Source of the DNA: Haemophilus parahaemolyticus | GTDB lineage: Bacteria > Pseudomonadota > Gammaproteobacteria > Enterobacterales > Pasteurellaceae | NCBI RefSeq assembly: GCF_002015035.1 | Contig: NZ_MUXY01000002.1 | Location: 27,312-91,311 of the forward strand | DNA: 64,000 nucleotides | Reading direction: 5' to 3' | Shown here: positions 1-64,000 of the stretch, piece after piece | Numbering within the stretch: the first letter of the stretch is position 1 | How the letters are laid out: each line of letters starts with the position of its first letter | Program-made: the position numbers and the translations under genes | The notes under the pieces: generated by a model | The model's input: the letters and a program-made list of their open reading frames with translations, nothing else | What the model was told of the DNA's origin: nothing | Databases searched by the model: none

Positions 1-1081
1 CGATAGAGCCCATTTGTTCGGTTGTTCCATCAAAATTGCCAATCAATTTCACGCCATTTGCGCCGGCTGGAATTGCTTTTGCTTCTTCTATCATAGTGCG
101 GTAATAGGCATCCGTACCTGCCACTTCAGTAAAGAAGCGTTTTCCGAGCCATTCCATAATGCCTGAAGCTACCCATTGCACACCAGGATTGAAGCAGCCC
201 GCTTGACTATCAAATTCAATCGTTAAACCGCGTTGAGCAAATTGCCATTCTGGTTTTGCCTGTTGAGTACGAGCCATCAAAATTTCCCAAGTACCCGAGC
301 TTAAAACAGGTTGGTTATAATCCGCACCTGATCCAAAAATCGCAAATTGAGTATCGTGTCCGCAAGAAATCACAGGAATATCAGCACACAAGCCTAACTC
401 AACCGCAAGATCCGCTTTTAATCCGCCAATGACCTCACCTGCACTTTTCATTGGTGGGAAATGCTCTTTGCTCAAGCCCAATAAATTCAATACTTCGTCG
501 TCCCAAGCATCTTGCTCAATACAAGTCATCATAGAAGTTCCTGCCATTGTGCGGTCTGTGCTTTGCACGCCTGTTAAACGGTAGGTCAAGATAGACGAAA
601 TAAACATAAAACTATTTGCTTTGGCATAAACCTCAGGTTGATACTGTTTAAGCCATAACAGTTTGAATAGGGTATTAAAGCTGTAATGTCCTACACCATT
701 ACGTTGATAAAGTTTTTCTACATCAATGTAATTTGCGAGGCTTGTCATAATTGGCAAGGTACGTGGACATTTCCACGAAATAATCGGATAAAGTTGGTTG
801 CCCTGTTTGTCAAATAACGCACCATCCACGCCAAAGGTGGTCACGGAAATGCCCACAATTTGCTGACGTTGTTCTGGGCTTAATTCCGCTAAGGTTTGTT
901 TCGCACAGGTGAGCAATTTGCCCCAAATTTCATCAATCGCCCAGATGTGATAATCTGGATTTTCTACCCCAGGTTGAGTGTTATTAGGTAGATGGTGAGC
1001 ACTTAAAATCTTCCCTGTATCATCAATAGCAATGGTGCGAAGGTTGGTTGCACCACAGTCGAAGATAAATGCAATTGCCAT
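1..1081 (-). CDS. fucK: L-fuculokinase FucK (3' end beyond window)
   Basis: Phosphorylates L-fuculose to L-fuculose-1-phosphate, the second step of cytoplasmic L-fucose breakdown. About 360 codons are present; the C-terminus lies outside the window. The N-terminus (MAIAFIFDCGATNLRTIAID) is the FGGY-kinase phosphate-1 loop. Further along are the sugar-kinase segments GISVTTFGVDGALFD, a CGHDTQFA block and an SSGTWE segment, as in FucK. The ATG at 1079-1081 follows a good ribosome-binding site (AGGAGATAACC). It lies downstream of fucI on the same strand, matching the I-K order of the enterobacterial fuc operon. The 179-base gap holds a palindromic repeat. The fuculokinase assignment rests on the fucI neighbour as well as on the sequence. 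Confidence 0.9.
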   Translation of the reverse strand, partial: MAIAFIFDCGATNLRTIAIDDTGKILSAHHLPNNTQPGVENPDYHIWAIDEIWGKLLTCAKQTLAELSPEQRQQIVGISVTTFGVDGALFDKQGNQLYPIISWKCPRTLPIMTSLANYIDVEKLYQRNGVGHYSFNTLFKLLWLKQYQPEVYAKANSFMFISSILTYRLTGVQSTDRTMAGTSMMTCIEQDAWDDEVLNLLGLSKEHFPPMKSAGEVIGGLKADLAVELGLCADIPVISCGHDTQFAIFGSGADYNQPVLSSGTWEILMARTQQAKPEWQFAQRGLTIEFDSQAGCFNPGVQWVASGIMEWLGKRFFTEVAGTDAYYRTMIEEAKAIPAGANGVKLIGNFDGTTEQMGSI

Positions 1082-1132
1082 GGTTATCTCCTGAATTCTG
1101 AAATGTGATGCTACTTATTACTCCGCTCTCTT

Positions 1133-1172
1133 CCCCCCTCTTTAGCAAAGAGGGGGAGAGATTTGGCAGAAA
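1133..1172 (+). repeat. Family A palindromic repeat, copy 1
   Basis: Core CCCCTCTTTAGCAAAGAGGGG followed by AGAGATTTGGCAGAA, lying between fucI and fucK. The same core and tail recur seven more times in this window (near 5.6, 5.7, 15.1 (twice), 24.4, 29.2 and 29.3 kb). Within the fuc transcript it would fold as a strong hairpin. Confidence 0.75.
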
Positions 1173-1260
1173 ATTCAACCTCATCGTTTAAGTAGCATCT
1201 TTTCAAATTTCCTCCATTTGAGGAAATTTGCAATTCACACACAAATTTCAATCGCTTGCG

Positions 1261-3027
1261 TTATTTATAAAGCGGCCCAAAGTTCGCACAAGCACGGTAG
1301 TCTTGACCTTCTTTATCTTGACCAAACATATTCCATGCACTTGGACGGAAGACATCTTTTTCTTCCACGTTATGCATATTAACTGGAATACGAAGCATAG
1401 AAGCTAAGGTAATTAAGTCTGCCCCAACGTGTCCGTAAGTGGCTACACAGTGGTTTGCACCCCAGTTTGCCATCACAGAATACACATCTTTGAATGCACC
1501 TTTACCATTTAGGCGAGGCACGAACCAAGTGGTTGGCCAAGTTTCATTAGTACGTTTATTTAAGATGTCGTGTACATTTTCAGGTAACTCGATTGACCAA
1601 CCTTCCGCAATTTGAAGAACAGGGCCTACACCTTTAACAAAGTTAATGCGGTGCATGGTAAATGGCATACCACCTTTGGTGAGGTATTGAGAAGATAAAC
1701 CGCCCCCACGGAAGTATTCATACACCGCTGGACACCAACGAGTATTTTCTAAGCAGCGTTTGCCGTCTGCCTCAGTCACTTCCCAAGCTGGTTTCACTAC
1801 AGGATTGCCATCTTTGTCTTGGTGCTGACCTGTTCCATCTAATGCGGCAGAACCAGAGTTGATTAAGTGAATGAAACCGTTTTCTGGACGCCAGCCTGTC
1901 ACACGTTCTACGGAGTCTTCACTCCAGTAAGTACGTACGTCAGCAAAGATTTGAGCTTGACCAGTTAAAAGGTTACCGAACAACATATTTACGGCATTTA
2001 AGCTGTCATTTTCAGTGGCAAGAATGTATGGAGGACGTACGCCATTCCAGTCATAAGTTGAGTTCAACATCGCTTCCATAAAGTCGCCATTTGGACGATG
2101 GTCTGTCCAATGACGTTGACCTTGGAAACCTGCTGCAATCGCATTGTGGCCTAACGCTTCTTCACCAAAGTTAAGTTCAGCCAATTTTGGATTGCCGACC
2201 ATTAAATCGCGTGCGATGATGGTCATTTTGACTAAAGTTTTACGTAACTCCGCTCTTTCTTCCGCAGTCATTTGATTTTCTGGTGCGTTTACATCAACGC
2301 CGTCAATGCAGTATTCGTTAGCCCATTTAAGTGCTAATTCATACTCTTCGTGGTCGTAAATGCCACGGTCGATACGGCGGGTAATTTCAGACATATCCAC
2401 GTATTCGTTACGCATACCTAAGTATTCTTGGAAGAATGGTTGGTTCACAATAGAACCTGCGATACCCATCGAAACAGATCCGATAGAGAGGTAAGATTTA
2501 CCGCGTAAAGTTGCCACAGCTAAACCAGCACGGGTAAAACGTAATAATTTTTCACGCACATCCGCTGGAATAGTTTGGTCGTCTGCTTCTTGCACTTCGT
2601 GGCTGTAAATAGAGAAAGCAGGTAAACCAAGCTGATTATGACCAGCAAGAGCCGCCGCTAAATAAACTGCCCCTGGGCGTTCTGTACCGTTGAAGCCCCA
2701 AATTGCTTTTGGTGTGTGTGGATCCATATCAATGGTTTCAGAACCATAGCACCAGCAAGGGGTAACTGTAATTACCGCCCCCACGTTTTCACGTTTAAAT
2801 TTTTCGGCACAAGCGGCAGATTCTGCCACGCCACCGATGCAGCTGTCTGCGATTACACATTCCACAAAATCGCCATTGGTATGACGAACTTCTGAACTAA
2901 TCAATTTCGCCACAGCTTTCGCCATATTCATTGTTTGATCTTCGAGTGATTCACGCACTCCTAAACGGCGACCGTCGATGGTTGGGCGGATACCAATTTT
3001 CACGGGAGTGGATTTCAAAGCAGTCAT
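1261..3027 (-). CDS. fucI: L-fucose isomerase FucI
   Basis: Converts L-fucose to L-fuculose, the first step of the pathway, as a cytoplasmic Mn-dependent hexamer. The 588 residues match the usual family length of about 590. Visible family segments include [20 protein letters not shown] at the N-terminus, [17 protein letters not shown] near 86-102, the catalytic-region string [22 protein letters not shown] and the C-terminal [20 protein letters not shown]. The ATG is preceded by AGGAG. A consensus CRP site lies about 100 bases upstream, which fits catabolite control of a sugar operon. fucK follows on the same strand. Confidence 0.97.
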
Positions 3028-3125
3028 AGCATTTCTCCTGATTGGTTGAATAAAGAAAATTTCTGTTTTTTATTATTCACAGGGAAAGGCTTTTTTGAAG
3101 AAAAACGCGATTTTATGTTCAGTTC

Positions 3126-3141
3126 TGTGAGCAAGATCACA
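3126..3141. promoter_or_regulatory. CRP (cAMP receptor) site upstream of fucI
   Basis: TGTGAGCAAGATCACA is a perfect match to the TGTGA-N6-TCACA consensus. Its centre is about 106 bases before the fucI start codon, a position compatible with activation of the fuc operon. Binding is inferred from the match. Confidence 0.75.
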
Positions 3142-3180
3142 AAAATAACCGCTTGGAGGTAGCTTTAGAGGAAAATTAAA

Positions 3181-3215
3181 TGCCCGTTTTAGACTTAAAA
3201 TAGTTAAAACGGGCA
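3181..3215. terminator. Hairpin between fucI and the phosphomutase gene
   Basis: Inverted repeat TGCCCGTTTTA / TAAAACGGGCA around a 13-base loop. With the next palindrome it makes up most of the 313-base gap 3028-3340. On the minus strand the arm is followed by a short T-rich stretch. It probably ends or insulates transcription of the phosphomutase gene from fucI. Confidence 0.5.
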
Positions 3216-3236
3216 TATCTTATAGGAGAAATAAAT

Positions 3237-3254
3237 ATGCCCCTTACGGGGCAT
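3237..3254. terminator. Palindrome downstream of the phosphomutase gene
   Basis: ATGCCCCTTACGGGGCAT is a perfect 18-base palindrome that would form a GC-rich hairpin about 90 bases after the phosphomutase stop codon. Only a weak T-run follows on the minus strand, so its terminator role is tentative. Confidence 0.45.
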
Positions 3255-3340
3255 TTAGAACCGCTACTGCATCCTTGTGCTCACTCTAGCCTACAAAAGA
3301 GAAGCGGTGTTTTTTCTAGGCTATTTTACAAAATGACGGA

Positions 3341-4999
3341 TTAGCAATCTTGTTTACCGTATTGTTCTTGACGAAGAAGAACGCGTACGCTTTCATCGAA
3401 TTGTGCTAATACTTCATCTGCATTTTTCGGATCAGTACCACGCGCATCTAAGTAGAACTTGATTTTCGGTTCTGTGCCTGATGGACGAGCAATTAAACGG
3501 CTACCATTTTCTAATACGAATACCAAAATATCGCTTTGGCGGTCAGTTTTAGTATGATCTAAGAATGTCGCCACTTTGAAACCACCCACTTCTTCTGGCG
3601 GATTATGACGTAATGCACTCATCAATTTACCAATTTCAGATAAATCGCTAACACGGATAGAAATTTGACCGCTTACATAAGCACCAAACTCTTTAGTGAA
3701 GTCTGCTGCGTAGTCTGCAAGTGTTTTACCTTCTTTTTTGAGGCTACGTACTAAATCTAAGAATACAATTGCTGCTGAAATCCCATCTTTATCGCGTACT
3801 TTATCTGGATCTACTAAGTAACCTAATGCTTCTTCGAAACCAAATAATAAACTGTTTACTTTACCGATATATTTGAAGCCAGTTAAAGTTTCTTCTGAGT
3901 CAAAACCATATTTCTTCGCAATTTCCGCTAAGGCTGGTGAAGAAACCAATGAACATGCCAACACACCTTTTTTGCCTTGTGCATGATATTGTTTTGCTAA
4001 ATACCAACCTAAGTAACAACCAATCACGTTACCGTGAAGAGGTTTCCAGTTACCTTCTGCATCTGGCAATGCCACCGCTAAGCGGTCTGCATCTGGGTCG
4101 TTTGCGATGATAAATTCGGCATTATGTTTTTTCGCTACTTCAATCGCTAAATCTAACGCACCTTTTTCCTCTGGATTAGGGAAGTTTACGGTTGGGAATG
4201 TGCCATCTGGCCATACTTGTTCAGCTACCACGTGCGGTTGCGGTAAGCCTGCTTTTGCTAGGGTTTTGCTTAATACTTCATAGCCCACGCCGTGCATTGC
4301 AGTGTAAACGTAGTTGATATCGCACGCTGGCTCTTTCGCAAGGCTTGCGGTTTTCGCAATGTAAGCATCTACAATTTCATCACTTAACACAGTGAAATTT
4401 TGGCTGCGTGGTAAATCTGCAATGTTACCTGCCGCTACTTTGTCGATAAGTGCAGCAATCTCTTTATCCGCAGGTGAAACGATTTGACCACCACCGTTTG
4501 CTTTACCTAAGTAAACTTTATAGCCGTTATCTTCAGGTGGATTGTGGCTTGCCGTTACCATTACGCCTGCAGTGGTATCGAAGTATTGGATTGCATAGGC
4601 TAACACTGGGGTTGGTAATTTGCGTGGTAATAAATACGCTTTAATGCCTGCACCCGCCATAATTTCTGCGGTATCGCGTGCGAACACATCCGAATTTTTA
4701 CGACCATCGTAGCCAATTACAATAGACGGCTCTTTATCGTAACCTTTTAAGTATTCCGCTAAACCACCTGCCGCTTGTGCCACTAACACACGGTTCATGC
4801 CCATTGAACCTGCTTGCAAACGACCACGCAAGCCCGCTGTACCAAATTGTAAGCGACCATTAAAACGGTTTGCTAATTCTGCTTGTGCATCCGCTTTTCC
4901 TGCTTTTGCCTCCGCAATTAGTTGCTCTAGCTCCGCACGAGTTTCTTGATCTGGGTCTTGATTTAACCAGTTTTGAGCTGTAGTGAAAAGTGTCTCCAT
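3341..4999 (-). CDS. Phospho-sugar mutase (phosphoglucomutase/phosphomannomutase, PGM2-like)
   Basis: Member of the alpha-D-phosphohexomutase superfamily, interconverting 1- and 6-phosphates of glucose or mannose. At 552 residues it matches the PGM2-like bacterial group. The phosphoserine loop GVMVTASHNPPEDNGYKVY lies near residues 145-163, the metal-binding DPDADR near 300, the sugar-binding loop segment GFEEALGYL near 388 and the C-terminal phosphate-binding loop RPSGTEPKIKFY near 507. Start ATG follows AGAGGA. It is a stand-alone gene flanked by hairpins. Substrate preference cannot be told from sequence, so no symbol is assigned. Confidence 0.93.
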   Translation of the reverse strand: METLFTTAQNWLNQDPDQETRAELEQLIAEAKAGKADAQAELANRFNGRLQFGTAGLRGRLQAGSMGMNRVLVAQAAGGLAEYLKGYDKEPSIVIGYDGRKNSDVFARDTAEIMAGAGIKAYLLPRKLPTPVLAYAIQYFDTTAGVMVTASHNPPEDNGYKVYLGKANGGGQIVSPADKEIAALIDKVAAGNIADLPRSQNFTVLSDEIVDAYIAKTASLAKEPACDINYVYTAMHGVGYEVLSKTLAKAGLPQPHVVAEQVWPDGTFPTVNFPNPEEKGALDLAIEVAKKHNAEFIIANDPDADRLAVALPDAEGNWKPLHGNVIGCYLGWYLAKQYHAQGKKGVLACSLVSSPALAEIAKKYGFDSEETLTGFKYIGKVNSLLFGFEEALGYLVDPDKVRDKDGISAAIVFLDLVRSLKKEGKTLADYAADFTKEFGAYVSGQISIRVSDLSEIGKLMSALRHNPPEEVGGFKVATFLDHTKTDRQSDILVFVLENGSRLIARPSGTEPKIKFYLDARGTDPKNADEVLAQFDESVRVLLRQEQYGKQDC

Positions 5000-5145
5000 A
5001 ACAAATCCTCTGTAATTTGATTGTGAATAAATACCTCAGATAGATTAGCTGAAAAGCGGTTGGATTGACACGATTTTTTGCAAAATTCTATTGGTTTTTT
5101 GATAAAGATAAAAGAATGGAAAAACGAAAACGATTGGGAAGAAAA

Positions 5146-5166
5146 AACAGCCCCAAAGGGGCTGTT
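5146..5166 (-). terminator. Terminator of the decayed nucleotidase gene
   Basis: AACAGCCCC-AAA-GGGGCTGTT stem. Read on the minus strand the stem is followed by TTTTTT, a standard intrinsic terminator just past the end of the nucleotidase remnant. Its survival shows that the remnant once had a complete 3' end. Confidence 0.75.
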
Positions 5167-5195
5167 ATGGTTAACGGAAAAGTAAAATGTAAAAA

Positions 5196-5606
5196 TTATA
5201 AGCCTATAATCTTCCAGTGATTGTGTGAAACACCTTCCACTTTGCTTTTTTCACGTTGGAGATGTAGTCGATCATCATATTTTGGATTGTACCTTTCTCT
5301 TGACCCATTGCCACTTTAGATTCCCAAAGAGTTGGGATTTGCTGACCTTCCCAAATCCCGCCTTTTTTAGCCATTTGACCGAAGCGATAAGAGTTCATAC
5401 CAAGTTTGATTTTCATATCATCAGTTACAGGAGTACCATCGGCAAGTTTCAGATCGACGATTTCTCACCGCTTGGTTTGCGTAAGTCGATATTGTAGTTC
5501 ATGCCCCAAAAATGTCGAACGTCACATATTTCGATTTTTTACGCTCTGCATTGTAACGGTATTCTGTATCACCTGGTTGAATGGCGTCGAAGTAGGTTGG
5601 TGGTGA
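5196..5606 (-). pseudogene. C-terminal remnant of a 5'-nucleotidase / 2',3'-cyclic phosphodiesterase
   Basis: Translated on the minus strand with frame corrections, the region reads ...YFDAIQPGDTEYRY..., KSKYVTFDIFGGMNYNIDL, RKPSGEKIVDLKLADGTPV, then MKIKLGMNSYRFGQMAKKGG and a tail ending near VEGVSHNHW. This is the C-terminal domain of periplasmic 5'-nucleotidases. Restoring it needs three single-base insertions, each in a G or A run, near 5508, 5462 and 5248. The metallophosphatase N-terminal domain is absent; a family A repeat begins where it should lie. A function for the remnant is very unlikely. Confidence 0.7.
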
Positions 5607-5623
5607 ATATCACAATAAAAAAA

Positions 5624-5660
5624 TCCCCCTCTTTAGAAAAGAGGGGTTAGGGGAAATTTG
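5624..5660 (+). repeat. Family A palindromic repeat, copy 2
   Basis: Core CCCCCTCTTTAGAAAAGAGGGG followed by TTAGGGGAAATTTG. It abuts the broken end of the nucleotidase remnant and faces copy 3 in inverted orientation about 40 bases away. Confidence 0.75.
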
Positions 5661-5694
5661 ATAACGATGTTCAATTCTCAGATGAACTCCGTTT

Positions 5695-7125
5695 TCATTT
5701 CTGCCAAATCTCTCCCTGCCCCTCTTTGCTAAAGAAGGGAATATTAAAAGACAGCATCTCAATCAGCGGTTCAAATTGAGCCACAGAACGCAAATCCAAC
5801 CAAAATTTTTTATCGGCAAAACGCCCGATAATCGGGGTTGGTAATTGTTTAAACTGTTGCTCTAATACTAATAAATCGCTCTGTTTTTCACTTTCGATTG
5901 TAACAGCAACAGAGGGAAGTTTTTCCGTTGGCAAAGCCCCACTGCCAATCTGAGCAAGGCTTGGCTCAACTTGTAAAATATAGCGTGAATTTAACCGCTT
6001 GCCTAATACTTCTTTGAGCTTTTCTGCTCGGATCTTCAGCAAATCAACCGATTGCGTGAGTAAATTCAAAGTCGGTAAAGTTTCAGACAATTTTTCAGGT
6101 AAAAGATATTGGCGAAGGGTCGCCTCCAACGCAGATAAAATCACTTTATCACAACGCAACACTCGCTTGAGCGGATGGGCTTGTAGCTCATCAATCCATT
6201 CTTTTTTGCCGACAATAATGCCTGCTTGAGGTCCGCCCAATAATTTATCGCCCGAAAAAGACACCAAATCCACGCCTGCCGCGACTTTTTGTTGCACCAT
6301 CGGTTCGGCAGGTAAACCAAGCGATGCCATATCGATCAGTGAGCCACTGCCTAAATCGCTTATTACTGGCAAGTCAAACTCTTTACCAAGTGCGACTAAT
6401 TCTTCCTCTGGCACGGAACTGGTAAAGCCCTCAATGTGGTAATTGCTCGTGTGCACCTTCATCAAAAAGGCGGTATTTTCATTGATCGCATTGCGATAAT
6501 CTTTAAGGTGTGTGCGGTTAGTCGTGCCGACTTCCACTAGCTTACACCCCGCCTGCAACATAATATCGGGAATGCGAAATGCCCCGCCAATTTCGACCAA
6601 CTCGCCCCTTGAGACAATCACCTCTTTATCCTTAGCGAAAGTTGCCAACATCAGCAACACCGCCGCCGCATTGTTATTTACCACGCAAGCCGCTTCTGCT
6701 CCTGTGATTTTGGCAACCAGCTCAGAAATATAGAGATCACGATGTGATCTTCTCCCCTCATCAATATCAAACTCCAATGCCACATTATTTTGCATCACAC
6801 AGGTTGTCGCTTGAATTGCCGCTTCTGACCATAATCCCCGCCCCAAATTCGTATGCAACACCGTGCCCGTTAAGTTAAACACAGGGCGAAGTTGCACCGA
6901 TTGCAATTGGGAAAGGGAATGGAAAAGCTGTGCAAAAAGCGTGGTTTCATTGGTCAAAAAATCGGGCAAGGAATGATGATGTTGGATATGAGAGCGAGCC
7001 TGTTCAATCAATAAACGCAGCTGCTCGACCACGGCTTGATGTCCAAATTGTTGAATAAAATCGACCGCTTGTGGCTGTTTGAGTAGCTTATCGACCGAGG
7101 GAATTTGACGAAATAAATATTGCAT
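5695..7125 (-). CDS. selA: L-seryl-tRNA(Sec) selenium transferase SelA
   Basis: PLP enzyme that converts seryl-tRNA(Sec) to selenocysteyl-tRNA(Sec) using selenophosphate. The family segments [27 protein letters not shown] and the PLP-lysine motif [14 protein letters not shown] are present; the lysine is residue 294 from the ATG start. I chose the ATG at 7125 over a TTG two codons earlier, giving 476 residues against 463 in E. coli. The extra length includes the last 13 residues ([13 protein letters not shown]), which are translated from a family A repeat. selA is divergent from selC (tRNA-Sec), and selB lies at 24.4-26.3 kb, so the selenocysteine machinery is present. Confidence 0.96.
5701..5740 (-). 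repeat. Family A palindromic repeat, copy 3, inside the selA 3' end
   Basis: CTGCCAAATCTCTCCCTGCCCC and CTCTTTGCTAAAGAAGGGA, in reverse orientation relative to copy 2. On the minus strand it is read through in frame as the C-terminal residues of SelA; the stop codon (5695-5697) lies just beyond the repeat. Confidence 0.8.
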
Positions 7126-7150
7126 AGCCAAGAATTGAGAAATCTAAACG

Positions 7151-7179
7151 TTGGATAATTCTAATAAATAAAGTAGAAT
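7151..7179 (+). promoter_or_regulatory. Promoter of selC (tRNA-Sec)
   Basis: TTGGAT (7151-7156), a 17-base spacer and TAGAAT (7174-7179), placing the start site about 10 bases before the mature tRNA 5' end. The match to sigma-70 boxes is moderate, but the spacing and position are right. Confidence 0.55.
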
Positions 7180-7196
7180 ATAGCTACTTTTAAAAC

Positions 7197-7291
7197 GGAA
7201 GGTCGTCATCTCCGGTGAGGTGGCAGGACTTCAAATCCTGTTGAGGACGCCAGCGTTCTCGGGTGGGTTCGACTCCCATGACCTTCCGCCA
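7197..7291 (+). tRNA. selC: tRNA-Sec (anticodon TCA)
   Basis: A 95-base gene beginning GGAAGGTCGTCATCTCC and ending CATGACCTTCCG plus encoded CCA (7289-7291). The acceptor stem GGAAGGTC pairs with GACCTTCC, giving the 8-base-pair acceptor typical of selenocysteine tRNA. The anticodon TCA is at 7231-7233 within CTTCAAA. A long variable arm and GGTTCGA T-loop follow. It closely resembles E. coli selC. It delivers selenocysteine to UGA codons with SelB and is charged through SelA, which is encoded divergently next door. Confidence 0.97.
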
Positions 7292-7326
7292 ATACTTTTC
7301 AAGTCTCATTTCTAACCAAACTCACT

Positions 7327-7395
7327 CGTAGGGACAGGGTTTATCCCTGTCCTTTATTTATAAGAAAAGAGAAGGAATAACTCCCCTTCCCTACG
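7327..7395. repeat. Family B inverted repeat, copy 1
   Basis: Begins CGTAGGGACAGGGTTTATCC and ends CCCCTTCCCTACG, so the ends are inverted copies of one another around an AT-rich centre. Related elements lie near 22.93 and 26.40 kb. It occupies the gap between selC and mioC. Confidence 0.65.
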
Positions 7396-7417
7396 AATAT
7401 CATTCAAAGGAAAATTT

Positions 7418-7861
7418 ATGACCCAATCCATTTGCATTATCACAGGCAGCACCTTAGGTGGTGCAGAATATGTTGCCGACCATCTTGAAAGTTGCTTAAC
7501 CGCCAAAGGCTTTAATGTTGAGCTTTTTAATCATGCAACGCTGGTAGACATTCAATCGCAACCCATTTTAATCGTGGTGACCTCAACCCACGGTGCAGGC
7601 GAACTGCCTGATAATATCAAACCTTTGTTTGAAGAGCTCGAAAATCAACCGCTTGATTTTAGCCAAATGAAGTTTGGTGTAGTTGGGCTTGGAAGCTCTG
7701 ATTACGACACCTTCTGCCACGCAGTGGATATTGTTGAAAATACTTTAAAGGCAAAAGGTGCAACACAGGTGTGCAACTCGGAGCGTATTGATACCGTGAC
7801 TAATTTTGAACACGACGAAACGGCAGAAAATTGGTTAGAAGGTTTTTTAGTTAAGTTATAA
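7418..7861 (+). CDS. mioC: Flavodoxin-like protein MioC
   Basis: Small FMN-binding protein of the flavodoxin fold, 147 residues, as in E. coli MioC, where it is linked to biotin synthase electron transfer. The N-terminal phosphate loop IITGSTLGGAEYVADHL, the FMN-contacting VVTSTHGAGELPDNI and the VGLGSSDYDTFC block are all present. The ATG at 7418 follows an AAAGGA site. In many gammaproteobacteria mioC lies close to oriC, but nothing here indicates an origin. An intrinsic terminator follows and marks the edge of the accessory island. Confidence 0.93.
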   Translation: MTQSICIITGSTLGGAEYVADHLESCLTAKGFNVELFNHATLVDIQSQPILIVVTSTHGAGELPDNIKPLFEELENQPLDFSQMKFGVVGLGSSDYDTFCHAVDIVENTLKAKGATQVCNSERIDTVTNFEHDETAENWLEGFLVKL

Positions 7862-7891
7862 GAGGTCAGATTTTTATTCTTTTTGCAAAAC

Positions 7892-7927
7892 AAAGCCCTC
7901 AGGACTTTCTAGCTCTGAGGGTTTTGT
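7892..7927 (+). terminator. Terminator of mioC
   Basis: CCCTCAG (7896-7902) pairs with CTGAGGG (7915-7921), followed by TTTTGTT. A near-copy lies at 10585-10617, on the far side of the vapBC/ATPase island. Confidence 0.8.
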
Positions 7928-8004
7928 TATATTAAATTTTGATTATAAATTATGCTAAATAAATTGTGTATACTTATAAAAACAAATATATACGGAGTAA
8001 TACT

Positions 8005-8244
8005 ATGATAACAAAAGTTTTTCAAAGTGGTTACAGCCAAGCAGTAAGAATTCCTGTTGATTTCCGTTTAGATGTAGATACAGTTGAAATTCTACACGGA
8101 GAAAATGGCGATATTATTTTGCGACCTTTTAAACCTAAAGCAGATATGGAATTTTTGGCTTTGTTTGAAGGATTTGATGAAGATTTTATTGAAACGTTAG
8201 AAAATCGAGATGTTGCACCGCCACAGGAGCGTGATTCATTATGA
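8005..8244 (+). CDS. vapB: Antitoxin VapB
   Basis: Antitoxin of a type II VapBC pair: it binds DNA through an AbrB/MazE-like N-terminal domain and neutralises the VapC RNase. The 79 residues start MITKVFQSGYSQAVRIPVDF, typical of VapB, and end with an acidic toxin-binding tail (ALFEGFDEDFIETLENRD). I chose the ATG at 8005, preceded by GGAG, over an in-frame upstream start. A TGTGTATACT extended -10 sequence at 7965-7974 could be the promoter. The stop overlaps the vapC start by four bases. Its partner toxin is broken, so this is probably an orphan antitoxin. Confidence 0.88.
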   Translation: MITKVFQSGYSQAVRIPVDFRLDVDTVEILHGENGDIILRPFKPKADMEFLALFEGFDEDFIETLENRDVAPPQERDSL

Positions 8245-8613
8245 TTTATATGCTTGATACCAATATTTTGATTTATTTCATGAAAAATAGACCGCTTTCA
8301 GTTGCAGAAAAAGTGGCTCAACTCATACCTCAAGATCAGCTCGTGATGAGTTTTGTGACTTATGCCGAGTTACTTAAAGGTGCGAATGGTAGTGCGAACC
8401 CTGAAAAAGCACTAGAGAAAATCAACAAAATCACGCAACGTATTCCTATTGTTTATCCAAGATATCGAAATGTGCGAATATCTTAAAACAGCAAGGTACA
8501 CTGATTGACAGTAATGACTTATGGATTGCCTGTCATGCTTTGGCAATAAATGCGGTGTTGGTAAACCATAATATAAAAGAGGTTCAGAGGATTGGCAAAA
8601 TAAGTTAGGATGA
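8241..8613 (+). pseudogene. vapC: Broken VapC toxin (PIN-domain RNase)
   Basis: The first 70 or so residues (MIYMLDTNILIYFMKNRP..., YAELLKGA) carry the first acidic residues of the PIN active site. The frame then closes at 8486. The downstream half of the domain is readable in another frame as LKQQGTLIDSNDLWIACHAL and AVLVNHNIKE, and an original EDWQNKLG tail ends at 8613. Bases are missing near 8465-8490 and again near 8585, where the last acidic residue of the active site would be. The toxin is therefore inactive by sequence. Confidence 0.85.
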
Positions 8614-8694
8614 CTAGACTAGATTATATTAAACACTGTCTAAATATTATTTAAATGATATAATAAATAAAAGTTTATATTATGGAGATATAGT

Positions 8695-9978
8695 ATGTCT
8701 GATTATAAAATTACATCTATAAAAATTTTAGGATTCTGGGAAGAATACACTTGTAATAATAAATTCAATGATGATATTAATATTATTATAGGTAGAAACG
8801 GATCTGGAAAAACTACTTTTATGAACATTCTACATGCTGCTTTATCTATTGACATGCTTGAATTAAGTGAAAGTGAATTTCAAGAAATAAATATAACATT
8901 AGAAAACACCCATAGAACTGCATTTATACAAATTATAAAGAATGACTTAGATGAAGAAAAAATACCAACAATCACATATAAAATAGATAGTATAGAATAT
9001 ACACTTCCAATCCTTAGTGAGGGAAGAAGTCTATTTATTCGAAAAAGGATACAAGAGCGTTATATCGACTTACAAGAACATATGAATCAATATGTAAAAT
9101 TATATTCTCTATCAGTCTATAGAAATAAAAACAATTATAAATACGAAAGAGACAAAAATGAATTATACAAAAAAGGAATTTCATCATCCATAGATTACTA
9201 TTTAGATGAATTACTATCTCAATTTAGTAAATATCAACTTGAACTTACTCAACAGTCTCAAACCATATCAGAGCAACTACAAAAAGACGTTCTATTATCT
9301 CTTCTAGACACCAATAAAAGGGCAATTAAACGTATTGCTAATAAGGAAAGTGAAAGACAAAAATTAAAAAGAACTTATAAGCGTTTTGGATTCAATGACA
9401 AGGATACAGAACATAAAATAGACAATTACATTAATACCGTTTTTGATGAAATTGAAACAATAGAATTGTTTAAGAAAAAAAGCGGAATTAATGATGATTT
9501 TGAAATTCCATCCCAAGCAATTATAACAAAACAAATATTTGATAAAATCATAGAATTATCTAGTGAAGCAGAGGCAAAAAATGAGAAAATATTTTCTAAC
9601 AATAACTTATTTTTAGACACTCTATCTAAATTTACAGATAAACGTTTCAAGCTAAACAAAGGAGAATTAAACTTTGTTAAAAATGATAAAATACCAATAT
9701 CACTATTTAAGCTATCCTCTGGAGAAAAACAATTATTAATATTACTAATCGAAACATTATTACAAAGAAAAGAGCGTTGTATCTTTCTTGCTGATGAGCC
9801 AGAAATATCTTTACATATCGAATGGCAAAGAGAAATTATTTCTTCTGTTTTAGCTTTAAATCCCAATGCTCAGATAATTGTTGCAACACATTCACCTGAA
9901 ATCGCAGGTAAACATAAAAGTAAAATTATTAAGATGAATGACATTCGTGAATTGACAGGCTTTATACATGAAAGATGA
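8695..9978 (+). CDS. ABC/SMC-type AAA ATPase, candidate AriA-like subunit of a defence system
   Basis: A 427-residue ATPase of the AAA_15/AAA_21 (OLD-like) group. Walker A GRNGSGKT is at 33-40, the ABC signature SSGEKQ at 341-346, Walker B FLADEPE near 364-370 and the switch histidine in THSPE at 398-402. The middle is rich in Lys, Asn and Glu and probably helical/coiled coil. GGAG precedes the ATG. It overlaps the following DUF4435 gene by 11 bases, so the two are surely co-translated. ATPase + DUF4435 is the architecture of PARIS (AriA/AriB) anti-phage systems; that role is inferred here. Base composition is far more AT-rich than the flanking core genes. Confidence 0.85.
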   Translation: MSDYKITSIKILGFWEEYTCNNKFNDDINIIIGRNGSGKTTFMNILHAALSIDMLELSESEFQEINITLENTHRTAFIQIIKNDLDEEKIPTITYKIDSIEYTLPILSEGRSLFIRKRIQERYIDLQEHMNQYVKLYSLSVYRNKNNYKYERDKNELYKKGISSSIDYYLDELLSQFSKYQLELTQQSQTISEQLQKDVLLSLLDTNKRAIKRIANKESERQKLKRTYKRFGFNDKDTEHKIDNYINTVFDEIETIELFKKKSGINDDFEIPSQAIITKQIFDKIIELSSEAEAKNEKIFSNNNLFLDTLSKFTDKRFKLNKGELNFVKNDKIPISLFKLSSGEKQLLILLIETLLQRKERCIFLADEPEISLHIEWQREIISSVLALNPNAQIIVATHSPEIAGKHKSKIIKMNDIRELTGFIHER

Positions 9979-10573
9979 TTTAGAATACTCTCTTGATGCA
10001 GAAAATAGCTTATCCGAATTTACTGAAACAGATTATATCGTTTATGTTGAGGATAAAAATGATGAGTTCTTTTGGGGAAAAATATTCTCTATATTCTCTA
10101 AAAGAAAAACTTTCAGCTTTAGATATGAGGAAAATATCACGGGATGTAGTATTCTAGATGAAAAAATCGAGCAAATAAAATCAGGTAAGTTAAATAATTC
10201 TATTATAGTTGCTCGAGATTCTGATTATTTAGAATATCACAATAAAAAAACATTTCATAAGAATATCCTATATACCTATGGGCATTCTATTGAAAATTGT
10301 TTATTCTCTAAAATTGCTTTAGATTTAATAATTGAAAACTACTCTAGAGGGAAAATATCCAAGAAGGAAATTAACATCTGGTCACAAAACATACACGATC
10401 AATTACAGGAATTAATTAAGTTAGATATTATTCTTCAATTTGAGCAAAGAGGTATTCAGGTACTAGGTAATTCATGTGATAGATTTCTTACTAGTTTTAT
10501 ACTACTAGATAAAACCCTAGAAATAGATAATGAACGTATAGACTATTATTCCGACTTATGCTCACTCTTATAA
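9968..10573 (+). CDS. DUF4435 (TOPRIM-like) protein, candidate AriB-like effector
   Basis: 201 residues with the DUF4435 signature in order: VYVEDKNDEFFW with the likely catalytic Glu at 28, IIVARDSDY with the Asp pair at 84 and 86, and YGHSIEN at 104-110. Glu plus DxD is the metal-binding pattern of TOPRIM nucleases. Known AriB proteins are about 300 residues, so this one is short; it ends close to a terminator and may be truncated or a compact variant. It overlaps the ATPase gene by 11 bases. If the pair works like PARIS, the ATPase would hold this protein inactive until a phage protein triggers its release. Confidence 0.75.
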   Translation: MKDDLEYSLDAENSLSEFTETDYIVYVEDKNDEFFWGKIFSIFSKRKTFSFRYEENITGCSILDEKIEQIKSGKLNNSIIVARDSDYLEYHNKKTFHKNILYTYGHSIENCLFSKIALDLIIENYSRGKISKKEINIWSQNIHDQLQELIKLDIILQFEQRGIQVLGNSCDRFLTSFILLDKTLEIDNERIDYYSDLCSLL

Positions 10574-10584
10574 GGCATTAGGAC

Positions 10585-10617
10585 AAAGCTCTCAGGACTT
10601 TAAGCTCTGAGGGCTTT
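10585..10617. terminator. Bidirectional terminator between the defence pair and rpoC
   Basis: AAAGCTCTCAG pairs with CTGAGGGCTTT. It is followed by T's on both strands, so it can serve both the plus-strand island genes and rpoC coming from the right. It is nearly identical to the mioC terminator at 7892-7927. Confidence 0.75.
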
Positions 10618-10630
10618 TCTATCTCTTAAC

Positions 10631-10649
10631 GGTGGGCTTTTAGCCCACC
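10631..10649 (-). terminator. Hairpin after rpoC
   Basis: GGTGGGC-TTTTA-GCCCACC, eight bases past the rpoC stop codon. It lacks its own T-run on the minus strand, so it may be an RNA-stabilising stem placed ahead of the stronger terminator at 10585-10617. Confidence 0.5.
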
Positions 10650-10656
10650 TTCTGGA

Positions 10657-13600
10657 TTACTCTTCCGCTTCCATTTCTGCGTTTAACAACGCAGCTAAAC
10701 TTTGCGTTGCATCATCAGCCACGAATTCAAATTCGGCTTCGATGTCAGCATCAGTAGCAAAGCTGTTAGTTGGATTTGCAAAAGTTTCTGCAAAATCAAC
10801 CGCTTGTCCTGCAGCTGCCGCAGCACGTTTTTCTGCACGTGCTTTGTGGTAAGCAAAACCTGTACCCGCTGGGATTAAACGACCCACGATGACGTTCTCT
10901 TTCAAGCCACGTAATTCGTCTTGTTTACCCGCCACCGCTGCTTCAGTTAATACGCGTGTAGTTTCTTGGAACGATGCTGCTGAGATAAATGACTCAGTCG
11001 CAAGTGATGCTTTGGTGATACCAAGCAATTCACGTTCAAATTCTACCAACGGTTTGCCTTCGGCTGCACGTTTGCGGTTCGCAATTTTCACGCGTGCCAC
11101 TTCCACTTGTTCCCCTTCAAGGAATTCTGAGTCGTAAGCGTTGGTGATGATGGCTTTACGCAACATTTGGCGAACGATAACTTCGATATGTTTATCGTTA
11201 ATTTTTACCCCTTGTAAGCGGTAAACTTCTTGTACTTCGTTCACAATGTAGTTAGTTACTGCGTGTACACCGCGTAAACGTAAGATATCGTGTGGCGTTT
11301 CTGCACCATCAGAGATTACGTCACCACGTTGTACCATTTCGCCTTCAAATACGTTGAGCTGACGCCATTTTGGAATCATTTCTTCGTATGCTTCGCCCTC
11401 TGCAGGAGTGATTACTAAGCGACGTTTACCTTTGGTTTCTTTACCGAATGAAACGATACCTGAGATTTCCGCAAGGATTGCTGGTTCTTTCGGTTTACGT
11501 GCTTCGAATAAGTCTGCAACACGTGGAAGACCACCGGTAATATCTTTCGTACCCACAGATTCTTGTGGAATACGTGCTAACGCTTCACCCACGCCAATTT
11601 CTGCACCGTCGTCAAGCGTTACGATTGCTTTACCTGGTAAGAAGTATTGTGCTGGAACATCTGTGCCAGGGATTAAGATATCATTACCGTTTGCATCCAC
11701 TAAGCGTAATGCTGGACGTAAATCTTTACCTGCAGTTGCACGTTCACCCACATCTTGTACCACGATAGATGATAAACCTGTTAATTCATCAGTTTGACGA
11801 GTAACGGTTAAACCATCGACGATGTCGCTGAATTGGATGCGACCTGATACCTCTGAGATAACAGGCATAGTATGCGGATCCCAGTTTGCAACTACTTCGC
11901 CTACTGCCACTTCATCGCCGTCGTGTTTAGAAAGCACTGCACCGTAAGGGACTTTATAGTTCTCTTTGGTACGACCGAAGGTGTCGATCACGGTTAATTC
12001 AGTGTTACGTGAAGTTAATACCAACTTGCCATCTTTGTTAGTAACGAATTTCGCATTTGCTAACTTAATAGTACCGTTATTTTTCACTTGTACGCTAGAC
12101 TCTTTGGCTGCCGCAGATGCCGCACCACCGATGTGGAACGTACGCATCGTTAACTGTGTACCTGGTTCACCGATTGATTGCGCTGCGATAACACCCACCG
12201 CTTCACCTTGGTTGATCAAGTGACCACGTGCCAAGTCACGGCCGTAACATTTCGCACACACACCGAAGTCGGTATCACAAGTTACTACTGAACGTACTTT
12301 GATGCTATCTACAGAGTTTTCGTCGATTACATCACACCATTTTTCGTCGATTAAGGTGTTACGTGGAATTAATACTTCTTCTGAACCTGGTTTTAATACG
12401 TCTTCAGCCGCTACACGACCTAATACTAATTCGCGTAATGGTACTTTTTCATCACCACCTTCAATGTGAGGCGTCATTACGATACCTTCTGAAGTACCAC
12501 AATCGTCTTCGATGATTACTAAGTCTTGTGCTACGTCTACTAAACGACGCGTTAAGTAACCAGAGTTCGCCGTTTTCAACGCCGTATCGGCAAGACCTTT
12601 ACGTGCACCGTGGGTTGAAATAAAGTACTGAAGAACGTTCAAGCCTTCACGGAAGTTTGCCGTAATTGGGGTTTCGATGATCGAGCCATCTGGACGAGCC
12701 ATCAAACCACGCATACCTGCTAACTGACGAATCTGTGCTGCAGAACCACGTGCACCAGAGTCCGCCATCATAAAGATGCTGTTGAATGAAGCTTGTTTTT
12801 CTGGGTTACCTTCACGGTTAATCACTTCTTCCGTTGAAAGGTTATCCATCATCGCTTTTGCCACGCGTTCGTTCGCCGCTGCCCAAATATCGATTACTTT
12901 GTTATAACGTTCGCCTGCGGTTACTAAACCTGAGTTAAATTGCTCTTGGATCTCAGCAACTTCAGCTTCTGCTGCACGGATGATCTCTTCTTTTTGTGCT
13001 GGGATCACCATATCGTTGATACCCACTGATGCACCAGAACGTGCCGCATATGCGAAACCTGTATACATTACTTGGTCAGCAAGTAATACAGATTCTTTCA
13101 AGCCTAAACGACGGTAACATTCGTTAATAAGCTTAGAAATCGCTTTTTTACCTAACGTTTGGTTGAACAATTTGTATGGCATACCTTTCGGTGCGATCAT
13201 CCATAAAATTGCACGACCAACTGTGGTATCGATCAATGAAGTTTTTGGCTCAAATTCGCCCACTTCATTTTTCACATATTCAGTAATACGTACTTTAACA
13301 CGTGAGTGTAACTCTGCTTGACCTGTGCGATACGCTTTTTCCGCTTCGCGAGGGTCTAAGAAGTACATTCCTTCACCTTTACCGTTTACTTTCTCACGCG
13401 TCATATAGTACAAACCTAATACAACGTCTTGAGATGGAACGATAATTGGGTCACCACTTGCTGGTGAAAGTACGTTGTTGGTTGACATCATTAACGCACG
13501 TGCTTCTAACTGTGCTTCTAACGTTAATGGAACGTGAACCGCCATTTGGTCACCATCGAAGTCCGCGTTGAACGCCGCACAAACAAGTGGGTGTAGCTGG

Positions 13601-14943
13601 ATTGCTTTACCTTCGATAAGAATTGGCTCAAACGCTTGAATACCTAAACGGTGAAGAGTTGGCGCACGGTTTAGAAGAATCGGGTGTTCGCGGATAACTT
13701 CTGCAAGAATATCCCATACGATCGGTTCTTCACGCTCAACCATTTTCTTCGCAGCTTTAATTGTTGATGCAATACCACGAGATTCTAATTTTGAATAAAT
13801 AAATGGACGGAATAATTCCAATGCCATTTTTTTCGGTAAACCACATTGGTGAAGACGTAAGTATGGACCTACGGTAATTACCGAACGACCTGAATAGTCA
13901 ACACGTTTACCTAACAAGTTTTGACGGAAACGACCTTGTTTACCTTTGATCATATCTGCCAAAGATTTTAATGGACGTTTGTTTGAACCTGTAATTGCAC
14001 GACCACGACGACCGTTGTCTAATAACGCATCCACAGATTCTTGCAACATACGTTTTTCGTTACGTACGATGATATCTGGTGCTACGAGGTCTAATAAGCG
14101 TTTTAAACGGTTATTACGGTTGATCACACGACGGTATAAATCGTTCAGATCTGATGTCGCAAAACGACCACCATCAAGTGGTACTAATGGACGTAAATCT
14201 GGTGGAAGCACTGGTAACACAGTCATTACCATCCACTCTGGTTTGTTGCCAGATTGTTGGAATGCTTCTAATAGTTTTAAGCGTTTCGTGATTTTTTTGC
14301 GTTTGGTTTCAGAGTTAGTTTCTTGTAACTCTTCACGCATCATCTCACATTGGTGCTCTAAATCCATATCGCGTAATAACGCTTGGATACCTTCTGCACC
14401 CATTTTCGCATCGAACTCATCACCCCAACGCTCTTCCGCGTCTATGAACTGTTCTTCAGTTAATAACTGACCTTTTTCTAAATCAGTCATACCTGGTTCT
14501 GTTACCACATAGCTTTCGAAATAAAGCACACGTTCAATATCACGCAATGGCATATCTAAAATCAAACCGATACGGGACGGTAATGATTTTAAGAACCAGA
14601 TGTGTGCCACAGGGCAAGCTAATTCGATATGACCCATACGATCACGACGAACTTTAGTTTGGGTTACTTCAACGCCACATTTTTCACAAATTACACCGCG
14701 GTGTTTTAAGCGTTTGTATTTGCCACATAAACATTCGTAATCTTTTACCGGCCCGAAAATACGTGCACAGAAAAGACCATCACGCTCAGGTTTGAAGGTA
14801 CGGTAGTTGATGGTTTCTGGTTTTTTGACTTCACCAAAAGACCAAGAACGAATCTTATCTGGTGAGGCTAAACCGATTTTAATTACATCAAAATCATCAT
14901 TTGATTTAGATTGTGCTTTTAAAAACTTAACTAAGTCTTTCAC
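10657..14943 (-). CDS. rpoC: RNA polymerase beta' subunit RpoC
   Basis: Catalytic subunit of RNA polymerase, 1428 residues against 1407 in E. coli. Visible landmarks are the N-terminal zinc-binding [20 protein letters not shown] (about 70-89), the catalytic NADFDGDQM holding the Mg-binding aspartates, the second zinc site [19 protein letters not shown] and the trigger-loop region [13 protein letters not shown]. The C-terminal tail ([14 protein letters not shown]...) is slightly longer than the enteric form. It lies downstream of rpoB, separated by 261 bases that contain several palindromes. Confidence 0.99.
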
Positions 14944-15010
14944 TTTTTGCCCCTAGTTTGAGGTTGTTTTGCTTGGCAGGCTTCGCCCACCTTATAAAAT
15001 TTTTTCGATT

Positions 15011-15059
15011 GCAAGCGGTTCGATTTGTAAAATTTTTTGCAAATTTGACCGCTTGTTCC
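15011..15059. terminator. Inverted pair of uptake sequences between rpoB and rpoC
   Basis: GCAAGCGGTTCGATTTG and CAAATTTGACCGCTTGTTCC form an inverted repeat with imperfect arms. The ACAAGCGGT cores are DNA uptake signals, and such pairs commonly double as terminators in Pasteurellaceae. Its position inside the rpoBC operon suggests attenuation or processing rather than a full stop. Confidence 0.55.
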
Positions 15060-15061
15060 AG

Positions 15062-15104
15062 TCCCCCTCTTTAGTAAAGAGGAGTTAGGGGAAATTTGGC
15101 AGAA
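15062..15104 (+). repeat. Family A palindromic repeat, copy 4
   Basis: Core CCCCCTCTTTAGTAAAGAGGAG with tail TTAGGGGAAATTTGGCAGAA, followed by AAAACGGAG. It faces copy 5 in inverted orientation within the rpoB-rpoC gap. Confidence 0.75.
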
Positions 15105-15140
15105 GTAAAAACGGAGTACACTGGGAAATTTCACATTGCT

Positions 15141-15185
15141 ATCAAATCTCCCCCAGCCCCTCTTTGCTAAAGAAGGGAGATTTTC
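15141..15185 (-). repeat. Family A palindromic repeat, copy 5
   Basis: AAATCTCCCCCAGCCCC and TCTTTGCTAAAGAAGGGAGA, the reverse orientation of copy 4. Copies 4 and 5 could pair with one another over about 40 bases in the rpoBC transcript. Confidence 0.75.
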
Positions 15186-15204
15186 TTTCTCCGTTAACCT
15201 CTAA

Positions 15205-18200
15205 TTACGCCTCATCCAACTCCATATCAATCGCTAATGCACGGATTTCTTTGGTGATTACGTTGAACGACTCTGGAATACCTGGTTCCATGTAGTGCGT
15301 ACCATCTACGATGTTTTTATACATCTTCGTACGACCGTTCACGTCATCCGATTTCACTGTAAGCATTTCTTGTAGAGTGTAAGCCGCACCATATGCTTCT
15401 AATGCCCAAACCTCCATCTCACCGAAACGCTGACCACCGAATTGTGCTTTACCACCAAGCGGTTGTTGAGTAACAAGACTATAAGAACCTGTTGAACGAG
15501 CGTGCATTTTATCATCAACTAAGTGGTTCAATTTGAGCATATACATATAACCTACGGTTACAGGACGCTCGAATTTCTCCCCTGTGCGACCATCAAATAA
15601 GGTAATTTGACCTGATGTTGGTAAGCCGCCAAGCTCTAATAAGCCTTTGATTTCGCTTTCGTGTGCACCATCAAACACTGGTGTTGCAAGCGGTAAGCCT
15701 TTACGAAGGTTTTCAGCTAAACGCATAATCTCTTCATCAGAGAAGGTGCTTAAATCCACTTTTTGTGAACCGTGACCTAAATCATACGCTTTTTGGATAT
15801 ATTCACGTAATTTCGCTACTGATTGTTGCTGTTTAATCATCGCATTGATTTGGTCACCAATACCTTTCGCCGCTAAACCTAAGTGGGTTTCTAAGATCTG
15901 ACCGATGTTCATACGTGATGGAACGCCCAGAGGGTTCAACACGATTTCCACAGGCTGACCGTTTTCGTCGTATGGCATATCTTCAACTGGGTTGATTTTT
16001 GAGATAACCCCTTTGTTACCGTGACGACCCGCCATTTTATCCCCTGGTTGGATTTGGCGTTTCACAGCAAGATATACTTTCACCACTTTTAACACGCCAG
16101 GAGCTAAATCATCGCCTTGAATAATCTTGTTACGTTTCACTTCAAGTTTACGTTCGAACTCTTTGCGTAATTCATCATATTGTTCTGCAAGTTGTTCTAA
16201 TTGGTTTTGTTTCGCTTCATCTTCAAGCGTTTGTTCTAACCATTTTTCACGGTTTACGCCATCTAATGTTGCTTCAGCAATGCCACCTTCCACTAAAAGG
16301 CTACGTACACGTGCGAATAAGCCCGCTTCTAAGATCTCTAACTCTTCGGTTAAGTCTTTTTTCGCTTCACGAAGCTGCATTTCTTCGATTTCTAATGCAC
16401 GTTTATCTTTTTGTACACCATCACGCGTGAAGACTTGAACATCAATAACCGTACCTGAAGTGCCGTTTGGTACGCGTAATGAAGAGTCTTTTACATCAGA
16501 CGCTTTCTCACCAAAGATTGCACGTAAAAGTTTTTCTTCTGGCGTTAATTGGGTTTCGCCTTTAGGGGTTACTTTACCCACTAAGATGTCGCCACCTTTA
16601 ACTTCCGCACCCACATAAACGATACCTGATTCATCTAGTTTGCTTAATGCAGATTCACCCACGTTTGGAATATCCGCAGTGATCTCTTCCGCACCTAACT
16701 TGGTATCACGTGCTACACAAGATAATTCTTGAATGTGGATTGTTGTGAAGCGGTCTTCTTGAACCACACGCTCAGACACTAGCATTGAGTCTTCGAAGTT
16801 ATAACCATTCCAAGGCATAAATGCCACGCGAATGTTTTGACCTAATGCTAATTCACCTAAATCTGTTGAAGGACCATCCGCTAAGATCTCACCACGTGCC
16901 ACTGGTTCGCCTAAGTTCACGCAAGGAATTTGGTTGATACAGGTGTTTTGGTTTGAACGGGTGTATTTAATTAAGTTGTAAATATCAATACCCGCTTCGC
17001 CTGAAATTGTTTCATCTTCATTGACTTTCACCACGATACGTGATGCATCAACGTATTGCACTATACCACCGCGTTTTGCAACAACCGCCACACCAGAATC
17101 AAGTGCGATTGGTTTTTCCATACCCGTACCAACTAATGGTTTGTCCGCACGTAATGTTGGAACTGCCTGACGTTGCATGTTCGCACCCATCAACGCACGG
17201 TTCGCATCGTCGTGCTCCAGGAACGGAATAAGTGCAGCAGCCACAGACACCACTTGTTGGGTTGAAATGTCCATATAGTGAACATCTTCTGGTTTATATA
17301 AACCAGATTCGCCTTGCTCACGGCAGGTTACATAAGTATCGGTAAAGCGGAACTCTTCGTCTAAGTTTGAGTTCGCCTGTGCAATAACGTATTTACCTTC
17401 TTCAATCGCAGATAAGTACTCAATATCTTCGGTTACTTGACCATTCACCACTTTACGGAATGGGGTTTCTAAGAAGCCATAGTTATTAGTACGTGCATAC
17501 ACAGAAAGTGAGTTGATCAAACCGATGTTTGGACCCTCTGGGGTTTCGATTGGACATAAACGACCATAGTGGGTCGGGTGTACGTCTCGAACCTCAAAGC
17601 CTGCACGCTCACGAGTTAAACCGCCTGGGCCAAGTGCAGAGATACGACGTTTGTGTGTTACCTCTGAAAGCGGGTTATTTTGGTCCATAAATTGCGAAAG
17701 TTGTGATGAACCAAAGAACTCTTTTACTGCTGCAGAAATTGGTTTCGCATTGATTAAATCTTGTGGAGTAACACCGTCTAAATCGCCTAAAGATAAACGC
17801 TCACGCACTGCACGTTCTACACGTACTAAACCAATACGGAATTGGTTTTCTGCCATTTCGCCCACGCTGCGAATACGACGGTTACCTAAGTGGTCAATAT
17901 CGTCTACTTCACCACGACCATTACGGATTTCGATGAGTTTCCTCATCACACCAATGATGTCGTCGTTGCTTAATACGCCTGAATCTTCGCCTTTTGCAAT
18001 GCCTAACGAGCGGTTGAATTTCATACGACCTACTGCTGATAAGTCATAACGCTCTGTTGAGAAGAACATATTATCGAATAAGCCTTCTGCAGCCTCTTTT
18101 GTTGGTGGCTCGCCTGGACGCATCATACGATAGATTTCCACTAACGCTGATAAACGGTCGTAAGTTGGATCTACACGTAACGTTTCAGAAATATAAGGAC

Positions 18201-19233
18201 CATGGTCTAAATCGTTCGTGAATAATACTTCGATCTCTTTGTAACCTGCCTGTGAAAGATTCGCTAACATTTCTAAAGAGATTTCCATATTCGCAGGACA
18301 GATGATCTCGCCTGTTTCTAAATTCACATAGTCTTTCGCAGATACTTTGCCTACGATGTATTCCACTGGCACATCAATTTTGGTCACGCCTGCTTTCGCT
18401 AAATCACGCGTGTGTTTTGCCGTGATACGACGACCTTTTTCTACGTAAACTTTGCCATCTGCTTCAATGTCGAATAACGCTGTTTCACCACGTAAACGCT
18501 CAGCCACAAGTTCCATTTGTAACTTGTTATCGCTTGAAACGGTGAACTTCACTTTTTCGAAGAACATCGAAAGGATTTCTTCAGTTGTGTAGCCTAATGC
18601 ACGAAGAATGATCGTTGCTGGTAATTTACGACGACGGTCGATACGTGCATATAAGTTATCTTTCGGATCGAACTCGAAATCTAACCAAGAACCACGGTAA
18701 GGAATAATACGTGCGTTATAAAGCACTTTACCTGAAGAGTGGGTTTTACCTTTGTCAGAATCGAAGAATACGCCTGGGCTACGGTGTAATTGTGAAACGA
18801 TAACACGCTCAGTACCGTTGATGACGAAAGTACCGTTGTCTGTCATTAATGGGATTTCGCCCATATACACGTTCTGTTCTTTAATATCTTTTACCGTGCC
18901 TGCTGCAGCTTCGCGGTCAAAAGTCACTAAACGTAATTTCACACGTAATGGAGCAGCATAGGTTGTGCCACGAATTTGACATTCACGTACGTCAAAAACA
19001 GGTTCACCAAGTTCGTAAGAAACGTATTGTAATTCTGTTGCACCGTTGTTGCTCACAATCGGGAATACAGAACGGAATGCCGCTTCTAAACCTTGTTGTC
19101 CTTCTGAATCTTGTTGAATAAATTTCTCGTAAGAATCAAGTTGGAGAGTTAATAGATAAGGTACGTTCAGAACTTGTGGACGTTTACCAAAGCTCTTACG
19201 AATACGCTTTTTCTCGGAATATGAGTATGCCAT
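15205..19233 (-). CDS. rpoB: RNA polymerase beta subunit RpoB
   Basis: 1342 residues, exactly the E. coli length, from the start [20 protein letters not shown]. The longer open frame adds 42 non-conserved residues upstream; I reject it because the ATG at 19233 has AGAGG before it and begins at the conserved start. Landmarks are the rifampicin-region [20 protein letters not shown] with [20 protein letters not shown], the [13 protein letters not shown] block and the C-terminal [20 protein letters not shown]. rplJL are not upstream; H. influenzae also has them apart from rpoBC. A promoter and hairpin lie in the leader. Confidence 0.99.
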
Positions 19234-19451
19234 TTGTAGATAGCCTCTGATTTTTATGTATTTGGTTGAGATTTCACAATCCACACGAGAAAACTCGGCT
19301 GGAAGTGGCATTAAAATAGAGTACGATGTGTCATTTTCCTTTTTCCTCTCTTGAGTCAAAAATCACTACTGCAAGCGGTTAAAAAGGGGAAGGAATTTGC
19401 AAACAAGCCCATAAAATGACAAACAGACTTACTTTTTTATAAAGCACAAAA

Positions 19452-19473
19452 GGCTGACGAGAAACCGTCAGCC
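19452..19473 (-). terminator. Attenuator-like hairpin in the rpoB leader
   Basis: On the minus strand, GGCTGACG-GTTTCT-CGTCAGCC followed by TTTTGTGCTTT. It lies between the candidate rpoB promoter and the rpoB start, in the place where the E. coli rplL-rpoB attenuator lies. It could equally terminate the upstream gene (19560-20078). Confidence 0.65.
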
Positions 19474-19499
19474 GAATACTTATACAAAAATGGTTGGAG

Positions 19500-19528
19500 A
19501 TTATAAAAGATTTCTGCTTTTTTAGCAA
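19500..19528 (-). promoter_or_regulatory. Candidate rpoBC promoter
   Basis: On the minus strand, TTGCTA (19523-19528), a 17-base spacer and a perfect TATAAT (19500-19505). This gives a leader of about 260 bases before rpoB that includes the hairpin at 19452-19473. The gap 19234-19559 holds no gene. Confidence 0.65.
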
Positions 19529-19559
19529 ATTTTTTGCGAAAATTTGAGCGATTAAAGTT

Positions 19560-20078
19560 CTATTTATCAGAAGAAAAATTATTTCCTATACCACCGCCCA
19601 AAACTCCACCAGTTGCACCAATAACGCCCTTGCCACCTGCAACGCCTAAGCCACCAACAGCTTTAGCACCACCGCCAATTTTAGCTAATGAAGCACTTTT
19701 AAGAGCTGCTCCGCTTAACGTATTAATTGCCGTGCCTGTACTTGCCGTACCTAACACGCCGCTTGCACCTAGTGTTGTTGCGATTGTTGGTGCTGCAACG
19801 GTTGCAGCTGCTACACCTGCTGCTGCAACTGCCACTGTTGTTACAGTCGGATTTTCTTTCGCAAAATCTGAAACAGCATCCGTTGCATCGCTCACTGTTT
19901 CAACTGTTGCAGAAATCCCATCACCGACTAGATCAACACTTTTTTCAATAGTGTTGAGCGTAACATCTAACGCTCCCATTGTAACATCGCCTACTGTTGA
20001 AACTGCACTTTCTACTGCATCTGTCACAAAATCCGTAGCTTTTGAAACAACTTCATCAATAAAATCGAAAAGTCCCAT
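19560..20078 (-). CDS. Gly/Ala/Val-rich protein of unknown function
   Basis: 172 residues, not recognised. The first 65 or so residues are an acidic, Val/Thr/Asp-rich helical repeat (VSDATDAV-like blocks). Residues 78-100 are an uninterrupted hydrophobic run rich in Ala and Val, and the C-terminal third is Gly/Ala-rich (KIGGGAKAVGGLGVAGGKG...). There is no signal peptide and no cysteine. A clean AGGAG lies before the ATG, which supports translation. The composition suggests a membrane-inserting or assembling protein, but no family can be named. A terminator separates it from the upstream 37-residue gene. Confidence 0.6.
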   Translation of the reverse strand: MGLFDFIDEVVSKATDFVTDAVESAVSTVGDVTMGALDVTLNTIEKSVDLVGDGISATVETVSDATDAVSDFAKENPTVTTVAVAAAGVAAATVAAPTIATTLGASGVLGTASTGTAINTLSGAALKSASLAKIGGGAKAVGGLGVAGGKGVIGATGGVLGGGIGNNFSSDK

Positions 20079-20111
20079 ATACCAAATCTCCTATTTAAAT
20101 AACAAATAAAA

Positions 20112-20142
20112 AGCAAGCTAATTCATCAATAAATTAGCTTGC
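20112..20142 (-). terminator. Terminator after the 37-residue gene
   Basis: GCAAGCTAATT pairs with AATTAGCTTGC; on the minus strand it is followed by TTTTTATTT. Confidence 0.7.
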
Positions 20143-20152
20143 CATTTCCTAA

Positions 20153-20266
20153 TTACCCGTGAGTTCTACGATACCATTTATTGTAATAGTATTCGTAATC
20201 TGAATCACGCCCACCTGATTCAATCCAATCATCATATTCAGGGCTATTTTTAAAACTATCTGACAT
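20153..20266 (-). CDS. Small Tyr/Asp-rich protein, 37 residues
   Basis: Starts MSDSFKNSPEYDDWIESGG and ends YYYNKWYRRTHG. GAGGTG lies at the right distance before the ATG, a terminator follows, and upstream is the palindromic promoter block shared with the lipoprotein gene at 31.3-31.6 kb. Those signals make it a plausible real gene although no family is recognised. Confidence 0.5.
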   Translation of the reverse strand: MSDSFKNSPEYDDWIESGGRDSDYEYYYNKWYRRTHG

Positions 20267-20291
20267 AGCTAACACCTCATAAATTTAATTC

Positions 20292-20353
20292 ATCAATATT
20301 GTTTAGTTGTTATGTCAATAACAACTAAAAGAAGTATACTTCTTTGAAAAATC
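20292..20353. promoter_or_regulatory. Palindromic promoter block, locus 1
   Basis: Two dyads lie side by side: TTTAGTTGTTA / TAACAACTAAA (20302-20329) around a TGTCAA spacer, and the perfect palindrome AAAGAAGTATACTTCTTT (20328-20345). On the minus strand the spacer reads TTGACA, a consensus -35 box pointing at the 37-residue gene, with a TATTGAT sequence downstream. About 60 bases are nearly identical to 31644-31705. In locus 2 the arms read TTTACTTGTTA / TAACAAGTAAA, so a change in one arm is matched in the other. Confidence 0.65.
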
Positions 20354-20385
20354 AACATTTATTTCTTTTGATGAAGAAAAGGATA

Positions 20386-20556
20386 ATGGATAAAAATCTC
20401 TTCAATCGCTTAATAAAAAGTACAGAACAAATGGTTATGATTGAGAAAAAACTCGTAGCTAAAGTTGAAAGCATTACAAAAATACCTCTAGAAAATGTAT
20501 CGTGTGCGGATTTGCAAAATCCACACACATTTTCGCAAAACCTCAATAAAAATTAA
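20386..20556 (+). CDS. Short protein, possible remnant of an antitoxin/regulator
   Basis: 56 residues from ATG 20386 (MDKNLFNRLIKSTEQMVMIE...), preceded by AAAAGGA. The first 30 residues resemble the start of HigA/NadS-type antitoxins (xxLFxxLxxSxEQMxxI), but no helix-turn-helix domain follows, so it could be a truncated antitoxin. The palindrome with a GTATAC centre just upstream is in the position of a toxin-antitoxin operator. No toxin gene is adjacent. Confidence 0.35.
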   Translation: MDKNLFNRLIKSTEQMVMIEKKLVAKVESITKIPLENVSCADLQNPHTFSQNLNKN

Positions 20557-20719
20557 CCGCTTACGTGCGTGAACCTTTGTTTCACACACCCTACGAACAA
20601 AGTTTTATGTTAATGAATTTTGTGATCCCCCTCCCAATTTTCGCCTTTCTTGCTCGACAAGCGGTCTGATTTCACTCAAAATTGGTAAATTCTTTTCCGA
20701 CAAACCACAGGATGTGACG

Positions 20720-21463
20720 ATGGGAAAACGCCACGAGCTGATTTTAGATTACTTAAAAGAGTATGAAGAGGCAGGTTCGGCAGAACTTGCCGAAAGTTTA
20801 GGGGTATCGATTGAAACTATCCGACGCGATTTAAACAAACTCGCTGACCAAAACAAGCTCTATCGCACACACGGGGGAGCGATGAGTTTGCAAAGCCAGA
20901 ATATTGGACAATCTTTTTCTACCCGTAAGAAATCCCATAATGACGGCAAAAAACACATTGCCGAGCTAATTCGCGAGCAGATTTTTGAAGATGCGGTGAT
21001 TGTGCTTGATGCCAGCTCAACCGCGTGGTATATCGCCCAACGTCTGCCTAATATTCCGTGTAAAATCATTACCAGCTCAATGCGTATCATCCACGCCCTC
21101 GCCTATAAACCTCACATCGAAACCATCGCCACAGGCGGTATTTATTCCGAAAAATATGATGCTTTCTACGGCCCTTTTTCCGAACATCTGTTCTCACGCT
21201 TACATATTGATATGGCAATTTTCTCGTGCACAGGCATTTATGAAGGAGCAATTTGGGAATCTAACCAACTTAATTTGCCATTTAAACGTAAAGTACTTGC
21301 AATGAGCAAGCAAAAATTCTTAGTTGCCGATCACTCCAAAATTGAACGAAAAGATGTGTTCAGACTTTGTAAATTGACAGAAATTGATAAACTGTTTACT
21401 GACGAACCGATTACTGATGAGTTGTTACCGCAGTATCAAAACTGCGTAGAAGTAATTTGGTAA
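20720..21463 (+). CDS. DeoR-family transcriptional regulator
   Basis: Repressor of the DeoR/GlpR type, 247 residues. The N-terminal helix-turn-helix (AELAESLGVSIETIRRDLNKL, about 22-42) is followed by the family's YRTHGGAM segment. The C-terminal sugar-phosphate sensor domain contains VLDASSTAWYIAQRL and IATGGIYSEKYDAF. ATG 20720 has AGGA seven bases upstream; an in-frame GTG two codons earlier lacks this spacing. There is no sugar operon beside it (trkA converges from the right), so its effector and targets are unknown. Confidence 0.88.
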   Translation: MGKRHELILDYLKEYEEAGSAELAESLGVSIETIRRDLNKLADQNKLYRTHGGAMSLQSQNIGQSFSTRKKSHNDGKKHIAELIREQIFEDAVIVLDASSTAWYIAQRLPNIPCKIITSSMRIIHALAYKPHIETIATGGIYSEKYDAFYGPFSEHLFSRLHIDMAIFSCTGIYEGAIWESNQLNLPFKRKVLAMSKQKFLVADHSKIERKDVFRLCKLTEIDKLFTDEPITDELLPQYQNCVEVIW

Positions 21464-21476
21464 TTTGCAAAAGAAA

Positions 21477-21494
21477 ACCGACCGCTTGGTCGGT
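21477..21494. terminator. Terminator between the DeoR gene and trkA
   Basis: ACCGACC-GCTT-GGTCGGT followed by GTTTTT on the plus strand; it contains an uptake-signal core and separates two convergent genes. Confidence 0.7.
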
Positions 21495-21513
21495 GTTTTT
21501 ATGCCTAAAATCG

Positions 21514-22890
21514 CTATAAGAAAAACGAACTTACTTGGAACAATTTTTCAATTTCACTCACGTGTTTTTTATCGTTTACGAACAAAATCACACGGTCTTC
21601 AGCTTGGATTTCAGTGGATTTGTGGGCAATCATCACCTGACTATCTCGCACAATTGCCCCAACAATCGCCCCTTGCGGAAGCTTAAGCTCTCGTACTTTT
21701 CTCCCTACCACTTTGGAAGACTCCTCATCACCGTGGGCAACCACTTCAATCCCTTCAGCTAAACCTTGTTTGAGCGAAACCACTTTCACAATATCGCCTT
21801 TGCGAACATAGCTAGAAAGTGCAGAAATAGTCGATTGCTGTGGTGACATCGCAATATCAATCGTTCCGCCTTGAATTAAGTGCAAATAAGACATCCGTTG
21901 CACTAACACAATCGCTTTTTTCGCCCCTAAACGTTTTGCCAACAGTGCTGCCATGATATTGGCTTCATCGTCGCTGGTTAAGGCAAGGAAAAGATCAATA
22001 TTTTCGATATGCTCTTCAAAAAGCAACTCTTGATCCGACGCATCGCCTTGTAACACAAGGGCTTTTTCTAGCTTAGTTGAAAGTACTTCAGCTTTTTCAC
22101 GGCTTCGCTCAATGATTTTCACGCTGCACTGATTTTCCAAATCCTTCGCTAACCCTAATCCGATTGAGCCACCACCTACAATCATCACTCGTTTATGCGG
22201 ACGCTCCAAACGTTGCAGCTCACTCATAATCGCCTTGATGTTTTGCGTTTCACAGATAAAGAAAACTTCATCACCTGCTTCGATAATAGTCGAGCCTTGC
22301 GGGATAATGGCACGATCTTGGCGGAAAATTGCCACAATGCGAGCATCAATATAAGGTAGATGATCGTGCAAGGCAGAAATTGGGTAACCGACCAAAGGTC
22401 CACCGTAATAGGCTTTCGTGCTAACAAGGCTGACCAAATCATCGGCAAAATGTGCCACTTGCAACGCCCCAGGATAGTTAATCAGACGTAAAATATCCTT
22501 TTGCACCAACAATTCAGGTGCAATCACGTGGTCTATCGGTAAATTATCGTTGCCGAACAGATGTTCACGCTCACGCACATAGTCACTATTACGAATTCGC
22601 ACAATCTTAGTCGGCACTTTGAACAAACTATACGCAACTTGACTGGCGATCATATTGATTTCATCACTATCGGTCACCGCCACCAACATATCTGCATCGT
22701 TCGCTCCCGCCTGTCGCAAAATACGAGGCGATGCCCCATTGCCTTTTAGCACGCGTAAATCGTGCTTTTCCTGCAATTTATCAAGCAAATCTTGGCGATC
22801 ATCAATCAGCGTGATGTCGTTTTCGTCATTAGAAAGCGAAGCTGCCAGCGTCGAGCCCACCTGCCCCGCTCCGAGGATGATTATTTTCAT
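21514..22890 (-). CDS. trkA: Trk potassium uptake regulator TrkA
   Basis: Peripheral NAD(H)-binding subunit that gates the TrkG/H potassium transporter at the inner membrane. 458 residues with two RCK units: the first Rossmann loop [16 protein letters not shown] is at the N-terminus, the second [16 protein letters not shown] is near residue 235, and each unit is followed by a TrkA_C domain. The length equals the E. coli protein. It follows rsmB on the same strand, as in E. coli (def-fmt-rsmB-trkA), although a family B repeat lies between them here. Confidence 0.97.
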
Positions 22891-22926
22891 AATGATTTTT
22901 TATTTTTATTGTATTACCCTCATTTG

Positions 22927-23007
22927 CGTAGGGGTGGGGTTTATCCCCATCCAATAAAACATATCATTGATATTGATTTCGGGCGGGGATAAACCCCGCC
23001 CCTACAC
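22927..23007. repeat. Family B inverted repeat, copy 2
   Basis: CGTAGGGGTGGGGTTTATCC at one end and GGGATAAACCCCGCCCCTAC at the other, a near-perfect inverted repeat of about 26-base arms around an AT-rich loop, between rsmB and trkA. Confidence 0.75.
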
Positions 23008-23040
23008 AAAACGAGATTGCTACGAATTATATTGTTCTTA

Positions 23041-24342
23041 TCAACCCGCTTTTTTTAACTTCGCATAAAAGAATCCATCCCCGCCGTTGGGCTGAGGGAA
23101 GAATTGTTTTTCGGTCACTTTTTCACCGTGAAAATCCATCTCCACCGCTTCAGCATCCGAGTGATTTTCAAGGAAACGTTGAATTTGCAAGCTGTTCTCT
23201 TCTGGCAAAATCGAGCAAGTCGCATAAAGCAAAATGCCGTTTGGTTTTAATCTTGCCCAAAGTGCCTCTAAAATCTTAGCTTGCAAGTTGGCAAGTTCAG
23301 TAATGTCCGCTTCTTTGCGAAGCCATTTAATATCAGGATGACGACGAATCACCCCCGTTGCCGAACAAGGTGCATCAAGCAGAATGCGGTCGAACATTAC
23401 GCCCTTTTCAAGCCACGTATCAGGCTGGCTGGCATCGCCACAAATCACCGTCGCAGCTTGGTTGAGACGCATTAAATTCTCCCGCACACGTTTCAAGCGA
23501 TTTTCTTCAATATCTAACGCAAAAACGACCGCTTGCGGGGCTTTTTCAAGAATATGTGTGGTTTTGCCACCAGGCGCGGCACAGGCATCTAAAATCGTTT
23601 CACCATTTTGAGCGTCGAGCAACTCAGCTGACCATTGAGCGTGAGCATCTTGCACCGTCGCCCAGCCTTGTTCGAAGTGAGGCAATTGGTTTACCGACAC
23701 TGGATTCTCAAGTAAAATAGCACAATCAGGCACGCAAGCGGGCGGATTTTCACGTTGATTTGCTAACTCGCCCAATAAAGCCACATAATCTTTCGGCTGA
23801 ATATGCTGCACGTTGGCACGAACCCACATCGGTGGACGCTGATTATTCGCCTCTACAATCTCACGCCAATGCGGATAGGCTTTTTTGATTTTATTCACAA
23901 ACCATTCAGGGTGAAGCGTTTGCCAATGTTTATCGACTACAGCGAGAATTTGCTCTTGCTCACGCAGGAAACGACGCAACACGCCGTTAGTTAGAGCACG
24001 GAAGCTGTCGAGTTTCAGCGTTTTAGTCGCATTCACCACTTCATCCACTGCCGCGTGAGCTGGCACACGCATATAAAGCAGTTGATACAACCCAACCAAC
24101 AGCAAGCAATGCACCAAGCGGATTTTACCCTTGAGCGGTTTTTCCACTAACTGCTTGATGATGCTTTCCAAACGAGGCAACACACGACAGATGCCAAACG
24201 TCACCTCTTGCACCAACGGTAAATCTTTTGGCTCAAGCTGATGGTGAGCTTCAGGGATGAGGGTAGAAAGCGATTTGCCCTGATCCAACACCTCTAAAAT
24301 AATTTGTGCGGCAACCGCACGAGGGGATTTTTTTTTCATCAT
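23041..24342 (-). CDS. rsmB: 16S rRNA m5C967 methyltransferase RsmB
   Basis: SAM-dependent cytosine-5 methyltransferase acting on 16S rRNA C967. An N-terminal NusB-like domain ([20 protein letters not shown]...) is followed by the Rossmann domain: [16 protein letters not shown] for [21 protein letters not shown] and the catalytic-cysteine motif [11 protein letters not shown]. The conserved start [12 protein letters not shown] favours the ATGs at 24342/24339, giving about 433 residues. An in-frame ATG at 24360 has a purine-rich site that comes from the family A repeat, so the true start is uncertain. selB lies immediately upstream on the same strand. Confidence 0.95.
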
Positions 24343-24360
24343 ATATTTTTCTAAGAACAT

Positions 24361-24383
24361 TCCCCCTCTTTAGCAAAGAGGGG
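24361..24383 (+). repeat. Family A palindromic repeat, copy 6
   Basis: TCCCCCTCTTTAGCAAAGAG followed by GGG, core only, wedged into the 46-base gap between the selB stop and the rsmB start. On the minus strand its AGAGGGGGA lies directly before an in-frame ATG of rsmB. Confidence 0.7.
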
Positions 24384-24388
24384 TAATA

Positions 24389-26257
24389 TTAAAAACTCTC
24401 CGCATCCCTCAACAGATGCACATTCCCTTTACGACGGAGGAAACCTGTGCGATCAAAATACTCCATCAACTGCACGGTAAGTTTGCGTCCATATTGCAAT
24501 TCATCGCGTAATTGATTAACAGAAATCTCACCGTGGGTTTGCACAAATGCTTTAATCCAGCTTGCGAATTGTTGGATTTGTTCAGCAAGTAAGAAGCGAT
24601 CTTTGACAATTGGCACGGCATAGCCCAGTTTTCCTGCTTTGTAGAGCAAGTTTCGCGTATCCGTTTCATCAAGGCTAAGCTCGGTTGCGATTTCTCGCAC
24701 CCAAAGGGCTTGATTAGTAGCTTCAAAAAGCGGTCGAATTTGTTGCCAAATTTGCAATTCTGTTGCCGAAAACTCAATGCGATGCTCAGGCAGATGCACC
24801 CAACCACGCGTTTGAGCCAGCACGCCTTCTTCTACTAATTCATTCAGCCATTGCAACGCCAAACCTTCAGGCTGTTCAAGCACCGCCATGCGATAAAGGC
24901 GAGCTTTAGAAAGCCCTAGTTGGTCTTGATGGTTGGCATGATATTCCGTTAGTTTCTCGACCATTCTTTGCTGGATTTGTTGCTTAAATTTGCAGGAGAA
25001 AATCCACTTATCATAAACTATCGCATCTGTATTTTCAGGTAATTGGCTAGCAAAACGCTGTTCTGCCCAAAGCAAGAAATCCAACGTCAAAGCACGATTT
25101 TGCAACACCAACGCCAGACGAGCAGTAAAATCATCGCAAGCGGTTGTTTTTGCCAATTCATTGACAAAAGCAAGACGAGCTTCACTACGTTTATGGCGTT
25201 TAGGCGAATGAATCTCCAACACCTCCGCACTGCCAAGCGTTTGTCGGTCATCGCCACTGCGAATAATCAATCTGTCGTTTACCGCAATGTGCAACGGCTC
25301 ATCTAGCAAAATTTCTGCAAAATAATCGCCATTTTCAACCGCTTGTTTAGCGTTGAGCAAGCTCACTTTGCCTGTTACGTGCGAGGCAAAATGGTAAAGA
25401 TGGGCGACGGCACTCTCTTTTAACGGCTGAATCACGTTGAACCGCACAGTAATGCGGTCAGTCATGAACTGTGGCACAAGTTCGGTAATCCAATCACCAC
25501 GCTGCACCTGCTCTTTTTCCACGTTCGCAATGTTGAGTGCCAAACGCTGCCCTGCCAAGCCGATTTCCGACGGACTATTTTGAGCGTGAATGCCTTTTAT
25601 CCGCACTTTTTGACCGCTTGAGAGGTAAAATTCCGAGCCAATTTTAACCTGCCCCGCCACTGCTGTGCCCGTAACCACCAGCCCTGCACCTTTTACGTTG
25701 AACACACGGTCAATCGCATAGCGAAACGGTTTGTCGATTGCACTTTTAGCTTGTGCATTAAGGGCAATCAGATAATTTTTTAACGCTTCAATGCCCTGTC
25801 CTGTATGTGCTGAAGTCACAAAAACAGGTACTTCCGCTAAGAAAGGATAACGGCTTTGAATGGAATGAATTAGCTGTTCGATTTGGTTTGTTTCCGCACG
25901 ATCTGCTTTGGTAATCACCAGCATAATATGCGAAAAACGGAGCAATTTCAGAATCTCAAGATGCTCTTCGGTTTGCGGCTTAATGCCCTCTTCGGCGGAA
26001 ACTACCAACAAAGCGTGCTGAATACCGCCTACGCCTGCAAGCATATTCGACAAAAAGCGTTGATGCCCTGGCACATCGATAAAGCCAAGAATATCCTCCT
26101 TGCCGTTTGGCGTTTTGATCGGCAGATAAGCGTAGCCCAAATCAATGGTCAGCCCACGTTTTTTCTCTTCAGGTAAGTGTGCCGTGTTTGTGCCCGTTAA
26201 GGCTTGCAGTAGTGCGGTTTTGCCGTGATCGACGTGACCTGCGGTAACAACAATCAT
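24389..26257 (-). CDS. selB: Selenocysteine-specific elongation factor SelB
   Basis: GTPase that brings Sec-tRNA(Sec) to the ribosome at UGA codons marked by a SECIS hairpin. 622 residues from ATG 26257 (E. coli 614), chosen because AAGGGGAT precedes it and the protein then begins MIVVTAGHVDHGKT with the P-loop at 7-14. Switch and guanine motifs follow: DVPGHQRFLSNML and VITKADRAE. EF-Tu-like domains and C-terminal winged helices (RDAESF end) complete it. It is unlinked to selA/selC, 17 kb away, and precedes rsmB. Confidence 0.96.
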   Translation of the reverse strand: MIVVTAGHVDHGKTALLQALTGTNTAHLPEEKKRGLTIDLGYAYLPIKTPNGKEDILGFIDVPGHQRFLSNMLAGVGGIQHALLVVSAEEGIKPQTEEHLEILKLLRFSHIMLVITKADRAETNQIEQLIHSIQSRYPFLAEVPVFVTSAHTGQGIEALKNYLIALNAQAKSAIDKPFRYAIDRVFNVKGAGLVVTGTAVAGQVKIGSEFYLSSGQKVRIKGIHAQNSPSEIGLAGQRLALNIANVEKEQVQRGDWITELVPQFMTDRITVRFNVIQPLKESAVAHLYHFASHVTGKVSLLNAKQAVENGDYFAEILLDEPLHIAVNDRLIIRSGDDRQTLGSAEVLEIHSPKRHKRSEARLAFVNELAKTTACDDFTARLALVLQNRALTLDFLLWAEQRFASQLPENTDAIVYDKWIFSCKFKQQIQQRMVEKLTEYHANHQDQLGLSKARLYRMAVLEQPEGLALQWLNELVEEGVLAQTRGWVHLPEHRIEFSATELQIWQQIRPLFEATNQALWVREIATELSLDETDTRNLLYKAGKLGYAVPIVKDRFLLAEQIQQFASWIKAFVQTHGEISVNQLRDELQYGRKLTVQLMEYFDRTGFLRRKGNVHLLRDAESF

Positions 26258-26401
26258 CTTATCCCCTTGCTGAATTTCTGTATTTATTGTGGGCAATCAT
26301 ACCACACCCCGCCTTTTTACGCTAAAATAGCCCTATTTTTGCAAATAAATTTATTTATTGTGCAATTAGAGACGACAAGATAAGCCTTAACGTAATTTTT
26401 A

Positions 26402-26474
26402 CGTAGGGGAGGGGTTTATCCCCTCCCAATATATCCATTTATACAGAGGGCGGGGATAAACCCCACCCCTACAA
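26402..26474. repeat. Family B inverted repeat, copy 3
   Basis: CGTAGGGGAGGGGTTTATCC at the left and GGGGATAAACCCCACCCCTA at the right, in the gap between the divergent selB and proS genes, about 50 bases before the proS start. Confidence 0.75.
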
Positions 26475-26524
26475 ATGTCTTGGCATACATTCGGAATAAT
26501 TTAAATTTACAAATAGGAAAAACA

Positions 26525-28240
26525 ATGCGTACAAGTCAATATTTATTCTCCACTCTTAAAGAAACGCCAAATGATGCTCAAGTGGTAAGCCACCAGTTAA
26601 TGCTACGTGCAGGTATGATTCGCCCGATGGCATCAGGTTTATATAACTGGTTGCCGACGGGTATTCGTGTATTGAAAAAAGTAGAAAAGATTATTCGCGA
26701 AGAGATGAACAAAGGCGGTGCAATCGAGGTATTAATGCCCGTGGTGCAACCTGCAGAATTATGGGAAGAGTCTGGTCGTTGGGATCAATATGGCCCTGAG
26801 CTCCTTCGTTTTGAAGACCGCGGAAACCGTAACTTTGTACTTGGGCCAACCCACGAGGAAGTGATTACAGATTTAGTCCGCCGAGAAGTTTCTTCATACA
26901 AACAACTTCCACTTAATTTATACCAAATTCAAACGAAATTCCGTGATGAAGTGCGCCCTCGTTTTGGTGTAATGCGTTCGCGTGAATTTATTATGAAAGA
27001 TGCGTACTCTTTCCACACTACCCAAGAAAGTTTGCAAGAAACCTATGATGTGATGTACCAAGTGTACAGTAACATTTTTAACCGTTTAGGCTTAGATTTC
27101 CGTGCGGTGCAAGCGGATACAGGGTCTATCGGTGGTTCTGCTTCGCACGAGTTCCAAGTGTTGGCATCAAGCGGGGAAGATGATGTTGTATTCTCAACAG
27201 AATCGGATTTTGCAGCAAATATTGAGCTTGCAGAAGCAATTGCTGTAGGCGAACGCCAAGCACCAACGGCAGAAATGTGTTTAGTTGATACACCAAATGC
27301 GAAAACGATCAATGAACTTGTAGAGCAATTCAGCTTGCCAATCGAGAAAACAGTAAAAACCTTGATTGTGAAAGGATCTAATGAAAATCAACCGCTTGTT
27401 GCCTTGATTATTCGTGGCGATCACGAATTAAATGAAATCAAAGCTCAAAAACACCCGTTAGTAGCAGATCCCCTTGAGTTTGCGGACGAAGCAGAAATCA
27501 AAGCGAAAATTGGGGCAGGCGTGGGTTCATTAGGTGCGGTAAATCTTAATATTCCTGCAATTATTGACCGCACTGTGGCGTTAATGTCTGATTTTAGTTG
27601 TGGTGCGAATATCGATGGAAAACATTACTTCAATGTGAACTGGGAACGAGATGTTGCAATGCCAGAAGTATTTGATTTACGCAACGTAGTTGAAGGCGAT
27701 CCAAGTCCAGATGGTAAAGGCACGCTTCAAATCAAACGTGGTATTGAAGTGGGGCATATTTTCCAACTTGGTAAAAAATACTCTGAAGCAATGAAAGCGA
27801 CCGTTCAAGGCGAAGATGGTAAACCGCTTGTGATGACAATGGGTTGCTACGGTATTGGGGTAACTCGTGTGGTGGCTTCAGCCATTGAACAACATCACGA
27901 TGAGCGCGGTATCATCTGGCCATCAGATGAAATTGCACCATTTACTGTGGCGATTGTGCCAATGAATATGCACAAATCTGAAAGCGTACAAAAATACGCT
28001 GAGGAACTTTACCGCACTTTACAATCACAAGGCGTTGATGTGATTTTTGATGATCGTAAAGAACGCCCAGGCGTGATGTTCGCCGATATGGAACTTATCG
28101 GCGTACCGCATATGGTGGTAATCGGCGAGAAAAACCTAGACAATGGCGAAATTGAATACAAAAACCGCCGCACAGGCGAAAAACAGATGATTGCGAAAGA
28201 GCAGTTGTTAGCGTTTTTGAAAGAAAATGTGAAAGCGTAA
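26525..28240 (+). CDS. proS: Prolyl-tRNA synthetase ProS
   Basis: Charges tRNA-Pro; class II synthetase, bacterial type with the YbaK-like editing insertion. 571 residues from ATG 26525, preceded by AGGA. The conserved start [19 protein letters not shown] makes the upstream 15-codon extension unlikely. Motif 1 ([16 protein letters not shown]), motif 2 ([21 protein letters not shown], shown in part) and motif 3 ([17 protein letters not shown]) are clear. A terminator at 28264 follows. Confidence 0.98.
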
Positions 28241-28263
28241 TACTACTTCAATGCAAAGAATCC

Positions 28264-28292
28264 AATGGCTAGGTAATCCCTAGCCATTTTTT
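28264..28292 (+). terminator. Terminator of proS
   Basis: AATGGCTAGG-TAAT-CCTAGCCATT (allowing one extra C) followed by TTTT. Confidence 0.85.
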
Positions 28293-28363
28293 ATACTTGC
28301 AAGCGGTCAGAATTTCATTATAATTCACAAAGTTTTGAATCGAAACTTAATGGTTTATAAATT

Positions 28364-29128
28364 ATGTCAAAACGAAATACGCAACAACGCCGTCAGCTGA
28401 TTGTTTCTATGCTGATGGAGCAGAATGAATTAAGCGTTGATTACCTTGCTCAGTTTTTTGATACCTCAGAAGTCACCATTCGCAAGGATTTACGGGTGTT
28501 AGAAGAAGGCGGTTTTTTATTACGTCGCTATGGTGGAGCAATCAAGATACCATCGGAATTGATGGAAGAAGAAAACAACGAAGAACAGCTTTCGAAACAA
28601 AAGTTAGCTATTGCCAAAGCGGCTTGTGAAATTATTTCTGATCACAATCGCATCATTATTGATAGTGGCAGCACCACTGGGGCGTTGGTAAAAGCCTTAA
28701 ACCAAAAAGGCTTGGTAATTATGACCAATTCTCTTTCTCTTGCCAGCGAACTAACGACCTTGGAATGTGAACCGACGGTGTTAATGACAGGTGGCACTTG
28801 GGATGCTCGCTCAGAATCCTTCCAAGGCAAAGTGGCAGAAAATGCCCTTCGTTCTTATGATTTTGACCAGCTTTTTATTGGGGCTGATGGATTAGATTTA
28901 GAACGCGGCACAACGACGTTCAATGAGTTAGTCAGGTTAAGCCAAGTGATGGCAGAAGTAAGCCGTGAAGTAATTGTGTTAATCGAATCACAAAAGATCG
29001 GAAGAAAAATGCCCAATGTGGAACTTGATTGGTCGAAGATTGACAAAATCATCACTGATAGCCAATTAAGTTACGAAACGAAAGTTTTGATTGAACAAAA
29101 CGGCGTAGAAGTGATTGTGGCGAAATAG
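28364..29128 (+). CDS. DeoR-family transcriptional regulator next to glmS
   Basis: 254 residues with an N-terminal DeoR helix-turn-helix (VDYLAQFFDTSEVTIRKDLRVL) and the RYGGAI segment, then the sugar-phosphate sensor domain with IIDSGSTTGALVKAL and VLMTGGTWDARSESFQG. It is transcribed toward glmS, 260 bases away, with an inverted pair of family A repeats in between. The arrangement suggests control of amino-sugar metabolism, but nothing in the protein fixes the ligand. Confidence 0.9.
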   Translation: MSKRNTQQRRQLIVSMLMEQNELSVDYLAQFFDTSEVTIRKDLRVLEEGGFLLRRYGGAIKIPSELMEEENNEEQLSKQKLAIAKAACEIISDHNRIIIDSGSTTGALVKALNQKGLVIMTNSLSLASELTTLECEPTVLMTGGTWDARSESFQGKVAENALRSYDFDQLFIGADGLDLERGTTTFNELVRLSQVMAEVSREVIVLIESQKIGRKMPNVELDWSKIDKIITDSQLSYETKVLIEQNGVEVIVAK

Positions 29129-29165
29129 TACTTATTTTATCGTGTATTTTCTCCGTTAATTACTA

Positions 29166-29204
29166 CTGCCAAATCTCCCCTACCCCTCTTTGCTAAAGAG
29201 GGGG
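29166..29204 (-). repeat. Family A palindromic repeat, copy 7
   Basis: CTGCCAAATCTCCCCTACCC then CTCTTTGCTAAAGAGGGGG, preceded by TCCGTT. With copy 8 it brackets a roughly 165-base inverted unit between the regulator and glmS. Confidence 0.8.
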
Positions 29205-29286
29205 ATTATATCTAAGGCATTTTAATATCACTTGAGATATTCACTTATCTAAAAGTGTTTCGATATTAGTTTTAGGTTTGAATAGG

Positions 29287-29329
29287 TTCCCCTCTTTATC
29301 AAAGAGGGGTAGGGGAGATTTGGCAGAAG
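29287..29329 (+). repeat. Family A palindromic repeat, copy 8
   Basis: TTCCCCTCTTTATCAAAGAG followed by GGGTAGGGGAGATTTGGCAG and AACGGA. It is the mirror image of copy 7, with the CTGCC/GGCAG ends facing outward. It lies about 60 bases before the glmS start and may affect the leader. Confidence 0.8.
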
Positions 29330-29389
29330 AAAAAACGGATAAATCTATAAATTTAAACTCAAATTAAACAAACATTAGGAAACAAATTT

Positions 29390-31210
29390 ATGTGTGGAAT
29401 TGTCGGTGCGGTAGCACAACGTGATGTAGCAGCAATTTTAGTCGATGGATTACACCGCTTAGAGTATCGTGGTTACGACTCTGCGGGCGTTGCCGTATTA
29501 GGTGCAGATAAACAAATGAATATTTTACGTCGCGTGGGTAAAGTAAAAGCCTTAGATGATGCGTTAGAAGCTCAACCATTATTAGGTGGAACAGGGATAG
29601 CACACACCCGCTGGGCAACCCACGGTGAACCCTCTGAAGCCAATGCACACCCTCACCGCTCAGGCAAAATTGCGGTGGTTCACAACGGTATTATCGAAAA
29701 CTACGAAGAGTTGCGTGCAGAGTTACAAGCACGCGGTTATGTGTTCCAATCACAAACTGACACCGAAGTGATCGCCCATTTAGTGGAATGGGAATTCCGC
29801 ACATCAAATTCATTATTAGAAGCAGTGCAAAAAACCGTGAAACAACTTCGCGGTGCATACGGTACCGTAGTATTAAATGAAGAAGAACCAGAGCATTTAA
29901 TCGTAGCACGTTCAGGTTCTCCGTTAGTTATCGGTTACGGCATCGGTGAAAACTTCCTCGCTTCTGACCCGCTTGCACTATTAAGTGTAACCCGCCGTTT
30001 TGCTTACTTAGAAGAAGGCGATGTGGCAGAAATCACACGTACTTCAGTTGATATTTACGACCGCAACGGCAACAAAGTAGAACGTGAAATTCACGAAGGC
30101 AACTTTGAGCAAGATGCAGCAGATAAAGGGCAATATCACCACTATATGCAGAAAGAAATTTTCGAGCAACCTGTGGCAATTATGAATACCTTGGATGGCC
30201 GCATCAAAGAAGGCAAAGTGAATTTAGAAGCTATTGCACCAAATGCTGCGGAAATTTTATCGAAAGTGGAACATATCCAAATCGTCGCGTGTGGTACTTC
30301 TTACAACGCAGGGATGGTGGCACGCTATTGGTTAGAATCAATTGCAGGTGTGGCATGTGATGTAGAAATCGCCTCTGAATTCCGCTACCGCAAATTCGTA
30401 ACTCGCCCAAATAGCTTATTAGTGACCATCTCACAATCTGGAGAAACAGCAGATACTTTAGCGGCATTACGCTTGGCGAAAGCGTCAGGTTTTATGGCAG
30501 CAATGACGATTTGTAACGTAGCTACCTCATCATTAGTACGTGAATCAGACTTTGCCTTTATGACCCGTGCGGGTGTAGAAGTGGGCGTAGCATCAACTAA
30601 AGCTTTCACGACCCAATTAACCTGTTTATTACTTTTAACAGCAGCATTAGGTCGCTTAAAAGGCAATGTTTCAGCGGAGCAAGAAGCGGATATCGTTCAC
30701 GCATTACAACGTTTGCCAGCGTTAATTGAGGCAGCATTAACGCACGAAAAAGAGATCGAGAAACTCTCTGAAGACTTTGCAGATAAACAACACAGCTTAT
30801 TCTTAGGTCGTGGCGAATTCTACCCAATCGCAATGGAATCGGCGTTAAAATTAAAAGAGATTTCATACATTCATGCGGAAGCCTACGCAGCGGGCGAATT
30901 AAAACACGGGCCACTCGCATTAATCGACAACGAAATGCCTGTAATTGTCGTTGCCCCTGAAAATGATTTACTTGAAAAAGTGAAATCAAACATTGAAGAA
31001 GTGAAAGCACGCGGCGGTCAATTATTTATCTTCACCGACCACGATGCGGGCTTAGGCTACAAAACCTTGGTGTTCCCGAAAGTCGATGAAGTAACTGCTC
31101 CAATTTTCTACACCGTACCACTTCAACTACTCTCATACCACGTTGCGTTAATTAAAGGGACTGATGTGGATCAACCACGTAACCTCGCGAAATCGGTGAC
31201 GGTTGAGTAA
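29390..31210 (+). CDS. glmS: Glutamine-fructose-6-phosphate aminotransferase GlmS
   Basis: Makes glucosamine-6-phosphate from fructose-6-phosphate and glutamine, the entry to cell-wall and LPS amino sugars. 606 residues. The Ntn-type glutaminase domain starts [14 protein letters not shown] with the catalytic Cys at position 2, followed by [18 protein letters not shown]. Two SIS isomerase domains follow ([18 protein letters not shown] and [20 protein letters not shown]), ending in the conserved [17 protein letters not shown] precedes the ATG. An inverted uptake-sequence pair serves as terminator. Confidence 0.98.
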
Positions 31211-31226
31211 TTTGAAAGAATAAAAC

Positions 31227-31279
31227 AAGCGGTCATTTTCCTGATGCGATTTGCAAAATGCGTGGGAAAATGACCGCTT
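31227..31279 (+). terminator. Terminator of glmS (inverted uptake sequences)
   Basis: AAGCGGTCATTTTCC and GGAAAATGACCGCTT form a 15-base-pair stem; both arms are uptake-signal cores. The lipoprotein gene converges from the other side, so the stem may serve both. Confidence 0.75.
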
Positions 31280-31286
31280 TATTATT

Positions 31287-31622
31287 TTAATGAGCATTAC
31301 CACATCCAGGTAATGTACGGTCTACCACTAAGTTCCCTTCAACAATAGCTGAAACAGTAAAGAAATTTTGTTTTACATACACAGCAACATCAGACAACGC
31401 AACAGCACATTTATTAGTTTGAATAGCACGATCTGTCACTTCATCAAAACGAGCATAAGGATAGGCTGAATGCTCACCTCTCGCTCTCTCTTGAGTAACT
31501 GCTAATTTACCAGAATTCAAATTAACATTTTTTGAGCTCATCAATGTATAACCGCCTATACGATGAACACAAGCTGAAAGTAAAATTGCCACAAGACCAA
31601 TAGATAATGTCTTAATTCTCAT
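31287..31622 (-). CDS. Small lipoprotein of unknown function
   Basis: 111 residues from ATG 31622, preceded by GGAG at nine bases. The start MRIKTLSIGLVAILLSACVH is a lipoprotein signal with lipobox LSAC, Cys18 being the lipidated residue, so it should be anchored in an outer or inner membrane. The mature part has YTLMSSKNVNL and two further cysteines (in TNKCAVALSD and TLPGCGNAH). It resembles uncharacterised enterobacterial and phage-linked lipoproteins of similar size, but no function is known to me. Its promoter region is the palindromic block shared with 20.3 kb. Confidence 0.75.
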   Translation of the reverse strand: MRIKTLSIGLVAILLSACVHRIGGYTLMSSKNVNLNSGKLAVTQERARGEHSAYPYARFDEVTDRAIQTNKCAVALSDVAVYVKQNFFTVSAIVEGNLVVDRTLPGCGNAH

Positions 31623-31643
31623 CACTAGTTTCTCCAAAGTTTT

Positions 31644-31705
31644 ATCAATATGTTTTACTTGTTATGTCAATAACAAGTAAAAGAAGTATACTTCTTTGGA
31701 AAATC
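31644..31705. promoter_or_regulatory. Palindromic promoter block, locus 2
   Basis: TTTACTTGTTA / TAACAAGTAAA (31654-31681) around TGTCAA, then AAAGAAGTATACTTCTTT (31680-31697). On the minus strand the spacer is TTGACA, pointing at the lipoprotein gene. It is nearly identical to the block at 20292-20353. Confidence 0.65.
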
Positions 31706-31717
31706 AGGCATAAAAAA

Positions 31718-31744
31718 ACCCTCCAGCATTGCTGCTAGAGGGCT
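31718..31744 (-). terminator. Terminator of the S10 operon
   Basis: On the minus strand AGCCCTCTAGCAGC-AAT-GCTGGAGGG, a strong imperfect stem, followed by TTTTTTT. It lies just after rpsQ, so the S10 operon ends here and does not run on into the spc operon. Confidence 0.85.
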
Positions 31745-31761
31745 TAATATTGATTTGCTGA

Positions 31762-32016
31762 TTAAGCTACTGCTTTCTCAACAACACGAACTAAAGTGTG
31801 TGCTTTTGTTTTTGAAACAGGACGACATTCCTTGATTTCAACTACATCACCTAATTTAGCTTCGTTGTTTTCATCGTGTACGTGTAATTTAGTTGTACGA
31901 CGGATAAATTTACCGTATAACGGGTGTTTTACCGTGCGTTCAATCGCAACAACAAATGATTTGTCCATTTTGTCGCTTACTACTTTACCTTGTACTGTGC
32001 GAATTTTATCAGTCAT
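31762..32016 (-). CDS. rpsQ: 30S ribosomal protein S17
   Basis: 84 residues, the primary 16S rRNA-binding OB-fold protein S17 ([20 protein letters not shown]..., [18 protein letters not shown]). Last gene of the S10 operon. Its ATG overlaps the rpmC stop (TAATG type), which indicates translational coupling. Confidence 0.98.
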
Positions 32017-32206
32017 TACTCACCCGCCTTCTCGGTTAATACAGTTTTAACTTGTGCAATACTACGACGCACTTGTTTTAACTGGTGGGTTTGTTGAAGC
32101 TGACCGGTGGCTGCTTGCATACGCAATTTGAATTGTTCACCTAAAAGGTTTACTAACTCAGCATTCAGCTCTTCAACATTTTTATTACGTAGTTCTTGAG
32201 CTTTCA

Positions 32207-32207
<1 letters not shown>
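32016..32207 (-). CDS. rpmC: 50S ribosomal protein L29
   Basis: 63 residues, helical-hairpin L29 near the exit tunnel ([20 protein letters not shown]..., [11 protein letters not shown]). It overlaps both the rplP stop and the rpsQ start by a base, the usual tight arrangement. Confidence 0.98.
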
Positions 32208-32617
<410 letters not shown>

Positions 32618-32630
32618 TCAGTGATTCTCC

Positions 32631-33691
<1,061 letters not shown>

Positions 33692-33698
33692 TTACCTC

Positions 33699-33977
<279 letters not shown>

Positions 33978-34001
33978 TTATCCTCTTTTTAATGAATAAA
34001 A

Positions 34002-34823
34002 TTATTTGCCACGACGACGTACGATGTATTTATCAGTACGTTTGTTGTGACGAGTTTTCTTACCTTTGGTTTGAACGCCCCAAGGTGTAACTGGATGTTT
34101 ACCAAAGTTACGACCTTCACCACCACCGTGTGGGTGGTCTACTGGGTTCATTGCAGTACCACGAACTGTTGGGCGTACGCCTCTCCAGCGGTTAGCACCT
34201 GCTTTACCAAGAACGCGAAGCATATGCTCAGAGTTACCTACTTCACCGATTGTTGCGAAACAATCAGCTAATACTTTACGCATTTCACCTGAACGAAGAC
34301 GTAAAGTTACATAGTTACCTTCACGTGCAATAATTTGTACGCTAGCACCCGCAGAACGTGCAATTTGACCACCTTTACCAGGTTTTAATTCCACATTGTG
34401 TACAGTTGTACCAACTGGGATGTTACGCATAGGTAATGCGTTACCTACTTTAATCGGAGCTGAAGCACCTGCTTGAATCGTATCACCAGCAGATAAACCT
34501 TTTGGTGCTAAGATATAACGGCGTTCACCATCTTTATAAAGAACTAACGCGATGTTAGCAGAACGGTTTGGATCGTATTCTAAACGCTCAACTACCGCAG
34601 GGATTTCTAACTTGTTACGTTTGAAATCAACTAAACGATAGTGTTGTTTATGACCACCACCGATGTGGCGAGTAGTAATACGACCTAAGTTATTACGACC
34701 ACCAGTTTTAGATTTAGTATCTAAAAGTGCTGCGAAAGGTTTCCCTTTGTGAAGTTCTGCATTAACAACTTTAACTACATGACGACGACCAGCGGAGGTC
34801 GGCTTACATTTAACGATAGCCAT
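34002..34823 (-). CDS. rplB: 50S ribosomal protein L2
   Basis: 273 residues with the conserved peptidyl-transferase-proximal segment [20 protein letters not shown] and the typical start [19 protein letters not shown]. It is required for subunit association. An AGGA precedes the ATG. Confidence 0.98.
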
Positions 34824-34842
34824 AGTTTTCTATTCCTCCGAA

Positions 34843-35148
34843 TTACTCTGCCGCACCTTCAACGAAGTCAAGTGATTGACCTTCTTGAAGAGTTACATAA
34901 GCTTTTTTCCAGTCACTACGACGACCTGATTTTGCACCGTGACGTTTAGTTTTACCTTTAACAACCACTGTACGTACAGAATCAACTTTAACTTCGAAAA
35001 GTGCTTCAACCGCATTTGCAATTTCTACTTTATTAGCATCTAATGCAACTTTAAATACGATTGTGTTACCTTTTTCAGCGTTGTTTGTCGCTTTCTCAGA
35101 GATATGAGGTGCTTTAAGCACTTTTAGCAAACGTTCTTGTTGAATCAT
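34843..35148 (-). CDS. rplW: 50S ribosomal protein L23
   Basis: 101 residues ([20 protein letters not shown]..., [20 protein letters not shown]). It lies at the tunnel exit and is the docking site for trigger factor and SRP. Its ATG overlaps the rplD stop by four bases. Confidence 0.98.
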
Positions 35149-35747
35149 GCTAGCATCTCCTCAATTTGTTTTACTGCATCAACAGTTACAACCACTTTAT
35201 CAAAAGCGATTAAGCTAACTGGATCGATTGCTTGAACATCACGAACATCTACTTTGTATAAGTTACGTGCTGCTAAGAATAGATTTTCATCTAAATTTGC
35301 AGTAATGATTAAAGCGTCAGTTAACGCCATCTCTTTTAATTTTTGTGCTAAAACTTTAGTTTTAGGTGCATCGATTTCGAATTTCTCAACAACCACTAAA
35401 CGATCTTGACGAACTAATTCAGAAAGAATGCTTTTGATTGCACCACGGTACATCTTTTTGTTCACTTTTTGGCTGTGATCTTGTGGTTTCGCCGCGAATG
35501 TGATACCACCAGAACGCCAGATTGGTGATTTGATGTCACCAGAACGTGCACGACCTGTACCTTTTTGACGCCAAGGTTTTTTGCCTGAACCAGACACTTC
35601 AGCACGAGTTTTTTGTGCACGTGAACCTTGACGAGCACCTGCTGCATAAGCAACAACTACTTGGTGGATTAACGCTTCGTTAAACTCACGTCCGAAGGTA
35701 GTTTCAGAAACAGTGAGTGCGTTTGCACCAACAACTTGTAATTCCAT
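35145..35747 (-). CDS. rplD: 50S ribosomal protein L4
   Basis: 200 residues with the tunnel loop [20 protein letters not shown]. In E. coli L4 also represses the S10 operon by acting on its leader RNA; a matching leader structure is seen upstream of rpsJ here. Confidence 0.98.
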
Positions 35748-35762
35748 CTCTATCTCCTAGAC

Positions 35763-36389
35763 TTATGCTTTAACTGCTGGTTTAACAATAACATCACTAT
35801 TAGTCGCACCAGGAACAGCACCTTTAACTAATAATAATTTACGCTCAGCATCTACACGAACAACTTCAAGTGATTGAACAGTTACACGCTCAGCACCTAA
35901 GTGTCCAGCCATTTTTTTGCCTTTAAACACACGACCTGGAGTTTGGTTTTGACCAATAGAACCAAGTACACGATGTGATAAAGAGTTACCATGTGTAGCA
36001 TCTTGAGTACGGAAGTTCCAACGTTTAACACCACCTTGGAAACCTTTACCTTTAGATGTACCAGTAACATCGACTTTCTTAACATCTGTGAAGATGTCAA
36101 CATTGATTTCTTGACCTAAAGTGAATTCTTCACCTTCAGTACGAAATTCCCATAAACCGCGACCAGCTTCAACACCTGCTTTCACGAAATGGCCTGCTTC
36201 TGGCTTAGTTACACGACTAGCTTTTTTAGTACCAGTAGTAACTTGAATTGCAGAATAGCCATCGTTTTCAAGGGTTTTAACTTGAGTAACACGGTTGGCT
36301 TCGATTTCGATAACGGTAACTGGAATAGACACGCCGTCTTCAGTGAAAACGCGGGTCATACCAACTTTACGACCGATTAAACCAATCAT
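35763..36389 (-). CDS. rplC: 50S ribosomal protein L3
   Basis: 208 residues ([19 protein letters not shown]..., [37 protein letters not shown]). It binds near the 3' end of 23S rRNA early in assembly and reaches the peptidyl-transferase centre. Confidence 0.98.
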
Positions 36390-36414
36390 TGTAATAACCT
36401 CTTAAAATTCCCAA

Positions 36415-36930
<516 letters not shown>

Positions 36931-36936
36931 GGCTGT

Positions 36937-36965
36937 ATGATACAGATAAAATCTGATTTTGGCAA
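36937..36965 (-). promoter_or_regulatory. Promoter of the S10 operon
   Basis: On the minus strand, TTGCCA (36960-36965), a 17-base spacer and TATCAT (36937-36942). Confidence 0.7.
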
Positions 36966-37099
36966 CTCTTTTTTCTGCAAATTTACTAATTTTTTGAACC
37001 GCTTTTTAGGCAAAAATTTTTTAGCATTTCTTATCACAAACTAGACTATTTTGAAACACCTCAAATTTCTATGTTATTTCAAAATATTTTTCTCAAATT

Positions 37100-37115
37100 T
37101 TCGAGCGAGTTCACA
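37100..37115. promoter_or_regulatory. Candidate CRP site of sxy
   Basis: TTCGAGCGAGTTCACA: one half matches TCACA fully, the other matches 3 of 5. It is centred about 61.5 bases before the start site predicted from TTGAAA (37133-37138) and TATTTA (37157-37162, 18-base spacing), the classic class I position. Confidence 0.4.
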
Positions 37116-37212
37116 TTTTTGAAAAAATGTAGTTGAAACGATCACACATTCTCAGGTATTTATTAAAAAGATTTTTTCATTTCACAAAATTATTGATATT
37201 TTAGGAGAAAAT

Positions 37213-37863
37213 ATGCTTCCAATTCACGCTGTAGAACAACCAATCTCTGCACTTTTTGAGCCTATTACAGGAAAAATTAGGCTAAAAACCCATTTTTCTT
37301 ATTATGGCATTCATACAAATGGTTTTATGATTGCACTATATAAAAATAACACTATTTTTATTCGGGCATCTCGCCAATCGAAAACAGAGATTCAACAGCT
37401 AGAAGAAACATATGTATTACAAGATCCAGAAGTAGGTCTTAACACAAAAAACTTTTTCGCTATTCCCTATCATACAGCCCTGAATGAAAGTCGTTTTTCA
37501 CATTGGGTAAGAAGTATTTTGGAAGAATTATCTGAACAATATAAGCAAGAACAAGAGAAACGAAAAACCCAAATTCGATCTTTAACAAATATGAATTTCA
37601 AAATGGAGAGAATTTTAAAGAAAATAAATATCAACAATGTAGAACAATTCCAACAAAATGGCTATATCAATACTTTTGTCAAATTAGTTAAACAAGGCTC
37701 TGACGGCTCAGATTTAATGTTATTCAAATTACATGGAGCCATTCATCAAAAATCTATTTATCATATTACGCCTGAAGAAAGAATAGAATTACTTAGAGAA
37801 GCAAACAAAGCAATGTATGATGCAGGACTTCGCCATAAATTTTATATTCCTGACGAAGAATAA
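37213..37863 (+). CDS. sxy: Competence regulator Sxy/TfoX
   Basis: Co-activator that acts with CRP at CRP-S promoters to switch on DNA-uptake genes. 216 residues, close to the roughly 217 of H. influenzae Sxy. The TfoX N-terminal domain covers about residues 10-105 (ALFEPITGKIRLKTHFSYYG..., NTIFIRASRQS) and the helical C-terminal domain about 120-205 (LTNMNFKMERILKKININNV, HITPEERIELLREANKAMYD). AGGAG lies before the ATG. It is divergent from the S10 operon. The many uptake-signal cores in the window fit a competent lineage. Confidence 0.9.
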   Translation: MLPIHAVEQPISALFEPITGKIRLKTHFSYYGIHTNGFMIALYKNNTIFIRASRQSKTEIQQLEETYVLQDPEVGLNTKNFFAIPYHTALNESRFSHWVRSILEELSEQYKQEQEKRKTQIRSLTNMNFKMERILKKININNVEQFQQNGYINTFVKLVKQGSDGSDLMLFKLHGAIHQKSIYHITPEERIELLREANKAMYDAGLRHKFYIPDEE

Positions 37864-37885
37864 ATAGAGCATGCTAATTTATTTT

Positions 37886-38330
37886 GGGGTTGAACTAAAT
37901 AACTAGACCAAACTCCCTTAACTCATTATTTTAAAATGGAAATTTGAGATTTTATTTCATTGTTGTTAAAACGCCATTCATATTCCTTTAAATATAGCTC
38001 AGAATGCTCTTTGGGAATGCCATTAAACTTGCGTAAATGGCGTGTTGCTTGATTCCAAAAATTCTCAATTCCATTTACATGGTTATGATTTTCAGCAAAA
38101 TGCGTGTGTGATTGAGGCGAAAATGGCTAAATTCACTCACATCAAGCACATCATAACTACGGAAGGTATCCGTGTACATATGCTATCAGGCTTAACTTTC
38201 TCTCTGATAACCAATTCGCTGGCTTTTCTTGCTGTGACACCTTCGCTAAACAGTTCAATGAGTTTATTTTATTTATGCTGACTTAAGCGACTTTTTCTCA
38301 TTGGTTTATTCTAACCTAAATAGGATTTTT
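37886..38330 (-). mobile_element. IS1016-like (IS1595 family) element remnant
   Basis: The minus strand encodes pieces of an IS1595-family transposase: MRKSRLSQHK then a stop, then NKLIELFSEGVTARKASELV, then REKVKPDSI, YDVLDVSEFSHFRLNHT and, after a frame change, HNHVNGIENFWNQATRHLRK... FNGIPKEHSELYLKEYEWRF ending SQISILK at 37926. The coding remnant spans 37926-38301. The central part with the first catalytic aspartate is deleted, and at least one nonsense change and one frameshift are visible. Residue strings match the Haemophilus IS1016 transposase as I know it. Inactive. Confidence 0.8.
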
Positions 38331-38416
38331 AGTCATTAGCTAGAACATCCCCCCCAAATTATTGTAAAAACGTTAGTTAAAAGTTCAAAAAATAAATTTT
38401 ATCTTCGTTTACATGC

Positions 38417-38671
38417 TTGTTTAAAAGACATGAAGATTTCTTAAAAGAACGGAGTGATAAAGCGAATGAAAATGGGTATTTCCTTTATAAGCACAGGAAT
38501 GTAAGAGGTGCATATGCAAGTTTTAAATATGATATGAATTATTTATTTACCTTTGAAAAGCATACTGAAATAAATATCAAAAATACAACAAATAGGCTAG
38601 AAGGATTATTTAAACATCTAAAGCGTCAATTAAATAATTATAATGGATTTTTGAATCAAAAGAGTTGGTAA
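38417..38671 (+). pseudogene. C-terminal fragment of a second transposase
   Basis: Reads FLKERSDKANENGYFLYKHR, NVRGAYASFKYDMNYLFTFE and NTTNRLEGLFKHLKRQLNNY, the pattern (YxHrxxRxAyxSlk ... NTTNxLEGxFxxLKxxL) of the C-terminal part of IS256/IS1249-type transposases. No N-terminal or catalytic part is present upstream. It sits next to the IS1016-like remnant between sxy and the ula genes. Confidence 0.6.
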
Positions 38672-38722
38672 GGATTATAGTTAATAATCAAAACCAACAC
38701 TTTTGTCTATTATGCCCCTTAA

Positions 38723-38771
38723 TTTTCCCCAGTTGTAGAGCGACATCCCTCACCATAAACGTAGGGGAAAA
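38723..38771 (-). terminator. Hairpin after ulaC
   Basis: TTTTCCCC at 38723-38730 and GGGGAAAA at 38764-38771 form the ends of a loose stem just past the ulaC stop. A weak terminator candidate. Confidence 0.35.
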
Positions 38772-38775
38772 TACC

Positions 38776-39243
38776 TTACGCATTCAATGCCACATCAATC
38801 ATCGCATACACATCTTCGGCAGTTTTGCAGGCGAGTACTTTGTCGAGGTTCACGCCAGTTTCGCTCTCTTCGTCGTCTAGTACTTGGGTGATTTCCATTA
38901 AGCCTTCCATATGACGGTCAGAATCGCTGCCTGCGAGGATAATGAATACACTCACAGGTTCATCTTCGCCTTCAAAGGTCACTGGCTCTGCAAGAGTAAC
39001 TAACGCAAAAGAAGTTTTGATAACACCTTCTTCTGGACGAGCGTGTGGCATGGCTAAACCTGGGGCGAGGATAATGTAAGGCCCCATTTTTTCGATGTTA
39101 CTGATGATGTGGTCGTAGTAGCGAGGTTCGATAGTACCCGCTTTAACGAGTAAGTCTGTGCCGATTTTGATGGCTTCTTGCCAAGAAGCAGCAGTTTGGT
39201 TGAGGGCGATGGAGTGATTTTCAATGAGGGATTCTTTTAACAT
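38776..39243 (-). CDS. ulaC: Ascorbate-specific PTS enzyme IIA (UlaC)
   Basis: Phosphoryl carrier of the L-ascorbate phosphotransferase system, cytoplasmic, passing phosphate from HPr to the IIB domain. 155 residues; PTS EIIA type-2 fold with the active-site histidine in GLAMPHARPEEG, His67. It lies 78 bases after the fused ulaA-ulaB gene with a family C repeat in between. In E. coli ulaDEF would follow; here the next sequence is transposase debris. Confidence 0.92.
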   Translation of the reverse strand: MLKESLIENHSIALNQTAASWQEAIKIGTDLLVKAGTIEPRYYDHIISNIEKMGPYIILAPGLAMPHARPEEGVIKTSFALVTLAEPVTFEGEDEPVSVFIILAGSDSDRHMEGLMEITQVLDDEESETGVNLDKVLACKTAEDVYAMIDVALNA

Positions 39244-39264
39244 AGAGTGTCCTTTTTGTTTAAT

Positions 39265-39319
39265 CCTAGGGCTTTCGCCCTAGGTTACGCATAAATGCGT
39301 CCCTACAGGACGCCGTAGG
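39265..39319. repeat. Family C repeat, copy 1
   Basis: CCTAGGGCTTTCGCCCTAGG is a perfect hairpin, followed by TTACGCATAAATGCGTCCCT and CCGTAGG. A related copy in the other orientation lies near 47.26 kb. Confidence 0.65.
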
Positions 39320-39321
39320 AT

Positions 39322-41106
39322 TTATTGATATTTTTTAATCAACGTCAAGAGTTCTTCGCCGAAGGTGTTCGGGTTAAGCATATTTTGTACGCCTAGCACA
39401 GAGACGCGACCTTCTTGGACGATTTCATCTTGTAAGTGTTTTGAGCAAACGATGATGTCCACGCCTGATACTTTACCCTTGTGGTCGGTAACTGCGCAAG
39501 AGTCCATTACGTTTGGAATGCCTCGTTTATCAAGGTATTGTTTAATTTTCATTTTCATCATCATTGATGAGCCTTGCCCTGAACCGCACACTGCAAGAAT
39601 GTGCACAGGTTTTGCATCAATATTTGCAGAAGTTTCCACTTTTTCGACCGCTTGTTCTGTTTTTGCTTGTGCTTGGTCTAAGCCGTAGCCGTCTAATTGT
39701 TCAAGGGTTAAGCCTTTGGCTTTCGCTTCTGCTTCTTCAGCACGTAATTGGCGTGAGGCAAAGAACATATAAACTAACGCAAGGGCAACAATCACGAAGA
39801 AGAAACCTGGTACGCTGATGATACCTTGTAGGATTGGTGGGAAGAATAACGCCCAGTCAGCCATACCCATCCAGCCGTTGAAAGTGGTGCCTTGGCTGGC
39901 AAGCATTTGGATTACCCACGCAGAGCCGAACACTTCAATCATACCCATCACGAAACAGATTTTCATTACTGCTTTCCAGCCACCGAATTGGTTTGCGAAC
40001 ACGCCGATGGTAGCGTTTGAGAAGAACATTGGGATAAAGCCTGGGATAATTAAGATTGGTGAGCTAAAACCAAGTAATACGCCAACGGCAACGAATTGAC
40101 CAATTGCACCCCACATAAAGCCGAATACCATCGCATTTGGTGAGAAGGCGTAAATTGCCGCACAGTCAATCGCAAGGACTGAGTTTGGAATTAAGCGTTC
40201 AGAGATACCTTTGAAAGCTTCAGACAATTCCGCCACGAACATACGCACACCCGTTACAATGATTTGAATTGCTACGGCGAATTTCAAGCCCATTTCAAGA
40301 ATGTTCATAGACCAGTGAGTTTTGCCCGCCATTTGTTGCAGGTTGTCTAAACCGAATGAGAAAAGAATGATACCGAAGAAGATGGTCATCACGAGTGCCG
40401 TTGCAGAGATGCTGTCGTGGAAGATATGTAACCATTTCGGTAATTTCATATGGTCCACAGAGTCGTTTTTGTCACCGAGTTTTGGTGCAAGTTTAGTGGC
40501 AATCCAAGAGGCAATTTGTTGTTGGTGACCGATAGAGAAACCTGCTCCGTCTGTTACAGCTTGCGTAGCTTTATACATAATGTTAGAAGAGATGCCCCAA
40601 TAGAGTGCCATTAACACCGAAGTGTAAATCACCGTTTCCCACATTGATGCACCGATGATCATATAGAATACCGCGACCAAGCCCGCTTGTTGGAACATAA
40701 TGTGGCCTGTGAGCATAATGGTACGGATACCAGTGAATTTTCTGAACACCACTAATAAGATGTTAAGCAACAATGCACCGATTACTGCATAACTCACCCA
40801 GGCATAGTTATCTGCCATGGTTTGAATGGTCGCTTGCATACTGGTATATGGGTCAATCACCGCACCAGTTAAGTGGTGGAATTTCGATAAACCTTCAATC
40901 ACCGGTTTGAAGTTGGTGACCAAGAAGCCTGAACCTGCTTGCACAAGCATAAAACCTACAATGGTTTTGATGGTACCTTTAATAATAGTGGTGGCATCTT
41001 TTTTAAGTAGAATGTAGCCCAAGCAGGCAACAATACCAAGTAAGAAAGGTGCTTTATTTAACACCTGATCTTTTAAAAAAACCAGAATATCACTGAACAT
41101 TTCCAT
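39322..41106 (-). CDS. ulaA: Fused ascorbate PTS permease IIC-IIB (UlaA-UlaB)
   Basis: Inner-membrane transporter that takes up L-ascorbate and phosphorylates it. 594 residues. Residues 1 to about 460 are the multispan IIC domain (starts [20 protein letters not shown]; conserved [20 protein letters not shown]). After an acidic/Ala-rich linker, residues 500-594 are the IIB domain with the phospho-cysteine loop [10 protein letters not shown], Cys507. E. coli makes these as two proteins; the fusion is in frame with no frameshift. It is divergent from ulaR. Confidence 0.93.
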
Positions 41107-41620
41107 AAGAGAACCTTTTATTTTAAAATCAAATTACGTCAAAAAGACACTGTTGAGTAAGAATATCATTCAGCAAAATAGATGTAATGGCTGCATAACA
41201 ACCACCTTGTGTTGATAAATAAAGATTATTTTTGATTATTTTTAGGGTTGGACACATTTTATTTTTCAAGCGGTAAGATATAAGAGATTTTTTGCAAATG
41301 AAGAAAATAAAAAGTCACAATGTTCAATAAACTATGGCTTTTATAATAAGATAATTATTAAGTCAATCTGAGACATGAACCTGATAAACTTATCTAAAAT
41401 TAAAGGTAGTGGGGCAAGCTCTACCACCCTTTCATTTCTCAATATATAACGAACCCTCCTTTTTTTCAAGTCCAAGCAGATAGAATCTTGTTTCGTCTGA
41501 ATATATTAAAAATGAGAATTAGATCACAAAATCAACAAAAAGCATTTTACAAAATTTTTTGACTATTTATGATTTAAAATGATTGAATTTTCCGTAATTG
41601 AATACAAAGATAAGCACACT
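41107..41620. other. Divergent regulatory gap between ulaA and the ulaG remnant
   Basis: About 510 AT-rich bases with no open frame I can support. It holds one uptake-signal core near 41270 and a CRP-like site at 41513-41528. The ula promoters and UlaR operators should lie here, but I cannot identify them. Confidence 0.5.
41513..41528. promoter_or_regulatory. Candidate CRP site of the ula region
   Basis: TGAGAATTAGATCACA matches TGTGA-N6-TCACA at 9 of 10 positions and lies in the divergent control region, as in the E. coli ula regulon. Confidence 0.5.
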
Positions 41621-41664
41621 ATGGCTAACGTTAATAAAATCACTTACGAAAGTTAGATTCTTTC
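41621..41664 (+). pseudogene. ulaG: ulaG remnant (first codons only)
   Basis: Reads MANVNKITYES, stop, ILS. E. coli UlaG (ascorbate-6-phosphate lactonase) begins MSKVKSITRESWILSTF as I know it, so the alignment is good and the Trp codon has become TAG. Nothing further of the roughly 350-residue protein is found; ulaR starts about 200 bases on. Position and direction (next to ulaR, divergent from ulaA) are those of ulaG in E. coli. Confidence 0.65.
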
Positions 41665-41866
41665 AATCCTATTTACTAAACACGGTAAAATCACCACCCA
41701 CACGGTTTCAATGATAGCTTCTAACAAGCACTAAATATTCAGTTTAAATCAATATTGTAAAAACATTCCTTACCTCAATTCATTCTTTCCGTAAACGGAG
41801 AGAGGAAAGTATAGGTAAAAATAAAGTTACATTCATTGATTAAACACCACAACAAAAGGATTGCCA

Positions 41867-42613
41867 ATGAACGAAACATATAGACACAAACAATTACTTT
41901 CGTTACTGGAAGAAAAAAAGATGCTATCTACCAACGAGATTATTGATTTACTTGAAATTTCCCCCGCTACAGCACGTCGTGACATAAACAAACTGCACGA
42001 ACAAGGTAAATTGCATAAAGTTCGTAACGGGGTGGAGGCGATTGAATCAAACACAGGGCGATATTTTTCTAGCCCAATCAATAATGTCAGCGAAAAACAG
42101 CGTATTGCTGAAGCGGCAAGCAAATTCTGTTATGACAGTGCAAGCGTAATTTTAACCGCAGGTTCAACAATACAACTACTGGGCAACCAACTCTGCGGCA
42201 AACATTTGCAAATCATCACCAATTTTCTACCGCTTGCAAACTACTTAATTGAGCACAATCACGAGAATTTAGTAATTATGGGCGGGCAATATAACTGCAA
42301 TGAACGAGTCACATTATCCTTAAACAATCAGCACGAAAATAACTATTTTGCGGATGTGATGTTCACTAGCGGAAAAGGCTTTACCCCAGAAGGCTTATAT
42401 AAAACCGATATGATTTTAGCCAACTCCGAACAATCCCTTGTCCGTAAGGCACACAAATTTATTGCATTGGTCGATAGCACCAAATTGGGCAAACAAGTCG
42501 GAATGTTATTTAGCAAGCTAAACGAAATTGATGTATTGATTACAGGCAGAGAGGCTGATCCAACGCTTATTCAAGCCTTGAGAGAGAAAGGGCTGGAAGT
42601 GGTGTTAGTCTAA
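41867..42613 (+). CDS. ulaR: Ascorbate utilisation repressor UlaR
   Basis: DeoR-family repressor of the ula genes, responding to ascorbate-6-phosphate. 248 residues from ATG 41867, with AGGA six bases before it; an in-frame TTG two codons earlier is not needed. The N-terminal region LLEISPATARRDINKLHEQG with GKLHKVRNG is nearly the same as E. coli UlaR, as are IITNFLPLANYLI, MGGQYN and the MFTSGKGFTPEGLYKTDM block. Next to ulaA (divergent) and the ulaG remnant. Confidence 0.93.
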   Translation: MNETYRHKQLLSLLEEKKMLSTNEIIDLLEISPATARRDINKLHEQGKLHKVRNGVEAIESNTGRYFSSPINNVSEKQRIAEAASKFCYDSASVILTAGSTIQLLGNQLCGKHLQIITNFLPLANYLIEHNHENLVIMGGQYNCNERVTLSLNNQHENNYFADVMFTSGKGFTPEGLYKTDMILANSEQSLVRKAHKFIALVDSTKLGKQVGMLFSKLNEIDVLITGREADPTLIQALREKGLEVVLV

Positions 42614-42720
42614 AAAATAGGCTTTTCTATTATAAATTATACTGATCTGATTTGTTTAAAATATTAGTGTTGATATAGTTAAAAAGAGGTTAAATTTTTG
42701 TTTAACCTGTGATTAGAGGA

Positions 42721-42897
42721 ATATACGATTGCAGGTTTTAAATTCACAAAGAGATGGGAATTTGAGCAATACTTGCAGTCGGTTGTTTATCATCTTGATA
42801 ATGAAGGAACTTCAAAAAAGTTTTATGCTAGAAATGTTGTTTTAAGTACTGGAACTTCTCCAATCATTCCTATTTTACAAGTCACTTTTCACCAGTG
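42721..42897 (+). pseudogene. Fragment resembling an N-hydroxylating siderophore monooxygenase (IucD/AlcA type)
   Basis: One frame reads KFTKRWEFEQYLQSVVYHLD and then FYARNVVLSTGTSPIIP before a stop. The pattern RxEFExYLxW... followed by xARNVVLGTGTxPxxP belongs to lysine/ornithine N-monooxygenases of siderophore pathways. The stretch between is much shorter than in the family, and both ends are missing. The gap 42614-43045 holds nothing else I can support. Low certainty on the family. Confidence 0.4.
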
Positions 42898-43045
42898 ATG
42901 TAGCATCTTTAGATACCATTAAAGAATTTATCAGAACAAATTTTTGACTAATAGAGTAGAATTTAAAATGTATAATCATTCAAAAGTTATTCATTTTAAC
43001 TATAAAGAAAATTACTCATTTTAAAAAATAAAGAGGGCAAATAAT

Positions 43046-43900
43046 ATGTTTTATCTCCTACTTGCTTCATTCTTATGGGGAACATCTTTTATTGCAGGAA
43101 AATTTGCCTATGAAACATTAGATCCTGCATTAGTTGTTTTATTTAGATTGATTATTGCAGGGGTTATTTTATTCCCTATTACTTTGAGATTCATAAAAGA
43201 AAATAGTAAATCCGAAGTAAATTGGCGAAGAATCGCTTTATTAGGATTTTTGACTTATCCAGCCACATTCTTATTGCAGTTTATTGGTTTGCAATATACA
43301 TCAGCTTCAAGTGCAGCCACTATGATCGGTATAGAACCACTGATGGTTATCTTAGTCGGTCAGCTCTTTTTTAAAGAAAAAGCCTCTTTAACCATTTGGT
43401 TATTAGGAACAATTGCATTTATTGGCGTATTTTTATTAGTTGGATTATCTGATAACGAAGAAATTTCATTAATTGGTTGCTTATTAGTTCTAGCGTCAAC
43501 AATTGTTGTTGCATTATGGCTAAGATTATCAAAATCCGTATTAGGTAATTTAAATCCTAAAGTTTATACCGCATTATCGTTGCAATTAGGAACGTTAATC
43601 GGTTTACCTTTTATGTTGTTATTAGTAAAAGACTGGAATATCAATTTCTCATACTCTTCAATAATAGCATTACTTTATTTAGGTATAGGCTGTAGTTTAT
43701 TTGCAAACTGGGCTTGGAATAAAGGATTATCGGAAACAGAAACAAATAAAAGCGGAATATTTCTCGCATTAGAGCCTGTTTTTGGTGTTTTGTTTTCGAT
43801 TATTTTACTAAATGATAGCTTATCTATCACATCTTGGGTTGGCGTTGCATTAGTGATTTTATCTGCTGCTGTATGTTTAGTTCTACCTAAGAAAAATTAA
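43046..43900 (+). CDS. EamA-family (DMT) transporter
   Basis: Inner-membrane exporter or permease of the drug/metabolite superfamily, 284 residues with two EamA repeats and about ten membrane segments. The first repeat begins LLLASFLWGTSFIAGKFAYE; the second begins near residue 146 (LIGCLLVLASTIVVALWL). Conserved SSAATMIGIEPL and LALEPVFGVLFSI segments end each repeat. Substrate unknown. An inverted uptake-sequence pair terminates it. Confidence 0.88.
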   Translation: MFYLLLASFLWGTSFIAGKFAYETLDPALVVLFRLIIAGVILFPITLRFIKENSKSEVNWRRIALLGFLTYPATFLLQFIGLQYTSASSAATMIGIEPLMVILVGQLFFKEKASLTIWLLGTIAFIGVFLLVGLSDNEEISLIGCLLVLASTIVVALWLRLSKSVLGNLNPKVYTALSLQLGTLIGLPFMLLLVKDWNINFSYSSIIALLYLGIGCSLFANWAWNKGLSETETNKSGIFLALEPVFGVLFSIILLNDSLSITSWVGVALVILSAAVCLVLPKKN

Positions 43901-43997
43901 TGGAAACGGTGGTGGAAACCTTCCGCAAATCAACTTAATGCAACCTGAATTGCTCATACGGTGCGAATGCGTATTACGGGCAATCATTCAATCATCA

Positions 43998-44043
43998 CAA
44001 GCGGTCGATTTTGCAAAAGTTTTTGCATATCAGACCGCTTTTT
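43998..44043 (+). terminator. Terminator of the EamA gene (inverted uptake sequences)
   Basis: CAAGCGGTC ... GACCGCTT followed by TTTTTC; the loop is about 24 bases. Confidence 0.7.
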
Positions 44044-44117
44044 CTTTTAATCCTTTTGAACCCCTCTCTGTTTTGGATTATTATCTCTCATATTCCAACC
44101 AATCAAAGAGATTCACA

Positions 44118-45086
44118 ATGAACAGATCCCGCTACCTAATCCCAGCCTTTATTGCAACTATAAGCCTTTCCGCCTATGCCGAACAAAGTAATGCAGAAGA
44201 AACCGAAAACACTTGGGCAGATCAACAACATAAAACAGTTAAACAATCGCTTCACAGTTGGTCCAATAATATTAACGATTGGTTAGGCGAAACTGACCAG
44301 AACAAACCCGCCTCAGCAAGCTTACGCGTAATGATGGATATGGAATGGAATCGCTACAGCCACTTTACTTACAAACCTCGTGTACGCGGTAAAATTAAAT
44401 TACCTGTATTGAAAAAACATTTGAGCGTCGTCTTCGGGGACGAGGATATTGAGAACCAATCCCGCGATAAAAACCGTGTTGGAAAAAACTACGAAAATTT
44501 AGAACGGAATCGCAACTATAATGCCCGCCAAACCAGAAATGACAACGCATCAATGGCTTTGCGTTGGTCAAATGCCGCAAAAGAATTTGGTGTGAAAACA
44601 GATTTCGATGTGGGTTTACGCTCAATGGGAGATATATTTGGACGTTTGCGAATCAGCAAAAAACAGGAATGGACAGAAAATTTCAGCACGCGTCTCGAAC
44701 AAATTTACCGTTATGGTTCACGTAGTCGCCATTATTTACGAACTAACTTAGAAAACCGTTATATTGATAGCGACAGCACCTTTATTATGAACCATACTTT
44801 CTTGCAATATACACATAATAAGGAAGAAGAAACGGGCTGGGGCAATAGCCTTTACCGTCAACATACTTTTTCTGGTTTTAAAACCCTTAGTTATGGCATA
44901 TTTACTGGTGGGCGATTCGATAAAGACCGCTCAAAATTTAATACTTGGGGGCCTTTTGTTACCTATCGTCAACCAATTTTAAGAAAATGGCTCTTTATTC
45001 AGCCTGAAATTAGTCTTTATAATGATAAAGATAATAATCGGGGGCACCATTTCAACGGGTTTATGCGTTTGGAAGCTGTGTTTTAA
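44118..45086 (+). CDS. Outer-membrane beta-barrel protein, unknown substrate
   Basis: 322 residues from ATG 44118, choosing the start that gives a signal peptide (MNRSRYLIPAFIATISLSAYA, cleavage after AYA). The mature protein alternates short amphipathic strands (SLRVMMDMEWNRY, MALRWSNAAKEFGVKTDFDV, LSYGIFTGGRFDKDRS) and ends in ...GFMRLEAVF with a C-terminal Phe, the BAM-recognition pattern of outer-membrane barrels. No cysteines. I do not recognise the family; a porin or channel is possible. A 59-residue upstream in-frame extension has no signal sequence and is rejected. Confidence 0.7.
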   Translation: MNRSRYLIPAFIATISLSAYAEQSNAEETENTWADQQHKTVKQSLHSWSNNINDWLGETDQNKPASASLRVMMDMEWNRYSHFTYKPRVRGKIKLPVLKKHLSVVFGDEDIENQSRDKNRVGKNYENLERNRNYNARQTRNDNASMALRWSNAAKEFGVKTDFDVGLRSMGDIFGRLRISKKQEWTENFSTRLEQIYRYGSRSRHYLRTNLENRYIDSDSTFIMNHTFLQYTHNKEEETGWGNSLYRQHTFSGFKTLSYGIFTGGRFDKDRSKFNTWGPFVTYRQPILRKWLFIQPEISLYNDKDNNRGHHFNGFMRLEAVF

Positions 45087-45094
45087 AACAGCAA

Positions 45095-45132
45095 GCGGTG
45101 AAATTAGCAAAATAAAATGCAAATTTCACCGC
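45095..45132. terminator. Bidirectional terminator between the barrel gene and prmA
   Basis: GCGGTGAAATT and AATTTCACCGC arms; a single uptake-signal core lies in the left arm. It separates two convergent genes. Confidence 0.7.
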
Positions 45133-45140
45133 CGATTTTA

Positions 45141-46022
45141 TTATTTCTTTACACCCGTAATGCGGCACCACTCTTCTTTTTCCACCACAGGATCGAGATT
45201 GGAATCATGAGCATACACTTCGCAAACCGATTCGGCTTGCGTGGCTAAAATACCCGATAAACCTAAATCTCCTTGCGGTTTCACCAATGTGATGATATTC
45301 GGTGCTAACTCCTTCAGTGGCCCCGCCAAAATGTTCGCTACTACCACATCCGCTTGTAAATCTTTTGGTTGATCTTTCGCTAAAAATAACTCCAAACGAT
45401 CTGCCACGCCATTCGCTTCAGCATTATTGGTCGAAGCCAAAATCGCTTGCGGGTCGATGTCGATACCAATCGCACGTTTCGCCCCCAATTTCAGTGCAGC
45501 AATGGCGAGAATGCCCGAACCACAGCCGAAATCAATCACCGTTTTACCCGTTAAATCTAAGCTATCTAGCCATTGCAAGCAGAGTGCTGTGGTTGGGTGC
45601 GTGCCTGTACCGAACGCCAAACCTGGGTCTAACATCACGTTCACCGCATTCGGATCTGGCACTTCACGCCAGCTTGGGCAGATCCACAAGCGTTTGCCGA
45701 ACTGCATTGGGTGGAAGTTATCCATCCATTCACGCTCCCAATCTTTATCTTCAATTTGCTCGATTTTATGTGCAAAATCTGGTGCGACCAAACGGCTGAT
45801 AATCAACGCCTCGACAATCACACTCATATCGGTTTCCGCATCGAATAAACCAACCACATCGGTATTCCCCCACAAGCGTGTTTCGCCTGGAAGCGGTTCA
45901 AAAATCGGGGTATCTTGACTATCCATAAAGGTGACCGACACCGCCCCAATTTCGGTTAAAAAATCGCTGATTTGCTCAGCTTGTTTATCTGTACTATTTA
46001 AACGAATTTGTACCCACGCCAT
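45141..46022 (-). CDS. prmA: Ribosomal protein L11 methyltransferase PrmA
   Basis: SAM-dependent trimethylation of L11. 293 residues, the same as E. coli, from ATG 46022 ([20 protein letters not shown]); the longer open frame adds 31 non-conserved residues. The L11-binding N-terminal domain is followed by the methyltransferase core: [39 protein letters not shown] and [10 protein letters not shown]. Confidence 0.97.
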
Positions 46023-46159
46023 TTTGTGTTCCTTTGTTAAGAATTTCGGATAATTTTGCAATATTATAATGGACTTTCTGCCTAAACGATACGAACACAT
46101 TACACCCAAAACCATTTTCGTGTATCATATTTCACTTCATTTTCACTCCAAAAAATCTT

Positions 46160-46912
46160 ATGCAATCTACAACTCTTGAACTTTCTCGTGGCGAACGCAT
46201 CAAAACAGCCGCGAAAGCAGCATTACCTTATAGTGCACCGATGATCGCAGGTTTTCTCTTTTTAGGTATCGCCTACGGGGTTTATATGAAAGCAATCGGC
46301 TTTGGTGTGTTATATCCTATGCTGATGGCACTCCTCATCTACGCAGGCTCGGTCGAATTTATCGCCGCAGGTGCGTTAGTCGCCCCCTTTTCGCCGTTAA
46401 GCGTATTTCTAATTGCTTTGATGGTGAGCGGTCGCCAGATTTTCTACGCCATCTCAATGCTGGAAAAATACGGTGCACATCTTGGCAAAAAACGGTGGTA
46501 TTTGATTAGCGGGCTGGTCGATGAATCCTTCTCACTCAACTATATGGCGCAAATCCCCGCAGGCATCGACAAAGGCTGGTATATGTTCTTCGTGACTTTC
46601 TACTTGCATTTATATTGGGTGATTGGTGCAACACTCGGTAACCTATTCGGAGGCATGTTGCCTGTAAATTTAGCAGGCGTAGAATTTGCGATGACCGCTC
46701 TATTCTTAGTCATTTTTGCGGAAAATTGGCTGAAAGAAAAATCGCACGAAAGCTCGTTGCTCGGCTTAGGTATCGCGTTTGTATCGCTGATTGTGGTTGG
46801 GAAAGAACATTTCTTAATCCCAACATTGATTGGTATTTGGGTAATTTTAACCCTACGTCGCCCGCAACTAGCAAGAAAACTTGAAACGGTAAAATTGGAG
46901 GAAAGCAAATGA
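46160..46912 (+). CDS. azlC: AzlC-family branched-chain amino acid exporter, large subunit
   Basis: Inner-membrane protein of 250 residues with about seven hydrophobic segments (APMIAGFLFLGIAYGVYMKA, LLIYAGSVEFIAAGALV). Together with AzlD it exports branched-chain amino acids or analogues in characterised bacteria. The stop overlaps the azlD start by four bases, so the pair is co-translated. Confidence 0.9.
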   Translation: MQSTTLELSRGERIKTAAKAALPYSAPMIAGFLFLGIAYGVYMKAIGFGVLYPMLMALLIYAGSVEFIAAGALVAPFSPLSVFLIALMVSGRQIFYAISMLEKYGAHLGKKRWYLISGLVDESFSLNYMAQIPAGIDKGWYMFFVTFYLHLYWVIGATLGNLFGGMLPVNLAGVEFAMTALFLVIFAENWLKEKSHESSLLGLGIAFVSLIVVGKEHFLIPTLIGIWVILTLRRPQLARKLETVKLEESK

Positions 46913-47241
46913 CTGTTACCGAACACATCATTACCATCGGACTTTGCGTTTTAGCGGTGCAAATCACCCGCTTGGTACCGTTTTGGATCTTCCCTGCCAA
47001 CCGCCCAATTCCCGAATATATCCGCTACCTCGGCAAAGTGCTGCCTGCTGCAATGTTTGGAATGTTGGTGATTTACTGCTACAAAAACATTGATATTTTT
47101 GCAGGACACCGTGGCTTGCCCGATTTTATCGCAGGAGCATTAGTATTGGTGTTACACTTCTGGAAGAAGAATATGTTTCTCTCCATTTCCGTCGGCACGC
47201 TGTTTTATATGGTGCTGGTACAACAAGTGTTTGTTGCATAA
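46909..47241 (+). CDS. azlD: AzlD-family small subunit
   Basis: 110 residues with three or four membrane segments (IITIGLCVLAVQITRLVPFW, VLPAAMFGMLVIYCYKNI). It is the small partner of AzlC and always pairs with it; the ATGA overlap with azlC shows translational coupling. Confidence 0.9.
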   Translation: MTVTEHIITIGLCVLAVQITRLVPFWIFPANRPIPEYIRYLGKVLPAAMFGMLVIYCYKNIDIFAGHRGLPDFIAGALVLVLHFWKKNMFLSISVGTLFYMVLVQQVFVA

Positions 47242-47294
47242 ATGTGTCCTACAGGGACATATGCATAACCTAGGGTGAGAAAGCCCTAGGCATA
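47237..47294. repeat. Family C repeat, copy 2
   Basis: CATAAATGTGTCCTACAGGG then CCTAGGGTGAGAAAGCCCTAGG, the reverse order of copy 1 at 39265. The CCTAGGG/CCCTAGG hairpin lies between the convergent azlD and tldD and can act as a terminator. Confidence 0.65.
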
Positions 47295-47302
47295 CAAACA
47301 TT

Positions 47303-48763
47303 CTACCCTCTTCCCCCCACGGTAATCTTATCCAATTTCACTGTTGGTTGTCCGACACCCACTGGCACGCTTTGCCCTTCTTTGCCACAAGTACCGATAC
47401 CTGGGTCGATTTCCATTTTTTTGCCGACCATTGAAACTTGTTGCATCGCATCAATCCCGCTGCCGATTAAAGTTGCACCTGTTACAGGTTTAGTGATTTT
47501 ACCTTTCTCAATTAAGTAGGCTTCTGCGGTGGAGAACACAAATTTGCCCGAGGTAATGTCCACTTGTCCGCCGCTAAAATGCGGGGCGTAGATGCCGTAT
47601 TCTACCGATTCGATCATCTCGTCAAATTCATGGTTGCCTTCGGTCAGGTAAGTATTCGTCATTCGTGGCATTGGCAAGTGAGCATAAGATTCACGTCTGC
47701 CGTTGCCTGTTGGCGCCACGCCCATTAAGCGGGCATTGAGCTTATCTTGCAAATAGCCTTTCAAGATGCCGTTTTCGATCAACACATTACGTTGAGAAGG
47801 CACGCCTTCATCATCAACCGTCATTGAACCGCGGGCATTCTGGATTGTACCGTCATCGACAATGGTACAAAGCGGTGAAGTCACTAACTCACCAATTTTG
47901 CCTGTAAACAATGAAGATTCTTTACGGTTAAAATCGCCTTCCAGTCCGTGTCCAACCGCTTCGTGGAGTAAAATTCCTGGCCAACCCGCACCGAGTACAA
48001 TCGGCATTGTGCCCGCAGGAGCAGGCATTGCACCCAGGTTCACTAACGCCATTCGTACCGCTTCTTTCGCTAAATATTCCGCACGGTTGTAGCCAACCAT
48101 TTCGCCATTGATGATGTGTGGCTCTAAGAAGAAATTTAAGCCATAGCGACCGCCCATACCTGATGAGCCACGTTCACGCTTACCATTTTCCTCTACCAAT
48201 ACCGACACAGACAAACGCACCAGCGGGCGAATATCTGCCGCTAACATGCCATCAGTTGCAGCGACTAACATCTCTTCATAAATCGCCGATACATTCGCAT
48301 TCACTTGCACCACTCGAGGATCTTCGGCACGAGCCACTTTATCCACTAAGTGCAGTAAGTCTACTTTCTGCTCACGGCTTAAAGTTTCAAGCGGATTGAT
48401 TGCTGCATAACGCTGGTAAGCGGTCGTTTCTTTGAAATTTTTTACCAATAATTGACCGCTTTCGCTGCTGATAGAACGTGCCGCTTCAGCACATTGATTG
48501 AGCTGGCTTAAGCCGATTTGGTCAGCATAGGCAAAGCCCGTTTTCTCACCCGACACGGCACGCACGCCAAAGCCGCGGTCGATATAAAAGCCACCTTCTT
48601 TGATGATGGAATCTTCCAACGCCCAACTTTCATCTTGACTGAGTTGGAAATAGAGATCCGCATAGTCAATTTGACGGCTAGAGAAGTGATCTAATACTTG
48701 AGAAAGGTGTGAAAGCTCCACGCCACTTGGAGCGAGTAGGCTTTCTGAGACTTGTTTTAACAT
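47303..48763 (-). CDS. tldD: Metalloprotease TldD
   Basis: Zinc metalloprotease that works with TldE (PmbA) to degrade unfolded peptides and mature modified peptides such as microcin B17. 486 residues (E. coli 481). The zinc motif [15 protein letters not shown] lies near residue 268, and the C-terminal [20 protein letters not shown] block is clear. tldE is not in the window, as is usual. Confidence 0.96.
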
Positions 48764-48907
48764 AGAAATTCCGAATTAAAATGGAAAAAATTTTGCGAAT
48801 TTTAGCATAAATTCAACCGCTTGATGGGGGGATTTCTGAGGAGAATAATTACTCTCAACAAGAAAAAACGCCTTACTTCATATGGAAGCAAGGTATTTAT
48901 TTAAAGG

Positions 48908-49750
48908 TTACGGCAGAGAAAATTGTCCCTCTCCCACTTCAATAACTTGCCCGCCAACATAAATAGTCTGCTGCTGATCGAGTTTTAAATAAAGTCGGTT
49001 CGGTCTACCCATATAATCGCCTTGAAAAATCTGACGTTGTAATGGATATTGATTTAAAGAAAGATAATACGCACCTAAATTCGCACAGGCAGAACCCGTA
49101 CCGCTATCTTCCATTACCGTACCATTATCTGTATAAAATAATCGAGAATAGACAGTTTCATTCTCTTCATACCAAAGGTACATTACTGAACGTTGCTGCT
49201 CCCGATGGCAAAGCTGATCAAGTAATTTGACATTTATTTGAACCTCAGCAAGTGCATTTTTATTCAAAAGTTGTAAAAACAAATGTGGAGAACCACTGTT
49301 TAACCAATAAGCTTGAGATGCAATTTCCTGTGTGCCAAGTCCTGTAATCTCAGCCAATTCTTGTAGGCTGGCTGAGCTCGTTTTGATGTCAAAACCGCGA
49401 ATAGCCATTTCTGCACGCTGATTTTTAGCTTGAATCGCTATGGTTTTCGCTTTAGTGTTTAAAGAGAATTGCTCAGGCAAATTGCGTAATTTTTGAAGAA
49501 CACAAGCAGCACCAATTGTCGGATGCCCTGCTAAAGGGAGTTCATAATAAGGGGTGAAAATACGCAGATCCGCTACAACACTTTTTGATGGGAGCACAAA
49601 GACGGTTTCACTTAAATTAAACTGCTTCGCAATTTGTTGCATCTCTTGTTCAGTTAAGCCTTCCGCATCAGGAAAAACAGCAAGTGGATTACCGCCAAAA
49701 TATTCTTCAGCAAAGACATTAACCAATTTAAATGCATATTGACGAGACAT
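48908..49750 (-). CDS. PhzF-family isomerase
   Basis: 280 residues of the PhzF/diaminopimelate-epimerase-like fold (N-terminal FKLVNVFAEEYFGGNPLAVF; conserved LSETVFVLPS, PLAGHPTIGAACVL and EDSGTGSACANLGAYYL). The family includes PhzF of phenazine synthesis and many proteins of unknown role such as E. coli YddE. No phenazine genes are nearby, so a housekeeping isomerase is more likely. AGGAGAG lies before the ATG. Confidence 0.88.
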   Translation of the reverse strand: MSRQYAFKLVNVFAEEYFGGNPLAVFPDAEGLTEQEMQQIAKQFNLSETVFVLPSKSVVADLRIFTPYYELPLAGHPTIGAACVLQKLRNLPEQFSLNTKAKTIAIQAKNQRAEMAIRGFDIKTSSASLQELAEITGLGTQEIASQAYWLNSGSPHLFLQLLNKNALAEVQINVKLLDQLCHREQQRSVMYLWYEENETVYSRLFYTDNGTVMEDSGTGSACANLGAYYLSLNQYPLQRQIFQGDYMGRPNRLYLKLDQQQTIYVGGQVIEVGEGQFSLP

Positions 49751-49801
49751 TTTCTCTCCTAAAAAGAAAAGATGCTACAAATCCATGTAGCATCTTAAAA
49801 T

Positions 49802-50791
49802 TTATTTCACTATCTCACCTTTAGCTTGCAGATCAGCGTGGTAAGATGAACGCACGAATGGTCCGCAAGCAGCGTGTTCAAAGCCCATTTTTTCGGCTTC
49901 AGCACGGAACATATCGAACTCTTCAGGTGGCACGTAGCGTTCAACTTTTAAATGGTGGCGACTTGGTTGAAGATACTGCCCAACGGTGAGCATCGTTACA
50001 CCTTGAGCACGTAAATCACGCATCACTTCCAAAATCTCTTCGTTAGTTTCGCCTAAACCGACCATTAAGCCCGATTTAGTTGGAATATCTGGGAACTCTT
50101 CTTTAAAGATTTTAAGCAATTCGAGCGACCAGTGATAATCCGCCCCAGGACGAACCTCGCGGTATAAGCGTGGCACATTTTCCAAATTGTGGTTAAACAC
50201 ATCAGGGGGATTTTGTTTCAAAATTGCGACCGCTTGTTCAACACGTCCACGGAAGTCTGGCACGAGAATTTCCACTTTACACTCTGGATTTAACGCCTTG
50301 ATTTCACGCACGGTTGCCGCAAAGTGGGCTGCACCGCGGTCTGGCAAGTCGTCTCGGTCTACCGAAGTAATTACCACATATTTGAGTCTCATATCTTGCA
50401 CCGTTTCAGCCACTTTACGCGGTTCATCTGGGTCAAGCGGAAGTGGTTTTCCGTGTGCTACATCACAGAATGGGCAGCGACGAGTACAGATTGCCCCCAT
50501 AATCATAAAGGTTGCTGTACCGTGGTTGAAGCATTCGTGCAAGTTAGGGCAAGAAGCTTCTTCACACACTGAGTGTAAGCCGTGGCGACGCATCCCGTTT
50601 TTAATACTGTCGATTTTTGCCGAACTTACTGGCAGTTTAATTTTCATCCAGCTCGGTTTTTTGAGTAACTCTTGATCTGGGTCGATATTGCGAACTTGGA
50701 TAACAGAGGTTTTCGCTGCATCACGATATTTCACGCCTCGTTCCATTTTGAACGGTGCGAGTTTCGCAGGCGTATTCGTTGCCGTTGTCAT
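49802..50791 (-). CDS. lipA: Lipoyl synthase LipA
   Basis: Radical SAM enzyme that inserts two sulfurs into octanoyl groups. 329 residues. The auxiliary cluster cysteines are C76, C81 and C87 ([17 protein letters not shown]) and the radical SAM triad is C102, C106 and C109 ([10 protein letters not shown]). The end shows the conserved [11 protein letters not shown]. Its ATG overlaps the lipB stop by one base. Confidence 0.98.
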
Positions 50792-51465
50792 TAGAATTCG
50801 TTTTCCTCGTTGTTAATAAATTGTTGCACATTATAGCCTAAAATCGCGGCAAAGTGGGCGACCAATTTTGGGGAGACATCCTCACAGGTTAAATCGTTCT
50901 GATTATTCAATTCGCTTAATTGGCACATTTCAAGCCCCGCATAACCGCACGGGTTGATATTGCGAAACGGTGATAAATCCATATTGATATTAAGCGCTAG
51001 CCCATGGAACGAACAACCTTTACGAATACGAAGTCCTAATGAGCAAATTTTTCGCCCTTCCACATAAACCCCTGGTGCATCTGGTTTTGGGTAGCTTTCC
51101 ACGCCATAATCTGCCAAGGTTTTCACCACACATTGTTCAAGTGCAGTAACTAAATCACGTACAGAAACGTCATGCCCCTGAGCTTTTAGGCGTTTGATGT
51201 CGATCAGTACATACATCACTTGCTGCCCAATTCCGTGATAGGTAATCTGCCCGCCGCGATCCGATTGCACTACGGGGATATTAGTTTGATGGATTAAGTG
51301 CTCAGGCTTGCCCGCTGAGCCTTGTGTAAAAACGCTGGGGTGTTGCACTAACCATATTTCATCTTGAGTTTCTTCGGTGCGGTTGTCGGTGAAATCTTGC
51401 ATTTTATGCCAGATTTTTTCATAAGGTTGCACGCCCAATTGGCGAATAATCAGTTTTGTGTTCAT
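50791..51465 (-). CDS. lipB: Octanoyltransferase LipB
   Basis: Transfers octanoate from acyl carrier protein to lipoyl domains, providing the LipA substrate. 224 residues with [20 protein letters not shown], the [20 protein letters not shown] block and the catalytic-cysteine motif [10 protein letters not shown]. Co-transcribed with lipA. Confidence 0.97.
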
Positions 51466-51557
51466 AGTGGGGATTTTGAGATGAAAATATTAATTTCCCT
51501 CCCCTTATGGGAGAGGGAAATCTCACGAGATTTATTCTCCGCAATAAAAGAAATTCA

Positions 51558-51854
51558 TTAAAGTACCATTCTTACGCCTTCAATTTTCGCAAGTTCTTCA
51601 TAAAGGGTTTCTACTTGACCGATGTGTTCAGCCACAATATCAATCGAAATCGAATTATAAGTGCCTTTGCTGCTACGTTGTTCACGAGGTGTATAATCAC
51701 CTTTTACGTGACTTTGAGTCACAGCGACTACATCATCCACTAAACCATCGCGATGCGTGCCTACCACTTTGAAAGTGAAATCACACGGAAATTCAAGTAA
51801 GTCTTTTAATTTCGCTTGGGGTAAATCTTGTAAGTTTACAGTTTTATTTGTCAT
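51558..51854 (-). CDS. ybeD: DUF493/YbeD-family protein
   Basis: 98 residues from ATG 51854, which follows AGAGGAAAG and gives [20 protein letters not shown]. The ACT-like regulatory fold protein YbeD (DUF493) lies between dacA and lipB in E. coli as well. Its biochemical role is not settled. A terminator-like uptake pair separates it from dacA. Confidence 0.92.
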
Positions 51855-51879
51855 ATTCTTTCCTCTCTTTAATATATGA

Positions 51880-51922
51880 AGCGGTAAGATTTTGGCAAAC
51901 TTTTGCAAAAATCCTACCGCTT
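51880..51922 (-). terminator. Inverted uptake sequences between dacA and ybeD
   Basis: AAGCGGTAAGATTTTGGC and GCAAAAATCCTACCGCTTGT pair as a long stem. The arms hold uptake-signal cores; it probably ends the dacA transcript. Confidence 0.65.
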
Positions 51923-51967
51923 GTTGCGTGCCTATATAAGGGCTAAATTTTCAGTTGCAAGAGCCGA

Positions 51968-53146
51968 TTAGTTAAACAAACTTTTCACAGTGAGTATTAC
52001 CCAGTCCCACGCACGCCCCAAAATACCCGCTTCGCCCACGGCTTGTAAGGTTTGAAGTGGTGTTGAAGCAATATCTTTGCCATCTAATTGGTAAATCACT
52101 TTGCCGACGACTTGACCTTGCGTTAGTGGGGCTTCTAAGCCTTTATTGTCTAATTCATAACGTGCTTTAAGCTCGCCCGCTTTGCCTTTTGGAATCGTGA
52201 TAAAACTATCTTGCACAGAACCTAATTGTACCTTGTTTACATCACCGTAGTACACGCTCTCTTCTTTTACCGCCTTACCTGCTGGTAGAGATTTCACCGT
52301 TTCAAAGTTCGCAAACCCCCATTGAAGTAATTTTTTGCTTTCCACTTCACGGCCTTTATAAGTCGGCACGCCCATTACCACAGAAATCAAACGCGTATTT
52401 GAATTGGTCGCTGACGCTACCAAGTTATAGCCTGCTTTATCGGTATGCCCTGTTTTCATTCCATCCACGTTCATGGTTTTATCCCACAATAAACCATTGC
52501 GGTTTGGCTGTGGTTTTTTCACGTTATATTGGAACTCTTTTTCTGCATAAATTTTGTACTCTTCTGGCTGTTCACGGATTACGTGAGTGCCGATAATTGC
52601 CATATCGCGTGCAGAAGAGTATTGATTTGGGTCATCTAAACCGTGCACGGTGGTAAAATGCGTATTTTGTAAGCCGAAACGTTGAGCATGCTTATTCATT
52701 TCATCAATGAAAGAAGCTTGCGATCCTGAGGTATGCTCTGCTAAAGCCACTGCTGCATCGTTACCTGAAACGATGATTAAGCCTTTCATTAACTCGCCTA
52801 CAGTCACTTGTTTATTCAAGTCTAAGAACATCAATGATGAGCCTGGGAATTTTTGTGCCCACGAATTTTCATTCACGGTGTAAACATCACTATTGTGTAC
52901 TTTACCTTGTTTGATCGCTTCTCCCACAACATAAGCGGTCATCATTTTAGTTAGCGAGGCAGGATATTGACGTTGATCGGGATTAAGACTCGCTAATACC
53001 GCACCAGAGTTGTAATCCATTAAAATATAAGTTTGAGCATTCAATTGCGGTGCAGTAATACCAAAATCCGTGGTAGCATCCGCCAAAGCAGTTGAAGAAA
53101 GGATTAAGGCAGAAAGGCCAGCAAGTTTTAATAATCTTTTTTTCAT
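51968..53146 (-). CDS. dacA: D-alanyl-D-alanine carboxypeptidase DacA (PBP5)
   Basis: Periplasmic serine peptidase that trims the terminal D-Ala of peptidoglycan pentapeptides. 392 residues with a cleavable signal (MKKRLLKLAGLSALILSSTA). Active-site motifs are SLTK at 64-67, SGNDA and MKTGHT. The C-terminal amphipathic helix (GILGRAWDWVILTVKSLFN) anchors it to the inner membrane. The leader has a hairpin at 53194-53220. Confidence 0.97.
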   Translation of the reverse strand: MKKRLLKLAGLSALILSSTALADATTDFGITAPQLNAQTYILMDYNSGAVLASLNPDQRQYPASLTKMMTAYVVGEAIKQGKVHNSDVYTVNENSWAQKFPGSSLMFLDLNKQVTVGELMKGLIIVSGNDAAVALAEHTSGSQASFIDEMNKHAQRFGLQNTHFTTVHGLDDPNQYSSARDMAIIGTHVIREQPEEYKIYAEKEFQYNVKKPQPNRNGLLWDKTMNVDGMKTGHTDKAGYNLVASATNSNTRLISVVMGVPTYKGREVESKKLLQWGFANFETVKSLPAGKAVKEESVYYGDVNKVQLGSVQDSFITIPKGKAGELKARYELDNKGLEAPLTQGQVVGKVIYQLDGKDIASTPLQTLQAVGEAGILGRAWDWVILTVKSLFN

Positions 53147-53253
53147 ATAAAGTGTCCGATAACGTTGGGTTGAGAATCTCTATAAACTCATCAAGGGCTT
53201 GTTGAATTCTCAACAACCCCTTTTTATAATGGATTGAAACAAACTGAGTAAAA

Positions 53254-53859
53254 TTAACTCTTTTCTGCTAATTCTAATCGTTTGTTTTTGTCTAACACAG
53301 CAACTTTCACTTTGGCTGTGCCGGTGTTATGCATACCTAATTGGCGTGCTGCATTTCTCGATAAATCTAACACTCGAGCGTGAGTATAAGGACCACGATC
53401 ATTCACCCGAACAACCACTTTCTTGCCGTTACGCATATTGGTCACTTCAATCAATGTGCCAAAAGGTAAAGACGGATGAGCAGCTGTCATCGCTGTGTTA
53501 TCAAAACGTTCGCCATTTGCTGTACGGCGTCCGTTAAATTTATCCGCATAGTAACTTGCCACACCAGATTGCAAATGCTTACGTGGTGTATTCTTATATT
53601 TTTCTGTCAAAGAAAGGGGCTTCTTTGCATGTTTCTTAGCGGATTTTACCGCTTGTCTTGCCGCTTTAGATTGTTTTTTCGCTTCAGCTTTTATAAATTT
53701 CGCTTTTGAAGCGTCTTTTAGCGTTTTCTTTGGAGTTTGTGCCTTTGTCTGTTTTGACACAATCGCCGTTTTTGCGTGTTTAGTTGCTGCAACAGAATTC
53801 AATGTTCCGAATGTGAAGAATCCAGCTAACAACAGGGTTACAATTTTACTTAATCGCAT
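53254..53859 (-). CDS. rlpA: Septal-ring peptidoglycan hydrolase RlpA
   Basis: Double-psi beta-barrel lytic transglycosylase family, 201 residues from ATG 53859. The signal sequence MRLSKIVTLLLAGFFTFGTL has no lipobox cysteine, so unlike E. coli RlpA it should be a soluble periplasmic protein. A long Lys/Ala-rich linker (about 30-95) leads to the barrel: GVASYYADKFNGRRTANGER, FDNTAMTAAHPSLPFGT and VRVNDRGPYTHARVLDLS. There is no SPOR domain. The longer open frame adds 51 non-conserved residues and is rejected. Confidence 0.92.
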   Translation of the reverse strand: MRLSKIVTLLLAGFFTFGTLNSVAATKHAKTAIVSKQTKAQTPKKTLKDASKAKFIKAEAKKQSKAARQAVKSAKKHAKKPLSLTEKYKNTPRKHLQSGVASYYADKFNGRRTANGERFDNTAMTAAHPSLPFGTLIEVTNMRNGKKVVVRVNDRGPYTHARVLDLSRNAARQLGMHNTGTAKVKVAVLDKNKRLELAEKS

Positions 53860-54093
53860 AAGTATGTATTCCTCATTTTGATATCGTTTCGTTTGTAACG
53901 ATGTTTGTATTGCCCATTTTCTCAATAAATCATCCTTTATTGAAAAAATAGTGACTGTTAATCTAATCGATAACTGACCTTGTCTATGCTTTTTGATACC
54001 GCAAAAAAGCAAAAGTTTAATGTTTGATTAAATTTATTCAAAAACAAAAGCCTAAGCTTCAAGATAATGTAAGCCAAGCCTTTGTTTTTCTTA

Positions 54094-55221
54094 CTATTTT
54101 AGCTTGTTATAGGGGTTGTCGCTGTGTGGTTTTTTACGATGTACATAGCTTGACATCATCAATCCAAACGCCGCCATTAACGTCACATAAGACGTTCCAC
54201 CATAGCTAAACAGCGGTAAGGGTACACCAACTACGGGCAAAATACCACTCACCATCCCAATATTTACAAAAACATACACAAAAAAGAGTAGTGCCGTCCC
54301 GCCTGAAAGAATACGTCCAAACGAATTATCTGACTTCGCACCTAGCATTAAACCACGTGCAATAATAAAGAGATAAATGCCGAGTAGAATTAACACCCCA
54401 ATCATCCCATGTTCTTCGCTTAATACCGCAAAAATAAAATCGGTATGCGGTTCTGGCAAAAATTCCAGCTGTGATTGCGTGCCTTCCATCCACCCCTTAC
54501 CGTGCAACCCACCCGAGCCAATCGCAATCTTCGATTGAATAATATGGTAACCCGCACCAAGCGGATCTTTCTCAGGGTCAATCAGTGTCATTACCCGCGT
54601 TTTCTGATAATCGTGCATCAAAAAGAACCACATTATCGGAATAAAACCCGCCAAAAAGACCACACCCGCAAAAATCAATTTCCAGCTTAAGCCCGCGAGG
54701 AACAGCACAAAAATCCCTGCCGCACAAACCAAAATCGAGGTTCCCAAGTCGGGCTGTGCTGCCACAAGCAGGGTTGGAAAAACAATAATCGCCAACGCAA
54801 TCGCTGTGTCGCGGAAATTCGGGGGAAGCGGTCGATTACTCAAGAACGTCGCCACCATTAGTGGCACAGCCAATTTCGCAATTTCCGACGGCTGGAAACG
54901 GACAAATCCCAAGTTCAGCCAGCGTTGTGCTCCCTTACTGGTTTCCCCAAACACATCCACCATTACCAGTATCACGATAGTGACCGCATACAAATAGGGC
55001 GAAATTTGCTTATAGGTGCGAGGCGGGATCATCGCCATCACAAACATTATGCCCAATCCTAAAGATACCTGCACCACGCGGTTAGTGAACATTTTTTCGC
55101 TACCGCCACTGGCACTATACAGCACTAACAGTCCATAGCCTGTAATCGCAAACAGCCCCAGTAAGAGCCATAAATCAAGCGAAAAAACTTTCCAAAAAAC
55201 CTTTCTAAATCGGTTACTCAT
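54094..55221 (-). CDS. rodA: Rod-shape peptidoglycan polymerase RodA
   Basis: SEDS-family glycosyltransferase in the inner membrane that makes lateral-wall peptidoglycan with PBP2. 375 residues, about ten membrane segments. Landmarks are [20 protein letters not shown], the extracellular loop [20 protein letters not shown] and [19 protein letters not shown]. Its start overlaps the mrdA stop by eight bases. Confidence 0.97.
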
Positions 55222-57196
55222 TCACATTTTCCTCAGTCATTTCTGACACAGGCGAAGCAAGAACAGGAGACACAAGCGGTGAATTTTGTGGCGAATGTTG
55301 CAAATTGCCCTCATTCTTCAACGTATATGTTAAGGCAAAATCCATCACTTGACGCACTACAGGTGCCGCATTCGCACCGCCACCACCTGCATTTTCTAAA
55401 ATGGCAGCAACCACCACTTTGGGATTATCGTAAGGTGCATAAGCAATAAACCACGCGTGGTCGTGCAGCTCTTTCTTCAAAGCGTTTTTGTCATATTTTC
55501 CGCCTTTCAGGTTGAACACCTGTGCTGTTCCCGATTTCCCTGCTGCACGATAGAACGAACCGCCTGCTTTTTTCCCTGTGCCGTTGCCCGCATTGATTAC
55601 GTTATACATCCCAAGCTTCGCCACATTCCAGAAACGCTCTGGCACACCTGTAATATTTTCGTAAAGCAGCGGATCTTTATACGGCTCAACTGAATTCGCG
55701 TGAATGATTTCTTTCATTAAATGCGGTGTATTCACTCGCCCATTATTGACCAAAACCGCCAAGGCTTTCGCTACTTGCAATGGCGTGGCAATCCAGTAGC
55801 CTTGCCCAATGCCAACAGGGATAGTATCGCCTTGCACCCATGGTTTTTTGTAGCGAGCCCGTTTCCAATCACGGGTAGGATAAACGCCAGCCGACTCCTC
55901 AAATAAGTCAATACCCGTTTTCTGACCAAAACCGAATTTGGTCATCCACTCCGCCATTTTGTCGATCCCTGTATCGTAGGCGAGTTGATAGAAAAAGGTA
56001 TCTGAAGACTCGGTAATCGCCTTATTCACATTCGTTGAACCGTGCCCCGATTTCTTCCAGTCACGATAACGCTGAGTTGTGCCAGGTAAAATCCAAAATC
56101 CTGGGTCGAAAACGGTAGTATTTGGCGTGATTTTTCCTTCTGCTAAGCCCATTACTGCATAGAAGGGCTTAACCGTAGAGGCTGGCGGGTAAGTTCCTTG
56201 CGTTGCACGGCTGTAAAGCGGACGTGCAGGATCTTCCAACAAGGCTTTGTAATCTTTGCCCGAAATACCACCCACGAATAAGTTATTATCGTAGCTCGGG
56301 CTAGTCACCATCGCTAATACACTACTATCTCGAGCATCCAACACTACCACCGAGCCTTTCTGCTCTTTCAGCAAATCTTGAATATATTGTTGCAACTCAA
56401 TGTCGATGGTTAAACGTAAGGAACTACCCGCCACACCTTCTTGGTCACGAAGCTTGCGGATTACCTTACCACGGTTGTTAATTTCAACCTCTTCAAAGCC
56501 TGCTTGCCCGTGCAGTTGCTCTTCGTAATATTTCTCAATGCCGAGTTTACCGATATCGTGTGAACCTGCATAATTACCGAATTTCCCGTCTTCTTGCAGC
56601 TTTTTCTTATCTTTTTCATTGATTTTCGCAACATATCCCAAAATATGGGTGAGCATTTCGCCATACGGATAATTCCGTTTGTAATACGCCTGCACATCTA
56701 AACTTGGGAAGCGATATTGGTTTACCGCAAAACGTGCCATTTGCTCTTCGCTCATATCCGACTTTAGCAAAATTGGCGTATAACGCGAGGTACGTTTTTT
56801 CTCTTTGTAGAAGTTCTCAATATCTTCATCGGTTAAGCCAACAATGCTTTTTAGCTCAATTAAAGTCTGCTCCAAATCTTGCGTTTTCTCAGGCACAATA
56901 AACAGCCCAAAATAAGTAATATTTTCGGCAAGCACCTTTCCGTTTCGGTCATAAATCAGCCCCCGCGTTGGCGGCACGGGCAACAACTTAATACGGTTAC
57001 CATTCGAGCGTGTTTGATAGTCCTCATAATTGCTGATTTGTAAATGATAGAGATTTGCGAGCAACACACCCGTTAATGCCAACACCCCCATGAATGCAAT
57101 AGCTGCACGGCGAATAAACAAATTGCTCTCCGCTTGCCCGTTTTGCACCTTTTCATTCGGCTTTGGTGACATTAATTTTGCTAGTTTTCCAAACAT
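55214..57196 (-). CDS. mrdA: Penicillin-binding protein 2 (MrdA)
   Basis: Class B transpeptidase of the elongasome. 660 residues: a membrane anchor near residues 31-50 ([20 protein letters not shown]), a dimerisation domain, then the transpeptidase domain with STVK ([17 protein letters not shown]), SSD ([16 protein letters not shown]) and KSGTAQV. Partner of RodA, encoded downstream with overlap. Confidence 0.97.
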
Positions 57197-57244
57197 ATTT
57201 TGCTCAGATTGCAGAATTTCTTAAACATTTGACCGCTTGTAAAA

Positions 57245-57712
57245 TTATTCCCGATGATACGGATGATTCGTCGTGAGCGACCACGCTCGATATAAACTTT
57301 CCGCCACAATCACCCGCACCATTGGATGAGGCAAAGTCAGCGGAGAAAGCGACCAGCTCTGTTCTGCCGCTTGTTTACACTCTGGTGACAAACCTTCAGG
57401 CCCGCCAATCAGCAAGCATACATCTCGTCCATCGTTTTTCCAGCCTTCTAACTGGCTGGCTAATTGCTCGGTTGTCCACGGTTTGCCAGGAATATCCAGA
57501 GTGACGACCTTTCCTTTGCCTGCGGCTGCCAACATCGCTTTGCCTTCTTGTTCCAAAATACGCTTAATGTCGGCATTCTTGCCCCGCTTGCCCGCAGGGA
57601 TTTCAATTAGCTCAAACGGCATATCTTTCGGAAAACGACGCTGATATTCCTCAAAGCCCGTTTTCACCCAATCAGGCATTTTCGTGCCCACGGCAATTAG
57701 CTGAATTTTCAT
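57245..57712 (-). CDS. rlmH: 23S rRNA pseudouridine-1915 methyltransferase RlmH
   Basis: SPOUT-family methyltransferase, 155 residues ([20 protein letters not shown]..., SAM knot [18 protein letters not shown]-terminal [17 protein letters not shown]). Starts three bases after the rsfS stop. Confidence 0.97.
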
Positions 57713-57715
57713 CGC

Positions 57716-58030
57716 TTACGCCCAAAGTTTCTCAAGTTGATACATTTCACGGGCATCAGCTTGCAATAAATGCACAATTGCTTGTCCGAAATCCACTACA
57801 ATCCAATCGGCAACCGCTTTACCTTCATCACCAAACACTTCAAAACCAGCTTGTTTTGCCTCTTGAGCTAAACGATCTGCGGTTGAAGCCACGTGACGCA
57901 CCGATGTACCTGTGGCAATAATCATTGCATCGGTAATGCTCGATTTACCTTTCACATCAATCGCTAAAATATCTTGTGCTTTTAAATCATCTAAAGTTTT
58001 GGTTAAAAATTCGACTAAATTTTGTTCCAT
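57716..58030 (-). CDS. rsfS: Ribosome silencing factor RsfS
   Basis: 104 residues (DILAIDVKGKSSITDAMIIA, GTSVRHVASTADRL, DWIVVDFGQAIVHLLQADAR). It binds L14 and blocks subunit joining in starvation. It is the first gene of the rsfS-rlmH-mrdA-rodA-rlpA-dacA run, the same order as E. coli ybeB-ybeA-mrdA-mrdB-rlpA-dacA. Confidence 0.97.
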   Translation of the reverse strand: MEQNLVEFLTKTLDDLKAQDILAIDVKGKSSITDAMIIATGTSVRHVASTADRLAQEAKQAGFEVFGDEGKAVADWIVVDFGQAIVHLLQADAREMYQLEKLWA

Positions 58031-58176
58031 GGTTTTTCCGTTATTATTCTGTAAAAGTTTTAAATTCTACCATAGATTAAAAAGGGATAAAAAAATAAGC
58101 GGTCAGTGTTTGCAAATTTTTTGAAAAATCAAACCAATTGAACCTAATTGTACTGGTCTGTCTACAAGAGTTTTTC

Positions 58177-58206
58177 TTGTCAAAAATGTTACAGTTCTAT
58201 TAAAAT
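58177..58206 (+). promoter_or_regulatory. Promoter of the microcin-like operon
   Basis: TTGTCA (58177-58182), an 18-base spacer and TAAAAT (58201-58206). The Fur-like box begins about four bases past the predicted start site. Confidence 0.55.
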
Positions 58207-58216
58207 CAAATTATTT

Positions 58217-58235
58217 ACAAATAATTCTCATTATA
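58217..58235. promoter_or_regulatory. Fur-like box in front of the microcin-like operon
   Basis: ACAAATAATTCTCATTATA. The ATTCTCATTAT half fits the Fur consensus well, the left half less so. ATTATTT-AC-AAATAAT (58210-58225) is a further perfect dyad next to it. Lying just downstream of the -10 box it is placed for repression by Fur with iron. Fur binding is an inference. Confidence 0.45.
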
Positions 58236-58248
58236 AAAAGGGAAAGGA

Positions 58249-58506
58249 ATGTCAGATGTAATACTTTTAATATTAGTTTCATTAACATCTACTTTTATGA
58301 TAAAGATATTTAAATTTTTTAAACTAAACCTTATGAAGACTATTTTTTTATGTTCTATTTCTAATATAGGAATTATCTTCATAAGAGTTTATTTTTATTG
58401 GGAACTAAAAGTAAACAGAACAGCAATAGAAATACTAGCATATAGTATTGTCTTCTCTCTAATATTAGTTCCAATTTTAATATCCATGTACAGAAATACT
58501 AAATAA
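58249..58506 (+). CDS. Small membrane protein, candidate microcin immunity protein
   Basis: 85 residues with three hydrophobic segments at about 3-20, 32-50 and 58-79, joined by short basic loops; very Ile/Phe/Leu-rich. The ATG follows GGGAAAGGA. It starts the operon and precedes a double-glycine-leader peptide gene by 16 bases. In known class II microcin operons (cvi-cvaC, mceB-mceA, mchI-mchB) a membrane-bound immunity protein of this size lies just upstream of the microcin gene. No sequence family is recognised, so the role rests on size, topology and position. Confidence 0.6.
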   Translation: MSDVILLILVSLTSTFMIKIFKFFKLNLMKTIFLCSISNIGIIFIRVYFYWELKVNRTAIEILAYSIVFSLILVPILISMYRNTK

Positions 58507-58522
58507 TTTAATCGAGGTTTAA

Positions 58523-58900
58523 ATGAAAGAATTAGATATAAAAGACTATCAATTAGTTACTGGTGGCGGAGCTTTTTTTACGAGAACAATACTTAACTCA
58601 GCAAGAACAGGAGCTGTACTTGGAGGAGCAGGTTATGTTACCGAACAAGCTCTTTTAGGTGAACCAATAACAGCCAAAGGTATTATTGGGTACTCTGCTG
58701 CAGGTGCAGTAGGCGATATAGCAACAGCTGCAAATGCAGCCATACGAGGGGCTGGATTTGCATCAGAGTTTGCTGGTGTTGCAGTTGGCAGCTCATTGAT
58801 AGGATTAGGCAATTCTATAAATAACTCTTTTAATAAGAACAGCAGCTCCATACAAAATAAATCAGGTTCAAATTATGCCGATGGTTGCGATTATTGCTAA
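58523..58900 (+). CDS. Candidate class II microcin precursor with double-glycine leader
   Basis: 125 residues. The first 15 (MKELDIKDYQLVTGG) fit the double-glycine leader pattern LxxxxLxxVxGG, to be cut after Gly15 by a C39-peptidase ABC exporter. The mature part of about 110 residues is Gly/Ala-rich with small-residue helices able to insert in membranes (GAVLGGAGYV, AAGAVGDIATAANAAIRGAG, FAGVAVGSSLIGLG), then a Ser/Asn-rich tail ending ADGCDYC with Cys122 and Cys125 as the only cysteines. CGAGG lies before the ATG. No exporter gene is in the window. It could instead be another class of secreted peptide. Confidence 0.65.
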   Translation: MKELDIKDYQLVTGGGAFFTRTILNSARTGAVLGGAGYVTEQALLGEPITAKGIIGYSAAGAVGDIATAANAAIRGAGFASEFAGVAVGSSLIGLGNSINNSFNKNSSSIQNKSGSNYADGCDYC

Positions 58901-59012
58901 TCAAGGGACTTCTTATGTTAATAGACTTTTCAATATCTCAAGATAATTTTAGTAAGAGAACTTATTTGGGCGCTCTCTTACTTAGGTATTCTAAAAATAG
59001 AATAGGCATGTA

Positions 59013-59048
59013 TAAAAGAAAGGGAATTCGTACTTCCTTTTCTTTTTT
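59013..59048 (+). terminator. Terminator of the microcin-like operon
   Basis: AAAAGAAAGGGAA / TTCCTTTTCTTTTTT, an A/T-rich stem ending in a T-run, about 110 bases past the peptide gene and just before the convergent mutS. Confidence 0.5.
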
Positions 59049-59063
59049 ATTTGATATAAATAT

Positions 59064-61658
59064 CTAATTTCCTCGTAATTTTTTCAATCTATAAAGCTCA
59101 TCTAATGCTTGACGAGGTGTTAATTCATCTGGCTCAATCTTACTCAATGCCAATTCCACGGCACTTTCTTGTGCAACAAGCGGTGGTTTTTCAACAACAT
59201 CTTGCGAAAAAAGTAAATCCGCCTGCGGGTTTTCTTCGCCCACTTTTTGTTGTTGGGAGAGTGTTTCCAAATGTGCCAAACGCTGTTTTGCTAAAGCAAT
59301 AACGGGTTTCGGCACGCCTGCCAACGCCGCCACAGCTAAGCCGTAACTTTTGCTTGCCGCACCCTCTTGCACGCAATGCATAAAGGCAATGGTATCGTTG
59401 TGTTCACGGGCATCTAAATGCACGTTCGCGACACCTTTAAGCTGATTCGGCAAGCTGGTTAGCTCAAAATAATGGGTCGCAAACAGAGTAAGGGATTGTG
59501 TTTTCTTCGCCAACCATTCTGCACACGCCCACGCCAGCGAAAGCCCATCGTAAGTGGACGTGCCACGCCCAATTTCATCAATCAGCACCAGACTGTTTTC
59601 TGTGGCTTGATGGAGAATGTTCGCCATTTCGGTCATCTCCACCATAAAGGTCGAACGCCCCGAAGCCAAATCATCGCTTGCCCCAATACGGGTGAAAATA
59701 CGGTCAATCGCACCGATTTCAGCACTCTCTGCAGGCACAAAACTACCGATATACGCCATCAGCGTGATCAACGCAATTTGACGCATATAGGTGCTTTTTC
59801 CTCCCATATTCGGGCCAGTTACCACCAACAAATGACGTTGAGCGTTCAGATAAATAGGGTTGGCAATAAACGGATCTTTAATCACCCGTTCCACTACAGG
59901 ATGGCGACCTTCTTTGATGTTGATAATGCGTTGCGGGCTGAAGGTTGGACGTACATACCCAAGATTTTCCGCACGTTCGGCAAGGTTTGCCAACACATCC
60001 AATTCGGCAAGCACCATTGCGGCTAATTGCAATTCGCCCAAGCGAGGCATTAACAAGTCAAACAATTCATCATAAAGTTGCTTTTCCAACGCCAATGATG
60101 CCCCTTTGGCTTTCAACACTTTGTCTTCGTAGGTCTTCAACTCGGGGATAATATAACGTTCCGCATTTTTGAGCGTTTGACGGCGCACGTAGTGAATCGG
60201 AGCTTTGTGTGCTTGCCCTTGACTAATTTGAATATAATAGCCGTGAACTGCATTAAAGCCGATTTTCAGCGTATCAATGCCCGTTGCTTCCCGCTCGCGG
60301 ATTTCCAAATCTTCTAAATATTGGGTAGCCCCTGCAGAAAGCGAACGCCATTCGTCTAGCTCCGCATTGTAGCCTTCAGCAATTACGCCACCGTCACGGA
60401 TCAGTTGCGGAGGATTTTCAATAATCGCCCGTTTAAGCAGATCCTCAAACTCATCAAAATTTGCTAATTGTGCCAGTAATTGATCTAAACTTGGAGTTAA
60501 TTGTTGCGAAAATTGCTGAATTTCAGGAATTTGTTCTAATGCGGAACGCAAGCGAGTGAAATCACGTGGACGTGCCGAACGCAACGCCACACGTGCCAAA
60601 ATTCGCTCCATATCACCTACGTTTTGCAACGCCTGTTGAAGCGGTGCAATTTGATCGCTTTTTTGCAAACTTTCAATAATATCCTGCCGCTCTTTGAGCT
60701 TTTTCACATCACGAATCGGTTGATGAATCCAACGTTTTAACAAGCGGCTGCCCATCGGGGTCACGCATTTATCCAAGACGGAAGCAAGGGTATTTTCCGT
60801 ACCGCCTGCAAGGTTTTGAGTGAGTTCTAAGTTGCGACGGGTTGCGGCATCAAGCAAGACTGTTTCGCTATTTTGCGAAAGATGAATACTGTTGATATGC
60901 GGCAATGCAGTGCGTTGTGTTTCTTGAGCGTAATGCAATAAACAACCTGCGGCACACAGTGCGGTGGTGGCTTTTTCCACGCCAAAACCTGCTAAACTTT
61001 GCGTACCAAATTGACGATTGAGCAACTGAATTGCCGTAGTCAGTTCAAACTCCCACACAGGACGACGGCGTAAACCTTTGTAATTATTCAGAATACCAGC
61101 GTAAGCAAAATCTTCCGCATAGAGAATTTCAGCAGGTTGCAGGCGTTGCAGTTCGGCACTTAACGCCTCTTGGCTTGGCAATTCACTAATCAAAAAACGC
61201 CCAGAAGCCATATCAAGCGTCGCAATTGCAAAAGTGCCTTTATGCTCATAAATTGCCGCAACTAAGTTGTCTTGTCGCTCAGGCAGTAATGCCTCATCAC
61301 TCACCGTACCTGGTGTAACAATGCGAACCACTTTGCGTTCTACAGGCCCTTTCGAGGCTGCGGGATCGCCAATCTGTTCACAAATTGCCACGCTCTCACC
61401 CAACGCCACTAATTTTGCCAGATAACCTTCCACTGCGTGATACGGCACGCCAGCCATCGGAATCGGCTCACCTGCTGATTGCCCACGTTTGGTCAGTGAA
61501 ATATCAAGCAATGCCGCAGCTTTCTTAGCATCATCATAAAAAAGCTCATAGAAGTCACCCATTCGATAGAAGAGTAAAATATCAGGATTTTGGGCTTTGA
61601 GTTGCAGATATTGCACCATCATTGGCGTGTGGTTAGAAAGGTCTTGAGTTACGGTCAT
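59064..61658 (-). CDS. mutS: DNA mismatch repair protein MutS
   Basis: Mismatch-recognition ATPase, 864 residues. The mismatch-binding Phe-X-Glu appears in [20 protein letters not shown], the Walker A loop is [13 protein letters not shown] near 613, Walker B is [16 protein letters not shown], and the H-loop is [11 protein letters not shown]. The C-terminal tetramer region ends in [17 protein letters not shown]. Confidence 0.98.
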
Positions 61659-61761
61659 AGTTTGCGTAATTGAAATGATAGAATAGAGCTATTTTATCAG
61701 ATTAGCCAATGGCTGTACAAAACAGTATAATTTCAACACTTTGAAACAACAGGAGTATTTT

Positions 61762-62391
61762 ATGAAATTATATGGTTTAGTTGGTGCTTGCTCGTTCGTA
61801 CCACACGTCGCGTTGGAATGGGTAAAAGAACGTGAAAATGCAGATTATCAATTTGAAGCGGTAACACGTGAGTTAATCAAATCGCCAGACTTTTTGGCGT
61901 TAAATCCAAGAGGAGCTGTTCCTGTATTGGTCGATGGCGATTTAGTGCTTTCACAAAATCAGGCAATTTTGCACTATTTGGATGAGCTTTATCCAAATGC
62001 AAAACTGTTTGGTAGTAAAACCGTCCGCGATAAAGCTAAAGCCGCTCGCTGGTTAGCGTTTTTCAATTCAGATATTCATAAATCATTCGTGCCGTTATTT
62101 CGTTTACCAAGTTATGCAAAAGATAATGAGACATTAACCCAAACCATTCGCCAGCAAGCCGTTGAGCAGATTTTAGATCAACTTGCCGTGGCAAATGAAC
62201 ATTTAGAAAGCCATATCTATTTTGGCGAAGCAATTTCGGTTGCGGATGCGTATCTTTACATTATGCTGAATTGGTGTCGTGCGGTAGGGATTGATTTCAA
62301 CCATTTAACGCAACTTTCACCTTTTATGCAACGCATTGAAGCTGATCAAGCGGTGGAAAATGTGAGAGAAATTGAAGGGTTGAAGGGGTAG
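61762..62391 (+). CDS. gst: Glutathione S-transferase (beta-like)
   Basis: 209 residues from ATG 61762 with AGGAG six bases upstream. A thioredoxin-fold N-terminal domain ([20 protein letters not shown], conserved [20 protein letters not shown]) is followed by a helical domain with the [11 protein letters not shown] motif. It conjugates glutathione or has a related thiol role; the physiological substrate is unknown. Cys10 is in the position of the catalytic Cys of beta-class enzymes. Confidence 0.9.
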
Positions 62392-62514
62392 AACCATTTT
62401 AAAACATAAATTTTTTTCACTCGTTTCTCATTTGAAGTATATAAAATAACGGGCGTTAATTATAAATAATGCTCGATAATAAGAAAATATCGAGCATTGG
62501 AGTAAGGTTTATTA

Positions 62515-63783
62515 TTATCTGTAATAGGATTGATTTGCTTTCCACTCAGCATCACTTGCTCTTCTATTAGCAGCATCCGCCACATTTTGAGCATTACGAG
62601 CCTCATTTCTTGCACGAGCAGCATCTAATTCAGCTTGAACAGCTCGACGTTCAGCACTACTAGCAGCACTTTCAGCCGCTTTGATTTTACCTAGCATTTC
62701 ATCTCTATTATCATCACTTATTTTTACATTGATCGCCTCTTTTAATGTATCTGCTCTTCCAGTCTGTAATATAGAAAGGATCTCAGATAACCACGATGAT
62801 GAAACTTTAATCGTATCACCATAAGCACTATGATGTAAATAATACTCAGGGATTGCATCCTTTATTTCTTTATACATAGGATGATTCAATATGTTTTCAT
62901 AAATTGAAGTTCCATTTCTCTCTTCATATTTTTTACAATAATCATCGTAGATATTAAACCATTTTTGTGCTTCTTGAAGTCTATAAATTGAAGAATGATA
63001 GTCTTTTTCTATAGAACCACCTAAAGAACCATCATACTCTTCATTTGAATAATAAGAATTTGCCTCTACTTTTTTAGCTAAATAACTTAGATAAATAACC
63101 TGCACTACAACTGCAGCGATTAAATATGGATTCAATATCATCCACTGTAGATAACCCAGCGGATAATACAGCAGCGTATCTAATGAGAAATTGTACTTGT
63201 AAATATAGCCTAATGATATAACTACACTTAACAATATAAACAATATAATAAAACCTTTTATATTTTTATTCGAATATGTACCTTTGCCAAGGTTATGTCT
63301 ATTATAATAAGAGAGAGGTAGATACATTGACAATAACATAGATACAAATACCCAAATAATAAAGCCATAAAAAGATACAGATTCTTTCAGATATAAAGTT
63401 GTCGAAGTATAATTTTCATTGCTATAGTTTATTGTTTCGGTATACACAAAATCCTGTGGTAAAAAACTCAACAGTTCATGCCTCCAAAATCCCCAAAAAC
63501 TATAAAATATAAAAAACAATACAATAGATCTAAATAATACATATCTAGAGCGTTTCCAGCCATTTCCACGAATACTTTTAACTAATTTAGCTTTTTGTTC
63601 TAAATTTTCATTCTCAATATGTTGCTGTAAATTATTAATAATTTGGCGATTATGTTCTCTGTTTGCGAGATTATTTTGATAATTTCTAAATGCACTATCC
63701 TCTTTCATATATTGCTGATAAAAAGGTTCAAGTCTTTTAAATTTATCAATTAGATCTAGTCTTTCTTGTTTTTGATAGCTCAT
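62515..63783 (-). CDS. Membrane protein with coiled-coil ends, unknown function
   Basis: 422 residues, not recognised. The first 70 or so are charged and probably coiled coil (KFKRLEPFYQQYMKEDSAF..., INNLQQHIENENLEQKAKL). Four hydrophobic segments follow at about 81-100, 138-160, 177-196 and 212-233. A soluble region of about 130 residues comes next, and residues 365-422 are an Ala/Arg/Glu-rich heptad-like tail (AAESAASSAERRAVQAELDA, then AADAxxRRASDAEWKA-type repeats). It is AT-rich like the accessory genes. TolA-like tails have similar composition but no TolA domain is seen. Confidence 0.65.
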   Translation of the reverse strand: MSYQKQERLDLIDKFKRLEPFYQQYMKEDSAFRNYQNNLANREHNRQIINNLQQHIENENLEQKAKLVKSIRGNGWKRSRYVLFRSIVLFFIFYSFWGFWRHELLSFLPQDFVYTETINYSNENYTSTTLYLKESVSFYGFIIWVFVSMLLSMYLPLSYYNRHNLGKGTYSNKNIKGFIILFILLSVVISLGYIYKYNFSLDTLLYYPLGYLQWMILNPYLIAAVVVQVIYLSYLAKKVEANSYYSNEEYDGSLGGSIEKDYHSSIYRLQEAQKWFNIYDDYCKKYEERNGTSIYENILNHPMYKEIKDAIPEYYLHHSAYGDTIKVSSSWLSEILSILQTGRADTLKEAINVKISDDNRDEMLGKIKAAESAASSAERRAVQAELDAARARNEARNAQNVADAANRRASDAEWKANQSYYR

Positions 63784-64000
63784 GGTGAACGTCCTTGAAG
63801 TGGATAAATGTTATTTTTTATGAGTAGAATTAACTAGTTCGCCATTATTCCAAAAGCAGTAAAATTCTATTCCATTTCATTTTTACAAACAAAATTTATA
63901 CTATTTCTATTTAAAACGCAATTAACAAAGGCCGTAGTTTTAAAAGCGAAAACCCCATACCTTACGATACGGGGTTATTCACTTTCGCTGTAATTCAATC
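63784..64000. other. Non-coding tail of the window with a terminator
   Basis: No gene is supported. AACCCCATAC-CTTAC-GATACGGGGTT (63951-63976) is a hairpin with TTTT after it on the minus strand, so it probably terminates a minus-strand gene that enters from beyond 64000; minus-strand stop codons at 63975-63977 and 63979-63981 are compatible with that. Confidence 0.5.

Follow-up and report, generated by a model that had tools for sequence, protein, structure and literature searches.

Two small open reading frames lie between the core genes rsfS and mutS in the analysed 64-kb stretch of DNA (hereafter the window), and they raise the question of what kind of system they encode. The preliminary description took them for a two-gene operon of an uncharacterised Pasteurellaceae microcin and its immunity protein. 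As can be seen in Table 1, both frames sit where they were claimed to be; the locus also contains two elements overlooked in the first reading, a terminator-like hairpin and, directly 3' of the peptide gene, remnants of a gene for a JmjC-type oxygenase. The pair is most probably the remainder of a decayed microcin cassette of the order membrane protein–precursor–JmjC, in the intact relatives of which the oxygenase would act on the C-terminal tail of the precursor.

Table 1. Features of the rsfS-mutS locus, in window coordinates.
Feature	Position	Strand	Basis
rsfS (ribosomal silencing factor), core flank	57716..58030	-	ORF; tblastn relatives
Sigma-70-like promoter TTGTCA-18-TAAAAT	58177..58206	+	10/12 matches
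Fur-like box, weak	58217..58235	.	13/19 classical, 14/19 AATGAGAAT-type
85-aa three-segment membrane protein, presumed immunity	58249..58506	+	ORF; Kyte-Doolittle; E 4e-9 to L085 82-aa partner
125-aa double-glycine-leader microcin-like precursor	58523..58900	+	ORF; homology; alignment with relatives
Leader peptide MKELDIKDYQLVTGG	58523..58567	+	Sequence; aligned with relatives
C-terminal two-tyrosine tail NKSGSNYADGCDYC	58856..58897	+	Common to JmjC-linked peptides of other genera
Remnant of JmjC oxygenase 5' end, 14 codons	58915..58956	+	Shuffle test; suggestive alone
Remnant of JmjC 3' end, 17 codons and stop, other frame	58952..59005	+	Shuffle test
Intrinsic terminator-like hairpin, operon end	59014..59046	+	1 found, 0.5 +/- 0.8 expected
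mutS, core flank	59064..61658	-	ORF; similarity to relatives

The flanking genes rlmH, rsfS and mutS were confirmed as open reading frames with similarity to relatives, and the pair thus has the core neighbours ascribed to it. The encoded RsfS is identical in 95% of amino acids to that of Haemophilus sputorum and in 92-93% to those of four Actinobacillus species (tblastn). The best DNA match of the rlmH-rsfS segment among 140 Pasteurellaceae genomes is just 83%; therefore the source species is absent from this set. The interval between the core genes (58031-59063) has a GC content of 30.4% vs 41.1% for the whole window. The word TAAGCGGTC at 58096-58104, between rsfS and the pair, resembles the Pasteurellaceae DNA uptake word, and AAGCGGTC is present in 24 copies in the window, both strands counted.

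The 85-residue protein shows three hydrophobic stretches on the Kyte-Doolittle scale (residues 3-21, 27-45 and 62-80), in agreement with the three membrane segments described before. The precursor begins with a double-glycine leader of about 15 residues, which aligns with the leaders of 17 selected relatives. The core following the GG comprises 110 residues, of which 33.6% are Gly or Ala, as the earlier term Gly/Ala-rich implied, and it closes with a Ser/Asn-rich stretch followed by NKSGSNYADGCDYC; the Cys-X-X-Cys end that had been noted is found there as CDYC. The mature peptide has an unmodified mass of 10.8 kDa, marginally over the 10 kDa that is the usual size limit of microcins, and its being larger than the usual class II microcins speaks against the assignment to a microcin cassette.

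The regulatory signals turned out to be weaker than first claimed. The sigma-70-like promoter matches at 10 of 12 positions, yet the region contains six promoter-like sites, both strands counted, where 4.4 +/- 2.4 are expected, and their number is not above chance. The Fur-like box, from which iron control had been proposed, is not secure: its score against the classical consensus was equalled in 657 of 2000 shuffled 300-bp stretches, and that against the AATGAGAAT-type consensus in 136 of 5000 cases when the 218-bp region was shuffled by mononucleotides. A pattern built from the Fur-like site itself was circular and was set aside.

The peptide is a rare accessory gene and not a core one. At E<=0.01 it matches 8 of the 140 Pasteurellaceae genomes, and six of these were accepted (G036, G015, G009, G093, G094 and G004); the matches in G042 and G135 are partial and lie inside frames of 375 and 357 residues. 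The protein database at E<=1 contains two relatives of the peptide, P0001 (98% identity over the whole length, 12 member sequences) and the frameshifted P0002, and for the 85-residue protein the identical entry only. A profile search with the peptide, its scoring restricted to the 7994 candidates with the most words in common, gave at least 26 proteins (E<=1), whose names include Bibersteinia trehalosi, Mannheimia granulomatis, M. haemolytica, Actinobacillus lignieresii, [Pasteurella] mairii and Acinetobacter species. Neither Pfam nor NCBIfam gave a match over the cut-off for the window proteins, Rfam gave none, and a 108-residue relative of the peptide (L085) matches Bacteriocin_IIc and MccV only below the cut-off. 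Neither tblastn searches of plasmids and phages with the peptide nor scans of viral and genome contigs gave a relative, so that a phage or secretion component, named earlier as a conceivable other identity, was not met in any of these collections.

The site of insertion was compared as well. In 6 of the 65 named loci scanned mutS adjoins rsfS, with gaps of 159 to 980 bp, and no such pair is present in these six gaps among frames of at least 45 residues. No convincing repeats were seen at the insertion ends. In another genome (G052, locus L123) a gene for a 133-residue double-glycine peptide is grouped with genes for HlyD and a C39 exporter. Like the window pair, this cluster of GG peptides, HlyD and C39 exporter (7475-13637) adjoins rsfS on its upstream side and is divergent from it. 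Since its 133-residue peptide is of another type than that of the window, microcin-type cargo has probably reached the rsfS site more than once. A further cargo occupies the same interval in Actinobacillus genomosp. 2 (L003, 5304-5861), where the rsfS-mutS gap holds frames of 82 and 102 residues, by eye a RelE/HigB-type toxin and a helix-turn-helix antitoxin.

A JmjC-type (PF08007) oxygenase is encoded in 5 of the 140 Pasteurellaceae genomes at E<=1e-15, and all five are among the six peptide genomes. C39 exporters of the CvaB-like group occur in four of these six (G036, G093, G094 and G004), either nearby or on a contig with cassette pieces; the C39 matches of the other two (G009 and G015) are weaker and far from the peptide. 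PF03412 as a whole is found in 42 of the 140 genomes, in many of them as longer HlyB-like frames, which are presumably RTX exporters. Together with the rarity of the peptide and the lack of any other family match in the collections searched, these exporters lend support to the earlier proposal that the pair encodes a putative Pasteurellaceae microcin, so far uncharacterised, and its immunity protein.

The order of genes in L085 (genome G036) is as follows: a GG peptide, HlyD-like pieces, a 108-residue GG peptide, a 58-residue membrane protein, a 53-residue peptide, JmjC, an 82-residue membrane protein, a 124-residue peptide that is 53% identical to the window peptide, and a C39 ABC exporter. 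L088 and L092 carry membrane proteins, the peptide and JmjC, then HlyD and the C39 exporter. Peptide, JmjC, HlyD and C39 exporter are thus all close together in L085, L088 and L092; the domains were checked in one representative each (PF08007 in L080, PF03412 in L088, HlyD in L092). Membrane protein, peptide and JmjC are present in G009. There are signs that decay or assembly breaks are common among the relatives: the exporter and HlyD genes of G036 appear interrupted in this assembly, JmjC of G004 is broken up over two contig ends (possibly an assembly break), and G015 has a stop inside the peptide and no JmjC match.

Several further observations concern these exporter loci. The Bibersteinia-type island as a whole (L085, 5336-15631) comprises several GG peptides, two HlyD pieces, an interrupted exporter and a lone immunity-like gene. 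GG peptides of L092 (7107-7334), L126 (4009-4236) and L131 (3416-3643) have in common the C-terminal tail [IV]TGGGI and form a second family of peptides associated with exporter loci of this type; the one in L092 matches outer-membrane beta-barrel models weakly. Leaders of the form MKEL(K/R)xCCL(H/N)(H/Y)VSGG are found on GG peptides of L085 (15284-15631), L128 (8309-8650) and L132 (4522-4860), that is, in Bibersteinia-, Actinobacillus minor- and Aggregatibacter-type genomes.

Acinetobacter plasmids and one Neisseria gonorrhoeae record encode relatives of the JmjC protein at about 39% identity. In 369 class-level genomes none was found at 1e-20, an empty result that carries no weight without a positive genome in the set. 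One was found among 390 genomes of the order of G508, the same one being the only case among 163 genomes of the family of G881. Its locus (L144) has HlyD, a small hydrophobic frame, a GA-leader peptide ending with SGTSYNEAGTNYN, JmjC and a C39-type exporter, where HlyD, the small frame and the exporter were assigned by eye. In the N. gonorrhoeae JmjC-microcin locus (L105, 8300-13131) both precursor and exporter appear frame-disrupted.

When the JmjC genes of the relatives were compared with the window by tblastn, their C-terminus matched at 58958-58999 with 64% identity over 14 residues (E 0.27). The score of this match, 64, was reached by none of 3000 dinucleotide shuffles (maximum 42) in a test limited to the peptide-mutS interval, and it is unique among 1558 overlapping window tiles. 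The N-terminal match scores 39, a value attained in 13 of 3000 shuffles and in two other window tiles; it is the weaker evidence, suggestive and counting mainly by its place. The remnants total 31 codons vs 386 in L085, i.e. about 355 codons are missing. A 60-residue frame at 58885-59067 was given up in favour of the JmjC remnant. With remnants of both ends of the gene present, the window operon descends from the order membrane protein–peptide–JmjC. Judged from its sequence, the JmjC gene of the window has suffered a large internal deletion and is not functional, and the pair is a JmjC-linked member by descent. Consequently, the two-gene operon of the preliminary description is by descent a three-gene cassette. 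Its statement that the window lacks an exporter holds for all 64 kb, where neither a convincing JmjC gene beyond the remnant nor a C39 gene was found.

It is possible, if somewhat doubtful, that the pair continues to function as a microcin system for which the C39 exporter and JmjC are supplied from elsewhere in the genome. Both frames are open, and the 98% identical P0001 with its 12 member sequences indicates that the peptide persists in other records; this has to be set against the 64-kb window with nothing convincing of either helper beyond the remnant and against the frameshifted copy P0002, a sign of decay in the group.

The decayed cassette is tied to its relatives also by the end of the peptide. 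The window peptide carries a C-terminal tail of the pattern Y-x(1-3)-[DA]G-x-[DN]Y, defined in this analysis, and the same pattern ends JmjC-adjacent peptides in Pasteurellaceae, Acinetobacter, Neisseria (frame-broken) and one further genome. While the family is highly variable in its cores, it is constant at this end: Gly115, Tyr118, Asp120, Gly121 and Tyr124 are invariant in an alignment of 18 chosen rows, from which nine of the 26 profile matches were left out as frameshifted, altered, truncated, partial or near-duplicate (P0002, P0011, P0013, P0015, P0018-P0021 and P0027). The JmjC-adjacent peptide of Acinetobacter ends with NDYCEDGGNY and that of N. gonorrhoeae with GYTDGTDYC, the latter in a frame other than that of the leader. 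The strict form of the pattern failed on L144, and the relaxed form was set after this locus had been seen; a rule of Asp or Asn always before the first tyrosine was rejected, as it failed on L144 and L105. In two lineages Gly or Ser occupies this position while neither tyrosine is lost, a slight argument for the tyrosines as the putative modified residues.

A scan of 1.527 Mb, overlapping loci included (161,646 stop-delimited frames), gave 12 distinct ends with the relaxed tail at the C-terminus, all of them in GG-peptide loci. Two of the 12, in the window and in G015, are without JmjC beyond remnants; since G015 has the tail (behind a stop) and no JmjC, the two can be parted. The tail is absent from all 20 frames of a leader scan at eight C39 loci without JmjC (L123, L126-L132), a small control, in which 14 of the frames are plausible GG peptides as judged by eye and the leader pattern, made for this analysis, missed some true peptides. 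JmjC loci, too, include GG peptides that lack the tail (one in L085, one in L092 and one in L105), and therefore one locus can hold both kinds; McbC (L104, JmjC incomplete) is likewise without the tail. The tail is located at the end of 19 of the 27 proteins collected. Tail-less at the end are P0002, P0013, P0015 and P0021, which are frameshifted, truncated or partial, and P0003, the membrane protein; P0011 has an altered tail with an extension, and in P0024 and P0027 further residues follow the tail.

The closest solved structures to the L080 JmjC protein by sequence are NO66, MINA53 and L16 arginine hydroxylase. They share with it the domain (JmjC_2, PF08007) and the putative iron ligands, and the microcin JmjC differs from them in its genomic company and presumed substrate. 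The residues HWD (140-142) and H206 are invariant in all five JmjC proteins aligned; their role is assigned by analogy with the family, of which HWD...H is the iron-ligand pattern. Since the precursor is constant mainly in its leader and tail, the best explanation for an enzyme of this kind next to it is that the tail is the target, and we infer that the oxygenase modifies this conserved C-terminus.

The cassette would then operate as follows. Its first member would be an inner-membrane immunity protein. In intact relatives the JmjC iron/2-oxoglutarate oxygenase most likely modifies the two-tyrosine tail before export; the C39-peptidase ABC exporter would cut the precursor after GG and secrete the peptide. 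The tail would then serve uptake by the target cell, probably via a TonB-dependent iron receptor. At present the window locus most likely yields the immunity protein and unmodified precursor, unless the helpers are encoded elsewhere. A bolder conjecture, which we regard as rather unlikely, is that JmjC hydroxylates the tail (tyrosines to DOPA, or Asp/Asn to the beta-hydroxy form) and so creates an iron-binding siderophore mimic that opens catecholate receptors. If true, a ribosomally encoded siderophore mimic would make these peptides independent of the enterobactin on which class IIb microcins draw, and a single pair of tail and enzyme would be used with many unrelated killing cores in Pasteurellaceae, Moraxellaceae and Neisseriaceae.

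The membrane protein of the window is related to the 82-residue partner of the closest relative peptide (L085; 29% identity, E 4e-9) and to a lone 82-residue protein elsewhere in L085 (E 5e-6), and it gives no match to the 58-residue partner of another peptide type; two 58-residue partners of that other type match each other (E 2e-5). In these four comparisons, which left out the partners in L088, L092 and G004, the type of membrane protein follows the type of peptide, as expected for immunity proteins, and the protective role is putative. A small membrane-type frame precedes the tail-bearing peptide in L080, L088, L092, L103 (76 residues) and L144 (86 residues, hydrophobic by eye), as well as two of the three tail-bearing peptides of L085. 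The unannotated 76-residue frame of L103 (5456-5686) stands directly ahead of the Acinetobacter peptide and is an immunity candidate alternative to the cupin.

These small frames bear on the idea that JmjC itself is the immunity factor, a role that has been proposed for McaB, and that the tail is a receptor-binding end recognised by JmjC or by the receptor. In Acinetobacter baumannii the cupin-like gene mcaB alone protects cells of a delta-mcc strain, which points to immunity rather than modification (PMC10333792). The recurrent membrane-type frame ahead of the tail peptides and the putative iron ligands conserved in 5/5 proteins argue against the transfer of this role to JmjC, and a pure immunity function is at odds with the cupin gene mctC being required for activity of Mcc1229 (PMC8853679); we consider the idea improbable.

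It is quite unlikely that the peptide is a secreted signal (pheromone) and not a killer: double-glycine leaders are generally known on signalling peptides also, but the membrane protein varies with the peptide, several different peptides share one island (L085), and an inhibitory Acinetobacter system has the same gene order (PMC10333792). Low GC and small frames might suggest chance frames, or a phage, toxin-antitoxin or other known family, but the homologues keep their gene order across several genera, and this and the lack of a match to the window peptide in phage, plasmid and viral collections leave this explanation hardly any weight.

The decayed-cassette interpretation can be set beside known systems. 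The mcaABCD locus of A. baumannii ATCC 17978 (Mcc17978) has the order microcin-cupin-HlyD-SunT, inhibits E. coli and Acinetobacter with entry via the catecholate receptors Fiu/PiuA, and is raised by low iron (PMC10333792). Like the family cassette, it has a small GG/GA-leader peptide with, after it, a cupin-like gene, HlyD and a SunT-type C39 exporter; the cupin is called an immunity protein there, and the available part of the paper mentions no C-terminal signature (PMC10333792). Compared with Mcc17978 by its description, the window has cupin/JmjC fragments only, no exporter nearby and an unrelated core. The Acinetobacter plasmid locus L103 combines the Mcc17978-like order with a JmjC that has 39% identity to its Pasteurellaceae counterpart and with a peptide bearing the two-tyrosine tail. 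The microcin-cupin-HlyD-SunT layout is thus already published.

The E. coli system Mcc1229 (mctABC) is similar in that it has an ABC transporter gene and needs the cupin-domain gene mctC, together with CirA and TonB for entry (PMC8853679). A plasmid record presumably related to it, judging by gene content (L106; ABC, cupin, DUF4440, DUF2164) has a 527-residue ABC protein as the transporter, and the 232-residue frame ahead of it has a Cys/Gly-rich end without the two-tyrosine tail. The window differs from the class II microcins MccV, MccE492 and MccH47 in the lack of a profile match, the larger core, the two-tyrosine tail and the JmjC of its relatives. It resembles them in the double-glycine leader, the immunity gene adjoining the structural gene and, for the relatives, C39 export (PMC10333792). 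Class IIb (siderophore) microcins are marked by a Ser/Gly-rich C-terminus together with siderophore-attaching enzymes; the window peptide has a Ser/Asn-rich stretch there and then NKSGSNYADGCDYC. McbC of Moraxella catarrhalis is likewise a GG peptide with HlyD- and CvaB-like genes, in another gene order (PMC2761928), and it lacks the tail; its plasmid (L104) has an incomplete 252-residue JmjC frame. In biphenomycin-type RiPPs (PbsQ, BpmG) a JmjC/cupin enzyme stands beside a ribosomal precursor, PbsQ hydroxylating ornithine, and precursors, partner enzymes and export are different (PMC12257519). A structural survey of RiPP recognition elements lists bacterial JmjC (PF08007) homologues in RiPP-like contexts, microcins being unnamed in the part available (PMC12710340).

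Among the open-access papers listed (12 of 630 in one case), none was recognised as dealing with the shared tail or with a JmjC-linked microcin in Pasteurellaceae, and none came up in which a Pasteurellaceae member of the peptide family is reported to kill or to confer immunity. Microcins outside Enterobacteriaceae are little known: of the Pasteurellaceae species covered by a microcin survey, only 1.5% had putative matches (PMC9746304). For proximity-dependent inhibition of Mannheimia haemolytica a bacteriocin is suspected by the authors, who place the gene(s) on the chromosome (PMC4956465). The Bibersteinia-type island is a possible candidate for the basis of this inhibition; G036 (L085), with such an island, is a B. 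trehalosi genome, of a strain different from that of the paper. The link between JmjC and the tail provides a searchable family signature and a concrete chemical question, and the window would be a record of the decay of such a cassette to immunity protein and precursor.
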